From Natrialba chahannaoensis JCM 10990 (GTDB lineage Archaea > Halobacteriota > Halobacteria > Halobacteriales > Natrialbaceae): a DNA stretch of 44,755 bases. The translations under genes and the position numbers were made by a program. Shown in pieces: positions 1 through 44,755 of the stretch (position 1 is its first letter; each line of letters opens with the position of its first letter). The stretch covers positions 66,840 to 111,594 of the forward strand of contig NZ_AOIN01000046.1 of assembly GCF_000337135.1 (NCBI RefSeq), read 5' to 3'. The notes under the pieces are model-generated. The model had not been told where the DNA came from. It was given only the letters and a program-made list of their open reading frames with translations, and did no database searches.

Positions 1-2
1 AC

Positions 3-69
3 CTGATCGCACGACGGCAGCGCGGGTCGGAGCGAGTGAACTGAGCGAGAACCGCGAACGTGCGATCAG
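3..69. repeat. Long inverted repeat (10-bp arms)
   Basis: CTGATCGCAC at 3-12 is exactly complementary to GTGCGATCAG at 60-69. Inside lies a second, imperfect pairing (CGCGGGT near 21-27 with ACCGCG near 51-56), so a transcript could fold into one long interrupted hairpin. The loop carries the GAGCGAGTGAACTGAGCGAG type of sequence, which is itself nearly palindromic. It lies beyond the 3' end of the MBF1 gene and its left context is cut off by the window edge. Function unknown. Confidence 0.5.
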
Positions 70-116
70 TGTGTAACTAGTTGCAGTTGTTACTATAGTA
101 CTCGAGTGGCACAGAC

Positions 117-144
117 GACGCGCCCGCGTCACACCGGGCGCGTC
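117..144 (-). terminator. Hairpin downstream of the MBF1 gene
   Basis: GACGCGCCCG (117-126) and CGGGCGCGTC (135-144) form a perfect 10-bp stem with an 8-base loop, 28 bases past the MBF1 stop codon on the minus strand. There is no strong T-run on the minus-strand side, so it may be an RNA-stabilising 3' structure or processing site rather than a classical terminator. Confidence 0.4.
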
Positions 145-171
145 TATACCATCTGCCGGTGCAAGCTGCTT

Positions 172-735
172 TCAGTCCTTGCGCTTGACGACGTCACCGA
201 GCGTGTAACTGCCCGACGAGGAGCCGCCGGACCACTCGGAGTCATCGCCCGAACTCCCCTCTGCGCTCAGATCGATCTCGAGGAAGCGCTCGAGTTTCGA
301 CTGGACACGATCGCTCGGCAGCGTGTCACCGCGCTCGATCTTTCGGATGAGACTCGACTTCTCGTTGAGCTCGTTGGCCAGATCGGACTGGCTGAGACCC
401 TTGTCTTCGCGTGCGGATCGCACGAGGTCGTCGTAATCGGGTGCGAGCTGGTCCATATCGTCGAACATGTCTGTCCGACGCTGGGAACTCGAACTGGAGC
501 TAGAACTCGACGAAGACGAACTACTCGTCCCGCCCGAACCGGCGGACTGGCCGCCCGAATTCGAGGACGAAGACGAGGAGCCGGTCGAGTACTTGGTGGA
601 CGTGCTCGAACTCGAGGTCTGTCTGACTTCGGTGCCGAAGTCCGTACAGTTCGAACACACGTCTAACTTCGCGCCCTCGACCTTGATGGTCTTCGGAGAC
701 GACGTCTCGGCGCCACACATCTCGCACTGAACCAT
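172..735 (-). CDS. Multiprotein bridging factor MBF1 (zinc ribbon + HTH)
   Basis: 187-residue archaeal MBF1-type protein. An N-terminal zinc ribbon has Cys4-x2-Cys7 and Cys27-x2-Cys30. A cro/C1-type helix-turn-helix follows at about residues 101-155, containing the LSQSDLANELNEKSSLIRKI stretch typical of MBF1. Archaeal MBF1 is known to associate with translating ribosomes and, by homology to eukaryotes, may act as a transcription coactivator. The start used is the second in-frame Met (MVQCEMCG), because the zinc ribbon of the family begins there. The linker at residues 41-84 is almost entirely serine, including a run of 14 Ser, longer than a simple hinge needs. It is a single gene on the minus strand, about 100 bases beyond the end of the next operon, and a strong hairpin follows its stop. 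Family assignment is secure. Confidence 0.93.
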   Translation of the reverse strand: MVQCEMCGAETSSPKTIKVEGAKLDVCSNCTDFGTEVRQTSSSSTSTKYSTGSSSSSSNSGGQSAGSGGTSSSSSSSSSSSSSSQRRTDMFDDMDQLAPDYDDLVRSAREDKGLSQSDLANELNEKSSLIRKIERGDTLPSDRVQSKLERFLEIDLSAEGSSGDDSEWSGGSSSGSYTLGDVVKRKD

Positions 736-832
736 GCGCGAACCTATATCGCGGCGAGTCATAAACCATGCGGCGCGTTGCTGATCCGAAGAGACTCGCC
801 CATACAGCGCGATGCCGGTTACTCGAGGCGCG

Positions 833-1444
833 TTACTCGAGTGCCGTCCAGGAGTAGAAAAAGCGCTGGAGCGCCGTCAGGTGGCCGACGACGGCGAGGA
901 AGACGAGCAGCCAGCCGATTAGCGTCAGGCCGGCGACCTCGCCCGGGATGGGGTAGGCCAGGAAGCCGACGACGCCGATAATCGCCAGTCGATCCGCACG
1001 ACCGACGAGACCGCCGTAGACCCGGTCGAGGCCGACAGCCTGGGCCTGCGTCCCAAGATAAGAGGTCATCACGACGCCCGTGACGGCGAGGAAGCCGAGC
1101 AGGTAGTCACCGATGCCAGCCGCGAGCCCGGCGATGATGACGATGTCGGCGTACCGGTCGAGCACATGATCGAGCAGGTCGCCGCCCGCCGACGCAACCT
1201 CCTGTTCACGCGCGAGTGCGCCGTCGACGATATCGAGCCAGCCGTTCAAAAAGACTAACACGGCGGCGACGGCGTACCAGACGGGCGCGGCTCGTCCGCC
1301 CAGGAAGAACGCCCCCGCAGCCAGGACTGCCATCCCGAACGCGACAACACTCACGCCGTCGGGGCTCATCCCGATACGGTCGAATCCTTTGACGAACGGG
1401 TCCAGAAAGCGCGAGACGTACGGCCTGAACTTATCGAGTGTCAT
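833..1444 (-). CDS. CDP-alcohol phosphatidyltransferase
   Basis: 203-residue membrane enzyme of the CDP-alcohol phosphatidyltransferase family. The family signature D-x2-D-G-x2-A-R-x8-G-x3-D-x3-D is visible in the DIVDGALAREQ and GGDLLDHVLDRYAD segments (about residues 71-99); these aspartates bind the catalytic metal. Several hydrophobic helices precede and follow it. Members move a phospho-alcohol head group from a CDP-activated lipid; in archaea the products are archaetidyl-glycerol, -serine or -inositol phosphates. The acceptor cannot be read from sequence. The start codon overlaps the stop of the adenylate-kinase-like gene by 4 bases, so the two are translationally coupled and this is the last gene of a three-gene operon with hisC. 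Confidence 0.9.
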   Translation of the reverse strand: MTLDKFRPYVSRFLDPFVKGFDRIGMSPDGVSVVAFGMAVLAAGAFFLGGRAAPVWYAVAAVLVFLNGWLDIVDGALAREQEVASAGGDLLDHVLDRYADIVIIAGLAAGIGDYLLGFLAVTGVVMTSYLGTQAQAVGLDRVYGGLVGRADRLAIIGVVGFLAYPIPGEVAGLTLIGWLLVFLAVVGHLTALQRFFYSWTALE

Positions 1445-2025
1445 GTGAGATACTCCATGAAGTCGACCTCGCCAGCACTCGGCGCGCGCTCGCCGGCCAC
1501 GACGGCCGCGAGTTCGTCCGCGACGGCTGCCGGCTCACGATCCGTCGTATCGATTTCGTAGACGGACTCGAGTCCGTGCTGGTCGACGGCTTCCGAGAGG
1601 ATTACGTCGAGGGCTTCGCTCTCGGCGTTCTCGGCTGCCTTTCCTTCGGTTTCGCCGCGTTCTCGGAGACGATCCGCAAGGTCTTCGGGGGCACACCGGA
1701 GGACGGCGACGCGGTCGGCGTCGAAGTGGTGGGCGAGGTGGGAGTCGACAACGAGGGTATCGGCGTCGTGGTCGTCGAGCCACTCGGATAGCCCGTCCAG
1801 GTCGGCGACCTTGCTCTCGCGGTCGGGGTCGACCTCGGTGTAGAGTCCTTCCTCGGCGAGCACGTCGTTGAGGTGGACGACTTCGAACTCATCGAGGTCA
1901 GTGGCTTCACCGTCCGCATTCCCGTCTTCGCTGTCCGCCTCTTCCTCCCCGGCGAGCCGATCGGCCAGCAGTTCCGTCGCGGTCGTCTTTCCCGTTCCCG
2001 GGGTACCGGTGACGGCGATTCTCAC
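1441..2025 (-). CDS. Adenylate-kinase-like P-loop NTPase (AK6/Fap7 type)
   Basis: 194-residue small nucleotide kinase. The Walker A loop GTPGTGKTT lies at residues 7-15, directly after the first beta strand, and the C-terminal half has the short lid-like EDLADRLRERG segment. The layout matches the AK6/Fap7 group, which in eukaryotes and archaea has adenylate kinase/ATPase activity and a role in small-subunit ribosome maturation. An acidic loop at residues 28-43 (EEADSEDGNADGEATD) is probably a halophilic insertion. The ATG overlaps the hisC stop, and its own stop overlaps the next ATG, giving a tightly packed operon. Whether it works mainly as a nucleotide kinase or in ribosome assembly is not decidable here. 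Confidence 0.85.
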   Translation of the reverse strand: MRIAVTGTPGTGKTTATELLADRLAGEEEADSEDGNADGEATDLDEFEVVHLNDVLAEEGLYTEVDPDRESKVADLDGLSEWLDDHDADTLVVDSHLAHHFDADRVAVLRCAPEDLADRLRERGETEGKAAENAESEALDVILSEAVDQHGLESVYEIDTTDREPAAVADELAAVVAGERAPSAGEVDFMEYLT

Positions 2026-3179
2026 GTGTCGGTCACCTCACGTTGGCGGTCAGCTGCAGGATCGATGTCAAGGTCCAAGTCCAGGTCGGGGGCTGCGAGC
2101 ACCTCGTTGAGCGTCTCGATCGCGCGCTCGGTTTCGGCCTCGGTGCCGCAGGTGATGCGGATGCAGCCGGGTAGCCCGAAGCTCGTACAGTCCCGGACAA
2201 TGACGCCGCGTTCCTGCATCGCGTCTGCCACGGCCGAGGCGTCGCCCACGTTGGCGAGGACGAAGTTTCCCTCACTCTCCCAGACGTGCGCATCGATTTC
2301 CTCGCGCATGGCCGTGCGGGACTTGCGTGCCGTCTCGACGGTACGCTCGACGTGTTCGTCGTCGCCGAAGGCGGCCAGCCCGGCTCGGCAAGCGAGTTCG
2401 CTCGCGGCGAACGGCGTGTTCACGCGCGTGTAGGCGTCTGCCCACCCGTCGGGAACCACGGCGTAGCCGAGTCGGAGTCCGGCGAGGCCATAGGCCTTCG
2501 AGAACGTCCGCAAGACGGCGATATCGTCGCGCGCGTCGAAGCCGTCTCGGCCCTCAATGAGCGCGACGGCGCTGTCGACGTCGGCGAACTCGCCGTAGGC
2601 CTCGTCGACGACGACGAGCGTTTCCTCGTCGGTTTCCTCCGCCAGGCGCTCGATCTCGGCGAGGTCGGTCGTCGAGCCCGACGGGTTGTGCGGGCTGGTG
2701 AGATAGACGATCCGTTCGCCGTCGTAGTCCTCGAGGACGGCTGCTGCGGTCTGGGTGAATCCGCCCTCGCGGTCGAGGCTGTACTCGCTCACCTCGCCGT
2801 GGTGGAATCGGGCGCTCATGCCGTAGTAGGCAAATCCGGGCGTCGGAACGAGCACCTCGTCGCCGGGTTTGATGACGGCCCGTGAGAGGTAGTCGAGCGC
2901 CCCGTCACCGCCGTTTGCCAGCCAGACCTGTGCGGGTGAGACATCCCAGTGGTCGGCGACGGCTTCGGTAAGGTCTGTGTGCGTGGATTTCGGATACGAA
3001 CTGACACTCGAGGCAGCCTCGCGGATAGTCTCGACGGCGGCCGGCGAGGGTCCGTGCGGGTTCTCGTTCGAGGCGAGTTTGACGAACTCCGAGGGGTCGC
3101 GCCCGAGTTCACGGGCGACTTCCTCGATGCCCCGACCCGCCTCGTAGGCGACGTGATCGGACAGATCGCGCGGTTGCAT
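2022..3179 (-). CDS. hisC: Histidinol-phosphate aminotransferase
   Basis: 385-residue class I/II PLP aminotransferase converting imidazole-acetol phosphate to histidinol phosphate in histidine synthesis. The family features are clear: KLASNENPHGPSP near the N terminus, the TSPHNPSGS segment, VVDEAYGEF, and the PLP-binding lysine in RTFSKAYGLAGLRLGY (about residue 228). The start used is the Met of MQPRDLSDHV, because the preceding residues of the longer reading frame do not match the family. The C terminus ends in an Asp-Leu repeat (DLDLDLDID) and a polar tail, probably a lineage-specific extension. First gene of an overlapping operon with the adenylate-kinase-like and CDP-alcohol transferase genes; the link between histidine synthesis and lipid enzymes is probably only positional. 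Confidence 0.92.
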   Translation of the reverse strand: MQPRDLSDHVAYEAGRGIEEVARELGRDPSEFVKLASNENPHGPSPAAVETIREAASSVSSYPKSTHTDLTEAVADHWDVSPAQVWLANGGDGALDYLSRAVIKPGDEVLVPTPGFAYYGMSARFHHGEVSEYSLDREGGFTQTAAAVLEDYDGERIVYLTSPHNPSGSTTDLAEIERLAEETDEETLVVVDEAYGEFADVDSAVALIEGRDGFDARDDIAVLRTFSKAYGLAGLRLGYAVVPDGWADAYTRVNTPFAASELACRAGLAAFGDDEHVERTVETARKSRTAMREEIDAHVWESEGNFVLANVGDASAVADAMQERGVIVRDCTSFGLPGCIRITCGTEAETERAIETLNEVLAAPDLDLDLDIDPAADRQREVTDT

Positions 3180-3288
3180 ACGCGAAGCCTGTTCGCCGTG
3201 GCTCTTAAGCGTGCTCACCTACTGTCGCCATATCGTAGTGCGGGGCGCTGTTCGTCGCTGATCGTTCGTCATGGGAGCCACCACCTGT

Positions 3289-3840
3289 TCACTCGACGAG
3301 ATCGAACCCGACCGCGATCGTACTCCGTCCGGCAGTCCCCCAGTAGGAAAATCGATACCGGCCAGCGCTGAGTTCGGGACAGACCGTAAGTCGGTCTTCG
3401 TGGATGTGGCCCTCGAGACTTCCGTTTTCGATGAGTTCGAACATCCACTCAAACGCCTCTCCCGGCGGATGCAACACCCCTTCGTCGGTATACGTGAACG
3501 CCACGTTGTCGCTCCCGACACGAACGTCCTGCCAACCACCGTTCGTCAACTTCTCGAAATTGTACTTGGCTGCGTTCCCCGTCATCACCGTCTCGGAGGA
3601 GACGTTCCAGAGCCGAACGTGGACCTCGTCACCGCGTTCGAACTCGAGTGCGTCTGCCGCATCGTCACCATCACCACTACTACTACCATTACGACCACTA
3701 CCGCCACTATCACCACTCCCATCGAACTGCGGATTCTCGACCCGCAGCGCGAGTTGTGAGACACCGGACTCGTCGTGGTCGTCGCCCCATACGACGTCAT
3801 CCTCGTCACTGCTCGGATGCCGGTCGACCTCATCATCAGG
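3289..3840 (-). pseudogene. C-terminal Ig-like half of the lipoprotein, cut off by an in-frame TGA
   Basis: Directly after the TGA at 3843-3841 the same frame stays open for 183 codons. It has no ATG, GTG or TTG for the first 84 codons; the first possible start is a GTG at 3588. The text reads PDDEVDRHPSSDEDD, then a strand-rich segment (SQLALRVENPQF), a Gly/Ser/Asp linker, and a compact domain with RGDEVHVRLWN, KYNFEKL, HPPGEAFEWMFEL and LSAGRYRFSYWG. This pattern resembles extracellular bacterial Ig-like domains of the Big_14 type, recognised by eye only. Composition matches the upstream half. The simplest reading is one gene of about 416 codons split by a nonsense codon; translation from the internal GTG would give only 99 residues. 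A sequencing error or true readthrough remain possible. Confidence 0.6.
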
Positions 3841-4536
3841 TCACTCGAGTACACTGGCTGGCTGCGGATCGTGGGGTGGCTGAACAAAGCCGGGTAACTT
3901 GGACGCGTCGAGCAGCCCGCTGGTGGTGTCGACCTCGCTCGTCTCACCCCAGCCGTCCGTGATCGAGACGGTGGCTACCGAGGGGAGATCGTCGCCGGTG
4001 ATTCGAACGAGTGCGGCGGGGTAGGTGATCGTCTCACCACAGGCCTCGCGCTCCTCGCTCGTGTCGACTGCGTGGATGCTGGCGGTGATGGCTGTCTGGG
4101 GCTCGGATTCGTTTTCCAGCACATCGTCAGTAACTGCGACATCCGAAACGGCGAGTTCGTCGACGCAGGTGTTCGGTCCGACGGTCTGGGCGCACAGCAC
4201 GACCGCGTCGTCGAAGTCAGTTTCCGACAGCCAGGCTTCGAGCCCGTCGACGCGTTCCGGATCAGCGACGAGCCACGCGATATCCTGTGGCGACTCGGCG
4301 ACAGAGACGAGTCCAGTTCGGTCGTCAGCCTGGGCCCACTCCGGTCGTGAGAGTGACCCACCGAGTTGAAACGTTTCGACCGACTCGACGTGCGAATTAG
4401 CGTTTGTTCCGCCTGCCTGGGTGCCGTTGGCACCGTTCGGCTCATCTGCGCCACCGTCGTTCAGACAGCCAGCGACGGCGAGTGTACTTACCGACCCCGT
4501 CGCAACGAGTGCGTCGCGTCGGGTGTACTGAGTCAT
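3841..4536 (-). CDS. Tat-exported lipoprotein, N-terminal part (unknown function)
   Basis: 231-residue secreted protein. MTQYTRRDALVATGS is a twin-arginine signal and VAGC is the lipobox, so the mature protein starts with a lipid-modified Cys and sits outside the membrane. After a Gly/Asn-rich spacer comes a domain with two cysteines (LCAQTVGPNTC), a third in EACGETI, and a strand-rich end (ALVRITGDDLPSVATVSITD). I do not recognise the family. The second Met is preferred as start: a TATAAA element on the minus strand lies about 25 bases upstream, which fits a leaderless mRNA. The gene ends at a TGA, but the frame continues into an Ig-like domain, so this may be the truncated product of a longer gene. 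Confidence 0.75.
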   Translation of the reverse strand: MTQYTRRDALVATGSVSTLAVAGCLNDGGADEPNGANGTQAGGTNANSHVESVETFQLGGSLSRPEWAQADDRTGLVSVAESPQDIAWLVADPERVDGLEAWLSETDFDDAVVLCAQTVGPNTCVDELAVSDVAVTDDVLENESEPQTAITASIHAVDTSEEREACGETITYPAALVRITGDDLPSVATVSITDGWGETSEVDTTSGLLDASKLPGFVQPPHDPQPASVLE

Positions 4537-4557
4537 ACGCACACTACGATCGTTGTG

Positions 4558-4563
4558 TATAAA
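4558..4563 (-). promoter_or_regulatory. TATA box of the split lipoprotein gene
   Basis: TTTATA on the minus strand (GGTAATTTATACAC context), centred about 25 bases before the ATG at 4536. The spacing implies transcription starting at or next to the start codon. Confidence 0.55.
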
Positions 4564-4673
4564 TTACCTTAGCTAGCTCAAAGAATCATTGTATGTTTCT
4601 TGACGCCCGGAGCGCTCATCTACATGCCAACGCCGACTGAACCGACGGTGCTACCTGCAGAAGCAGTAGGCTG

Positions 4674-6437
4674 CTACGATTCGAACAGCGTCTCGAGTCG
4701 CTCGAGCGTCTCCGCTCCCTCGGTATCCTTGTCGTATCGCACACCCAGGAATCGCGGGAATCGCAGCGCATAGCCCGACGAGTATGTCGGTGAGGTCTGA
4801 ATCTCCTCGTAGCCGACCTCGAAAACGACGGCCGGCTCGAGTTCGACTGCCGTCCCGTCCTCCGCGACGATGTGGGGTTCCAACAACTCCGTCAACTCTT
4901 CGAGCTTCTCGTCCGTGATTCCCGTCGCGACCTTGCCGACTGCTTCCAGGTCGTCGCCGTCCCGAACCGAGAGTTCGAACGTCCCGAGGAACGTCGCCCG
5001 TCGGCCCTCGCCCCACTCTGCGCCGGTAACGACGCAATCGAGCGTCTCCACGTCCGGTTTGCGCTTCTGCCAGTTCTTTCCGCGCCGGCCCGGCGAGTAC
5101 GTCGAGTCGGGGTTCTTGAGCATGATCCCCTCGTGGCCGGTCTCGAGTGCATCCGCGTCGATGGCCTCGATTTCGTCGGGGTCGTCGGTGACCCACAGCA
5201 GTGAGAAGCCGTCGATCTCCTCGGGTTCTTGCTGGGGCTCCGCCGCGAGTACCGACTGGAGTTGGTCGTGTCTCGCAGTGAGCGGTTCCTCGAGGAGATC
5301 GTCGCCGTCGGCGTGCAGACAGTCGAAGAAGACCGGGCGAACGGTGACGTCTTCGCGGGCCTTCGCCACGTCGTGCTTGCGCCGGAAGCGCTTGAGTACC
5401 TCCTGGAATGGAAGGGGACTGCCATCGTCGTCGATCGCGACGACCTCGCCATCTAGGATCGCGGGGCAGTCGAGGTGCTGGTCGGCGAATTCGACGACCT
5501 CCGGGAGTGCGTTGGTGACCGCTTCCATGTTACGCGAGAAGACGTGCGTCTCGCCGTTACTGTCGCCGTCTGGATTGCCAGGGTTCGTTGGATCGTGATG
5601 CAACTGGATGCGAGCACCATCATATTTCCATTCCACGGCCGCAGCGTCCCACTCCTCGAGTGCATCGGTAACCGTCCCCGCCTGTGCGAGCATGGCCTGG
5701 ACTGGGCGACCGATCTTGAGTTCGATCTCGTCGAGTCCGCTGACACCGTCATTGCGGGCGGTCTCGGCGACCTGGCCGTAGTCGTTCGAGACCTGTAGCG
5801 CGCGCTCGACCGGCTCTTGGGGAACGTCGAAGGCCTCGGCGATGGCGTCCCGGACGGTGCCCTCGCCGACGCCGATGCGCATCTCCGAGAGGACGAGGCG
5901 AGCGAGGTAGCGCGCTTCGTCGCTCGAGCAGCGGTTGAACAGCCCGAAGAGGAGGTCGACTTTTCGGTCCTGACTGCCCGAGCCTTCAGCGGCCGCGAGG
6001 TCGGTGAGTGTGTCGTGTACCTTGCGGACGGTGAGGTCGTCGGTGCCGTTGCCGCCGTTGTCGTCATTGTCGTCGTCAGCGCCACCAGCACCACTGCCAC
6101 CGCCGCCCACGAATGCGCCCAACCCCTGCTGGCCGCCGAAGTCGTAGCTCGCCGCCACTGCGCCGATTTCGCCGCTCTCGGCGAGTCGCTCCTCCACGTC
6201 GTCTGCGCCGACGTTCGTCCCTGCAGCGCGGGCGATGGCCTCGTAGCAGGTGTTCGGCCCGATATCGAGCGTGGTCGAGTCCCAGGCGGGGAAGACCCGG
6301 CCCTGGACGAATCGGGCGACGATTGGGAGGTCGTCGCCGGCCTCTGTGAGGAGGTCGCGAACATGGGCGACGATCTCGAGATCCGCGGATTCGGCCTCGA
6401 TCGTGGCGGCGCGGTTGGCAAACGTGGCGAACTCCAT
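4674..6437 (-). CDS. lig: ATP-dependent DNA ligase
   Basis: 587-residue DNA ligase I-type enzyme that seals nicks in replication and repair. Domain order: N-terminal DNA-binding domain (about 1-240), adenylation domain with the nucleophile Lys271 in motif I EWKYDGARIQ, motif III (HVFSRNME), motif IV (ILDGEVVAID), motif V (GIMLKNPDSTYSPGRRGKNW), and a C-terminal OB domain ending near SGYALRFPRF. All key motifs are intact. Odd point: residues about 109-134 form a Gly/Asp/Asn-rich linker (GGGGSGAGGADDDNDDNGG) inside the DNA-binding domain, encoded by repetitive codons and likely disordered. It is a single gene on the minus strand with no close partner. Assignment is secure. Confidence 0.96.
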   Translation of the reverse strand: MEFATFANRAATIEAESADLEIVAHVRDLLTEAGDDLPIVARFVQGRVFPAWDSTTLDIGPNTCYEAIARAAGTNVGADDVEERLAESGEIGAVAASYDFGGQQGLGAFVGGGGSGAGGADDDNDDNGGNGTDDLTVRKVHDTLTDLAAAEGSGSQDRKVDLLFGLFNRCSSDEARYLARLVLSEMRIGVGEGTVRDAIAEAFDVPQEPVERALQVSNDYGQVAETARNDGVSGLDEIELKIGRPVQAMLAQAGTVTDALEEWDAAAVEWKYDGARIQLHHDPTNPGNPDGDSNGETHVFSRNMEAVTNALPEVVEFADQHLDCPAILDGEVVAIDDDGSPLPFQEVLKRFRRKHDVAKAREDVTVRPVFFDCLHADGDDLLEEPLTARHDQLQSVLAAEPQQEPEEIDGFSLLWVTDDPDEIEAIDADALETGHEGIMLKNPDSTYSPGRRGKNWQKRKPDVETLDCVVTGAEWGEGRRATFLGTFELSVRDGDDLEAVGKVATGITDEKLEELTELLEPHIVAEDGTAVELEPAVVFEVGYEEIQTSPTYSSGYALRFPRFLGVRYDKDTEGAETLERLETLFES

Positions 6438-6508
6438 CGGCGGTGTCTATCGCCGGGGAGGCTAAAACGGTTCTGAGACCGGCTGACTGAGGTCGCTTTC
6501 TGGAAGGG

Positions 6509-7597
6509 CTATCGCTCGAGTGCGTGAAGCGTGCCGTCGAAACTACCGACGACAACCAGTTCGTCACTAATCGTTGGCGTTGATCCGACCTCGTCGTCCG
6601 TCTGGTACGACCAGCGTTCGCTTCCGTCAGCTGCGTCGACTGCGTATAGTGAGCTATCAGCGGATCCGACGTAGACAATTCCGTCGGCGGACGAAGGCGA
6701 GAAGACAAGTCCATCTGTGTCGAACGTCCACTCCTCGGTTCCGTCGCTGGCATCGACGGCATATAGGTTGCCATCGCCACTGCCGACGTACACTGTCCCG
6801 TCAGCGACAGTGGGAGTTGAATTGGTCCCCCCGTTCGTCTCGAACGACCACAGTTCTTCACCGTGGGTATCGACCGCGGAGAGGACGCCGTCGGAATTCA
6901 CGACGTAGATCGTTCCATCGACGACGGTCGGATCAGAGACAATTGAGCTCTCGGTTTCGAACGCCCACTCTTCAGTCCCATCTGCAGCGTTGAGGGCGTA
7001 TAGCGACTCATCACGACTGCCGACGTAGACTGTCCCGTTGTCGACTGCAGGAGAGGTCTGGACGCTGTCTCCCGTTTCGAACGCCCACTCTTCCGTTCCG
7101 TCGACAGCGTCGAGTGCGTATACAAACGAGTCGTTGCTGCCGATGTAGACGGTGTCGTTTGCAACCGTCGGTGACGAGAAGATTGGGAGCCGTCCGATAG
7201 TAGGCGAAAACGACCAGTTCTCGCTCCCGTCGAGGTGAAATGCGTGAACCAGATCCAGGATCCCACTCCGGCCGGTGCTTCCAACGTACACTCCGTCGTC
7301 AGTTACTGCCGGTGTGACCCGGACCTCGTCGTCCATCCGAGGGCCAGTGCTCAACGCTCTTTCGCCGGTATCCGTCTCGAAAGCGTGTACGCCGCCTGCT
7401 TGGCTGCCGACGTAGACTCGATCATCATGCACAGTCGGGAATATTCGAACGTCCGTCCCCAACTGGGCTTTCCACCGACTACGGTCGTCTTCGGCAAGCA
7501 GTTCGGTGCAGCCTGCGAGACTGACAGCACTACCACCAGTGATCGATAGTCGCTTCAGATACGTCCTACGAGTCGACTTGTCTTCTGTGGAGGGCAC
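6509..7597 (-). CDS. Tat lipoprotein with PQQ-type beta-propeller repeats
   Basis: 362-residue exported protein. The N terminus has STRRTYLKRL (twin-arginine) and SLAGC (lipobox). The rest is a series of near-identical blades of about 40 residues of the form DGTEEWAFETG...SPAVDNGTVYVGS...SLYALNAAD, at least seven, matching the PQQ-like/BamB-type beta-propeller superfamily. The blades lack enzyme motifs, so it is more likely a binding or scaffold propeller at the cell surface than a quinoprotein dehydrogenase. The start is GTG: a TATA-like ATATAT lies about 28 bases upstream, consistent with leaderless initiation at this codon. It diverges from the glutamate-cysteine-ligase-like gene, sharing an unusually AT-rich intergenic stretch near 7605-7660. 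Confidence 0.85.
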   Translation of the reverse strand: MPSTEDKSTRRTYLKRLSITGGSAVSLAGCTELLAEDDRSRWKAQLGTDVRIFPTVHDDRVYVGSQAGGVHAFETDTGERALSTGPRMDDEVRVTPAVTDDGVYVGSTGRSGILDLVHAFHLDGSENWSFSPTIGRLPIFSSPTVANDTVYIGSNDSFVYALDAVDGTEEWAFETGDSVQTSPAVDNGTVYVGSRDESLYALNAADGTEEWAFETESSIVSDPTVVDGTIYVVNSDGVLSAVDTHGEELWSFETNGGTNSTPTVADGTVYVGSGDGNLYAVDASDGTEEWTFDTDGLVFSPSSADGIVYVGSADSSLYAVDAADGSERWSYQTDDEVGSTPTISDELVVVGSFDGTLHALER

Positions 7598-7622
7598 GAT
7601 TTCAACGTTCGACTTTTTTCAC

Positions 7623-7628
7623 ATATAT
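7623..7628 (-). promoter_or_regulatory. TATA element of the propeller lipoprotein gene
   Basis: ATATAT in a very AT-rich stretch, centred about 28 bases before the GTG start at 7597 on the minus strand. It is what decides the GTG as start. Confidence 0.5.
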
Positions 7629-7682
7629 TTTATTATTTTTACCATATTAGGGCGTGTAAACGCGCCAAATCAAGGACGTGCA

Positions 7683-7688
7683 TTTAAA
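7683..7688 (+). promoter_or_regulatory. TATA box of the glutamate-cysteine-ligase-like gene
   Basis: TTTAAA (context GCATTTAAACC) centred 27-28 bases before the ATG at 7713. The spacing supports leaderless transcription and rules against earlier in-frame starts. Confidence 0.65.
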
Positions 7689-7712
7689 CCAGTCGCGCAC
7701 CCACACCGACGT

Positions 7713-9272
7713 ATGCCACCAGGGGACCTCGCAGCGCGGGTCACAGACGTGTTGTCGGTCGACGCCGACGGCTACCGCGAGCACGCCGAGGCGGACGCCG
7801 AGGTGATCAAAGACGCAATCGAGGACGGCATCTTCGATAACCCACAGGCCATCGTCGGACTCGAGTACGAGTTCTACGCGATCAAGGACGACGACTGCAC
7901 GCTGCGGCGAGTGCCGCGGCGGCTACTCGAGTTGATCGGTTTCGAGAAGGAACTCGGCCTGCACAACGCGGAGATGACGACGAGTCCGCAGCCACTGAAC
8001 GGCCACGGGCTGGCGGCTCAGGAGTCAGAGGTCAAGGCACGTCTGCAGACGGCGCTGAAGGTGACCGAATCAGAGCGCATGCGACTGGTGAGCGACGGTA
8101 TCTGGACGATTCCACCGGAGGGCGAGGACGCGACGACGTACCTCACGGACAGCGTCGAGCGCACCGTGGAGGACGAGGCTGCGGAGGGCGGCGACCGCTC
8201 GATTCGTGTCGCAACGAATATGAGCGGATCGGCGCGGTATCATGCGATGGCTAACACGGACCGCGCCGACGTTGCCGGCATGCGAGTCGAGGCACCGCAC
8301 GTCTCGTTGCAGGCCGATACGGTCATGCCCGAGAGTTTGATCACGTCGATTCAGCCCCATTATCAGGTGGCCCATGCGCCTGATCTGCCGACCTACTTCA
8401 ACTATGCCGTCCGGACCGCCGCCCCACTGCTCGCACTCGGTGTGAACTCGCCGTTCTTCCCTGCCGACCTCTACGACGACGAGGCGACGGCCGAGGACGT
8501 GCTCGCCGACGGGTGGATGGAGCACCGGATCAGCGTCTTCGAAACCGTCCTGAACGACCCGAACACGGGTGAAGGGAAGGTGCGGTTTCCGCAGGATCTC
8601 GACGCTGTCGAGGAGGCCGTCGACCGCATTGCCACCGACGACACGATGGTTCCGATGCCCGTCGAGGCCGGCGAGCGCTTCGACGACCAGTTCCCCCACT
8701 TCCGGCGCAAGCACGGCACCTACTGGCGATGGGTTCGGCCCGTGTTCGGCGGCCCGACTCGCTCGGCCGCGAACGCACGCATCGAGTTCCGGCCGATTCC
8801 CGCCCAGCCGACCGTCCGGGACTCCGTCTCGTTCCTTGCGGCGTTCGCCGGCCTCCTCGAGAGTCTGGTTCGGCTCGAACACCCTGTCCACGAACTCGAC
8901 TGGCAAACCGCCCGCAAGAACTTCTACGCAGCCATGCGCGACGGCCTCGAGGCCGACATCGTCTGGATTACCAACAACGGCAAGGAGACGACGGATACGC
9001 TGGCGCTCTACGAGGACCTGTTGGCCCACGCCGAGGACGGGCTGACGAGTCGTGGGTTAACCGACGAACAGGCCGCGAAGTATCTCTATCCGCTTCGCCG
9101 ACGGGTCCGCCAACAGTTGACACCGGCCCGGTGGAAGCACGACCAGGTTCGTTCGTCGGTCGACGACGGCGCGGATCTGGCGACGGCGATCGAAACCATG
9201 CAACGAGAGTACGTGCGTCGCCAGCGCGAGACGCTGCTGGAAGGAAGCTTCGCTGACTGGATCGGCGACTGA
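7713..9272 (+). CDS. Glutamate-cysteine-ligase-like (GCS2 superfamily) protein
   Basis: 519-residue protein with the hallmarks of the GCS2 branch of carboxylate-amine ligases. VGLEYEFYAI near residues 48-57 is the opening metal/ATP-binding strand, HNAEMTTSPQPL follows, MSGSARYHAM and HVSLQADT occupy the substrate region, ALGVNSPFF matches the family's ALSANSPFF, and RIEFRPIPAQPTV is the late Arg-rich strand. Known family members make gamma-glutamylcysteine, a major thiol of haloarchaea, or other gamma-glutamyl amides. This one is longer than the usual 350-400 residues; the extra length is mostly the C-terminal helical region after about residue 400. The exact substrate cannot be read. The ATG at 7713 is chosen from the TATA box 27-28 bases upstream. 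It may be a paralogue of GshA rather than GshA itself. Confidence 0.7.
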   Translation: MPPGDLAARVTDVLSVDADGYREHAEADAEVIKDAIEDGIFDNPQAIVGLEYEFYAIKDDDCTLRRVPRRLLELIGFEKELGLHNAEMTTSPQPLNGHGLAAQESEVKARLQTALKVTESERMRLVSDGIWTIPPEGEDATTYLTDSVERTVEDEAAEGGDRSIRVATNMSGSARYHAMANTDRADVAGMRVEAPHVSLQADTVMPESLITSIQPHYQVAHAPDLPTYFNYAVRTAAPLLALGVNSPFFPADLYDDEATAEDVLADGWMEHRISVFETVLNDPNTGEGKVRFPQDLDAVEEAVDRIATDDTMVPMPVEAGERFDDQFPHFRRKHGTYWRWVRPVFGGPTRSAANARIEFRPIPAQPTVRDSVSFLAAFAGLLESLVRLEHPVHELDWQTARKNFYAAMRDGLEADIVWITNNGKETTDTLALYEDLLAHAEDGLTSRGLTDEQAAKYLYPLRRRVRQQLTPARWKHDQVRSSVDDGADLATAIETMQREYVRRQRETLLEGSFADWIGD

Positions 9273-9382
9273 GCGCACTGACTACCACCGACTACTTCAA
9301 CGCTGTCTTCGACCGACCATACCCACCGTCCTCGCTTGCCGCTTCCCCCACGCCCGTGTACCGTGTCCCCGTAGCCCGTCCT

Positions 9383-10192
9383 ATGTCATCACAGTCACCA
9401 CCACAACTCCCACAGCCGGGTCTCGGCACGTCCGGCCACGAAGGGGAGTCGTGCACCGACGCCGTCGTCACCGCACTCAAGTCCGGCTACCGTCACATCG
9501 ACACCGCGCAGCTGTACGACAACGAGGAAGCCGTCGGTCGCGCGCTCGAACAGGCCGACGTCGACCGCGAGGAGGTCTTCCTCGCGACGAAGGTCCACCC
9601 GTCGAATCTGGCCGCGGAGGACGTACTCGAGTCCACCCGTGAGAGTCTCGACCGACTCGGCGTCGACACGGTCGACCTACTGTATGTCCACTGGCCAATG
9701 GGTGAATACGACGCCGAAGAGACGCTGCCAGCGTTCGACGAGGCTGTCGAGGAGGGACTGACGCGCCACGTCGGCGTGAGTAACTTCACGCCGAATCTCC
9801 TCGAGGAGGCCGTCTCCATGCTCGATGCACCGATTGTGGCTCACCAGATCGAACTCCATCCCGAACTCCAGCAAGATGAACTCGTTTCGCTCGGCCGCGA
9901 GCACGACGTCCAGACGGTCGCGTACTGTCCAATTGCCAAGGCTGAAGTCGCGGAAATCGACGTTCTGCAGGAGATTGCCGACAACCACGACGCGACGCCG
10001 ATCCAGGTCGCGCTGGCGTGGCAGTACGACCGCGAGGGTGTTGTCCCGATTCCGAAGGGGACGGGCGAGCACATCCACGAGAACTACGAAGCGCACGAGA
10101 TCGAGTTGACCGACGACGACCGCGACCGAATCGCCGACCTCGACGCAGGTGAGCGACTGGTCGATCCGGACGACGCAGCTTGGAATCAGTAA
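9383..10192 (+). CDS. Aldo/keto reductase
   Basis: 269-residue NADPH-type aldo/keto reductase (TIM barrel). The full catalytic tetrad is visible: Asp40 and Tyr45 in YRHIDTAQLYDNE, Lys70 in LATKVHPSN and His103 in LLYVHWP. GVSNF and the late IPKGTGEHIHEN cofactor segment are also present. Members reduce aldehydes and ketones such as methylglyoxal or sugar aldehydes; the natural substrate is unknown. The start used is the Met of MSSQSPPQ, which gives the family's normal N terminus. Single gene, same strand as its neighbours but with intergenic gaps of more than 100 bases on both sides, so probably independently transcribed. Confidence 0.92.
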   Translation: MSSQSPPQLPQPGLGTSGHEGESCTDAVVTALKSGYRHIDTAQLYDNEEAVGRALEQADVDREEVFLATKVHPSNLAAEDVLESTRESLDRLGVDTVDLLYVHWPMGEYDAEETLPAFDEAVEEGLTRHVGVSNFTPNLLEEAVSMLDAPIVAHQIELHPELQQDELVSLGREHDVQTVAYCPIAKAEVAEIDVLQEIADNHDATPIQVALAWQYDREGVVPIPKGTGEHIHENYEAHEIELTDDDRDRIADLDAGERLVDPDDAAWNQ

Positions 10193-10323
10193 CGGACGGC
10201 GCTGCCTGGAACCGGCAATAGGCCGCGAGGGCTGAATCGGAAACGGGCGGCGAGGTCCACAAGTATTCGCCACCGGCGGTTGAATAATCGTGAGGTGTGG
10301 TACCATTCTCTGGGCCACAAGTG

Positions 10324-10329
10324 ATTAAG
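10324..10329 (+). promoter_or_regulatory. TATA-like element of cofD
   Basis: ATTAAG (context GTGATTAAGTATTC) centred about 27 bases before the ATG at 10354; supports the short start of cofD and a leaderless mRNA. Confidence 0.5.
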
Positions 10330-10353
10330 TATTCACAGGCAAGAGTCTGGAAT

Positions 10354-11346
10354 ATGGTTACCTTCCTCTCCGGGGGCACCGGAACGCCGAAGTTGCTTGA
10401 TGGTGCTGGTGCCGCGTTCTCACCGGAGGAGACCACGATCGTCGCCAACACGGGCGACGATATCGAACTCGGCGGACTGTTCGTCTCGCCGGATGTCGAT
10501 ACGGTACTCTTTCAGGGTGGTGGGATCCTCGATCGCGACACGTGGTGGGGCATCGCAGGCGACACACACCGAACGAACTCGGCGCTGATGGACATCGCGG
10601 CAGCGGCTGATCTCCCCGAGGGGCCACAGTACCTCCCCGCGGAGAAACAGACCGCCAGCCGCGACCTCGCCAACTGGCGTCGCTTTTCGGGTGTCGCCGA
10701 GTTCATGACGATCGGTGACCGGGATCGGGCGGTCCACCTCACGCGAACTAGCCTCCTCGATCAGGGCGATACGCTAAGCGAGGCGACTGCCAAACTCGCC
10801 GACGCGTTTGGGCTCTCGGTCGACCTCCTCCCAATGAGCGACGACCCCGTCGCGAGCCTGATTCACACACCGGAGGGAATGATGCACTTCCAGGAGTACT
10901 GGGTCGGCCACCGCGGCGAACCAACCGTCGAAACCGTCGAATTCCGCGGGTCGTCCATGGCACAGCCGGCTCCCGGTGTGCTCGAGGCACTCGAGGACAC
11001 CGTCGTTATCGGCCCCTCGAATCCGGTCACCAGTATCGGCCCGATGCTCGCGCTGCCGGGATTCGCGGACGCGCTCGCCCAGACGACTGTCGTCGCCGTC
11101 TCGCCGTTCCTCGGGGACGAGGCGTTCTCTGGCCCTGCGGGCGATTTGATGGAAGCAGTCAACGCCGAGCCGAGCACCGAGGGGCTCGCAGCCGCCTACC
11201 CGTTCGCAGACGCCTACGTCATCGATACGAACGATGACGCGGAGTTCGACCGGCCGACGATCCAGACGGATATCCGGATCGACGACGAGGCCGATGCCGA
11301 ACGAGTTATCCGCGCTATCGCCGAAGCAATCGATATCGTCAATTAG
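10354..11346 (+). CDS. cofD: 2-phospho-L-lactate transferase (coenzyme F420 synthesis)
   Basis: 330-residue CofD. It joins the activated lactyl (or related) phosphate donor to the deazaflavin FO, making F420-0. The family opening [17 protein letters not shown] is intact, as is [10 protein letters not shown] (residues 32-41), and the later segments [17 protein letters not shown] and VAVSPFLG are typical. The start is fixed by the motif beginning right at the Met and by a TATA-like element 27 bases upstream. The next gene begins one base after the stop codon, so the two form an operon. No cofE, cofC, cofG or cofH is in the window. Confidence 0.95.
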
Positions 11347-11347
11347 G

Positions 11348-12088
11348 ATGTTTTCCCCACCGATCGCCCTCGCCAGTTTGAGCGGCGAATCTGACGCCGA
11401 GTGGGCTCGCGCCGGTGCCGACTACGCCGGTTGTGCCTTTCTCGGCGGGATCGCCATCGACGACCGGTCGAGAGCCGCCGCGCGCGAACTCGTCGCCCGC
11501 GACCGAACTGAGTTCCTGCCCGACGATCCCCTTGCGTTCGTGGATCGCCAGCTTCAGGCACTCGAACTCGAGTCCACCTCAATTCAGCCAGCGGTCAACG
11601 TCCGCAGCGCGACCCAAGAGCCGATTCGCGAGGCGGCCCGACTCTGTGACGACCACGATGCCTTTCTCGAGATTAACGCCCACTGTCGGCAAGACGAGTT
11701 GTGCGCGGTCGGCTGCGGCGAGACGCTGTTGGCCGACAGCGAACGCCTTGCGAGCTACGTCGAAACAGCGGCTGACACCGGCACAACCATCGGTGTGAAG
11801 GTTCGCGCTGAGGTTCCCGGTGTCGAGTTGCCCGCGCTAGCTGGGGTACTCGAGTCCGCCGGCGCGTCGTTCGTCCACGTCGACGCGATGGATACGGAGT
11901 CGGTTATCGCCGAGATTGCGGACGCAACGGATCTCTTTGTGATTGCGAACAACGGCGTTCGAGACGCGGAGACAGTGCGGGAGTACGTCGAGTACGGTGC
12001 GGATGCCGTGAGTGTGGGCCGGCCAAGCGACAATCCAGTTGTACTCGAGCGGGTTCACGATGCGGTCGTGGCGCAGTTAGAGTCGTGA
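11348..12088 (+). CDS. Dus/NifR3-related TIM-barrel protein
   Basis: 246-residue FMN-type TIM barrel related to tRNA-dihydrouridine synthases, in the shorter archaeal branch often found beside cofD. Visible features are AFLEINAHCRQDELCAVGCGE (the Cys-containing loop where Dus enzymes have their catalytic Cys region), VKVRAEVPGVELPALA, FVHVDAMD, and the phosphate-binding end VIANNGVRDAE...GADAVSVGRPS. The protein lacks the C-terminal helical tRNA-binding domain of true Dus, so a tRNA substrate is doubtful. It starts one base after cofD, so co-transcription is nearly certain, which suggests a role linked to deazaflavin or flavin chemistry, but this is inference. Confidence 0.75.
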   Translation: MFSPPIALASLSGESDAEWARAGADYAGCAFLGGIAIDDRSRAAARELVARDRTEFLPDDPLAFVDRQLQALELESTSIQPAVNVRSATQEPIREAARLCDDHDAFLEINAHCRQDELCAVGCGETLLADSERLASYVETAADTGTTIGVKVRAEVPGVELPALAGVLESAGASFVHVDAMDTESVIAEIADATDLFVIANNGVRDAETVREYVEYGADAVSVGRPSDNPVVLERVHDAVVAQLES

Positions 12089-12121
12089 CGGAACTCGGAT
12101 CTATCGCAGGTGAGCGCACCA

Positions 12122-12193
12122 TCTCGTCTCCACGTCTGTTCTACCTCGCCTGTGTTTTGTCTTGCCTGTATTCTGTCCTGGCTGTGTTCTATC
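12122..12193 (+). terminator. T/C-rich quasi-repeat tract after the cofD operon
   Basis: The plus strand is pyrimidine-rich with repeating TGT/CTG blocks about 16 bases apart (TGTTCTACCTCGCC, TGTGTTTTGTCTTGCC, TGTATTCTGTCCTGGC, TGTGTTCT). U-rich 3' ends are the usual archaeal termination signal, so this likely ends the cofD transcript. No stem-loop is evident. Confidence 0.4.
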
Positions 12194-12257
12194 GTATCAC
12201 CCACACCCACAGCGAAACCACGAAAGGACTTTCCAGCAGGCACGCTTCCACCCCGCT

Positions 12258-12581
12258 ATGAGTCTCGACGAACTCTCAGAGGAGATGCAGGAATCGTACA
12301 GCGATGTTGGTGAGGAACTCACCGTTTCGCTCGATCGCGAGACGCGAAACGAACTCGCCATGCTTGAGACGGCACTCGAGCCGGAGGAGACAGACGAACT
12401 CGTCCGACGGGCAATCCACATGCTCTTTCAGTCGACCGTTGAGACGGGGACGATGGACTTCCATCTGCGCTCGGGCTTTGACGTAACCTACGACGAGTAC
12501 CTCACGGGAATGACGTTCGACGAGATGACGGGTGCGAATCAGTATCCGACGATGGACGACGAGCGCCGGTACCAGTTCTGA
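12258..12581 (+). CDS. Conserved-looking small acidic protein, unknown function
   Basis: 107-residue acidic protein of a type seen only as hypothetical in haloarchaea as far as I can tell. The first 30 residues are helical and charged (LDELSEEMQESYSDVGEEL). A middle segment, VSLDRETRNELAMLETALE, then EETDELVRRAIHMLF, looks like a strand-helix-helix pattern, faintly ribbon-helix-helix, and the end is aromatic (ANQYPTMDDERRYQF). No catalytic motif and no signal peptide. The Met at 12258 is used because upstream sequence in this frame is non-acidic and lies in the T-rich tract. Coding is supported by acidic composition and strong third-position GC bias. Confidence 0.7.
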   Translation: MSLDELSEEMQESYSDVGEELTVSLDRETRNELAMLETALEPEETDELVRRAIHMLFQSTVETGTMDFHLRSGFDVTYDEYLTGMTFDEMTGANQYPTMDDERRYQF

Positions 12582-12774
12582 CGGCTGTCGCTCTTCGATC
12601 GTTCACAGGTCACACGTTCGTTTGTGTTTGCTGTTTCGAGTAGTACTGTTGGCGTGTCGTTCCACTTTGACCAAGAAACGGGTGGGAGTGACTATCGTAT
12701 GTCTTATAATGTCAACTTATTCTTAGATCTGGATAATAGGTGCGCTTATTGGCCTCGACCACCCGGCTGTAGAC

Positions 12775-12903
12775 ATGGCTATCAGTCAAAACGCAACCGA
12801 AACGACGTACCGCTGTCCAGCGTGTGCGGGCGACCTCGCCGTCCGATACGACTCCTTTGAGTGTACGGACTGTGGGTTCACGCCACGTCACGGTTCGGAC
12901 TAA
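12775..12903 (+). CDS. 42-residue zinc-finger protein (CPxC type)
   Basis: Tiny protein with two zinc knuckles: CPAC at residues 14-17 and CTDC at residues 30-33, the latter followed by GF. This is the spacing of the small CPxCG-related zinc-finger proteins that are numerous in haloarchaea and include regulators such as Brz of Halobacterium. The reading frame is complete, ATG to TAA, and a CTTATT element lies about 27 bases upstream. It sits upstream of a Bat-type HTH gene in the same orientation, separated by 203 bases. A regulatory role is likely by family, but no target can be read. Confidence 0.75.
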   Translation: MAISQNATETTYRCPACAGDLAVRYDSFECTDCGFTPRHGSD

Positions 12904-13106
12904 CTCGTCGTCTCACAGTACTCGTATCGACACCCGACCATCTTTCAAATCGTGTCACGGGTGAGGCTGCGATTTTCGTCTGCAAAACGCCCGCAGGTTG
13001 TTTTGTGTTGCACGCCAAAACCGAGAGAGCAGTTACAATCGGCTAGTCAACGCTCAGTGACGATCGAGTACAAGACTGTTAGTTAGTGGGCGCACATGCA
13101 GTATAC

Positions 13107-13757
13107 ATGGGGCTGACTGCTGAATTTCGGCTATTCTCAGAATCCGACCCGTTGATTCAACTCGCCCGTGCGGTACCGGAGTGTACGCTCACCGTCGAAC
13201 ACGACGAGCAGACCGCCGCCGGACCGATCGTGTTCGTTCTCCGCGCTGTTTGTCGATCGTTCGAGACGTTCGAGGCAGCCCTCGAAAATGAACCCGCGGT
13301 TCTGGAATTCACGACCATCAGCGACGAAAATTCGGTGCGTGTCTATCACACGGTTTTTGAGGATCGGTATCCCGAGGAGATGGATGAACTGCTATTCAAC
13401 AAGACGCTTGTCGAACGATGGTGGGTGACGAGCGACGGGGAACATCTCAAACAGCAGTTCGCCGATCGTGACGAACTCGCCGCCTATCGTGATAGTTGCC
13501 GGAAGATGGGTATCGATTTCCGACTCGACCGGCTATACGAGTCGAGCGGCGACGACGATCGTATCCCTGGTGTCTCCGAGAAGCAACACGAAGCACTTCG
13601 TGCAGCCTATGAGGCGGGCTACTTCGATGTCCCTCGACAGGCATCGCTCAGGGACGTTGCTGACTCGCTCGATATCTCCCGATCAGCGCTTGCCGAACGA
13701 CTCCACCGTGGTCAGGCCCACGTTCTTGAACACTATCTTTCAGACAACCCTATTTAA
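13107..13757 (+). CDS. Bat-type helix-turn-helix regulator
   Basis: 216-residue member of the bacterio-opsin-activator-like regulators. Residues 1-150 form the ligand/sensor-like N-terminal domain of this family (strands with VFVLRAVCRSFETFEAALE), with no PAS or GAF motif that I can name. The C-terminal HTH_10 domain covers about 157-208: EKQHEALRAAYEAGYFDVPR and LRDVADSLDISRSALAERLH. Such proteins control one or few nearby genes in haloarchaea. The start used is the Met directly before GLTAEF, which matches the family's usual N terminus. It ends 60 bases before the MATE exporter on the same strand, so control of export is a reasonable inference. Confidence 0.88.
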   Translation: MGLTAEFRLFSESDPLIQLARAVPECTLTVEHDEQTAAGPIVFVLRAVCRSFETFEAALENEPAVLEFTTISDENSVRVYHTVFEDRYPEEMDELLFNKTLVERWWVTSDGEHLKQQFADRDELAAYRDSCRKMGIDFRLDRLYESSGDDDRIPGVSEKQHEALRAAYEAGYFDVPRQASLRDVADSLDISRSALAERLHRGQAHVLEHYLSDNPI

Positions 13758-13817
13758 AAGCCGGACTATGTGGGTCTCCAGTGATCTGCGTCCGTCCCCT
13801 CCGTTCAGGTATACCCG

Positions 13818-15335
13818 ATGGACGAATCAACGACGAATGAACCCATCTCACAAGATCTCACGACAACGGGTACTCCCTCACAGAGTCAATCGATTAACGT
13901 AACCGATGGCCAGTTGTTCAAGCCGCTGTTAGTCCTCTCGGCACCGATCGTTCTCGCAGAGGGGCTCGATATCGTCTACTTCCTGGTTGACCTCTACTGG
14001 ATTGGTCATCTCGGAACCAATGCGGTGACAGCGATGTCCTACTCGTGGCCGATCGTCTACCTCGGAATGAGTATCGGACTCGGGGTGGTAACGGCGGGGA
14101 CAGTCCTCGTTGCACGGCACAAAGGTGGAGGTCGATTACGCGCGATTCAATCAGTAGCCGGGGGAACCATCTCGTTCGTAACGGCCCTTTCTCTCGTGCT
14201 CGCGATCATTGGATACATCCTCACACCGTGGTTGCTCACGCTCGTCGGTGCAACTCCCGGTACGGAGCCATACATCCAGGCCGTCGGATACACGCGCATC
14301 ACGTTCCTCGGTCTGGTCCCCATGTTCTGGTTCTTCGTCTTCAACGCACTCTCTCGCGGATGGGGAGATACGAAAACCCCGCTCAAACTGATGGGGGTCA
14401 GCGCGTTCGTCAACATCCTCATCGATCCGTTCGTGATTCACGGATTCTCGGCGAATCCGCTCTTCGAGTGGGCCGGACTCCACTCGCTTGAGCACTCGCT
14501 GTACGCCTGGACCGGGTTCGCCGGCTACGGCATCGAGGGTGCTGCAATCGCAACGATCTTTGCCCGATCGATTGCCGCTGCACTCGGCTTGTATATCCTC
14601 TTCTCCGGCCGAATCGGATTCGAGCTGACACTGGCGTCTCTGCGACCACGTCGTTCGACACTCGTCGAGATCGTCACGATCGCATCTCCTACCGCAGTCG
14701 AGATGGGTGCTCGCGCAGGCGGTGTCGCGATCCTGACGGCAGTTCTTGCGATCGAAGGAGACGCTGCCGTCGCGGCGTACGGTATCTCTGAGTACCTCGT
14801 CGGAATCCTGTTCGTCATCTCGCTCGGCCTTGCGCGCGGGGTAGAGACGACCGTCGGACAGAATCTTGGTGCCGGCCAGCAACTCCGTGCCAAACACGCG
14901 GTATACCTCTCTGCGGGAATGGCTGGCGTCCTGTTCGTCTGCATCGTCGCCGCTGCCTACCCGTTCGCCGAATCCATCGTGAGCGTGTTCCTGGGCGTCG
15001 AAGGTGGTGCCGTGGCTGCTGATGCAATTAGAGAGAACGGTGCCTCCTTTGTCCGTATCGTCGGACCAGCACTGGTCTTCTTCGCCGTGTTTCAGGTCAC
15101 TCTTGGCGCGTTTCGCGGAAGCGGAAACACGACACTCGCAATGCTACTGGCCACGCTAGAACTGTTCGTGTTCCGCATCCCGTTGAGTTACGCAGCACTC
15201 GCCTGGTTCGGAGCGGGTATCACTGGCGTGTGGTATGCGATTGCGCTGTCTTACATCATCTCGTCGGTAATCGCCGTCGTGTGGCTCGTCCGCGGGACGT
15301 GGATCCTGCCGTCCTCGCTGCCAACACAGCACTGA
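13818..15335 (+). CDS. MATE family efflux transporter
   Basis: 505-residue inner-membrane protein with 12 predicted membrane helices in two similar halves. The N-terminal half opens FKPLLVLSAPIVLAEGLDIVYFLVDLYWIGHLG, whose pieces are the MatE signature (APIVL, the conserved Asp, and WIGHLG). The second half repeats the pattern with TIASPTAVEMGARAGGVAILTAVLA. Members export cationic compounds or drugs using a sodium or proton gradient. The first 35 residues are polar and cytoplasmic. It follows a Bat-type regulator by 60 bases and may be controlled by it or share its transcript. Substrate unknown. Confidence 0.93.
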   Translation: MDESTTNEPISQDLTTTGTPSQSQSINVTDGQLFKPLLVLSAPIVLAEGLDIVYFLVDLYWIGHLGTNAVTAMSYSWPIVYLGMSIGLGVVTAGTVLVARHKGGGRLRAIQSVAGGTISFVTALSLVLAIIGYILTPWLLTLVGATPGTEPYIQAVGYTRITFLGLVPMFWFFVFNALSRGWGDTKTPLKLMGVSAFVNILIDPFVIHGFSANPLFEWAGLHSLEHSLYAWTGFAGYGIEGAAIATIFARSIAAALGLYILFSGRIGFELTLASLRPRRSTLVEIVTIASPTAVEMGARAGGVAILTAVLAIEGDAAVAAYGISEYLVGILFVISLGLARGVETTVGQNLGAGQQLRAKHAVYLSAGMAGVLFVCIVAAAYPFAESIVSVFLGVEGGAVAADAIRENGASFVRIVGPALVFFAVFQVTLGAFRGSGNTTLAMLLATLELFVFRIPLSYAALAWFGAGITGVWYAIALSYIISSVIAVVWLVRGTWILPSSLPTQH

Positions 15336-15488
15336 CGCTATCATCCACAAATTCCTCCCCTATCAAAACGACTGACATCTCTGTGTCAGGTGTGACTGTG
15401 CAACTGTCGGAACGACGAAACGGCACAGGAATAGTACCAACCGCTGTCTCGGCTGCTCTCGAGTAGCGCGACCGCTGTACCCGCTCAG

Positions 15489-17405
15489 TCAGTCGTCGAT
15501 CGGCGCTGCACTCGAGAGCGCCTCGTCAATCTCGGCCTCTTCCATCTTGTCGACCAGGGCGTCGATGACTTCCTCGCGCTTGCCCTTCACGAACTTGATC
15601 GAGCCGACGACAAGGTGGCCGCCGCCGGAGACGCCACCGCCCGGCACCTCCTCCTCGAGTTCGGAGACCATCTGCGGGATGTCGAGGCGAACGCCGTCGG
15701 AGCGGAGCACGGCGAAGTCAGGGCCGTAGCCGACCGTGATAACGGGGTCGCCGGTCTCTTCGATTTTCCGGTCGTGGATCTCGCCGGTCGTTTTGCCCGG
15801 TGCGGGGTAGGTAAAGCGATGGGCGTAGTTCTCGACGTCGATTCGATAGAGATGAGCGCCATTGTCCAGGTCCTCGTGTTCGAGGTGGGCCATCGCGGCG
15901 TCGAGTTGCTCGTCGACCTCCTCGCCGGCACGGTCGGCGAAGAACGAGACGAGGTCGCGGTGGCGCTCCTCCTCGTCGCTGTCGATTTGGAGCAGGTCCT
16001 GAATGAGCTGGTCGCCGGAGTTGTAGCGCAGCCAGAAGGCCGCGTAGTCTAACGCCTCACTCACGTCCTGCAGTCGATCCTCGTCGTAGCCTTCCTCAAG
16101 GGCGAGGTCGATGTAGTCGTCCATCGCGTCGGCCTTCGAGCGGTCCGAAATGCCGGCGACGGCGGGGACGTGGCGGAGTTCGTCCGTGATCTCCGGGAAG
16201 ATCATCCGCGCGAGTTCGACACAGAGCATCCCCGTCGTGATTCGGTAGTCCTCGTCGTGGAGGTACGGATTGACGTGGGCGTCGAGCAAGCCACCGACAG
16301 CGTCCGGGTCAGGGTGGTGGTGATCCACCGCGACAATCGGGATGTCGTAGTGTGCCAGCGTCTCGTAGGCAGGCACGTCCTCGGCCGTCGAGCCGTTGTC
16401 CAGCATGAGCAAGAGGGGAAGCTGCTGGCCGTGTTTCTCGCGGTCCTCGAGTGCGAAGTTCAGGTCGCGCGTCGCGTCCTCCATCTCGTAGAACGGGGCC
16501 TTGGCGGGCAGGCGCTTGATGAGGTGCTGTGGCGCGTTGTCGTCCTCGTGCACCTCAGCGATGAAGCGCTCGAGTGCGATCTGGACCGGCACTGCGGCAC
16601 ACATCCCGTCGCCGTCCGCGTGGTGGCGAACGCGAATCGGGCGGCCCTCGAGTACCGTCCGGCGCAACAGGGTGGCGACCTCCCGCAGGTCCTCACGCAG
16701 CTTTTCGAACGCGGGCCAGTCGATCAGTGGCTCAACGTCGTGTGGTTCGGCGCGCGCTTCGAGTGCGCTCTCGAGTCGCTCGCGGGCTTCGTCAGCGGTC
16801 TCGCCGTCGAGTTTCGAGAGCCCGTCGACTTCGATCTGGACGGAACCCTCGCGGTGTTCGGGCGTGCCGGTGACGCGGACGATGTCGCCGACCTCGACGG
16901 ATGGGTACGCGCGGACGCCAGCCTCTTCGAAGGCGGCACAGGGGACGACGCCGGATTCGTCGGTGATGTGGAAGATCGTTGGGCCGCCGGTCTGTTTGAC
17001 CTGTACGACCTCGCCTTCGAGGTGGACCTGTTCGCCGATGGTACCCTTGAGACGGTCGGTGCCGGTCAGGGTATAATCGTGGGTGACAGATTCAATCGTG
17101 GTGTCACTGTCATCAAGTTCGATCCCGGCTGGCTCGAACGCCATATCGCCGTTGTCGCGAACGGTTTCGAGTTCGACGACGAGCTCGTCGCCGACGGCGA
17201 AGGTGCCTTCGAGAACGGACTCGTGAACGAGTCCCGAGACGGATTCGGAGAGATCGACGAAGACGCCATAGTCGACGATACCGTTAATTTCAGCGAGGTA
17301 AGGTTGGTTCTGCTCGACATCCTCTGCGGTACAATCTGCATCGAGATCGTAGACGACGGAATCCCCGTCGTCTTCGCCGGGGACCCCGGCGGACTCACGT
17401 GTCAT
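15489..17405 (-). CDS. DHH phosphoesterase, archaeal RecJ/GAN-like, with S1 and OB domains
   Basis: 638-residue nuclease-type protein. Order: S1 RNA-binding-like domain (about 35-85, NGIVDYGVFVDLSESVSGLVH), an OB-fold (about 120-200, GEVVQVKQTGGPTIFHITDE), the DHH domain with HHADGDGMCA at 261-270, LLMLDNGST at 332-340 and DHHHPD at 361-366, and a DHHA1 domain ending with GGGVSGGGHLVVGS. Catalytic aspartates and histidines are intact. Archaeal RecJ relatives are exonucleases on single-stranded DNA or RNA and some join the CMG replication complex. The S1 plus OB front end is the haloarchaeal arrangement. It diverges from the JAMM gene; a TTATAC element lies about 33 bases upstream on the minus strand. 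Confidence 0.9.
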   Translation of the reverse strand: MTRESAGVPGEDDGDSVVYDLDADCTAEDVEQNQPYLAEINGIVDYGVFVDLSESVSGLVHESVLEGTFAVGDELVVELETVRDNGDMAFEPAGIELDDSDTTIESVTHDYTLTGTDRLKGTIGEQVHLEGEVVQVKQTGGPTIFHITDESGVVPCAAFEEAGVRAYPSVEVGDIVRVTGTPEHREGSVQIEVDGLSKLDGETADEARERLESALEARAEPHDVEPLIDWPAFEKLREDLREVATLLRRTVLEGRPIRVRHHADGDGMCAAVPVQIALERFIAEVHEDDNAPQHLIKRLPAKAPFYEMEDATRDLNFALEDREKHGQQLPLLLMLDNGSTAEDVPAYETLAHYDIPIVAVDHHHPDPDAVGGLLDAHVNPYLHDEDYRITTGMLCVELARMIFPEITDELRHVPAVAGISDRSKADAMDDYIDLALEEGYDEDRLQDVSEALDYAAFWLRYNSGDQLIQDLLQIDSDEEERHRDLVSFFADRAGEEVDEQLDAAMAHLEHEDLDNGAHLYRIDVENYAHRFTYPAPGKTTGEIHDRKIEETGDPVITVGYGPDFAVLRSDGVRLDIPQMVSELEEEVPGGGVSGGGHLVVGSIKFVKGKREEVIDALVDKMEEAEIDEALSSAAPIDD

Positions 17406-17588
17406 CTATGAGTGTTCGGTTAGTGATGACGGCGTATAACCCTTGTCAAGAAGGGATGACAGCCGTCGATCCGAAAACTGCGGGCAGTAGCGGTGGTGCT
17501 GGAGTGACGACTCCGTTGGTGCGGGGAAAGACGGGGTTGGGCCGCTGAAACACGGTGAGCACACCATCGCCACGCGACCATCGGAACG

Positions 17589-17593
17589 TTTAG
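17589..17593 (+). promoter_or_regulatory. TATA-like element of the JAMM gene
   Basis: TTTAG (context AACGTTTAGCAACC) lies about 28 bases before the ATG at 17619, consistent with a leaderless transcript. Confidence 0.45.
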
Positions 17594-17618
17594 CAACCGC
17601 ACCCTCCGATGATGGTGT

Positions 17619-18113
17619 ATGGGGCTGCTCGACGCGCTGTTTCGCTCGAACGAAATCCTCGGCATCGCCGAGGAGACACTCGAGTTCGCGATCGAATCCT
17701 CGGAGGCCTCTCATCCCAACGAGTACATGGGCTTTCTACGAGGCACCGAGGCGACGCAGCTGGGACTTGAGCAAGACGGCCTCGTCATCACGGACGTGCT
17801 GGTGGTGCCGGGGACGGAGGCAAACAGCGTGAGCGCGACGGTCAAGACGAGCCAGATTCCGAACGACGTGAAGGCACTCGGCAGCGTTCACTCCCATCCG
17901 AACGGCGTGATCAGACCGAGCAGCGCGGATCTGGAGACGTTCGGGCGGGGGAGCGTGCACATCATTATCGGCGCACCGTACCGACAGAGCGACTGGAAGG
18001 CGTTCGACTCACAGGGCAAGCGGACGACCCTGAACGTGATCGACGTTGACCTGCCCGAGAGCGAGGACTTCTTCGATTTCACGCAAGCGGATATCGACGA
18101 GGAACTGTACTGA
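17619..18113 (+). CDS. JAMM/MPN+ metalloprotease (SAMP-deconjugating type)
   Basis: 164-residue zinc protease with a complete JAMM motif: Glu35 in NEYMGFLRG, His91 and His93 in GSVHSHPNGVIRP, Ser101 and Asp104. The spacing H-x-H-x7-S-x2-D is exact. Archaeal members such as HvJAMM1 of Haloferax cleave the ubiquitin-like SAMP proteins from their targets; JAMM2-type proteins carry the same motif but their activity is less clear. It is followed 185 bases later by ribL, a pairing I recall from Haloferax (HVO_1016 and HVO_1015), which favours the JAMM2 type. The acidic C-terminal tail (ESEDFFDFTQADIDEELY) is typical of the family in haloarchaea. Confidence 0.9.
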   Translation: MGLLDALFRSNEILGIAEETLEFAIESSEASHPNEYMGFLRGTEATQLGLEQDGLVITDVLVVPGTEANSVSATVKTSQIPNDVKALGSVHSHPNGVIRPSSADLETFGRGSVHIIIGAPYRQSDWKAFDSQGKRTTLNVIDVDLPESEDFFDFTQADIDEELY

Positions 18114-18149
18114 GATGGCGAACTGTGTGAGCGTGAGATGGACATTGAG

Positions 18150-18182
18150 ACAGACACAGACACAGACACAGACACAGACACC
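18150..18182 (+). repeat. Six-base tandem repeat (GACACA)n
   Basis: About five near-perfect copies of GACACA between the JAMM stop and ribL. In one frame they lie in a 54-codon open frame (18138-18302) that reads MDIETDTDTDTD and overlaps the ribL start as ATGA, but the rest of that frame is basic and unlike haloarchaeal proteins. Probably a length-variable microsatellite. Confidence 0.6.
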
Positions 18183-18298
18183 GAACCCGAACGTGAGACC
18201 GACACTGGTATCCATACGATGATCCAGCAGACGAGCACGAAGCGCCAGCGACAACCGCGACGACCCTCGATTTCGAGGACGGAACTGAGGACGAATCT

Positions 18299-18748
18299 AT
18301 GACGAACGACAACCCACGAACGGTGATCGCCCAGGGAACCTTTGATCTGTTACACCCTGGCCACGTTCACTATCTCGAGGAGGCTGCCACGATGGGCGAC
18401 GAACTGTACGTGATCGTCGCTCGCAAGTCGAATGTTGATCACAAGGAAGCGCCCATCTGTTCGGCCTCACAGCGACGGGATGTCGTCGACGCGCTCGAAG
18501 TCGTCGACGAAGCCATTCTCGGCCACGAGGAGGATATCTTCGCACCCATTGAACGGATTGACCCGGACGTGATCGCGCTTGGCCACGACCAGCACCACGA
18601 CGGAGGGGCCATCGAGGACGAACTGGCGCGGCGTGGGATCGACTGTGTTGTTGAGCGTGCAAGCGGTTGCGAGTCGGCACGCGAGGACGAATTGCTGTCG
18701 ACCCGATTGATAATCGACCAAATTCTTGAACGACGCGGGCAACCGTAG
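18299..18748 (+). CDS. ribL: FAD synthase (RibL-type nucleotidyltransferase)
   Basis: 149-residue cytidylyltransferase-fold enzyme. The [17 protein letters not shown] segment (13-29) carries the HxGH nucleotide-binding signature (HPGH at 19-22), and [12 protein letters not shown] is the second conserved region; the C-terminal [10 protein letters not shown] matches the ISSTxI-like end of the family. Archaeal RibL adenylates FMN to FAD, replacing the bacterial RibF. Start by family N terminus; an upstream ORF-like stretch in the same frame (ending EDGTEDES) is acidic, so a longer form cannot be fully excluded. It follows the JAMM gene on the same strand with a repeat-containing gap. Confidence 0.88.
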
Positions 18749-19035
18749 ACCTCTGGATCAAATCTGTCTGGCCTCACGTTGACTCGGCTCCGTGTGCTGG
18801 CACAACCCTCACTCGGAGTGAGAAAACAGTCTGACTCAGACACGTGCAATAGTTGCCGTTGTCGACGACGAAGCTGCAAGCGAGCAGTGGTTTGACGCTC
18901 GAATGCGAGCGACCCCAAACGTACCTGCTCGAAGCCCCGTCAATTCTTTCCCCTATCTACCCAAAACAGCCATAATTGCCGGGTAGAGGCCCTGAATCCG
19001 CAAGTTTTTGAATGTGGAGTACACACGAAACGACT
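18749..19035. other. Intergenic region with two adjacent palindromes
   Basis: Between ribL and a lipoprotein gene. CTCACTC-G-GAGTGAG at 18808-18822 and GTCTGA-C-TCAGAC at 18829-18841 are perfect odd-length palindromes seven bases apart, about 195-230 bases before the lipoprotein start. They could be operator sites or a ribL 3' hairpin pair. No gene is visible here; the last part before 19036 has only a weak T-rich stretch (AAGTTTTTGAATG) that could serve as a promoter. Confidence 0.4.
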
Positions 19036-20409
19036 ATGCAGACCGATCCAACTCGCAGGACGTTTCTGGCGGGCAGTGCGACTGCAGGAATCGTTGCAGT
19101 CGCCGGTTGTGCCAGTGACGGGGATGGCAACGGTGACGAGAACGGCGACGAAAACGGGGAGGCCGCGGCGTTCGACTACACTGTCGACGCCGAACTCGGG
19201 GAAGGAGACGGCTCCTACGAACTCTGGGCACTCGACCAGGGCCGCGACGACATCTTCACGTACGAACCAGCCCCGGAGGGTGACGACGAGTTCGCACTGA
19301 CGAACCACATCAACCTGAACGAACTCGAAGGCCTCCCGGAGGAGGGCATCGTTCCGCACATGATCGACTTCAGTTCGGACTACGAGTACGCCGCCATCGC
19401 CTGTACGGCCGGCGCGCGGACGCTCGTCTTCCGAACCGAGGACCACGAACTCGTCGCCGACATCGACACCGGCGAGGGATCGCACATGGCTGCGTTCTCT
19501 CCCGCAGACGAGTACATCCACGTCGACGCGATTGGCGAGGGTGCGATCGTTCGCGTCGAATCCGACCTCGACAGCGAAGAGTTCGAGGTCGTCGACGAGA
19601 TCGTCGTCCTGGAGGACGACATCGTACAGGACGCCGGTATCGAGAGCGGTTCGCCGATCTGTCACCAGTACGCCCACGACGGGCGCTCGCTGCACACGCT
19701 CGGACCGAGCTACCACGACGGAGCGCTCGTAATCGTCGACCACGAGGAGTTCACCGTCGATAGGGCGATTTCCGGTGACACGCTGCCGACGAACTGTGGC
19801 ACGATGCCACACCCGACCGAGGAGAAGTTCTATCTCACTGCTGGCCTGCCATCGAGCGACAGCGACGGTGTCGGTGACTACTACGTCTACGACACCGCCG
19901 AGGACGAGGTTATCGTCGATGGCGAGTCGACCGAGGGAATCGACGCACACGGCTTCTGGTTCACGCCGGATGGCGAGGAGCTGTGGGTGCTGAACCGCGA
20001 GACCAACGACGGTGTCATCGTCGATCCCGAGACCGACGAGGTTAAAGAGACGATCGACGCCTACGGTCCCGCTCAGGACGACGATCCTGGAGAGAGTGAC
20101 GCACCGGACATTATGTGGACCTCGCCCGACGGCGAGTACATGTTCGTCAGCCTTCGCGGTCCCGCTCCGCTCTCTGGCGACCCACACGCTGCAACCGGTG
20201 TGACGCCTGGCGTCTCGGTTATCAGCGTCGAGGACCGCGAACACGTCGACGTTCTCGAGCCGTTCCCAATTTCGGAGTTCGACGACGAGCACGTCGAACT
20301 CGCTCAGGACGACGAGGAAGAGGGCCCACGAACGCCTGATTTCCACGGTCTCGGTGTTCGCCCGATCGAGCAGTTCGATACCGCGATTTCGAACTCGCCG
20401 CCGTTCTAA
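19036..20409 (+). CDS. Tat lipoprotein with beta-propeller fold
   Basis: 457-residue exported protein. MQTDPTRRTFLAGSATAG is a twin-arginine signal with lipobox VAGC. After an acidic Gly/Asn/Asp spacer (GDGNGDENGDENGE) come repeating strands typical of a YVTN-like seven-bladed propeller: GSYELWALDQGRDDIFTYEP, SHMAAFSPADEYIHVDA, GFWFTPDGEELWVLNRETND and MWTSPDGEYMFVSLRGP. Several conserved histidines (HMIDF, HQYAHDG, MPHPTEEKF, DAHGFW) lie at blade edges and could bind metal, as in copper or nitrous-oxide type propellers, but this is only suggestive. The short start is used because the signal begins there. A hairpin shared with the top6A 3' end follows the stop. Confidence 0.82.
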   Translation: MQTDPTRRTFLAGSATAGIVAVAGCASDGDGNGDENGDENGEAAAFDYTVDAELGEGDGSYELWALDQGRDDIFTYEPAPEGDDEFALTNHINLNELEGLPEEGIVPHMIDFSSDYEYAAIACTAGARTLVFRTEDHELVADIDTGEGSHMAAFSPADEYIHVDAIGEGAIVRVESDLDSEEFEVVDEIVVLEDDIVQDAGIESGSPICHQYAHDGRSLHTLGPSYHDGALVIVDHEEFTVDRAISGDTLPTNCGTMPHPTEEKFYLTAGLPSSDSDGVGDYYVYDTAEDEVIVDGESTEGIDAHGFWFTPDGEELWVLNRETNDGVIVDPETDEVKETIDAYGPAQDDDPGESDAPDIMWTSPDGEYMFVSLRGPAPLSGDPHAATGVTPGVSVISVEDREHVDVLEPFPISEFDDEHVELAQDDEEEGPRTPDFHGLGVRPIEQFDTAISNSPPF

Positions 20410-20422
20410 CGCGAGCGCAGAT

Positions 20423-20455
20423 AGTTCCACGGCTCACCGACCCGTGGTCGTTTAC
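20423..20455 (+). terminator. 3' hairpin, copy 1 of a shared element
   Basis: CCACGG (20427-20432) pairs with CCGTGG (20442-20447) 13 bases after the lipoprotein stop, followed by TCGTTTAC. The whole 33-base block is about 85 percent identical to 38615-38648 after top6A. Likely a transcription-end or RNA-protecting structure. Confidence 0.5.
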
Positions 20456-20569
20456 GACGAGAACACACCATTTTCGGTTGCTGGAGGTCGTTGCAACCAC
20501 GGAGTGACCGCTCCTTAGTGTACGTAGTTCGCAACTGATCGTTGAGTCACAGGAAAGTGTGAGTCGAAC

Positions 20570-20725
20570 TCAGTTGAGTCGAACAGTCGGTGGCGGTAAC
20601 CGAAGCGAATCAACTGTGTGACCAGTTTTGACGAAGTGCTCGATCGCCTGCTTCGAAACCTCGGCTTCGGTCCGTCCGTCAGAGGTACTGCACTGCCACT
20701 CACACTCCAGACAGTACTTGTGCAT
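20570..20725 (-). CDS. 51-residue C2H2-like zinc-finger protein
   Basis: Small complete frame, ATG to TGA, too short for most gene finders. It opens MHKYCLECEWQC, with Cys5-x2-Cys8 and a third Cys at 12, then TEAEVSKQAIEHFVKTGH, giving His30 and His36. Cys-x2-Cys-x21-His-x5-His is a plausible zinc site, and the helix with AIEHFVKTGH has the look of small haloarchaeal zinc-finger proteins I have seen as hypotheticals. A TTCTTAG element lies about 25-30 bases upstream on the minus strand. It lies 79 bases downstream of ilvD on the same strand. Basic and polar rather than strongly acidic. Role unknown, nucleic-acid binding possible. Confidence 0.65.
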   Translation of the reverse strand: MHKYCLECEWQCSTSDGRTEAEVSKQAIEHFVKTGHTVDSLRLPPPTVRLN

Positions 20726-20804
20726 CTACATCGTCGTCCGTTGTACCACTAAGAAAGTCTCGTGCAGGAAATAGAAGGCGTGAACGAGAGGGTCGGTGCC
20801 CCGA

Positions 20805-22547
20805 TCAGTAGCCGCCTGACTCGGAATCGCGAGTGACGCCAGGGTTCGTCACCGCGCCGTTCGACGCGGAGTCGAAGTCGCGGCCGTACTTCGCCAGCAC
20901 GCCACTATCGTACGTCGGCGCAGGCTGATCCCACTCTTCGCGGCGGGCAGCGAGTTCGGCGTCGTCGAGGTCGACCTTGAGGTCCCGTTCTGGAATATCG
21001 ACCGTGATCTCGTCGCCATCCTCCAGGAGTCCAATGGGGCCGCCGACGAACGCCTCGGGGGCAACGTGGCCGATCATCGGTCCGCGGGTGCCACCGGAGA
21101 AGCGGCCGTCCGTGATGAGCGCCACGTCGTCCTCGTGTCCCGCACCGACGACCGCGGCGGTGACACCGAGCATCTCGCGCATCCCAGGGCCACCCTTCGG
21201 GCCTTCGTTACGGATGACAATTACATCGCCGCTCTCGATGTGACCCTCCTGAACGTACTGCATGGCAGCTTCCTCGTCCTCGAAGACACGGGCCGGTCCC
21301 TGATGATAGAACTCGTCGTCACCAGTGACCTTGAGCACCGCGCCGTCGCGTGCGAGGTTGCCAGAGAGAATCTTGATCGCGCCCTCGTCTTCCTTGGGGT
21401 CGTCGACGGTGTAGAGGAAGTCCGCCTCGAGTTCGTCGTCTGCTGGCAGATCGAGACGCTCAAGTTCCTCTGCCACAGTCCGGCCAGTGACGGTCATCGC
21501 ATCGCCGTGATAGAGATCGGACTCGAGTAGGCGACGGATGACGATCGGGACGCCGCCGATCTCGTGGAGGTCGTTCATGACACGGTCGCCGCCGGGCGCG
21601 AGGTCTGCGATCTTCGGCGTGCGCCGGGAGATTTCGTCGAAGTCCTCAATCTCGAGGTCGACGCCGGCCTCGCGGGCGAGTGCGAGCAGGTGAAGCACGC
21701 CGTTGGTCGAGCCGCCGATCGCGGTCTGGAGTGCGATGGCGTTCTCGAAGGACTTGCGGGTGAGGATGTCGGAGGGACGCCGATTCTCCTCGACGACTTC
21801 AACGGCGAGTTCACCGGCGCGGCGGGCGACCTCGTAGCGTTCCTCGTCTTCTGCGGGCGGAGACGCACTGCCAAGCGGTGCGAGGCCGAGCGCTTCGGAG
21901 ATGGAGGCCATCGTGTTCGCAGTGAACATGCCGCCACAGGAGCCCGCACCGGGGCAGGCGCTGCGCTCTAAGTCGTCGAGTTCCTCGGCGTCCATCTCGC
22001 CGGTGCCGTACGCGCCGACGCCCTCGAAGACGCTGACGATGGTCACGTCCCGACCCTCGTGCTGGCCCGGCATGATCGAACCGCCGTAGAGGAAGACCGA
22101 GGGGAGATCCGTCCGGATCGCGGCCATCATCATCCCGGGCAGGTTCTTGTCACAGCCCGCGACGGTGACGAGACCGTCGATCCGCTCGCCGAACGTCACG
22201 AGTTCGACGCTGTCAGCGATGAGTTCCCGCGAGATGAGCGAGGCCTTCATCCCCTCGGTTCCCATCGAAATCGCGTCCGAGATGGTGATCGTCCCGAACT
22301 CGATCGGCATCCCGCCGGCTTCGTCCGCGCCCTCGAGTGCGGACTCGGCGACATCGTCGAGGTGAACGTTACAGGGAGTGATGTCGGCCGCCGGGTTCGG
22401 CACGCCGATCATCGGTGAGGAGAGGTCCTCGTCGTCGAAGCCCATCGCGCGGAACATCGCTCGGTGGGGTGCCTTCTCCGCCCCTTCGGTGACCTCGCGG
22501 CTCCGGAGGCGCTCGTCTTTGCCGTAGTCGAACTCGTCGCTGCTCAT
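20805..22547 (-). CDS. ilvD: Dihydroxy-acid dehydratase
   Basis: 580-residue Fe-S dehydratase for valine, leucine and isoleucine synthesis, converting 2,3-dihydroxy-3-methyl acids to 2-oxo acids. Iron-sulfur ligands are in place: Cys59 (ITPCNVHL), Cys132 ([14 protein letters not shown]) and Cys204 ([16 protein letters not shown]). The [14 protein letters not shown] and GHVAPEA segments near the C terminus bind substrate and magnesium. The start is the Met of MSSDEFDYG; the 30 residues upstream in the longer frame do not look like the family. No other ilv genes are nearby. It diverges from a small unknown gene. Confidence 0.96.
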
Positions 22548-22701
22548 GCTCGGTCCTTGCGTCGGGAGACCATAAGTCACCGTTTGTCGGTTGTTCTTTC
22601 CATGGGCTGAGTGGACCGGTCGCAGGGGTGTCACCATACGGACACACTCTGTCCAACTCGCGTGATGTTCACAGATTCTTACCGATTCTGGAGGAAGAAA
22701 G

Positions 22702-22707
22702 TTTATA
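22702..22707 (+). promoter_or_regulatory. TATA box of the 109-residue unknown gene
   Basis: TTTATA (context GAAAGTTTATACCC) centred about 27 bases before the ATG at 22732; good fit to a haloarchaeal leaderless promoter. Confidence 0.65.
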
Positions 22708-22731
22708 CCCTCCCATTTATCTCATCGAAGC

Positions 22732-23061
22732 ATGGCACGCGACGATCCGGTACAACAGGATTCGGACGCACAATCAGCCAACCAACTCCCCAATCTCGTG
22801 ACGATCGTTGGTCGCGGGGTTCCCTCGATGTTCGAAATCGCTGTCGACGGCGAGATCGAAATGGTCGCAGACGATCCCGTTTCCGAGGGCGTCGTGGTTT
22901 CTGAGAAGGTTGCAGAGGGAACGATTGATGTGGGTGTCCAGCGGTTCCGGTTCGCCGGCGAGATGGCGAACGTCCACGTGGTCGACTGGAACGGTGTTCC
23001 CGCTCCGGAATCAGCGAGCACGCCGACGGTCCACGTCGACTACGGCGCACCGAGTCGGTAA
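22732..23061 (+). CDS. Small beta-rich protein of unknown function
   Basis: 109-residue protein. A polar N-terminal 20 residues is followed by a beta-strand-rich core: NLVTIVGRGVPSMFEIAVDG, IEMVADDP, GVVVSEKVAEGTIDVGVQRF, AGEMANVHVVDWNG and TVHVDYG. No cysteines, no signal peptide, no membrane helix. The strand pattern resembles a small jelly-roll or Ig-like sandwich. I do not recognise a family with known function. A clear TATA box 27 bases upstream fixes the start and suggests an independent, probably well-expressed transcript. It is divergent from ilvD. Confidence 0.78.
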   Translation: MARDDPVQQDSDAQSANQLPNLVTIVGRGVPSMFEIAVDGEIEMVADDPVSEGVVVSEKVAEGTIDVGVQRFRFAGEMANVHVVDWNGVPAPESASTPTVHVDYGAPSR

Positions 23062-23084
23062 TCGCTGCGTGTAACGCCCCTATT

Positions 23085-23170
23085 CTGCGGTCTGCTGCCT
23101 ACAGTCTACTGCGTACTGTCTGCCCTCTACTACCTACTCTCTCCTGTCTTCCACCACCTCTCTGTTGTCT
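23085..23170 (+). other. Pyrimidine-rich quasi-repeat tract
   Basis: C/T-rich stretch with recurring CTGC, CTACT and CTGTCT blocks (TCTACTGCGTACTGTCTGCC and similar) downstream of the 109-residue gene. It resembles in style the tract after the cofD operon and could be a termination region. No gene or stem-loop seen between 23062 and 23240. Confidence 0.35.
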
Positions 23171-23240
23171 CACAGCAACTGTCGTCAGGCGTTGCCAGCG
23201 TCGAAACCTCCTTTCCAAGACCGACCAATAGTGCGTACAC

Positions 23241-24278
23241 ATGCCGAACGCGAGCGACCCGAGCACTGGGCACCCCTCACAGGCCGACAGAGAACACGCC
23301 GTCACTGTCAGCGCCGGCGCTCGTCTCCACGTCGGCTTCCAGAACCTCTCGCTCGCTCGCGAACGACTTTACGGCGGTATCGGTATCGGTCTCGAAACCC
23401 CCCAAGTAACCGTCACAGCAACCCGTGCCGACGAACTCGTCGCCGACGATTCGCTCGTACGCGAGTACGCCGAACGGGCTCTCGGCGTCCTCGACGTTCC
23501 CGGCGTCGAGATCGGACTCGAGAAGCCGCTACCACGACACGTCGGCCTCGGGAGCGGGACCCAGATCGCGCTTTCGGTGCTTGCAGCGACGGCCCACGCC
23601 TACGACCTGAATCCGAAGGTCAGGGCGAACGCGCCCGCACTGGGTCGGGGCGGCCGCAGCGGCGTCGGCGTCGCCACCTTCGAGAACGGTGGCTTCGTCG
23701 TCGACGCAGGCCACCCGACGAATCGCTTTACGACCGCGCCACCCGAAGAGGGCGACTGGACAGTCCCGCCCGTCGTCGCCCGCCACGACCTCCCCGAGGA
23801 CTGGCGCTTTCTTGTCGTCGTCCCCGACGCAGACCCTGGCCGCAGCGGCGAGAACGAGGATGCCAGTATGCGCACCGTCGTCGAACGCGCCGACCCTGCC
23901 ATCGCGGACGAACTCGCCGGCGTCGTCACCCGAAAATTGCTCCCCGCCGCGGCCGCGGACCGACTCGAGGCCTTCGGCGAAGCCATCCGCGAAATCGGCC
24001 GGAAGAACGGCGCGTGGTACGCTGACGCCCAGGGTGGTGTCTTCCGCCCACCCGCCGGTGAACTGGTGGAGGCACTCGAGTCCTGTCCGGTTCTCTCGGG
24101 GATCGGGCAGTCCTCGTGGGGGCCAGTGGTGTACGGCGTGACGGACCGCGGCCACGCCGAAGAAGCGGTCGCCGCGGCCGAGGATGCACTCGCAGAACGC
24201 GGGCTGTCTGGTGAAGTGCTCGTGTCGCGTGCGGCAACGAGCGGTGCAACGGTCGAGAAGCACCACCTGCGCCGATAG
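23241..24278 (+). CDS. GHMP-type sugar kinase, RFAP-synthase-like family
   Basis: 345-residue protein of the GHMP kinase fold in the archaeal group that includes beta-ribofuranosylaminobenzene 5'-phosphate (RFAP) synthase of methanogens. The glycine-rich ATP/phosphate loop is PLPRHVGLGSGTQIALS (96-112); the opening VSAGARLHVGFQNLS and GGIGIGLE are family-like, and the C-terminal GIGQSSWGPVVYG is the third GHMP motif. RFAP synthase makes the first step to methanopterin, which haloarchaea are not known to use, so the product here is probably different. No methanopterin genes are near. The 37-bp-plus upstream region holds no clear TATA box. Confidence 0.8.
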   Translation: MPNASDPSTGHPSQADREHAVTVSAGARLHVGFQNLSLARERLYGGIGIGLETPQVTVTATRADELVADDSLVREYAERALGVLDVPGVEIGLEKPLPRHVGLGSGTQIALSVLAATAHAYDLNPKVRANAPALGRGGRSGVGVATFENGGFVVDAGHPTNRFTTAPPEEGDWTVPPVVARHDLPEDWRFLVVVPDADPGRSGENEDASMRTVVERADPAIADELAGVVTRKLLPAAAADRLEAFGEAIREIGRKNGAWYADAQGGVFRPPAGELVEALESCPVLSGIGQSSWGPVVYGVTDRGHAEEAVAAAEDALAERGLSGEVLVSRAATSGATVEKHHLRR

Positions 24279-24348
24279 TGCCAGCCAACGCGACAGTCGT
24301 AGCGATTACGGAGACGGTTCGAAGCCGCTCCTGGGTTGAGGCCTCTCT

Positions 24349-25026
24349 ATGCGTCGACGACGCTATCTTGCGGCGGGTCTGGGATTTGGGGGCATGGTAC
24401 TGATGGGAAGCACACTGTACTCGAGTGCCAGTGCACGGCAGGATACCGACCAGACAGTGGAATCGGAGCCGATTACGTTCAGCGATGCTGGGTCGACAGT
24501 CACTGACGAGTTCGAACTCGAAGACGGCGTGACGATCGTCGAAAGTGTACACGACGGCGACTCGAACTTCATTGTGGATCTCGTTCCCACTACCGGCAAT
24601 CGGGCAGAGTTGCTCGTCAATACGATCGGTGCGTACACCGGTGCGACGGGGCTCATCGCCGCAGCAGGACAGTACCTGCTGGATGTCGATGCGGATGGGA
24701 GCTGGGAGATCGAGATCCAGCAGCCACAGGCGACGGACGACGATGCTGAGTCGTTGCCCGCCTCGCTTGCGGGAGATACCCCAGACTGGGCAGGGCCGTT
24801 TCAGTTCGACGGGCTCGGCGAAGCGCGCGGTGTCCACGAGGGACAGGGGAACTTCATCGTCGAAATACTCCCCCAGGAGGAGTCGGTGTTCGGACTTACA
24901 TTCCCCGAGCTCGTGTTCAACGAACTGGATCAGTTCGAGGGCGAGACGACGTTCTCGGTTGAGGGAATTGGTTACGTTACCGTCGATGCTGCTGGTCCTT
25001 GGGAGGTAGAGCTACTGTCGCGCTGA
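24349..25026 (+). CDS. Secreted protein with internal duplication, unknown function
   Basis: 225-residue protein. MRRRRYLAAGLGFGGMVLMG is an export signal (basic start then a hydrophobic stretch). The mature part holds two similar halves of about 90 residues. The first runs from FSDAGSTVTDEFELEDGV through VESVHDGDSNFIVDLVP to GSWEIEIQQP; the second runs from FQFDGLGEARGV through HEGQGNFIVEILP to GPWEVELLSR. The shared core H-x-G-x-x-NFIV-x-x-x-P and the closing W-E-x-E are obvious. No enzyme motif. Probably a cell-surface beta-sandwich pair. Its promoter and start are unremarkable; it lies 70 bases after the GHMP kinase gene and could be co-transcribed. Confidence 0.78.
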   Translation: MRRRRYLAAGLGFGGMVLMGSTLYSSASARQDTDQTVESEPITFSDAGSTVTDEFELEDGVTIVESVHDGDSNFIVDLVPTTGNRAELLVNTIGAYTGATGLIAAAGQYLLDVDADGSWEIEIQQPQATDDDAESLPASLAGDTPDWAGPFQFDGLGEARGVHEGQGNFIVEILPQEESVFGLTFPELVFNELDQFEGETTFSVEGIGYVTVDAAGPWEVELLSR

Positions 25027-25086
25027 CAGCGTCCCACATGAACGGTGACGACGTATTTTTTGCACAGCCGACCGTACAGTCGGGGT

Positions 25087-25410
25087 ATGCAGTTCTGTGA
25101 CGATTGCGGCTCGATGATGATGGCTGAGGACGACCGGATGGTCTGTACGAACTGTGGTGCCGCGAGTGAACGCGACCGCGACCGCGAAGACGAGTTCATC
25201 ACGACCGAGTCCCAGACCGACGACGAGGTCATCGAGTCCGACGAGAACGCGAATTTCGAAGGCAAGCCGAAGGCGACCGATGTCGTCTGCGACGAGTGTG
25301 GGACACAGGAAGCCTGGTACACACTGAAGCAGACGGCCTCTGCCGACGAGCCACCGACGCGATTCTTCAAGTGTACAGAGTGTGGCCATCGCTGGCGGGG
25401 CTACAACTGA
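25087..25410 (+). CDS. tfs: Transcription elongation factor TFS
   Basis: 107-residue archaeal TFIIS-like factor that rescues backtracked RNA polymerase by stimulating RNA cleavage. N-terminal ribbon: Cys4-x2-Cys7 and Cys20-x2-Cys23. C-terminal ribbon: Cys68-x2-Cys71 and Cys96-x2-Cys99, with the catalytic acidic pair Asp87-Glu88 in TASADEPPT. All functional residues are present. The linker (about 28-60) is very acidic. The start is the Met of MQFCDDCG; a T-rich TATA-like stretch (GTATTTTTT) lies about 30 bases upstream. Confidence 0.95.
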   Translation: MQFCDDCGSMMMAEDDRMVCTNCGAASERDRDREDEFITTESQTDDEVIESDENANFEGKPKATDVVCDECGTQEAWYTLKQTASADEPPTRFFKCTECGHRWRGYN

Positions 25411-25430
25411 GTCAGGGCTGGGACCTCACC

Positions 25431-25457
25431 CAGCACCGCCAGCACCGCCAGCACCGG
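25431..25457 (+). repeat. Nine-base tandem repeat (CAGCACCGC)x3
   Basis: Three head-to-tail copies, the last ending CGG, just after the tfs stop. Non-coding as far as I can see. Confidence 0.6.
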
Positions 25458-25542
25458 ACGCAACGTTCACAACGTCCCTCCCCTACCGCTAGACGAACGC
25501 ACTGGGACAGATCCAGGCACAACTCACACAAACACACAACCA

Positions 25543-27207
25543 ATGTCCAACGGGCCACAACTACCCGGCGTCGAAACCGAGGACACCGTAGACCGTATCG
25601 TCCTCCACGTCGACGCGGATTGCTTCTACGCCGCCTGCGAGCGACTCCGCGAGCCCGACCTCCGCGGCGACCCCGTCGTCGTCGGCATGGGCTACGAACC
25701 CGGCGACACCGTCGGTGCCGTCGCCACCGCCAGCTACGAAGCCCGCGAGTTCGGCGTCGAAAGCGCCCAGGCAATCTCGTCCGCACTCGAGTCCCTGCCG
25801 CGGCGCGCCGCCCTTTCACCAGACACAGAAGACCACGATCCGGACCTGACTGAGGACGAGACCGGCTACTACCGCCCTGTCGATATGGACTTCTACGAGT
25901 CCATCGCAGCTGAGGTTCGGGAAATCCTCCACGACTGCGCGGACATCGTCCGCGAGGTGAGCATCGACGAGGCCTACCTCGATGTGACCGAGCGCACTGC
26001 CTGGGAGGTCGCGGACGGCTTCGCTCGGCACGTCAAGGATCGAATTCGGCGCGAGGTCGGTGTCGTCGTCAGTATTGGCGTCGCGCCAACGATGAGCGCC
26101 GCGAAGATCGCGAGCGACTTCGACAAGCCGGACGGATTGACCGTCGTCGAACCCGGTGAGGTGCGGGAGTTTCTCGCCCCGCTCGACGTCGAGTTGCTCC
26201 ACGGCGTCGGTCCCGTGACGGCGCGCGAACTCCGAGAGATGGGACTCGAGACGGCCGCCGACGTGGCCGCGGCCGATCCTGATCCGTTGGTCGAGCGCTT
26301 CGGCGAGCGCGGTCAGGAACTCTACGATCGTGCCCGCGGCGAGGACGAGCGCCGCGTCGAACCGAAGGGTGACCCCAAGAGCTTTTCCCGCGAGTCGGCC
26401 TTCGCCGAGCCTGTTTCCGACCCGGAACCCAAATACGAGCAGATCGAGACCCTCGCGGCGGCCGTCGCCGACCGCGCCCAGCGCGAGGGTGCGCTGTACA
26501 GAACCGTGGGCGTCAAGGCCGTCCTGCCGCCGTTCGACGTTAACACCAGAGCCCGCTCGCTTCCCGGTCCGGTCGACGATCCTGACCTCGTCGAGCGGAT
26601 TACCCGCGACCTGTTCACCGAGTTCGAGACAGAGCCGGTTCGCAAGTTGGGTGTTCGCGTGGCCAATCTCGAGTTCGCGACGGCAGACCAGACGAGTCTG
26701 GACGGCTGGGACGGCGCAGCGACAGCGTCCAGTGGGCCTGACAAAGAGACAGCGGATGTGGGGAAAGAGTATGAGGAAAAAGGAGTACTCGGGTCCAATT
26801 CAGACCCAGACCCAGACCCAGATTCAGAACCAGAACCAGAGCCAGAACCAGAACCAGAGTCCGACACGTGGCCGGAGCCGGAGTCTAGCACTGATCCGGA
26901 ATCAGATTCCGAGACAGACGCCGTTGCCCTCTACGAGTTTGAAGCCGAGTCCGAACCCGAAACTGGATCCAACTCCGAAACCGAACCTGGTCCCGCTGTG
27001 AGTGCTACCGGACAGGAAACACTGACAGCGTTCACAGGCAGTCCCGAACACAATAGCGCCCCAAAAGACGCGACAACCACCGACGAGAGCGCATCCATCG
27101 AGAAGAGTGATGAAGTCAACGCTGAAACCACTCCGTCCGAAACTACGTCGGCTACAACAACTCCTCGGGTACCTGAGGGGCAAACGATACTAGCTGATTT
27201 CACGTAG
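25543..27207 (+). CDS. dinB: Y-family DNA polymerase (DinB/Pol IV) with acidic tail and two PIP motifs
   Basis: 554-residue translesion polymerase. The catalytic domain is complete: metal-binding Asp in LHVDADCFYAACERL, the AVATASYEAREFGV finger, and SIDEAYLDV with the second acidic pair; little-finger domain to about residue 395. Haloarchaeal DinB normally ends in a short tail with one PCNA-binding motif. Here residues about 400-554 form a long disordered tail containing a Pro-Asp/Pro-Glu repeat (PDPDPDSEPEPEPEPEPE) and two motifs of the Q-x-x-L-x-x-F kind: QETLTAF at 491-497 and QTILADF at 547-553, the latter one residue before the C terminus. The gene stands alone after tfs. Confidence 0.93.
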   Translation: MSNGPQLPGVETEDTVDRIVLHVDADCFYAACERLREPDLRGDPVVVGMGYEPGDTVGAVATASYEAREFGVESAQAISSALESLPRRAALSPDTEDHDPDLTEDETGYYRPVDMDFYESIAAEVREILHDCADIVREVSIDEAYLDVTERTAWEVADGFARHVKDRIRREVGVVVSIGVAPTMSAAKIASDFDKPDGLTVVEPGEVREFLAPLDVELLHGVGPVTARELREMGLETAADVAAADPDPLVERFGERGQELYDRARGEDERRVEPKGDPKSFSRESAFAEPVSDPEPKYEQIETLAAAVADRAQREGALYRTVGVKAVLPPFDVNTRARSLPGPVDDPDLVERITRDLFTEFETEPVRKLGVRVANLEFATADQTSLDGWDGAATASSGPDKETADVGKEYEEKGVLGSNSDPDPDPDSEPEPEPEPEPESDTWPEPESSTDPESDSETDAVALYEFEAESEPETGSNSETEPGPAVSATGQETLTAFTGSPEHNSAPKDATTTDESASIEKSDEVNAETTPSETTSATTTPRVPEGQTILADFT

Positions 27208-27364
27208 CTCCCGCAAAGCAGTGTCACCAGCTACCCGTCTCGGTCACTCGGAAACCCGCTGTTCTCGCGCCAACCGACGTTCCAACTTGCTGGAACGACG
27301 AGAACACTGATATTATAACAGTTCCCGCACAACAGCAGCGTAGACAGTACGCTCTCGATCGTCA

Positions 27365-29026
27365 ATGACTGAGGATTTCTACGACCTTCTCGAGCTTCCA
27401 TCCGACGCCTCCCAAGAGGAGATCAAAGATGCCTACCGCGAGAAGGTCCGCGTCTACCATCCAGATCTGAACGATGACGACCGCGCGCAAGCGCAGTTCG
27501 TCGCCGTCAAGAAAGCCTACGAAATCCTCAGCGAACCGGTCGAGCGCCAGGCCTACGACCGCCTCGGACACAAAGACTACGTCGCCAAACGGACCAGTGG
27601 CATTCCCGACCCCGAAGTCTGGGCGAGTTCGGACGACGACTCGAGTACGAGTTCAAGTTCAAGTTCACGTTCACGCTCCAGTTCCAGAACCAGTTCGGAC
27701 ACGGGTTCAAGCTCGAGTAGCAGACGAACAACGAAGACAAAGACAAAAACGACATCTGGGCGTTCTTCCACGTCGACGTCACGGTCAACGAGTAAGAGTA
27801 AAAGCGGTGAAAGCGGGCAGAGCAGTAGCAGCCGAAACCGAACGACACGCGGTTCGTCCAGCTCCAGCCGAAACTCCCGCACCCAGTCCCGTCCTACCTC
27901 TAGTACAGACGCTAGGGGTGGCTCTGGCTCCAGTCGGAACTCGAGTTCGTCGTCGAGTTCTCGTTCCCGGTCCCGTTCCAGCACCAGTTCGTCCGGTTCC
28001 CGTTCCAACCCCAGTTCGAGTTCGAGTAGCAAGTCGTCCAGTTCACGCCGCCGTTCGAGTGGGTCGTCGGGATCGAACTCGAGTTCGCGTTCGTCATCGG
28101 GTTCCCGTTCGAATTCGCGTTCGCGTTCCAAAACGAAGGCAGAGGCGGCGTCGGCCAGCACCTCGAGTGGAACAGCGACCAACCGGAACTCGAGAACACG
28201 CACGCAACAGGGATCGGGGGCAGCTACTGGTGGGCGAAAGAGCGGAACAGCGAACAACACTGGCACTGCCGACTCGAGTACAGCTGCCGGTTCTCACGCC
28301 GACACTGGCTCCGACACCGACGACTCGAACACCCGCTTTGCCTGGCTCCGAACCAACCCCGTCGTCCGCTGGTGGCGTCGCCAGCGTTTCGGACTCGCCT
28401 TGCTCTGGCTCTCGGTGCTCGTCTATCTCGCCGGTCTCGCCGACTTCGCGCTCGGCAACGAGACGGGACTCGAGTTACTTCGCACAGAACTGGCTGCCGT
28501 CGGAACCGATCCCGCCGCGATCTGGGGGGTACTCGAGAGCGGACGGTACGGCATCGACACCGGCGCGGTGTTCGTCCAGCGCTCGGAGATCGTACCGCCG
28601 CCGGTCGCGCCGATGGAGTGGTACGCTGCGCTGGGCGGGTTCGTCGCGCTCGTACTCGGTGCGATACTTGCCGTCCGACTCGGTTGGCGAGAAGAGCCCT
28701 GGCGGCCGCTCTCGATCGACGAGACGATCCTGCTCGCAATCGCGCTCGGGATTTCGACAACGCTGTTCGGCGGGCCGCTGCTCGCCGGTGCGGTGTTGAT
28801 GCCGTTCCTGTTTACCGTCATCCTCACGCACACGCGACGCGGGCCCGGCTGGACGCCGTCGTACGCGTACGTCCTCCCGGTATTGGCCCCGCTGTGTGGG
28901 TTTGCTGCCGGATCTGTAGGATACGCGACGCTACCGCTCGATCTGGTGTTGTTCGTCGTCCTGCCGCTGCTCGGGGCGCTCGGGCTCCCGTTGCGGGCGA
29001 CGATCAGAAAGTACCTCGGTCGGTGA
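27365..29026 (+). CDS. Membrane J-domain protein with long Ser/Arg-rich region
   Basis: 553-residue protein in three parts. Residues 1-70 are a canonical J domain (DFYDLLELPSDASQEEIKDAYR) with the HPD motif at 32-34, which stimulates Hsp70/DnaK ATPase. Residues about 91-300 are overwhelmingly Ser, Arg, Gly, Thr and Asn, with many SR/RS pairs (SRSRSSSRTS, SRSRSRSS, SRSRSKTK) and a net positive charge, very unlike the acidic proteins around it. Residues about 342-550 hold five or six membrane helices (FGLALLWLSVLVYLAGLADF and others). No Cys-rich zinc region or DnaJ C-terminal domain, so it is not a general chaperone; it likely recruits DnaK to the membrane. A TATA-like ATTATAAC lies about 50 bases upstream. 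Frame and codon bias are normal throughout, so the repeat region is translated. Confidence 0.9.
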   Translation: MTEDFYDLLELPSDASQEEIKDAYREKVRVYHPDLNDDDRAQAQFVAVKKAYEILSEPVERQAYDRLGHKDYVAKRTSGIPDPEVWASSDDDSSTSSSSSSRSRSSSRTSSDTGSSSSSRRTTKTKTKTTSGRSSTSTSRSTSKSKSGESGQSSSSRNRTTRGSSSSSRNSRTQSRPTSSTDARGGSGSSRNSSSSSSSRSRSRSSTSSSGSRSNPSSSSSSKSSSSRRRSSGSSGSNSSSRSSSGSRSNSRSRSKTKAEAASASTSSGTATNRNSRTRTQQGSGAATGGRKSGTANNTGTADSSTAAGSHADTGSDTDDSNTRFAWLRTNPVVRWWRRQRFGLALLWLSVLVYLAGLADFALGNETGLELLRTELAAVGTDPAAIWGVLESGRYGIDTGAVFVQRSEIVPPPVAPMEWYAALGGFVALVLGAILAVRLGWREEPWRPLSIDETILLAIALGISTTLFGGPLLAGAVLMPFLFTVILTHTRRGPGWTPSYAYVLPVLAPLCGFAAGSVGYATLPLDLVLFVVLPLLGALGLPLRATIRKYLGR

Positions 29027-29071
29027 AAAGCTGTCGACAGACGCGATGAGACGGAACCAGCAGCAGTACGT

Positions 29072-29737
29072 CTACCCGATTCGCGTCGCCACGCCCTTCG
29101 TCTGCCGATAATCACTCGCCAGAATCCCACGTAGCGTCTCGAGAATCGCCTCGCGGTCGCCGTCATCCCACTCGGTTGGATTCCGAACCGGGACGACCAT
29201 GAACCCGCGGCCGCGGAGTTCCGTCGCGTGGAGGTCGGCCATGTCCAGATCGATCCGGCGACGCTGGGTTGTGTACTCCCGGAGGACGTGATCCGTCGCC
29301 TGCTCGCCGACCGGCAGCAGAATGTGCGCGTTGATCGCCCGGAGTTCGGCATCGAAGTAGCGCTCGAGTTCCGCGTACTCGCTCACGGTCGGCTGGTGGC
29401 CGTCCGGGAGACTACACATGTGAACGTAGCTCAGATAGCAGTTCTCGAGTACAGGTCGGTCACGGGGACCGCTCGCGAAGTCGATTCTGGGGCCGCGAAG
29501 AACGTCCTGAATCGCGTTCCCGTTCGCGGTTTCGGTGAAGGGCACACCGGTTCGCTTGCCGCCGTGGACGCCGGGGTGATCGCCGATGACGTGGAAGTCA
29601 GCGTTGGCGTCACCGTAGCCGAAGACGGCGGTCCGTTCGTCGGGGCCGCTCCGGTCGAACGGTGGTCTGAGTCCGAACGGGTTACTCGTCCTGTCGGTGA
29701 CGTTTTGCACGTTCGCCCGAAGGAGTGGCTGACCCAT
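29072..29737 (-). CDS. Uracil-DNA-glycosylase-superfamily protein
   Basis: 221-residue protein resembling the UDG fold. The first motif is FHVIGDHPGVHGGKRTGVPF (about 49-67; UDG motif A is usually GExPG), and LENCYLSYVHMCSLP follows. The last motif is VPVRNPTEWDDG, where true UDGs have a conserved His (HPS). So the leaving-group histidine appears replaced, and there are no Fe-S cysteines as in family 4. It may have altered activity or be a non-enzyme member. The start used is the Met of MGQPLLRAN. It lies downstream of a Bat-type regulator on the same strand with a gap of about 200 bases. Confidence 0.72.
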   Translation of the reverse strand: MGQPLLRANVQNVTDRTSNPFGLRPPFDRSGPDERTAVFGYGDANADFHVIGDHPGVHGGKRTGVPFTETANGNAIQDVLRGPRIDFASGPRDRPVLENCYLSYVHMCSLPDGHQPTVSEYAELERYFDAELRAINAHILLPVGEQATDHVLREYTTQRRRIDLDMADLHATELRGRGFMVVPVRNPTEWDDGDREAILETLRGILASDYRQTKGVATRIG

Positions 29738-29934
29738 AACGGCCGCGGTTGTGGCACATTGTGTCTGTGTGGTCAGTTGGGGCTGTCTCTCCACTAGCGT
29801 TGTTCGTGCAGTAGACTATTTGGTGCAATTGCTTCTCCCCTTTCGGATTCACCGCTGTGATCTCATTTTGACCAGTTTCACCTACTGAACGATGGGGTAT
29901 CGCTCGCTGTCTACTATCGGCCACGGTTCCGATC

Positions 29935-30861
29935 CTACTCGTTCGACGTGTTCGATCCGTTTGCCCCGTTCGACTGCAGTTCTGGACCCTCTCCACCACG
30001 TCCATCTGCAGTGTCGGACTCCGTCTCGTCTGCAACATCTTCGCCTTCAGCTGCAGGCGTCGACTCGTCGGTATACTCGTATTCGTACTGGTCCGCATCA
30101 CCCTCATCCGATGGCATCCGTTGCATCCTGTCACCATCGACAGCTGTGTCTGCGTTCGCAGCGGCCATACTCGAGTACCCCGAGTCCGCATCTCCGTCTT
30201 CGGTATGGTGGGGATCGATAGCTAGTGTCGAGCCGATCAGCGTTGAGAGGCCGCGCCGGAGTCGCTGAGAGACTGCGGAGTCAGAGATACCGAGTTCGTG
30301 GCCGAGTTCGACGAGTGTCGTTCCTCGGGGAACGTCGAAGTACCCTGATTCGTAGGCGGCGACGATCAACTCCCGCTGGGCGGTCGTGAGACCGAATCGC
30401 TGGTCGTCGCTCGCGCCGACGGCCTCGTGGAGCTGGAGGAGTTCGATCGGGATTTCGCGGTCGACACAGGCAGTGTAGAACGCAGACAGGGAGTCGTAGG
30501 AGGGGAAGCGAAGCCGAAACGTCCACTGGTCAGCGGTTCCCATAGCGTTCGTTACGAGTGCGTCACTCTCCTGGATCGACGCGAGGATTCCGTTGACGGT
30601 CGTTGCCCATTCGATTTCGATGAGGGCCGTACCGTCGAACTCGTCGATGACCGAGACGCCGGACACCATCGACCGGGACTCGAGTGTCGTGACGATAGCG
30701 TCGGCGACGTCAACGGGGACCCAAAGGTAAGGGATCACCCCCTCACTCGTGGGAATCGTTGTTTCGATGGTGACAGTTGCATCGTCTGCACCGGCTGTAT
30801 CCAGCACTGATCCGAGCGGAAACGCCGTTGCAGGGACGGCGACAGTAGCGATGACACTCAT
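29935..30861 (-). CDS. Bat-type HTH regulator with long acidic C-terminal tail
   Basis: 308-residue regulator. Residues 1-150 form the Bat-family N-terminal domain; the HTH_10 domain covers about 158-210 (LTTAQRELIVAAYESGYFDVPRG in pieces; LVELGHELGISDSAVSQRLR). Unlike the relative at 13107, which ends soon after its HTH, this one carries a further 90 or so residues of acidic, low-complexity sequence (about 216-308, e.g. DQYEYEYTDESTPAAEGED), likely disordered. The tail could be an activation region or a halophilic solubility tail. Its upstream region holds an 18-base palindrome at 30992-31009 that might be its own operator. Confidence 0.88.
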   Translation of the reverse strand: MSVIATVAVPATAFPLGSVLDTAGADDATVTIETTIPTSEGVIPYLWVPVDVADAIVTTLESRSMVSGVSVIDEFDGTALIEIEWATTVNGILASIQESDALVTNAMGTADQWTFRLRFPSYDSLSAFYTACVDREIPIELLQLHEAVGASDDQRFGLTTAQRELIVAAYESGYFDVPRGTTLVELGHELGISDSAVSQRLRRGLSTLIGSTLAIDPHHTEDGDADSGYSSMAAANADTAVDGDRMQRMPSDEGDADQYEYEYTDESTPAAEGEDVADETESDTADGRGGEGPELQSNGANGSNTSNE

Positions 30862-30991
30862 CTGTCGGCGGTGGTGCTGACAGCGGTCGGCTGGGGACGT
30901 GGACTCGAGTTCACGGGGGGCTCTTTTGGACGGATTCGCTCAGTTTTCCCTCGGCTATGCATACTAACTATCTTTGGTGATACATTCCCAC

Positions 30992-31009
30992 GGACTTACA
31001 AGTAAGTCC
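30992..31009. promoter_or_regulatory. Palindromic operator candidate
   Basis: GGACTTACAAGTAAGTCC, 8-bp perfect arms with a 2-base centre, about 131-148 bases upstream of the Bat-type gene and about 196-213 upstream of the membrane hydrolase gene. Size and symmetry fit a dimeric regulator site. Confidence 0.4.
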
Positions 31010-31172
31010 TCGTTAGATATCGAAGTCATTTATCACTGTCTTCGTATTCGATCCAGTGGATCCATCTTGTTTTTATTATCGTTCCAACACCTATGCTGAA
31101 CGGAACCATCGTTGCCTTTCTGACGACCCTCGAAACAGCCAGAGCGACCAGCCCCGCCCGCTTCGCGGAGGG

Positions 31173-31178
31173 TTTATC
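31173..31178 (+). promoter_or_regulatory. TATA-like element of the membrane hydrolase gene
   Basis: TTTATC (context GAGGGTTTATCAGC) about 30 bases before the ATG at 31205. Confidence 0.5.
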
Positions 31179-31204
31179 AGCAGCCGCTGCCTCTCTGGCC
31201 ACAA

Positions 31205-31696
31205 ATGTATCAGGTCGGCCACTACGGGGCTGCCCTACTGGTCTATGCGCCGCTTGGCACTGCCGTCGCCGTGGGAGGATACGAGGGGCTGGCACTCATC
31301 GGTGGGTTCGTCACTATCGCGCTCTCGACGCTCCCGGATTTCGATCAGCGAGTACCGATGCTCGAGCACCGTGGGCCGACGCACACGGTCGGCTTTGCGC
31401 TGCTCGTGGGAATCCTGGTCGCGGCGGCCGCTGCCGTGCTGGTCGGGCAGTCGGCACCCTTTGTCGGACTCGGGCTGATCGCCTTTGCGTTCGCCGTCGG
31501 CACGCTTGCGATTATTTCACACCTGTTTGCGGATGTTATCACGCCGATGGGGGTTCGACCGTTCTGGCCGCTTTCAGGTCGCCACTACACGCTCGACGTG
31601 ACGCGGGCTGCGAACCCAATCGCGAATTACGTACTGTTCGGACTCGGTGTCGGTGCCGTCGTTTGTGCGGTAGGAATCGTGACGATGGTCGGGTGA
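31205..31696 (+). CDS. Membrane-bound metal-dependent hydrolase (YdjM/DUF457 type)
   Basis: 163-residue protein with about four membrane helices and the family's metal motifs: Asp45 and Asp47 in LPDFDQR, His55 and His60 in EHRGPTHT, and His106 and Asp110 in SHLFADVITPMG. Homologues such as YdjM are called inner-membrane hydrolases; their substrate is not established, though relations to phospholipid or phosphate ester cleavage have been proposed. The start is the first Met, MYQVGHYGAALL, 27-30 bases after a TATA-like element. It converges with ctaA. Confidence 0.85.
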   Translation: MYQVGHYGAALLVYAPLGTAVAVGGYEGLALIGGFVTIALSTLPDFDQRVPMLEHRGPTHTVGFALLVGILVAAAAAVLVGQSAPFVGLGLIAFAFAVGTLAIISHLFADVITPMGVRPFWPLSGRHYTLDVTRAANPIANYVLFGLGVGAVVCAVGIVTMVG

Positions 31697-31796
31697 CGAT
31701 TCTGGCCAGCAAGCACAGGCGTGACCCATGATATGGGACCACCGGGACCAGAGAGTAGAGCTCAGGAACTCGGTAACTGAGAAAAGAGCCGATCCG

Positions 31797-32648
31797 TTAC
31801 TTGCGACTTCGATAAATCACGACGCCGAACGCGAGGAAGAGCACCCCGGCAAGGACGAGATAGAGCTGATCGAGTGCCGGATTGAGCGTCATTACTGCAC
31901 GACGGCCAAGATAGGTCACAGCGAGCGTGAGGACGGTCGTCCCGGCGAGCAAACCGAGGAGTGTCTGATCCTCTTTTCGCCAGTTGGTTACCATGGTGGC
32001 AACGATGACGGATGCGAGCAGCGAGAGGGTGACGCCGTACTGGAGCAACTGTACGGTCGGAGAGTAGTCCGAAACAAGCCCCAGATCGGTCGGGCTAAGC
32101 GCGACGTGCAGCGGAACGGAGACAAGCCCGAGCGCTAGCACGGCGGGCACGTGGGAAGACCGAAGACGCGGTTTCCAGACGAGCGCGGTCGCGACGACGA
32201 ACATCGCGAAGATGAGGATCGCAGTCCAGAAGTGTAGCGAGAGAATCTCCATCTCGTATCTCAAGACGGTCTCGCGGCCGAGATAGACCTGAATCGGCGT
32301 CAGGACCATTCCGAGTACGACCAGCGCTGCAACACGGCGGTCAATGTCAGGGCTGCGCCAGGCCGAGACGGCAGAGCCGATGATCGCAAAGCCAGCGAAC
32401 ATCGCAACGAAGCGATGGAACCACTCGTAAAAACTCGGCAGATTGGCGGGCAGCAGGTTGAACGGCCCGGCATCACACTGCGGCCAGTTCGCTTCACAGG
32501 CCAGTCCTGACCCGGTTGCCTTCGCGGCGATGCCGAGCAGGATCGTTCCGGCGACGAGCACGAGCGTCGTCGCGAGCAGGTGTGGCACACCGAACCTGGC
32601 GATCAGCGAGCGAAGTCCCCTATCGGCGGTTTGGCTGTCGGACGACAC
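31797..32648 (-). CDS. ctaA: Heme A synthase (CtaA/Cox15)
   Basis: 283-residue membrane enzyme oxidising heme O to heme A for aa3-type terminal oxidases. Eight helices are visible. Conserved pieces: FGVPHLLATTLVLVAGTILL, ATGSGLACEANWPQC (with the cysteine pair seen in many prokaryotic CtaA), YEWFHRFVAMFAGF (heme-ligand His), HFWTAILIF (second His) and LQYGVTLSLLAS. The start is uncertain. No ATG lies in a good place, so I use the GTG giving VSSDSQTADRG; the open frame runs 28 codons further upstream without family likeness. It is divergent from the M24 peptidase gene. Heme O synthase and oxidase genes are not in the window. Confidence 0.88.
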   Translation of the reverse strand: MSSDSQTADRGLRSLIARFGVPHLLATTLVLVAGTILLGIAAKATGSGLACEANWPQCDAGPFNLLPANLPSFYEWFHRFVAMFAGFAIIGSAVSAWRSPDIDRRVAALVVLGMVLTPIQVYLGRETVLRYEMEILSLHFWTAILIFAMFVVATALVWKPRLRSSHVPAVLALGLVSVPLHVALSPTDLGLVSDYSPTVQLLQYGVTLSLLASVIVATMVTNWRKEDQTLLGLLAGTTVLTLAVTYLGRRAVMTLNPALDQLYLVLAGVLFLAFGVVIYRSRK

Positions 32649-32798
32649 GAATACGCGGAGGTTAGGACCAGCCGTACTTACATTGCCCGAGTCCGCCTCA
32701 GTCAAAGGTCGCCGAACACGTACAGGAGTCACTCTCAGGACGGTGCCGTCGAATCAGTGGTCCGTCGGATTCAAGACGCCGCCACGCCAGCACCCGGC

Positions 32799-33977
32799 AT
32801 GGACAAACGCGCGCGACTGGACGACTTCCTCGAGCGCAACGAACTCGAGTCGGTCTGGTTCGCCCGGCCGAACGCCTTCGCCTGGCTGACTGGCGGCAAC
32901 AGTGTTGTCGACCGGGAGACGCCGACGGGCGTGGCCGTTGTCGGCTACGACGGCGACGACGTGCGAATCGTGACGACGAACAACGAAGCGAACCGAATCG
33001 AGGATGAGGAGCTACCGGACCTCGACGCAGACATCGTCTCCGTCGAGCAGTTCGGCTGGCACACCGATTCACTCGCCGAGGTGATCGCTGCCCGCGTCGG
33101 TGAGGACGAGCGCGCCGCTGCCGACGTGGACATACCTGGCCTTGAGCGAGTCGATCCGACGCCGCTCCGGCAGCCACTGACCGAACAGGATCGGGAACGC
33201 TACCGGCGACTCGGCCAGGAGACTGCCGCTGCCGTCGAATCCGTTTGCCGGGAGCTCCGGTCGGGAGACAGCGAACACGAGGTCGCTTCTGCCCTGCGAG
33301 TTGCGCTCTCAGCGCGGAATATCGAAGCTCCCGTCATCCTCGTCGGCGGTTCCGAGCGTGCACAGCGCTATCGCCATTATACGCCAACCGACGCCGAACT
33401 CGGCGACTACGCACTCGTCTCGGTGACGACCGAGCGGGCTGGCCTCCACGCGAGTTGTACCCGGACCGTCGCGTTCGACGCACCCGAGTGGCTGACCGAG
33501 CGCCACGAGGCCGCCGCACGCGTCGAGACAACCGCACTCGCCGCGACGCGGAACGCCGCTGAAACCGATGGCACGGCCGGTGACGTGTTCGGCGCGATTC
33601 AGGACGCCTACGATGAGGTCGACTATCCCGGTGAATGGAAAGAACATCACCAGGGCGGTGCTGCCGGCTTCTCCGGCCGCGAGTGGATCGCGACACCCGG
33701 CCACGAAGCGAGCGTCGTAGAGCCCATGGCCTACGCCTGGAACCCGATGATCCAGGGCGCGAAAAGCGAGGATACCGTGTTGCTCGCTGATGGCGAGTTT
33801 GAGGTACTGACGACAACCGATCGCTGGCCGACAACGACGGTGCAGGCCGCTGGGTCCGCTGGTGAGGCTGCGCTCGGGCACAAAAATGAAGACGAAGGTG
33901 AAAGTGAAAGCGAAAGCGAAGGCGAGTACAACCTCGAACTCGAAATCGAACGCCCAGCCATACTCGAGTTAGGCTGA
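32799..33977 (+). CDS. M24 family metallopeptidase (Xaa-Pro peptidase-like)
   Basis: 392-residue protein of the creatinase/aminopeptidase P group. The N-terminal domain (about 1-135) opens MDKRARLDDFLERNELESVW. The C-terminal pita-bread domain contains VSVTTERAGLHASCTRTVAF, AIQDAYDEVDYPGEW, EHHQGGAAGFSGREWIATPG and the late EPMAYAWNPMIQG. The metal ligands of true M24 enzymes (Asp-Asp-His-Glu-Glu) are not all evident: the TERAGLHAS position lacks the usual Asp pair, so it may be a non-peptidase relative. The C terminus ends with a Glu/Ser repeat (GESESESEGEYN) encoded by six-base repeats. Start by the family N terminus. It is divergent from ctaA. Confidence 0.78.
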   Translation: MDKRARLDDFLERNELESVWFARPNAFAWLTGGNSVVDRETPTGVAVVGYDGDDVRIVTTNNEANRIEDEELPDLDADIVSVEQFGWHTDSLAEVIAARVGEDERAAADVDIPGLERVDPTPLRQPLTEQDRERYRRLGQETAAAVESVCRELRSGDSEHEVASALRVALSARNIEAPVILVGGSERAQRYRHYTPTDAELGDYALVSVTTERAGLHASCTRTVAFDAPEWLTERHEAAARVETTALAATRNAAETDGTAGDVFGAIQDAYDEVDYPGEWKEHHQGGAAGFSGREWIATPGHEASVVEPMAYAWNPMIQGAKSEDTVLLADGEFEVLTTTDRWPTTTVQAAGSAGEAALGHKNEDEGESESESEGEYNLELEIERPAILELG

Positions 33978-34051
33978 CTTCCCAACGAAGCGGTACCAAA
34001 TCGTAGTCGCGGGAAGTGGCCGAATTTCGGCAGATAGCGGCTCAAGACCTG

Positions 34052-34846
34052 TTATCGGTCGCGGGCCTCTGACGAGTCAGTGTCAGGGGCAGAGTTCGTG
34101 TCGACTGCTGGTTCGTTGCCGGTCGTGTTTGTGTCCTCGGCTGTATCGGTTGTGTCGATGTCGTTGTTGTCAACCGTGATAGTCACCGGCTCGGAGCCGT
34201 TGGCCTGGGAATCACCGGTGCCGTCTGCGGAGCGGTCGAGTACGCGGTCGAGCGTAAAGATGGTGTTCAGTTCTTGCTGAACCTGGTCGACGACGCCGCC
34301 GACGAGGTCACTCGGTTGGATTGCGGTGTACTCGTAGGGATTGTTCCCCGCGCCTTCGCTGGCGCGTTTCTGTCGTGTGACGCGCTCTTCGTCGTGGAGT
34401 TCGGCAAGGGCCTCACGGACGGTGCTCGGGTAGAGGCCGGTCCCCTTCGCGACCTCCTCCGAGGTGCTTGCGGGGTGTGCAAGCAGGTGGACGTAGATTT
34501 TCGCGCGGGTTTCAGTGTCGAGGATCCACGAGAGCAGGTCAACGATACGCTGGTCGACTTCTTCGACGGCGACCGTTCGCACGCCCTCGCTGGTGTCGTC
34601 GTTCTCGGTTGTCTCACTCGATTCGCCGCCCTCGCCGGTCTTGCTTCCCTCGCTCACACTGTCAGCGCTATGGTCGGCGTCACTCCGAGTGTCGCCAGCA
34701 GCGTCGGCGTCGGCAGTGGTGTCGGCTGCTGTTGAGTCGGAGACGCTCCGACTGTCCGCCTCCGTCGTGGGGTCGGACTGAGGAGACGACCGGCTGTCTC
34801 CCGTAGTGTCGCCCACCTGTCGCTCGTCCGTCTCGTCTGGATCCAT
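34052..34846 (-). CDS. Winged-helix transcriptional regulator flanked by acidic disordered tails
   Basis: 264-residue protein. Residues 1-90 are Asp/Ser/Thr/Glu-rich and surely disordered. Residues about 98-176 form a winged-helix domain (VDLLSWILDTETRAKIYVHL, HPASTSEEVAKGTGLYPSTV, ALAELHDEERVTRQKR) of the TrmB/ArsR-like sort found in many haloarchaea, followed by a short helical linker (QVQQELNTIFTLDRVL) and another acidic tail. The core resembles predicted regulators of haloarchaea without known ligand. It is divergent from top6B. An inverted repeat around its promoter suggests self-control. Confidence 0.82.
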   Translation of the reverse strand: MDPDETDERQVGDTTGDSRSSPQSDPTTEADSRSVSDSTAADTTADADAAGDTRSDADHSADSVSEGSKTGEGGESSETTENDDTSEGVRTVAVEEVDQRIVDLLSWILDTETRAKIYVHLLAHPASTSEEVAKGTGLYPSTVREALAELHDEERVTRQKRASEGAGNNPYEYTAIQPSDLVGGVVDQVQQELNTIFTLDRVLDRSADGTGDSQANGSEPVTITVDNNDIDTTDTAEDTNTTGNEPAVDTNSAPDTDSSEARDR

Positions 34847-34863
34847 GTATTCTCTTGTCCCGA

Positions 34864-34893
34864 ACAAAGTTTCGCTGCTGGTTAAACCTTTGT
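34864..34893. promoter_or_regulatory. Inverted repeat around the regulator promoter
   Basis: ACAAAGTTT (34864-34872) is mirrored by AAACCTTTGT (34884-34893) with one extra base. On the minus strand the right arm contains GGTTTAA, a TATA-like element about 38 bases before the ATG at 34846. A protein bound here would block the promoter; the nearest top6B start is about 145 bases away. Confidence 0.4.
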
Positions 34894-35036
34894 GAGCGTC
34901 TGTAGCGGGAGAATCTCGACTGCTACACCGACCGGAGCTGCCGTCCAGTGGCTGGCTGGCCAGTATTGCCCACGCCAGTATCACTTTCACTCCGGTAGCA
35001 CACACCTTTTAGCCTCCCCGTTAGTACAAGGGAACG

Positions 35037-37511
35037 ATGACGTCGTTCCAGTCGACACTCGGTGAGGAATCGGGGATCGCCGAGGAGCTGGCAGAGAGCC
35101 AGCAAGCGATCTCCATCGCCGAGTTCTTCGAGAAGAACAAGCATATGCTCGGCTTCGACAGCGGTGCTCGAGGCCTTGTCACGGCCGTCAAAGAGGCCGT
35201 CGACAACGCGCTTGACGCCGCCGAGGAAGCCGGTATTCTCCCGGATATCTACGTCGAAATACAGGAGGAAGGCGACTACTACCGCCTGATCGTCGAGGAC
35301 AACGGACCGGGACTCACCAAGGAATCGCTGCCGAAGGTTTTCGGGAAGCTCCTCTATGGCTCTCGCTTCCACGCCCGCGAACAATCCCGCGGGCAGCAGG
35401 GGATCGGTATCTCCGCCGCCGTGCTCTACTCTCAGCTTACGAGCGGCAAACCCGCGAAGATCACCAGCCGGACCGAAGGCACGAGCGAAGCACAGTACTT
35501 CGAACTCATCGTCGACACGGACGACAACGAACCCGAGATTAGCGTCGAGGAGACGACGACCTGGGACCGCCCACACGGGACGCGCATCGAACTCGAGATG
35601 GAGGCGAATATGCGCGCCCGCCAGCAGCTTCACAACTACATCAAGCATACGGCGGTCGTCAACCCCCACGCCCGACTCGAGCTTCGAGAACCCAAGGCAC
35701 ACTTCAAGTTCGAGCGGGCGACGGATCAGTTGCCGGAGGAGACAGAGGAGATCCGTCCACACCCACACGGCGTCGAACTCGGGACTGTGATCAAGATGCT
35801 CGCGGCGACTGATTCCCAGACCGTCTCCGGCTTCTTACAGGAAGAGTTCACCCGCGTCGGGAAGAAGACCGCTGAGTCGGTCATCGACGCGTTCCGCGAC
35901 CGTCACTACGGCCGCGAGATGCGCTGGCGACCACCTGCGAGCCACGAATCGGTTGATCTCGACGCAGCGGTCACCGACGCCACCGCGAACAAGGGAGCCG
36001 ACGCGACGGCTGCGTTCGCTGGAGCGATCGAAGACGAGGTCGCCGACACCGATCGGATCGCTCACTACGAACTGCGCGATGTGGTCGATTCGGCTGCTGA
36101 CGACGTCGAAGACGAACACGGGACGACGTTCGGCGACACCGTCCGCGAGAACGCCATCGACGCGGTCTGGCTCGAACTCATCGACGCCGTACCGGCGGAC
36201 GATGACGAAACAGACGACCCAGCGGCCGACGACGCTATCGAGAGCGAGTCCCGCCTCGTTGCAGACCTCTACGACCTCGCCGACGACGCCACGAGCACCC
36301 GCAAGGACGACGAGGTCATCCAGGCCTTCGCCGTCCGGCTCGCTGGCACCTTCGAAGACGAGACCGAAGACGACCCGCGCCACCGGCTCACCCACGAGAC
36401 ACTGCGGGAGTACGTCGACCGCGCGGCCGAACTCACCGAGGAGTACGACGACGTCGCGTTCGGCGACACCGCCCGCGAGAACGTCGTCGAGGCAATCTGG
36501 GGCGTAATGGCCACCGTCCCCGACGACCCGCCGCTCGTGCGCGAACTCGAGGGCGACCGCGACGCGACGAGCGATCTGGTCGACGGAATGCGTGCAACCG
36601 ACATCATGGCCCCGCCAACACGGTGTCTCTCGCCGATCTCCGACGATCTCATCCAGGCCGGTCTGGAGAAGGAGTTCGACGCGGAGTTCTACTCCTCGGC
36701 GACACGAGACGCCGAGGTCCACGGCGGCGATCCGTTCGTCGTCGAAGCCGGCATCGCCTACGGCGGCGAATTGCCGGCCGAGGGCAGCGCGAACGTGATG
36801 CGATTCGCAAACCGTGTCCCGCTTGTCTACCAGCGCGGCGCGTGTGCGACGACCGACGTGGTCAAGTCCATCGGCTGGCGCAACTACGGACTCGACCAAC
36901 CCGGCGGCTCCGGACTCCCCAATGGCCCCGTCGTCATCATGATCCACGTCGCCTCGACGAACGTCCCGTTCACCAGCGAGTCGAAAGACGCCGTCGCGAA
37001 CGTCCCCGAAATCGAAGACGAGATCGAACTCGCCATTCGGGAAGCCGCCCGCGACCTCAAAAGCTTCCTCAACAAGCGCCGCTCGATGCAAAAGCGCCGG
37101 AAGAAACAGAACGTCCTCGGAACCATCCTGCCCGAAATGGCAACGAAGGTCGCCGAGGTCACCGGCCGCGACGAACCTGACATCGACGACGCCATCGCTC
37201 GCATCATGAACAACGTGCTCGTCGAGCGCGAACTCGAACAGAACGGCGACGGCCAGGCCGTCTCCGTCGTCGTCGAGAACAACTCGAGTACGAACAAGAC
37301 GCTCGAGATTACCGACATCGTCTCGGCCGAACCGGCCGGCCTCTCCGACGGCGCGACCGTCGTCGAGATGGACGGCGAGTGGTTCATCAAGTGGGAGGCC
37401 GACGTGTCGAGCGGCGACGACGCGGTACTCAAGTATGAGGTCGCAGACGACGCGAGCTTCGATCTGGACGTGAAGGGTGTCGAAACCGAGAAACTGACGG
37501 TGAAACAGTAA
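35037..37511 (+). CDS. top6B: DNA topoisomerase VI subunit B
   Basis: 824-residue ATPase subunit of topoisomerase VI, which relaxes and decatenates DNA by a two-strand passage. The GHKL ATPase motifs are intact: [13 protein letters not shown] (52-64), VEDNGPGL (86-93) and [19 protein letters not shown] (119-137). H2TH and transducer domains follow, with [20 protein letters not shown] and SVKQ-like end. Haloarchaeal Top6B is longer than the crenarchaeal form because of an acidic insert, here about residues 305-510, which contains two related blocks of about 44 residues (344-387 and 453-496). The C terminus is an Ig-like fold ([15 protein letters not shown]). It is separated from top6A by a single base. 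Confidence 0.96.
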
Positions 37512-37512
37512 T

Positions 37513-38601
37513 ATGAGCGCAGACAACGAGCAAGCCAGAGCGCAGTTGATCGATCTCGCGGCACAGTTCTACGACCAGTTCGAACTGGGCGAGATTCCGC
37601 ACATGTCCGTGCCGACGCGGACGAAGAACAACATCGAGTACGACGAGGAGATGGACGTCTGGGTCTATGGCGACCGCGAATCGACCCGCTCGGCCAACTC
37701 CGTCCGTGGCGCGCGCAAACTGTTGAAGGCCGTCTACACCATCGAGTTCCTCGCGGACCAGTTAGAGGAAGACCGCTCGTCGACCCTGCGTGAACTCTAC
37801 TACCTCTCCGAAAGCTGGGACAACAAGGAAGCCCAGTTCAACGACCAGGACGAGTCCAACGGTCTGATCGAGGATCTGGAGATCGTCTCCGGCGTCACCC
37901 GTGAAGACTTCCACATGCGCCCGGAAGAATCCGGTGCGACCCTCATGGGCCCGCTGCACCTGCGCGAGCAGACCCGTCGCGGCGAGCGCGAGATCCACTG
38001 TCAGGAGGACGTTGGCGAGGGTGGCTACCAGATTCCGAACAACCCGGACACGATCGAGTTCTTAGGCACTGACGCGGACTTCATCCTCGCGGTGGAGACC
38101 GGTGGTATGCGCGACCGCCTCGTCGAGAACGGCTTCGACGAGGAGTACAACGCACTGATCGTCCACCTGAAGGGCCAGCCCGCCCGTGCGACGCGGCGCA
38201 TCACGAAGCGGCTGCACAACGAACTCGACCTGCCGGTCACGGTCTTCGCCGACGGTGACCCGTGGTCGTACCGCATCTACGGCTCGGTCGCCTACGGCTC
38301 GATCAAGTCGGCACACCTCTCGGAGTACCTCGCAACGCCTGAGGCCAAGTACATCGGCATCCAGCCCGCCGACATCGTCGAGTACGACCTGCCGACCGAC
38401 CCGCTGTCGGATTCGGACATCAACGCGCTGGAGAGTGAACTCGAGGACCCGCGCTTCCAGACGGAGTACTGGGAGGAGCAGATCGAGTTGCAGTTAGAGA
38501 TCGAGAAGAAGTCCGAACAGCAGTCGCTCGCGTCTCACGGTCTGGACTTCGTGACGGATACGTATCTGCCGGAGCGTCTCGACGCGATGGGCATCATCTA
38601 A
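37513..38601 (+). CDS. top6A: DNA topoisomerase VI subunit A (Spo11-like)
   Basis: 362-residue DNA-cleaving subunit. The active-site tyrosine lies in [11 protein letters not shown] (Tyr96/97). The Toprim domain shows [17 protein letters not shown] (conserved Glu in VETGG) and the metal-binding [14 protein letters not shown] (Asp-x-Asp), and the C terminus is RLDAMGII. It starts one base after the top6B stop, so the two are co-translated. In Haloferax the gyrB-gyrA genes lie next to top6; here the upstream neighbour is a winged-helix regulator and downstream is a gene-poor stretch, with no gyrase in the window. Confidence 0.97.
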
Positions 38602-38998
38602 AGAGAACAGCGAGAGTTCCACGGGTCACCTGACACGTGGTACTTTACCCACTCCAACTACTCAACTCACCGACGACTGGTCCGGGCGTTGATCCTGGCT
38701 CAACTGACCGCATACCCCTCCCATCCGCGTTCGCGCAGCGACGTTCGACGGACACAGCCACATCTTACTGATTCACCCTCTCCTACGGATCGGTGTCCTG
38801 GTTTACCGGTACTCGCCCCCGAGAGCCAGCATTGTGCGCTGTGGAGACGCACTGTCATGGGCTGGCCGCTCACTACTGGAGCAACCCAATCGCGTACGCA
38901 GTTGTCAAAACTGATTCCAACGTGGTATCAGCTACCGGTCGGAGCCACGAACGAGAAAGCCTATACCGAGACGATAGACAACAGAAAGTGGAACTGGA
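38602..38998. other. Gene-poor stretch after top6A
   Basis: 397 bases. The first 50 bases hold the 3' hairpin of top6A. The rest has no frame with haloarchaeal composition; a GTG-started frame at 38793-39002 would give 69 residues and overlap the next gene as ATGA, but its codon use is mixed and I do not call it. Nothing else recognised. Confidence 0.5.
38615..38648 (+). terminator. 3' hairpin, copy 2 of a shared element
   Basis: CCACGGGTCA (38619-38628) pairs with TGACACGTGG (38631-38640) over 10 bp with one mismatch and a 2-base loop, 17 bases after the top6A stop, followed by TACTTTAC. About 85 percent identical over its length to the block at 20423-20455. Confidence 0.5.
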
Positions 38999-39205
38999 AT
39001 GAACGAGAATCGAAACGTCATGGATATTCTCACACAGGTACGAGAGTCACGCCGGCGGAAGCGCTGTCCCGACTGCGATGGCGTCGTTTCGATCCGGGGG
39101 TTCAGAGGCGAGTACCGCTGGGAGTGTTTGGACTGCGATGCACTCGGAATCGGATACCCATCCCGTTCGGCCGCGTTGGACGGGATCCAAAAGCAGCGTC
39201 GGTGA
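38999..39205 (+). CDS. 68-residue zinc-finger protein
   Basis: Small basic protein with a clear zinc ribbon: CPDC, then CLDC, with GVVSIRGFRGEYRWE between them, so Cys-x2-Cys-x16-Cys-x2-Cys. The ribbon is followed by ALGIGYPSRSAALDGIQKQRR. The first 20 residues are basic (VRESRRRKR), suiting nucleic-acid binding. A second in-frame Met (MDILTQVRES) at 39020 is an equally good start. No partner genes; it stands in a region with little else. Function unknown. Confidence 0.7.
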   Translation: MNENRNVMDILTQVRESRRRKRCPDCDGVVSIRGFRGEYRWECLDCDALGIGYPSRSAALDGIQKQRR

Positions 39206-39465
39206 GTCTCTCGCAGAGAATTGACTTCTCCGCACATCTTCAGTCTCGTCCAGCGTCGTCGATATGCCGGATGGGATGTCGCGACGAAGCGCTGCTGGTT
39301 GTGGCCGCCGACTCGGGGGGAGTGAGGTGGATCGACCAGTCATGAGGGATGGACCTGCGGCAGACCACGTTGTGCTTTCTTCTCGGGACCGAGCCTGAAA
39401 GTCATGGTGAGTTGGTGGTACGGTGGGGATTTATATCGGTGTTAGTGGGACAGCGAGGCGGGTTC
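39206..39465. other. Intergenic region with the CBS-gene promoter
   Basis: 260 bases. TTTATATC at 39430-39437, about 33 bases before the CBS-domain gene start, is a good TATA box. Short frames in the rest (e.g. from 39266) are Arg-rich and look non-coding. Nothing else recognised. Confidence 0.5.
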
Positions 39466-39888
39466 ATGCCTATTGAAAGCCTTGCCCGAAGCGATGTCGT
39501 AACGGCACACGAAGATGAGTCCGTTCAGGAACTCGCAACACGCATGGATAAGTCCCACGTCGGCAGCGTTGTGATCACTGACGGTGACGAACCGATCGGG
39601 ATCGTTACCGACCGCGACCTCGCAACGCGCGTACTCGGTGACGGGATGGATCCCGCAGAAACGACAGCTAGTGATGTTATGTCCGACAATATCACAACTG
39701 TCGATCAGACGGCCGGATTCTACGAGGCAACCGAACTGATGAGTGAGCATGGTATCCGTCGGCTCCCTGTTTGTGACGATAGTAACGAACTGGTCGGAAT
39801 CATCACTGCTGATGACCTCAACGAACTCCTTGCCGACGAGCACCTGCAGCTTTCGGATGTCATTCAGGCTCAACGGCCGGAGTACTGA
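39466..39888 (+). CDS. Two-CBS-domain protein
   Basis: 140-residue protein made of two CBS domains and nothing else: about 8-56 (VVTAHEDESVQELATRM ... GIVTDRDLA) and 72-124 (DNITTVDQTAGFYEATELM ... HGIRRLPV ... GIITADDLN). CBS pairs bind adenosyl nucleotides and act as energy sensors on partner proteins, or bind DNA in some archaea. Haloarchaea have many such stand-alone pairs. The short start is chosen because the CBS fold begins right there and a TATA box is upstream. The partner cannot be told from context. Confidence 0.9.
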   Translation: MPIESLARSDVVTAHEDESVQELATRMDKSHVGSVVITDGDEPIGIVTDRDLATRVLGDGMDPAETTASDVMSDNITTVDQTAGFYEATELMSEHGIRRLPVCDDSNELVGIITADDLNELLADEHLQLSDVIQAQRPEY

Positions 39889-40075
39889 CTCCACAGTCGA
39901 ATAGATTTCCAGCGATCACTCCGTGGTCCGGCCTGGTTTTACGACACTCCCCGGCACAAATTCTTCACTGGAATTTCCGCAGTTGTGGGTGGTACTCGAG
40001 TGGTCCGTAACTGTACAGGATCAGTATGGGACAGAACACCCAACGCTATTATCCAACCAGAACGTATGGGAAACA

Positions 40076-40399
40076 ATGGCCAGCAATTCGGACCGGATTT
40101 TCGGCTATTCACGCAAGACAGTACTCCTTGAGGCATCGCGAATCGCCTATGCAATAGCGATTACCGGAATGGTAACACTTCTGGTCGGGTTTAGTCTTTA
40201 CTGGGTTGATACAGAACTACTGGGAAGAGCAGAACCAGTTGTCGGAGTGCTATTACTAATTCTCCCACTGGTGCTTGTCCCCGGCCTGTACAGTTACGAT
40301 CGCAGACACGAACGAGACCTGATTATCGCGGATGCGGTAATGAAAGTGATCCGCCCTATCGTCGCATTGATCCGTCTTTTCCGGGGTGTAGGACCGTAG
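40076..40399 (+). CDS. Small membrane protein, unknown function
   Basis: 107-residue protein with two membrane helices (about 24-44, IAYAIAITGMVTLLVGFSLYW, and 56-74, VVGVLLLILPLVLVPGLY) and a basic cytoplasmic end (YDRRHERDL ... IRLFRGVGP). The gene has a lower GC content and weaker third-position bias than its neighbours. I chose the Met of MASNSDRIFGYSR; the frame is open further upstream but with no family support. Not recognised. It is followed by another small membrane gene on the opposite strand. Confidence 0.65.
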   Translation: MASNSDRIFGYSRKTVLLEASRIAYAIAITGMVTLLVGFSLYWVDTELLGRAEPVVGVLLLILPLVLVPGLYSYDRRHERDLIIADAVMKVIRPIVALIRLFRGVGP

Positions 40400-40602
40400 C
40401 ACCCATCCGCTACAGTGCTGCTTCCAAATTTCAGAGGGAAGCCCCTCGACAAAAGTAGGAACGAGGAAGTATTGGTTTCTTTAATTCGTACTCATGATCT
40501 TGATAACCATATCTGAGTACACACAGTGTACACAACTATAAACTCCATCTTGATCTGCTTCGACCTTCGCGGTCACTACTGGTGCAAATTGACCAGTCTG
40601 GC
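40400..40602. other. AT-rich intergenic stretch
   Basis: Holds GCTTAAGACC at 40601-40610, 27 bases before a GTG on the minus strand (40576) that would open a 31-codon frame (to 40481) with one CxxC (YSCVHCVY). This could be a leaderless micro-protein or chance; I do not call it. Nothing else seen. Confidence 0.3.
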
Positions 40603-40812
40603 TTAAGACCGAATAGACCAGACAATCAAGCCCAGAACGGCGAATGCGACAGTTGTTAACCACACCGCTCTCGTCTCATCAGAGACTACGTGAACCGTGA
40701 AAAGAAACTCGAAGAGGTATCCAAACGGTGCAGTAGCGGCAACAATCGAAACTGCATTTAGCAACGAGATTTCCGAATTTTTCACGCCCGAAAGAGTACC
40801 ACTACTGACCAT
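40603..40812 (-). CDS. Small two-helix membrane protein, unknown function
   Basis: 69-residue protein with two hydrophobic helices (about 17-38, AVSIVAATAPFGYLFEFLFTV, and 47-66, AVWLTTVAFAVLGLIVWS) and a short polar N terminus. Composition is AT-rich for this genome. The start at 40812 is fixed by a TATA element (ATTTATG on the minus strand, 40836-40842) 27 bases upstream. No family recognised. With the two-helix protein at 40076 it converges tail to tail; they could be a pair only by proximity. Confidence 0.6.
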   Translation of the reverse strand: MVSSGTLSGVKNSEISLLNAVSIVAATAPFGYLFEFLFTVHVVSDETRAVWLTTVAFAVLGLIVWSIRS

Positions 40813-40835
40813 ACTGTGATTGGTAATCAAGAAGA

Positions 40836-40842
40836 CATAAAT
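40836..40842 (-). promoter_or_regulatory. TATA box of the small membrane gene
   Basis: ATTTATG on the minus strand, centred 27 bases before the ATG at 40812; leaderless spacing. Confidence 0.5.
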
Positions 40843-40936
40843 CTCCCTGCGTTATGTCTGTCTGTTCGCTCAGTCCTTCGCCTGTACTGATCACCGCGCC
40901 CGCCTAAAACGCAGAGTCTTATTTGTCACAATAGAG

Positions 40937-42115
40937 TCAGTTAGTAGATACGATCTTGATAACGTCACCTTCTGCGAGTTCGTAGTCCTCACCCACGTCT
41001 CGGCCCGACTTCGCGTCGACTGCGTGGAGGTACCCGTCGCCAATATCGGAGTGCACTGTATACGCGAGATCGACCGGCGTCGCCCCGTCTGGTAACAAGA
41101 AGGCATCCGGAAGCACGTTTCCACTCCCATCGGACCACTTCGACGCATCCTCGACCGGGTAGGCCGTTAGGTGATCCAGCAAGTCGTAGACTGCGTAGTC
41201 CAGCGCCGACTGGATTCCCGTTCCGTCCCACTCGCCCATCGTGTCGGCGAGGCCCTCGAGTGCCTCCCGCTGTGCGTCACTCACGCCGTCGCCGATCTCG
41301 AGTGCCTCGTCGCCAGGGTCGTAGTCGACGAGGTCGTTGTCGGCAGCACGGCGGAGTGCGAGTTCGCCCTCGGCCGTGGTCGGGATAACGGGCTTGTCGA
41401 GTTCGAGCAGTCGCTCGACGTTTTCCTGGGGAGCCACGTCGATCTTGTTCGCTGCGACGACGATCGGCTTGGTTCGCTGGCGGACGTCGCGGGCAAGGGC
41501 TTCGCGGTGCTCGTCCTCCCACTGAATTGGGTCCTCGGGGTAGTCCAGATCCCGGAGGACAGTCGCAATTTGTGTCGGCGAGGCACCGAAGCCCGAGAGC
41601 ATGTCCGCGAGCGCCTCGTCGATGTCGAAGTCGGGCGAGCGAGACTTCCGCTCGACGGACTCCCAGTTTCGCGCGACGATATCCGCGAGCCAGAGGTCCA
41701 TCTCCTCCTCGACGAAGTCGATGTCCTCGAGTGGGTCGTGCTCGCCGATGTCGACGGGTTCGCCCTTTGCGTTGGTGCCGCCGGAGGCGTCGATCACGTT
41801 GATGATGACGTCGGCGTTCGTGAGTTCATCGAGGAACTGGTTCCCGAGGCCCTTGCCCTCGTGTGCGCCGGGGACGAGACCAGCGACGTCGATGAGTTCG
41901 ATCGGGACGTAGCGTTTGCCATCCTCGCAGTCGTCGGCGTTGCAGCGCTCGTCGCGCTCGAGGCAGGGACAGTCGGTGCGGACGTAGCTCACACCGCGGT
42001 TGGCGTCGATGGTCGTGAACGGGTAGTTGGCGACGTCGACTTCGGCCATCGTCGCCGCGGTGTAGAACGTGGACTTGCCGGCGTTTGGCTTTCCGGCAAG
42101 TGCGATCGAAAGCAT
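40937..42115 (-). CDS. YchF/Obg-family GTPase (translation-associated)
   Basis: 392-residue P-loop GTPase. Walker A is GKPNAGKS (8-15), switch region NYPFTTIDANRG, then DVAGLVPGAHEGKGLGNQF (G3), and NKID (G4, AANKIDVAP). A cysteine cluster Cys49, Cys51, Cys58, Cys63 follows the first switch, as in other archaeal YchF-like proteins, and may bind zinc. The C terminus is a TGS domain ending GDVIKIVSTN. Family members associate with ribosomes; their exact job is open. The start is the Met of MLSIALAG, where the GTPase fold begins. It diverges from the DUF2267-like gene. Confidence 0.92.
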   Translation of the reverse strand: MLSIALAGKPNAGKSTFYTAATMAEVDVANYPFTTIDANRGVSYVRTDCPCLERDERCNADDCEDGKRYVPIELIDVAGLVPGAHEGKGLGNQFLDELTNADVIINVIDASGGTNAKGEPVDIGEHDPLEDIDFVEEEMDLWLADIVARNWESVERKSRSPDFDIDEALADMLSGFGASPTQIATVLRDLDYPEDPIQWEDEHREALARDVRQRTKPIVVAANKIDVAPQENVERLLELDKPVIPTTAEGELALRRAADNDLVDYDPGDEALEIGDGVSDAQREALEGLADTMGEWDGTGIQSALDYAVYDLLDHLTAYPVEDASKWSDGSGNVLPDAFLLPDGATPVDLAYTVHSDIGDGYLHAVDAKSGRDVGEDYELAEGDVIKIVSTN

Positions 42116-42323
42116 GGGAACCAGTAGCTCCGTCCGCTCAAATTGTCTTTCGGTTCTGGGACACGGTTCTACAGGGACGGCTCGGCGACACGAGCAACCG
42201 GTCGGGAACAATGGACAACGAAAACGAGGCGTGTAGCGCGCTATACCGACAATCTGCAATTCGTCTCAGCCACCTTTCTGCTGAGGGCTCAATCTCAACT
42301 GCAGTGGGACGGAAGGCCGACTT

Positions 42324-42734
42324 ATGCAGTACGACGACGTCATCGGCGAGGTTCAACACGGTGCACAGCTCGACTCACGAGAGGCCGCGCTGAGCATCTC
42401 GCGGGCGACACTGACGACGCTTTCGGAGCGCATCCAGCCGGGCGAGGCCGAGAACCTGGGCGCACAGCTGCCGGAAGAGCTCGGCCGGTTCCTCGAGGAC
42501 GTCGACGATGTCGAACGCTTCGAGTTCGAGGAGTTCATCGACCGAGTCAGCGAACGCTCGGAAGTTGGCGAGGACGACCGGGCCGACGCCGCGTTTCACG
42601 CTCAGATCGTCATGGAGGTCGTGACTGAGGCCGTCGAACCGGGCGCGATCGACGACGTTCGCGACCAGTTGCCGACGGACGAAGGGTACGGCGACTTGTT
42701 CGAGCTGGCCGAACAGGAGGAGAGTCCACGCTGA
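42324..42734 (+). CDS. DUF2267-like protein
   Basis: 136-residue all-helical acidic protein. MQYDDVIGEVQHGAQLDSRE, ALSISRATLTTLSERIQPGE, ENLGAQLPEELGRFLED and, in the second half, FEFEEFIDRVSERSEVGED plus IDDVRDQLPTDEGYGDLFEL show the paired helical repeat of the DUF2267 family, which is widespread and of unknown function. No catalytic motif. A hexamer repeat lies just past its end. Independent promoter likely; no TATA box of note. Confidence 0.8.
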   Translation: MQYDDVIGEVQHGAQLDSREAALSISRATLTTLSERIQPGEAENLGAQLPEELGRFLEDVDDVERFEFEEFIDRVSERSEVGEDDRADAAFHAQIVMEVVTEAVEPGAIDDVRDQLPTDEGYGDLFELAEQEESPR

Positions 42735-42838
42735 TTGCTGGCCGCGAGTCACTACCCGTCGCCGCTGGCACTACTCGCTCACTCCCGGTTTACTCGTCCT
42801 ACTCGAGTAGAGTGGCTCGAAACCGAGAGTCAGAGTGA

Positions 42839-42865
42839 GACCAAGACCAAGACCAAGACCAAGAC
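42839..42865 (+). repeat. Six-base tandem repeat (GACCAA)x4
   Basis: Four perfect copies plus a partial one, about 105 bases after the DUF2267-like stop. One frame reads DQDQDQ but is closed by a TGA directly before it, so it is not part of a gene that I can see. Confidence 0.65.
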
Positions 42866-42983
42866 GAGGCCGAAGCTGAAGTCGAAACCGGCTCGATCCC
42901 AAGCCGACTGTTCTGCTGGCCGTCAACCGTGACAGACTGAGTTCTGACAGCTGTCGATCACCATCGTATCGGGAGAGGTATCC

Positions 42984-43715
42984 CTACAGCTCAATCGCCA
43001 TCATGACCTCGTCCACGTAGTGGCCGTTGAGCTTGTAATGGTCCTCTCGAACAGCCTCCGTCTCCCAGTCGTGTGCCTCGAGGAACGCAATCGCCTCCTC
43101 ATTGCTCGAGGGAACACTCTGGTAGACCTTCTCGTACCCGTTCGAACCAGCCCACTCGAGTCCACGCGCGAGCAGGTGCGAACCGATCCCGTGACCGCGG
43201 TAGCCTTCCACAACGCCGACGGTGAGTTCGGCCGTATGACTCAACTTCTCGAGTTCGGGCGCGTAGAGGTGGACCCAGCCGACGACCTCGTCTTCGACGG
43301 TCGCGACGAAGAACATCCGGGACTCGAGTTCGTTGTGTCTGAGCAGGGCCTGTTCGTGATCGATTTCGTCGGCGACGCTTTCGCCTTCGATGTAGGTTTT
43401 CTCTTCGGCAACCTGTCGAATTGCGCCGACAATACCCGCGAGGTCTTCCTGTCTGGCCGGTCGGATGTGGAACGCGACCTCGCCGGCGGCGTACTCCTCT
43501 TCGGCTCCGGCGTCGATCGTGACGTGGAGCTCACCATCAGTCTCCTCGAGTTGTCCGTCGCGTTTGAGGATCGCGGCGTGGTGGCGAAAGCCGCCGGGAT
43601 CGATCCCGAGTCGCTCCTGGACTTCCTCGGGGGGGACGGTGCCATGGCGCTCGACGTACTCGTAGATGGCCTTCCGGTCGGCGTGGCCGAACTCGAGTGT
43701 GTCTCGTAGTGCCAT
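42984..43715 (-). CDS. GNAT N-acetyltransferase with N-terminal winged-helix-like domain
   Basis: 243-residue two-domain protein. Residues 1-70 (HADRKAIYEYVERHGTVPPE, EVQERLGIDPGGFRHHAAIL, KRDGQLEETDGELHV) have the helix-helix-wing pattern of a winged-helix domain. Residues about 82-243 are a GNAT acetyltransferase, with the acetyl-CoA loop VEGYRGHGIGSHLLARGLEW (169-188) and a late EAIAFLEAHDWETEAV segment. Such fusions may couple DNA binding to acetylation, or use the wing to hold substrate. The Met of MALRDTLEFG is preferred because a TTAAG element lies about 30 bases upstream; two other Met lie 6 and 12 codons before it. Confidence 0.82.
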   Translation of the reverse strand: MALRDTLEFGHADRKAIYEYVERHGTVPPEEVQERLGIDPGGFRHHAAILKRDGQLEETDGELHVTIDAGAEEEYAAGEVAFHIRPARQEDLAGIVGAIRQVAEEKTYIEGESVADEIDHEQALLRHNELESRMFFVATVEDEVVGWVHLYAPELEKLSHTAELTVGVVEGYRGHGIGSHLLARGLEWAGSNGYEKVYQSVPSSNEEAIAFLEAHDWETEAVREDHYKLNGHYVDEVMMAIEL

Positions 43716-43897
43716 GGTATACAACACCATTCGATGCCACTTAACCATTGGCGCGCTATACTCGCCCCCACTTAAAGCGCCCATCGATGCAGGCGGGTGG
43801 ATTTGCTGATCGACGCTAACCACTTTGGTGGTGGGATGGCTGGACGAACGATATCACGGCGATGGGATGTGTCACTCGGGTGGTTCCCGTCCGAACG

Positions 43898-44374
43898 ATG
43901 AGTGAAAGTATGGTAACGGTGGCCCTGAGTGGTGGGGCGCTGGCGGTTGCGGTCGTCGTCGGCCTGCTGGCACACGAGTGGATGCACGCACTCGTCCTTC
44001 GCGTTGCGCGGATCGACTACAAGCTCGCGTACTTCCCAGGGAGCGCTGCGGGATTCGCAGGGATACTCGCTGGGCGTCCGTGGGCAGTCGTGCATCCGCA
44101 ACCCCGCGGGCACGAACCCGCGTGGATACTTCGGGTCGCGGCGCTCGCGCCGTTGGCACTCGCAGTCCCCGTCTTCGCCGTTGGTGCTGGCTTCGTCTCG
44201 CCTGTTGCAGTTCCCGTTGACATCGACACGCCGATTGCGACTGCTATCGCGATCGGCTGGCTCGCCTGTGCGATTCCGAGCCCCCAAGATTTCTCGGTCG
44301 CGTTCTACGCACACCGTGCACTCGAGACGGCGACCGACTCTCCGACGGTGAGCACTCGTTCCCGCGCTGATTGA
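43898..44374 (+). CDS. Membrane zinc-protease-like protein (HExxH)
   Basis: 158-residue membrane protein with four predicted helices. The first helix contains HEWMH (26-30), a zinc-binding HExxH, and a later PSPQDFSVAFYAHR carries an Asp in a position like the third metal ligand of membrane-embedded M50/DUF3267-type proteases. Between lie VVHPQPRGHEPAWILR, which faces the cytoplasm or outside. The likely role is cleavage in or near the membrane, but these small haloarchaeal relatives are uncharacterised. The start at 43898 (MSESMVTV) is used; the Met at 43910 is an alternative. It is divergent from the GNAT gene. Confidence 0.7.
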   Translation: MSESMVTVALSGGALAVAVVVGLLAHEWMHALVLRVARIDYKLAYFPGSAAGFAGILAGRPWAVVHPQPRGHEPAWILRVAALAPLALAVPVFAVGAGFVSPVAVPVDIDTPIATAIAIGWLACAIPSPQDFSVAFYAHRALETATDSPTVSTRSRAD

Positions 44375-44755
44375 CGGTCGCCGGGAACTCACCGTGGGTG
44401 GCTGCCGTTTGAGTGAAGGTCCTGAACGCCAGTGTCAGATGCTGTATTTGGTGTTTTAACGGCTAGGGTAGTAATGGATCCATCTCGTCAGTGTTGGACG
44501 CGACCGCGCTGGTTCTCAGTCAGTCTGGATTGGACCGCAAAAGGTGTGTCTGGAAGATGGCGACAGGCACACAGCCACGAATGCCTGCCGCCGACGATTG
44601 AGCAGAGTGTTCCACCGGCACTCGCAATTGTCAGTTGGTAGCCAATGCGTCGCGGGGTCGGCGGGGAGCCGACATGAGAAGTAACGGTCTGTCCACTAAT
44701 CAATCTAGTTGTTGTGGCTAATATGCCTCCCTCACCGATATTATTGCACGTTAGT
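44375..44755. other. Region without a confident gene at the window end
   Basis: 381 bases. It holds a TTTTAACGG promoter-like element near 44454, a hairpin GTCGGC-GGGGA-GCCGAC at 44657-44673, and frames (e.g. ATG at 44474, 55 codons) that are Trp- and Arg-rich and lack haloarchaeal codon bias. It may hold an RNA gene or the start of something beyond the window; I cannot say. Confidence 0.4.

Follow-up and report, generated by a model that had tools for sequence, protein, structure and literature searches.

Class C J-proteins have the J domain as their sole shared part, their other domains being unrelated, and they are specialists, some of them bound at ribosomes or translocation pores (PMC13254874). 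In DNAJB6 and DNAJB8, low-complexity linkers of the G/F and S/T kinds follow the J domain (PMC12722041, PMC12126530) and are described as client-binding and self-assembling; in DNAJB6 the linker is rich in G/F and a large part of it is hydrophobic (PMC12722041). SR proteins are defined by features that include an N-terminal RRM domain (PMC9105085). A review of haloarchaeal stress proteins counts just the proteins whose genes are named dnaJ.

The J-TM gene of Natrialba chahannaoensis JCM 10990 lies at 27365–29026 (+) of the window, the whole 44,755-nucleotide stretch of DNA that was analysed. Its open reading frame runs from an ATG at 27365 to a stop codon ending at 29026, is supported by a Pfam DnaJ match and by single-copy orthologues across Natrialbaceae, and encodes 553 aa arranged as a J domain, a post-J motif, a linker and a six-helix membrane domain. 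The J domain (aa 1–68, 27365–27568) matches Pfam DnaJ over aa 4–65 with 72.8 bits (cut-off 27.8, E 2.5e-20), and its HPD tripeptide (aa 32–34) is invariant among 29 orthologues. The adjoining motif HKDYVAKRTSGIPDPEVW (aa 69–86, 27569–27622) is conserved in 29 sequences, with H69, Y72, V73, K75, R76, T77, G79 and P81 invariant and W86 nearly so. It is modelled by AlphaFold2 as a helix (69–77) plus a short helix (83–86), and its YV and R76 are retained in distant family members.

DnaJ is the sole Pfam domain in the 553-aa protein, with no zinc finger or beta-sandwich substrate-binding domain found; the full-length DnaJ model gives 82 bits, far under its 377-bit cut-off, and G/F character was not seen in the linker composition. 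By its sequence the protein falls outside classes A and B, being without the G/F region, zinc finger and beta-sandwich domains, and fits the definition of class C, with the J domain alone in common with other J-proteins. The assembly has one DnaK gene, adjoined on the same contig by that of canonical DnaJ. Together with the invariant HPD, this single DnaK indirectly points to a putative role as an Hsp70 co-chaperone. The genome also encodes another J-TM protein, which is short, and gives a fourth J match, a weak one. This second J-TM protein (L002; G000 contig C59, 1489–2487 (+), 333 aa) resembles the main one in having an N-terminal J domain, a low-complexity middle with an SR-rich block and C-terminal hydrophobic stretches, but has a different membrane part and is without the YVAKR post-J motif. 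L002-like proteins of other genera have little SR block, and their linkers are more acidic or mixed.

The C-terminal domain (28388–29023) is predicted to be integral to the membrane by hydropathy, AlphaFold2 helices and loop charge bias. Helices are placed at aa 342–364, 416–441, 451–469, 471–492, 500–517 and 523–551 by AlphaFold2 and hydropathy, and the domain modelled alone forms six long hydrophobic helices (pLDDT 88.7, pTM 0.83). Basic residues are clustered ahead of helix 1, in the stretch that joins helices 4 and 5, and at the C-terminal end. The juxtamembrane segment with RWWRRQ (aa 323–341, 28331–28387) averages 4.4 K+R against 1.4 D+E in 28 orthologues, while acidic residues prevail in the long loop that follows helix 1 (means of 6.7 D+E and 2.1 K+R, 28 sequences). 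This charge bias fits a topology in which both ends of the membrane domain would be cytoplasmic. Pfam gave no match to the window's membrane domain even at E 1, Foldseek none at E <0.001, and the best VIA-align Z of 8.7, to designed helical bundles, is within that tool's common-arrangement range; since the domain has no family or fold match, its role could exceed anchoring. Members from families f7 and f10, outside Natrialbaceae (L105–L109, L111, L113, L114), show no match at profile positions from about 87 to 127–152. The unmatched stretch corresponds to helix 2 and part of helix 3, and the anchor may therefore have fewer helices there.

A membrane-domain profile search, with families counted from its results table, found one copy of the gene in 65/72 Natrialbaceae genomes; 12 sampled genomes from the order's other families gave weak matches. 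The named loci are all from Natrialbaceae genera, the closest being those of Natrialba sp. SSL1 and N. hulunbeirensis (93%). When 80 genomes of other families were searched with a J-domain profile, five genomes gave scores of 131.9–163.5 bits, well above the 106.6 bits and below for canonical DnaJ, and all five encode a J domain, a low-complexity linker and a hydrophobic tail. In distant members the J domain and a linker are retained and the post-J motif is largely intact. No viral copies were found. In Natrinema gelatinilyticum (L104, 5001–5297) a C-terminal remnant of the gene, its J-domain match gone, lies downstream of DinB and is likely a case of gene loss. Because of this broken copy and the absence of the gene from seven of the 72 Natrialbaceae genomes, all of which still have canonical DnaJ, the protein appears to be dispensable in some lineages. 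The searched open-access library held no description of the family, nor of haloarchaeal phosphosites on it; the family of class C membrane J-proteins is real and, going by that library, undescribed.

The first-pass annotation had described an HPD-containing J domain joined to membrane helices by a stretch rich in SR/RS pairs, basic in an acidic proteome and using varied Ser codons, and each of these features was recovered. The linker (aa 87–320, 27623–28324) is about 235 aa long and has 33 SR/RS pairs; its composition, taken over a first cut of aa 89–325, is about 42–43% Ser, 13.5% Thr, 13% Arg and 4% Lys, with 5% Asp+Glu and a net charge of +27. All six Ser codons are used, and aromatic or aliphatic residues other than Ala are nearly missing. 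The sampled proteome is acidic (17.5% D+E, 8.1% K+R, net charge per residue −0.09 at the median), a background taken from sampled stretches with a crude gene caller that let in some false frames and missed the J-TM gene. With AlphaFold2 on 27 full-length orthologues, aa 86–320 is the only stretch with pLDDT <50, and the linker is predicted to be disordered. Its SR/RS pairs exceed the expectation from composition barely and marginally, with 33 against 25.7 on shuffling (p 0.04) and against 28.7 on shuffling in blocks of 20 (p 0.16). The window holds a second Ser-rich linker, in an HVO_2718-like HTH regulator (172–762 (−)), where a poly-Ser segment of ~45 aa, mostly Ser/Gly/Thr, joins the N-terminal part to the HTH domain.

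Across the family the linker persists and its Arg content does not. In 79 distinct proteins, gathered with membrane-domain or J-domain searches, which are biased towards intact members, the J domain, linker and membrane part are present in every case. The linkers are 57–284 aa long (median 127), with medians of 25% Ser, 6% Arg, 8% D+E and a net charge of −1; net charge ranges from −15 to +27, and most have 1–10% Arg and a charge from −15 to +5. At these loci the DinB tails have medians of 26% D+E and −11 net charge. Set against these tails and the proteome, the low acidic content makes low-acid richness in Ser/Thr/Gly/Ala, rather than SR content, the property that the family conserves. Strong Arg/SR enrichment is found in all seven true Natrialba species, and Natrialba swarupiae, which groups elsewhere, is without it (Ser 16%, net −10). 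Scored as a trait, an SR/RS density of >=0.07 per residue changes at least 10 times on a quick tree from which the linker was left out; the count is approximate, as 30 forks of this tree have weak support and it contains long branches. Summed over the 79 linkers, SR/RS pairs number 639 against 485 shuffled (1.32x) and against 519 when shuffled locally, which removes part of the excess. SR richness is thus an embellishment, arising in particular lineages, of the low-acid, Ser/Thr-rich tether that the family has in common.

From the computed domains, predicted disorder, conservation, orthology, compositional constraint and single DnaK gene, we infer a class C J-protein, anchored in the membrane, whose J domain would act on the one DnaK of the cell close to the membrane from the end of a long flexible tether; to this reading we give a probability of roughly 0.65. 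The six-helix C-terminal domain would lie in the cytoplasmic membrane, both ends facing the cell interior, and a long tether of disordered, low-acid Ser/Thr/Gly/Ala(/Arg) sequence would carry the N-terminal J domain into the cytosol. There the J domain could stimulate DnaK, which would thereby be loaded onto membrane-associated or emerging clients. The linker would serve as a spacer whose solubility in molar KCl does not depend on acidic residues, and perhaps also as a region that binds clients weakly. This tether grew longer and gained Ser and Arg in Natrialba and several further lineages, a change that may add a function such as weak contact with clients or the lipid surface.

It is possible, if unlikely, that the Ser/Thr-rich linker itself binds clients and self-assembles, concentrating them near the membrane for DnaK. 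The order of parts, a J domain followed by a long low-complexity S/T-rich region, is that of DNAJB6/DNAJB8, and composition is kept while sequence drifts; yet the linker's near lack of aromatic and non-Ala aliphatic residues sets it apart from that of DNAJB6, and its length differs five-fold among orthologues.

We are comparably doubtful that the linker composition is a mutational by-product in which slippage adds Ser codons and the linker merely has to exist. Among four close Natrialba the J domain (98% amino-acid identity) and membrane domain (94%) align without gaps, against 73% identity and many gaps in the linker, a point in favour of slippage. The linker DNA also contains short local tandem repeats, of 6-, 18- and 27-bp units, and is for that reason not wholly free of repeat signal; the poly-Ser linker of the unrelated HTH gene is a further point in favour. 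The use of all six Ser codons argues the other way, as does the pattern of linker differences at codon positions 1, 2 and 3 (0.20, 0.16 and 0.29 in Natrialba subgroup A), in which second positions vary less than third. Between the two Natrialba subgroups, aligned linker identity falls to 37%, perhaps little above what aligning two Ser-rich strings yields, and third codon positions differ at 0.69, near saturation. Despite this, linker Ser stays at 28–45% and Arg at 10–13% in the seven Natrialba species. Family linkers are also low in acid while adjoining DinB tails are acidic. Because Ser and Arg persist at this identity and near-saturation, linker composition appears constrained while residue order drifts, with selection seemingly on protein composition, though slippage that continually remakes Ser codons could conceivably have the same effect. 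The first-pass annotation had argued for selection on the protein rather than on a DNA repeat; the composition kept under drift agrees with this, and the local repeats qualify it. Its suggested check, whether Ser/Arg content is kept as sequence drifts, comes out positive within the seven Natrialba species and negative for Arg across orthologues. It had also named the finding that would refute it, orthologues lacking the region or carrying an ordinary acidic linker, and neither was found: all 79 proteins have a linker that is low in D+E. A strain-specific repeat expansion is ruled out, as the linker occurs in every orthologue examined.

The neighbourhood offers a further candidate partner. DinB (DNA polymerase IV; 25543–27207 (+), Pfam IMS/IMS_C) lies upstream on the same strand in 39/40 named loci, L096 being the exception, and also precedes the gene in f3, f7 and f10 members. 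A convergent UDG-superfamily gene (29072–29794 (−), Pfam UDG) lies downstream of the J-TM gene; such a gene is present in 23/40 named loci and near several distant members. The J-protein could thus work with DinB (and UDG), steering DnaK to translesion-polymerase turnover or a DNA-damage response, and this arrangement, conserved as it is, is what speaks for such a role; we regard it as improbable, and adjacency to DinB does not by itself establish shared function. The most diverged members (f5, f14) have no DinB match in the stretch examined, and a membrane anchor would be odd in the partner of a DNA polymerase. The element GAGAACACTGATATTATAACAG (27300–27321 (+)), which occurs once in the window, is promoter-like, with a TATA-type A/T octamer 55 bp 5' of the ATG; most orthologues have an A/T octamer, commonly AAATTATA, about 50–60 bp 5' of the ATG, and the gap to the upstream gene has a median of 135 bp. 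Given this octamer and gap, the J-TM gene probably has its own promoter, which counts against the DinB partnership and also weakens a simple operon with DinB. The DinB tail (26720–27204 (+)) is a ~160-aa acidic, low-complexity segment that carries EP/DP repeats and has a PIP-like sequence at its C-terminal end (QTILADF); its length beyond the aligned core varies from 23 to 181 aa over 73 orthologous loci and is greatest in Natrialba. Electrostatic pairing of the basic linker with this acidic tail was rejected, as linker charge does not follow tail charge (rho −0.08, p 0.48, over 73 loci and by a statistic that ignores phylogeny), a result that likewise speaks against a DinB partnership.

The first-pass annotation had likened the linker to eukaryotic SR domains, a likeness that holds in limited measure. 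Pfam found no RRM in the protein, the genome has no clear SRPK-type kinase (two Pkinase matches are weak and below cut-off), whereas in SR proteins SRPK/CLK-type kinases phosphorylate Ser of the RS region, and SR content is not conserved. An RS domain was taken to span >=50 aa, to have an RS content of 40% and to contain RS/SR repeats in succession; S+R reaches 82% in the best 50-aa stretch of the linker, residues in SR/RS pairs make up 38%, and two close relatives reach 42–48%. The longest perfect SR alternation in the linker is seven residues. Binding of RNA or ribosomes by the SR-rich region, or its assembly into a membrane-located condensate under phospho-regulation, is very improbable, since its basic charge and SR/RS pairs in an acidic proteome, the repeated rise of SR enrichment on the tree and the family-wide pair excess are offset by Arg and positive charge that vary among orthologues, by the RRM and kinase results, by the part of the excess lost to local shuffling, and by a cytosol of molar KCl, in which electrostatic RNA binding should be weak. 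Equally remote is the bolder proposal of a convergent archaeal SR-like domain in the Natrialba-type linker, membrane-attached, serviced by DnaK and gathering RNA, ribosomes or clients in molar KCl.

The favoured reading, a tethered J domain acting on DnaK at the membrane, has wider implications. That a membrane J-protein is conserved next to a lone DnaK suggests that the Hsp70 system of haloarchaea may include a branch devoted to the membrane. The linkers, which range from mildly acidic to strongly basic, also provide a ready-made comparison of how disordered regions keep working in molar salt without acidic residues.

Among known systems, eukaryotic SR proteins and their RS domains share with this protein a disordered, Ser/Arg-rich segment with SR/RS pairs, but the J-TM protein has no RRM, a Ser:Arg ratio of about 3:1 and an SR content that varies among orthologues; by its sequence it would not be classed as an SR protein, and the analogy is limited. 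DNAJB6 and DNAJB8 resemble it in the long low-complexity S/T-rich linker behind the J domain; unlike them, it is without a G/F region and the DNAJB C-terminal domain, has few linker aromatics and is, by prediction, membrane-anchored. With class C and Sec63-like proteins it has in common a J domain shared with J-proteins and a membrane domain, and it differs from the Sec63 type in that its membrane domain is without a sequence or fold match and its J domain is N-terminal, on a very long tether predicted to be disordered.
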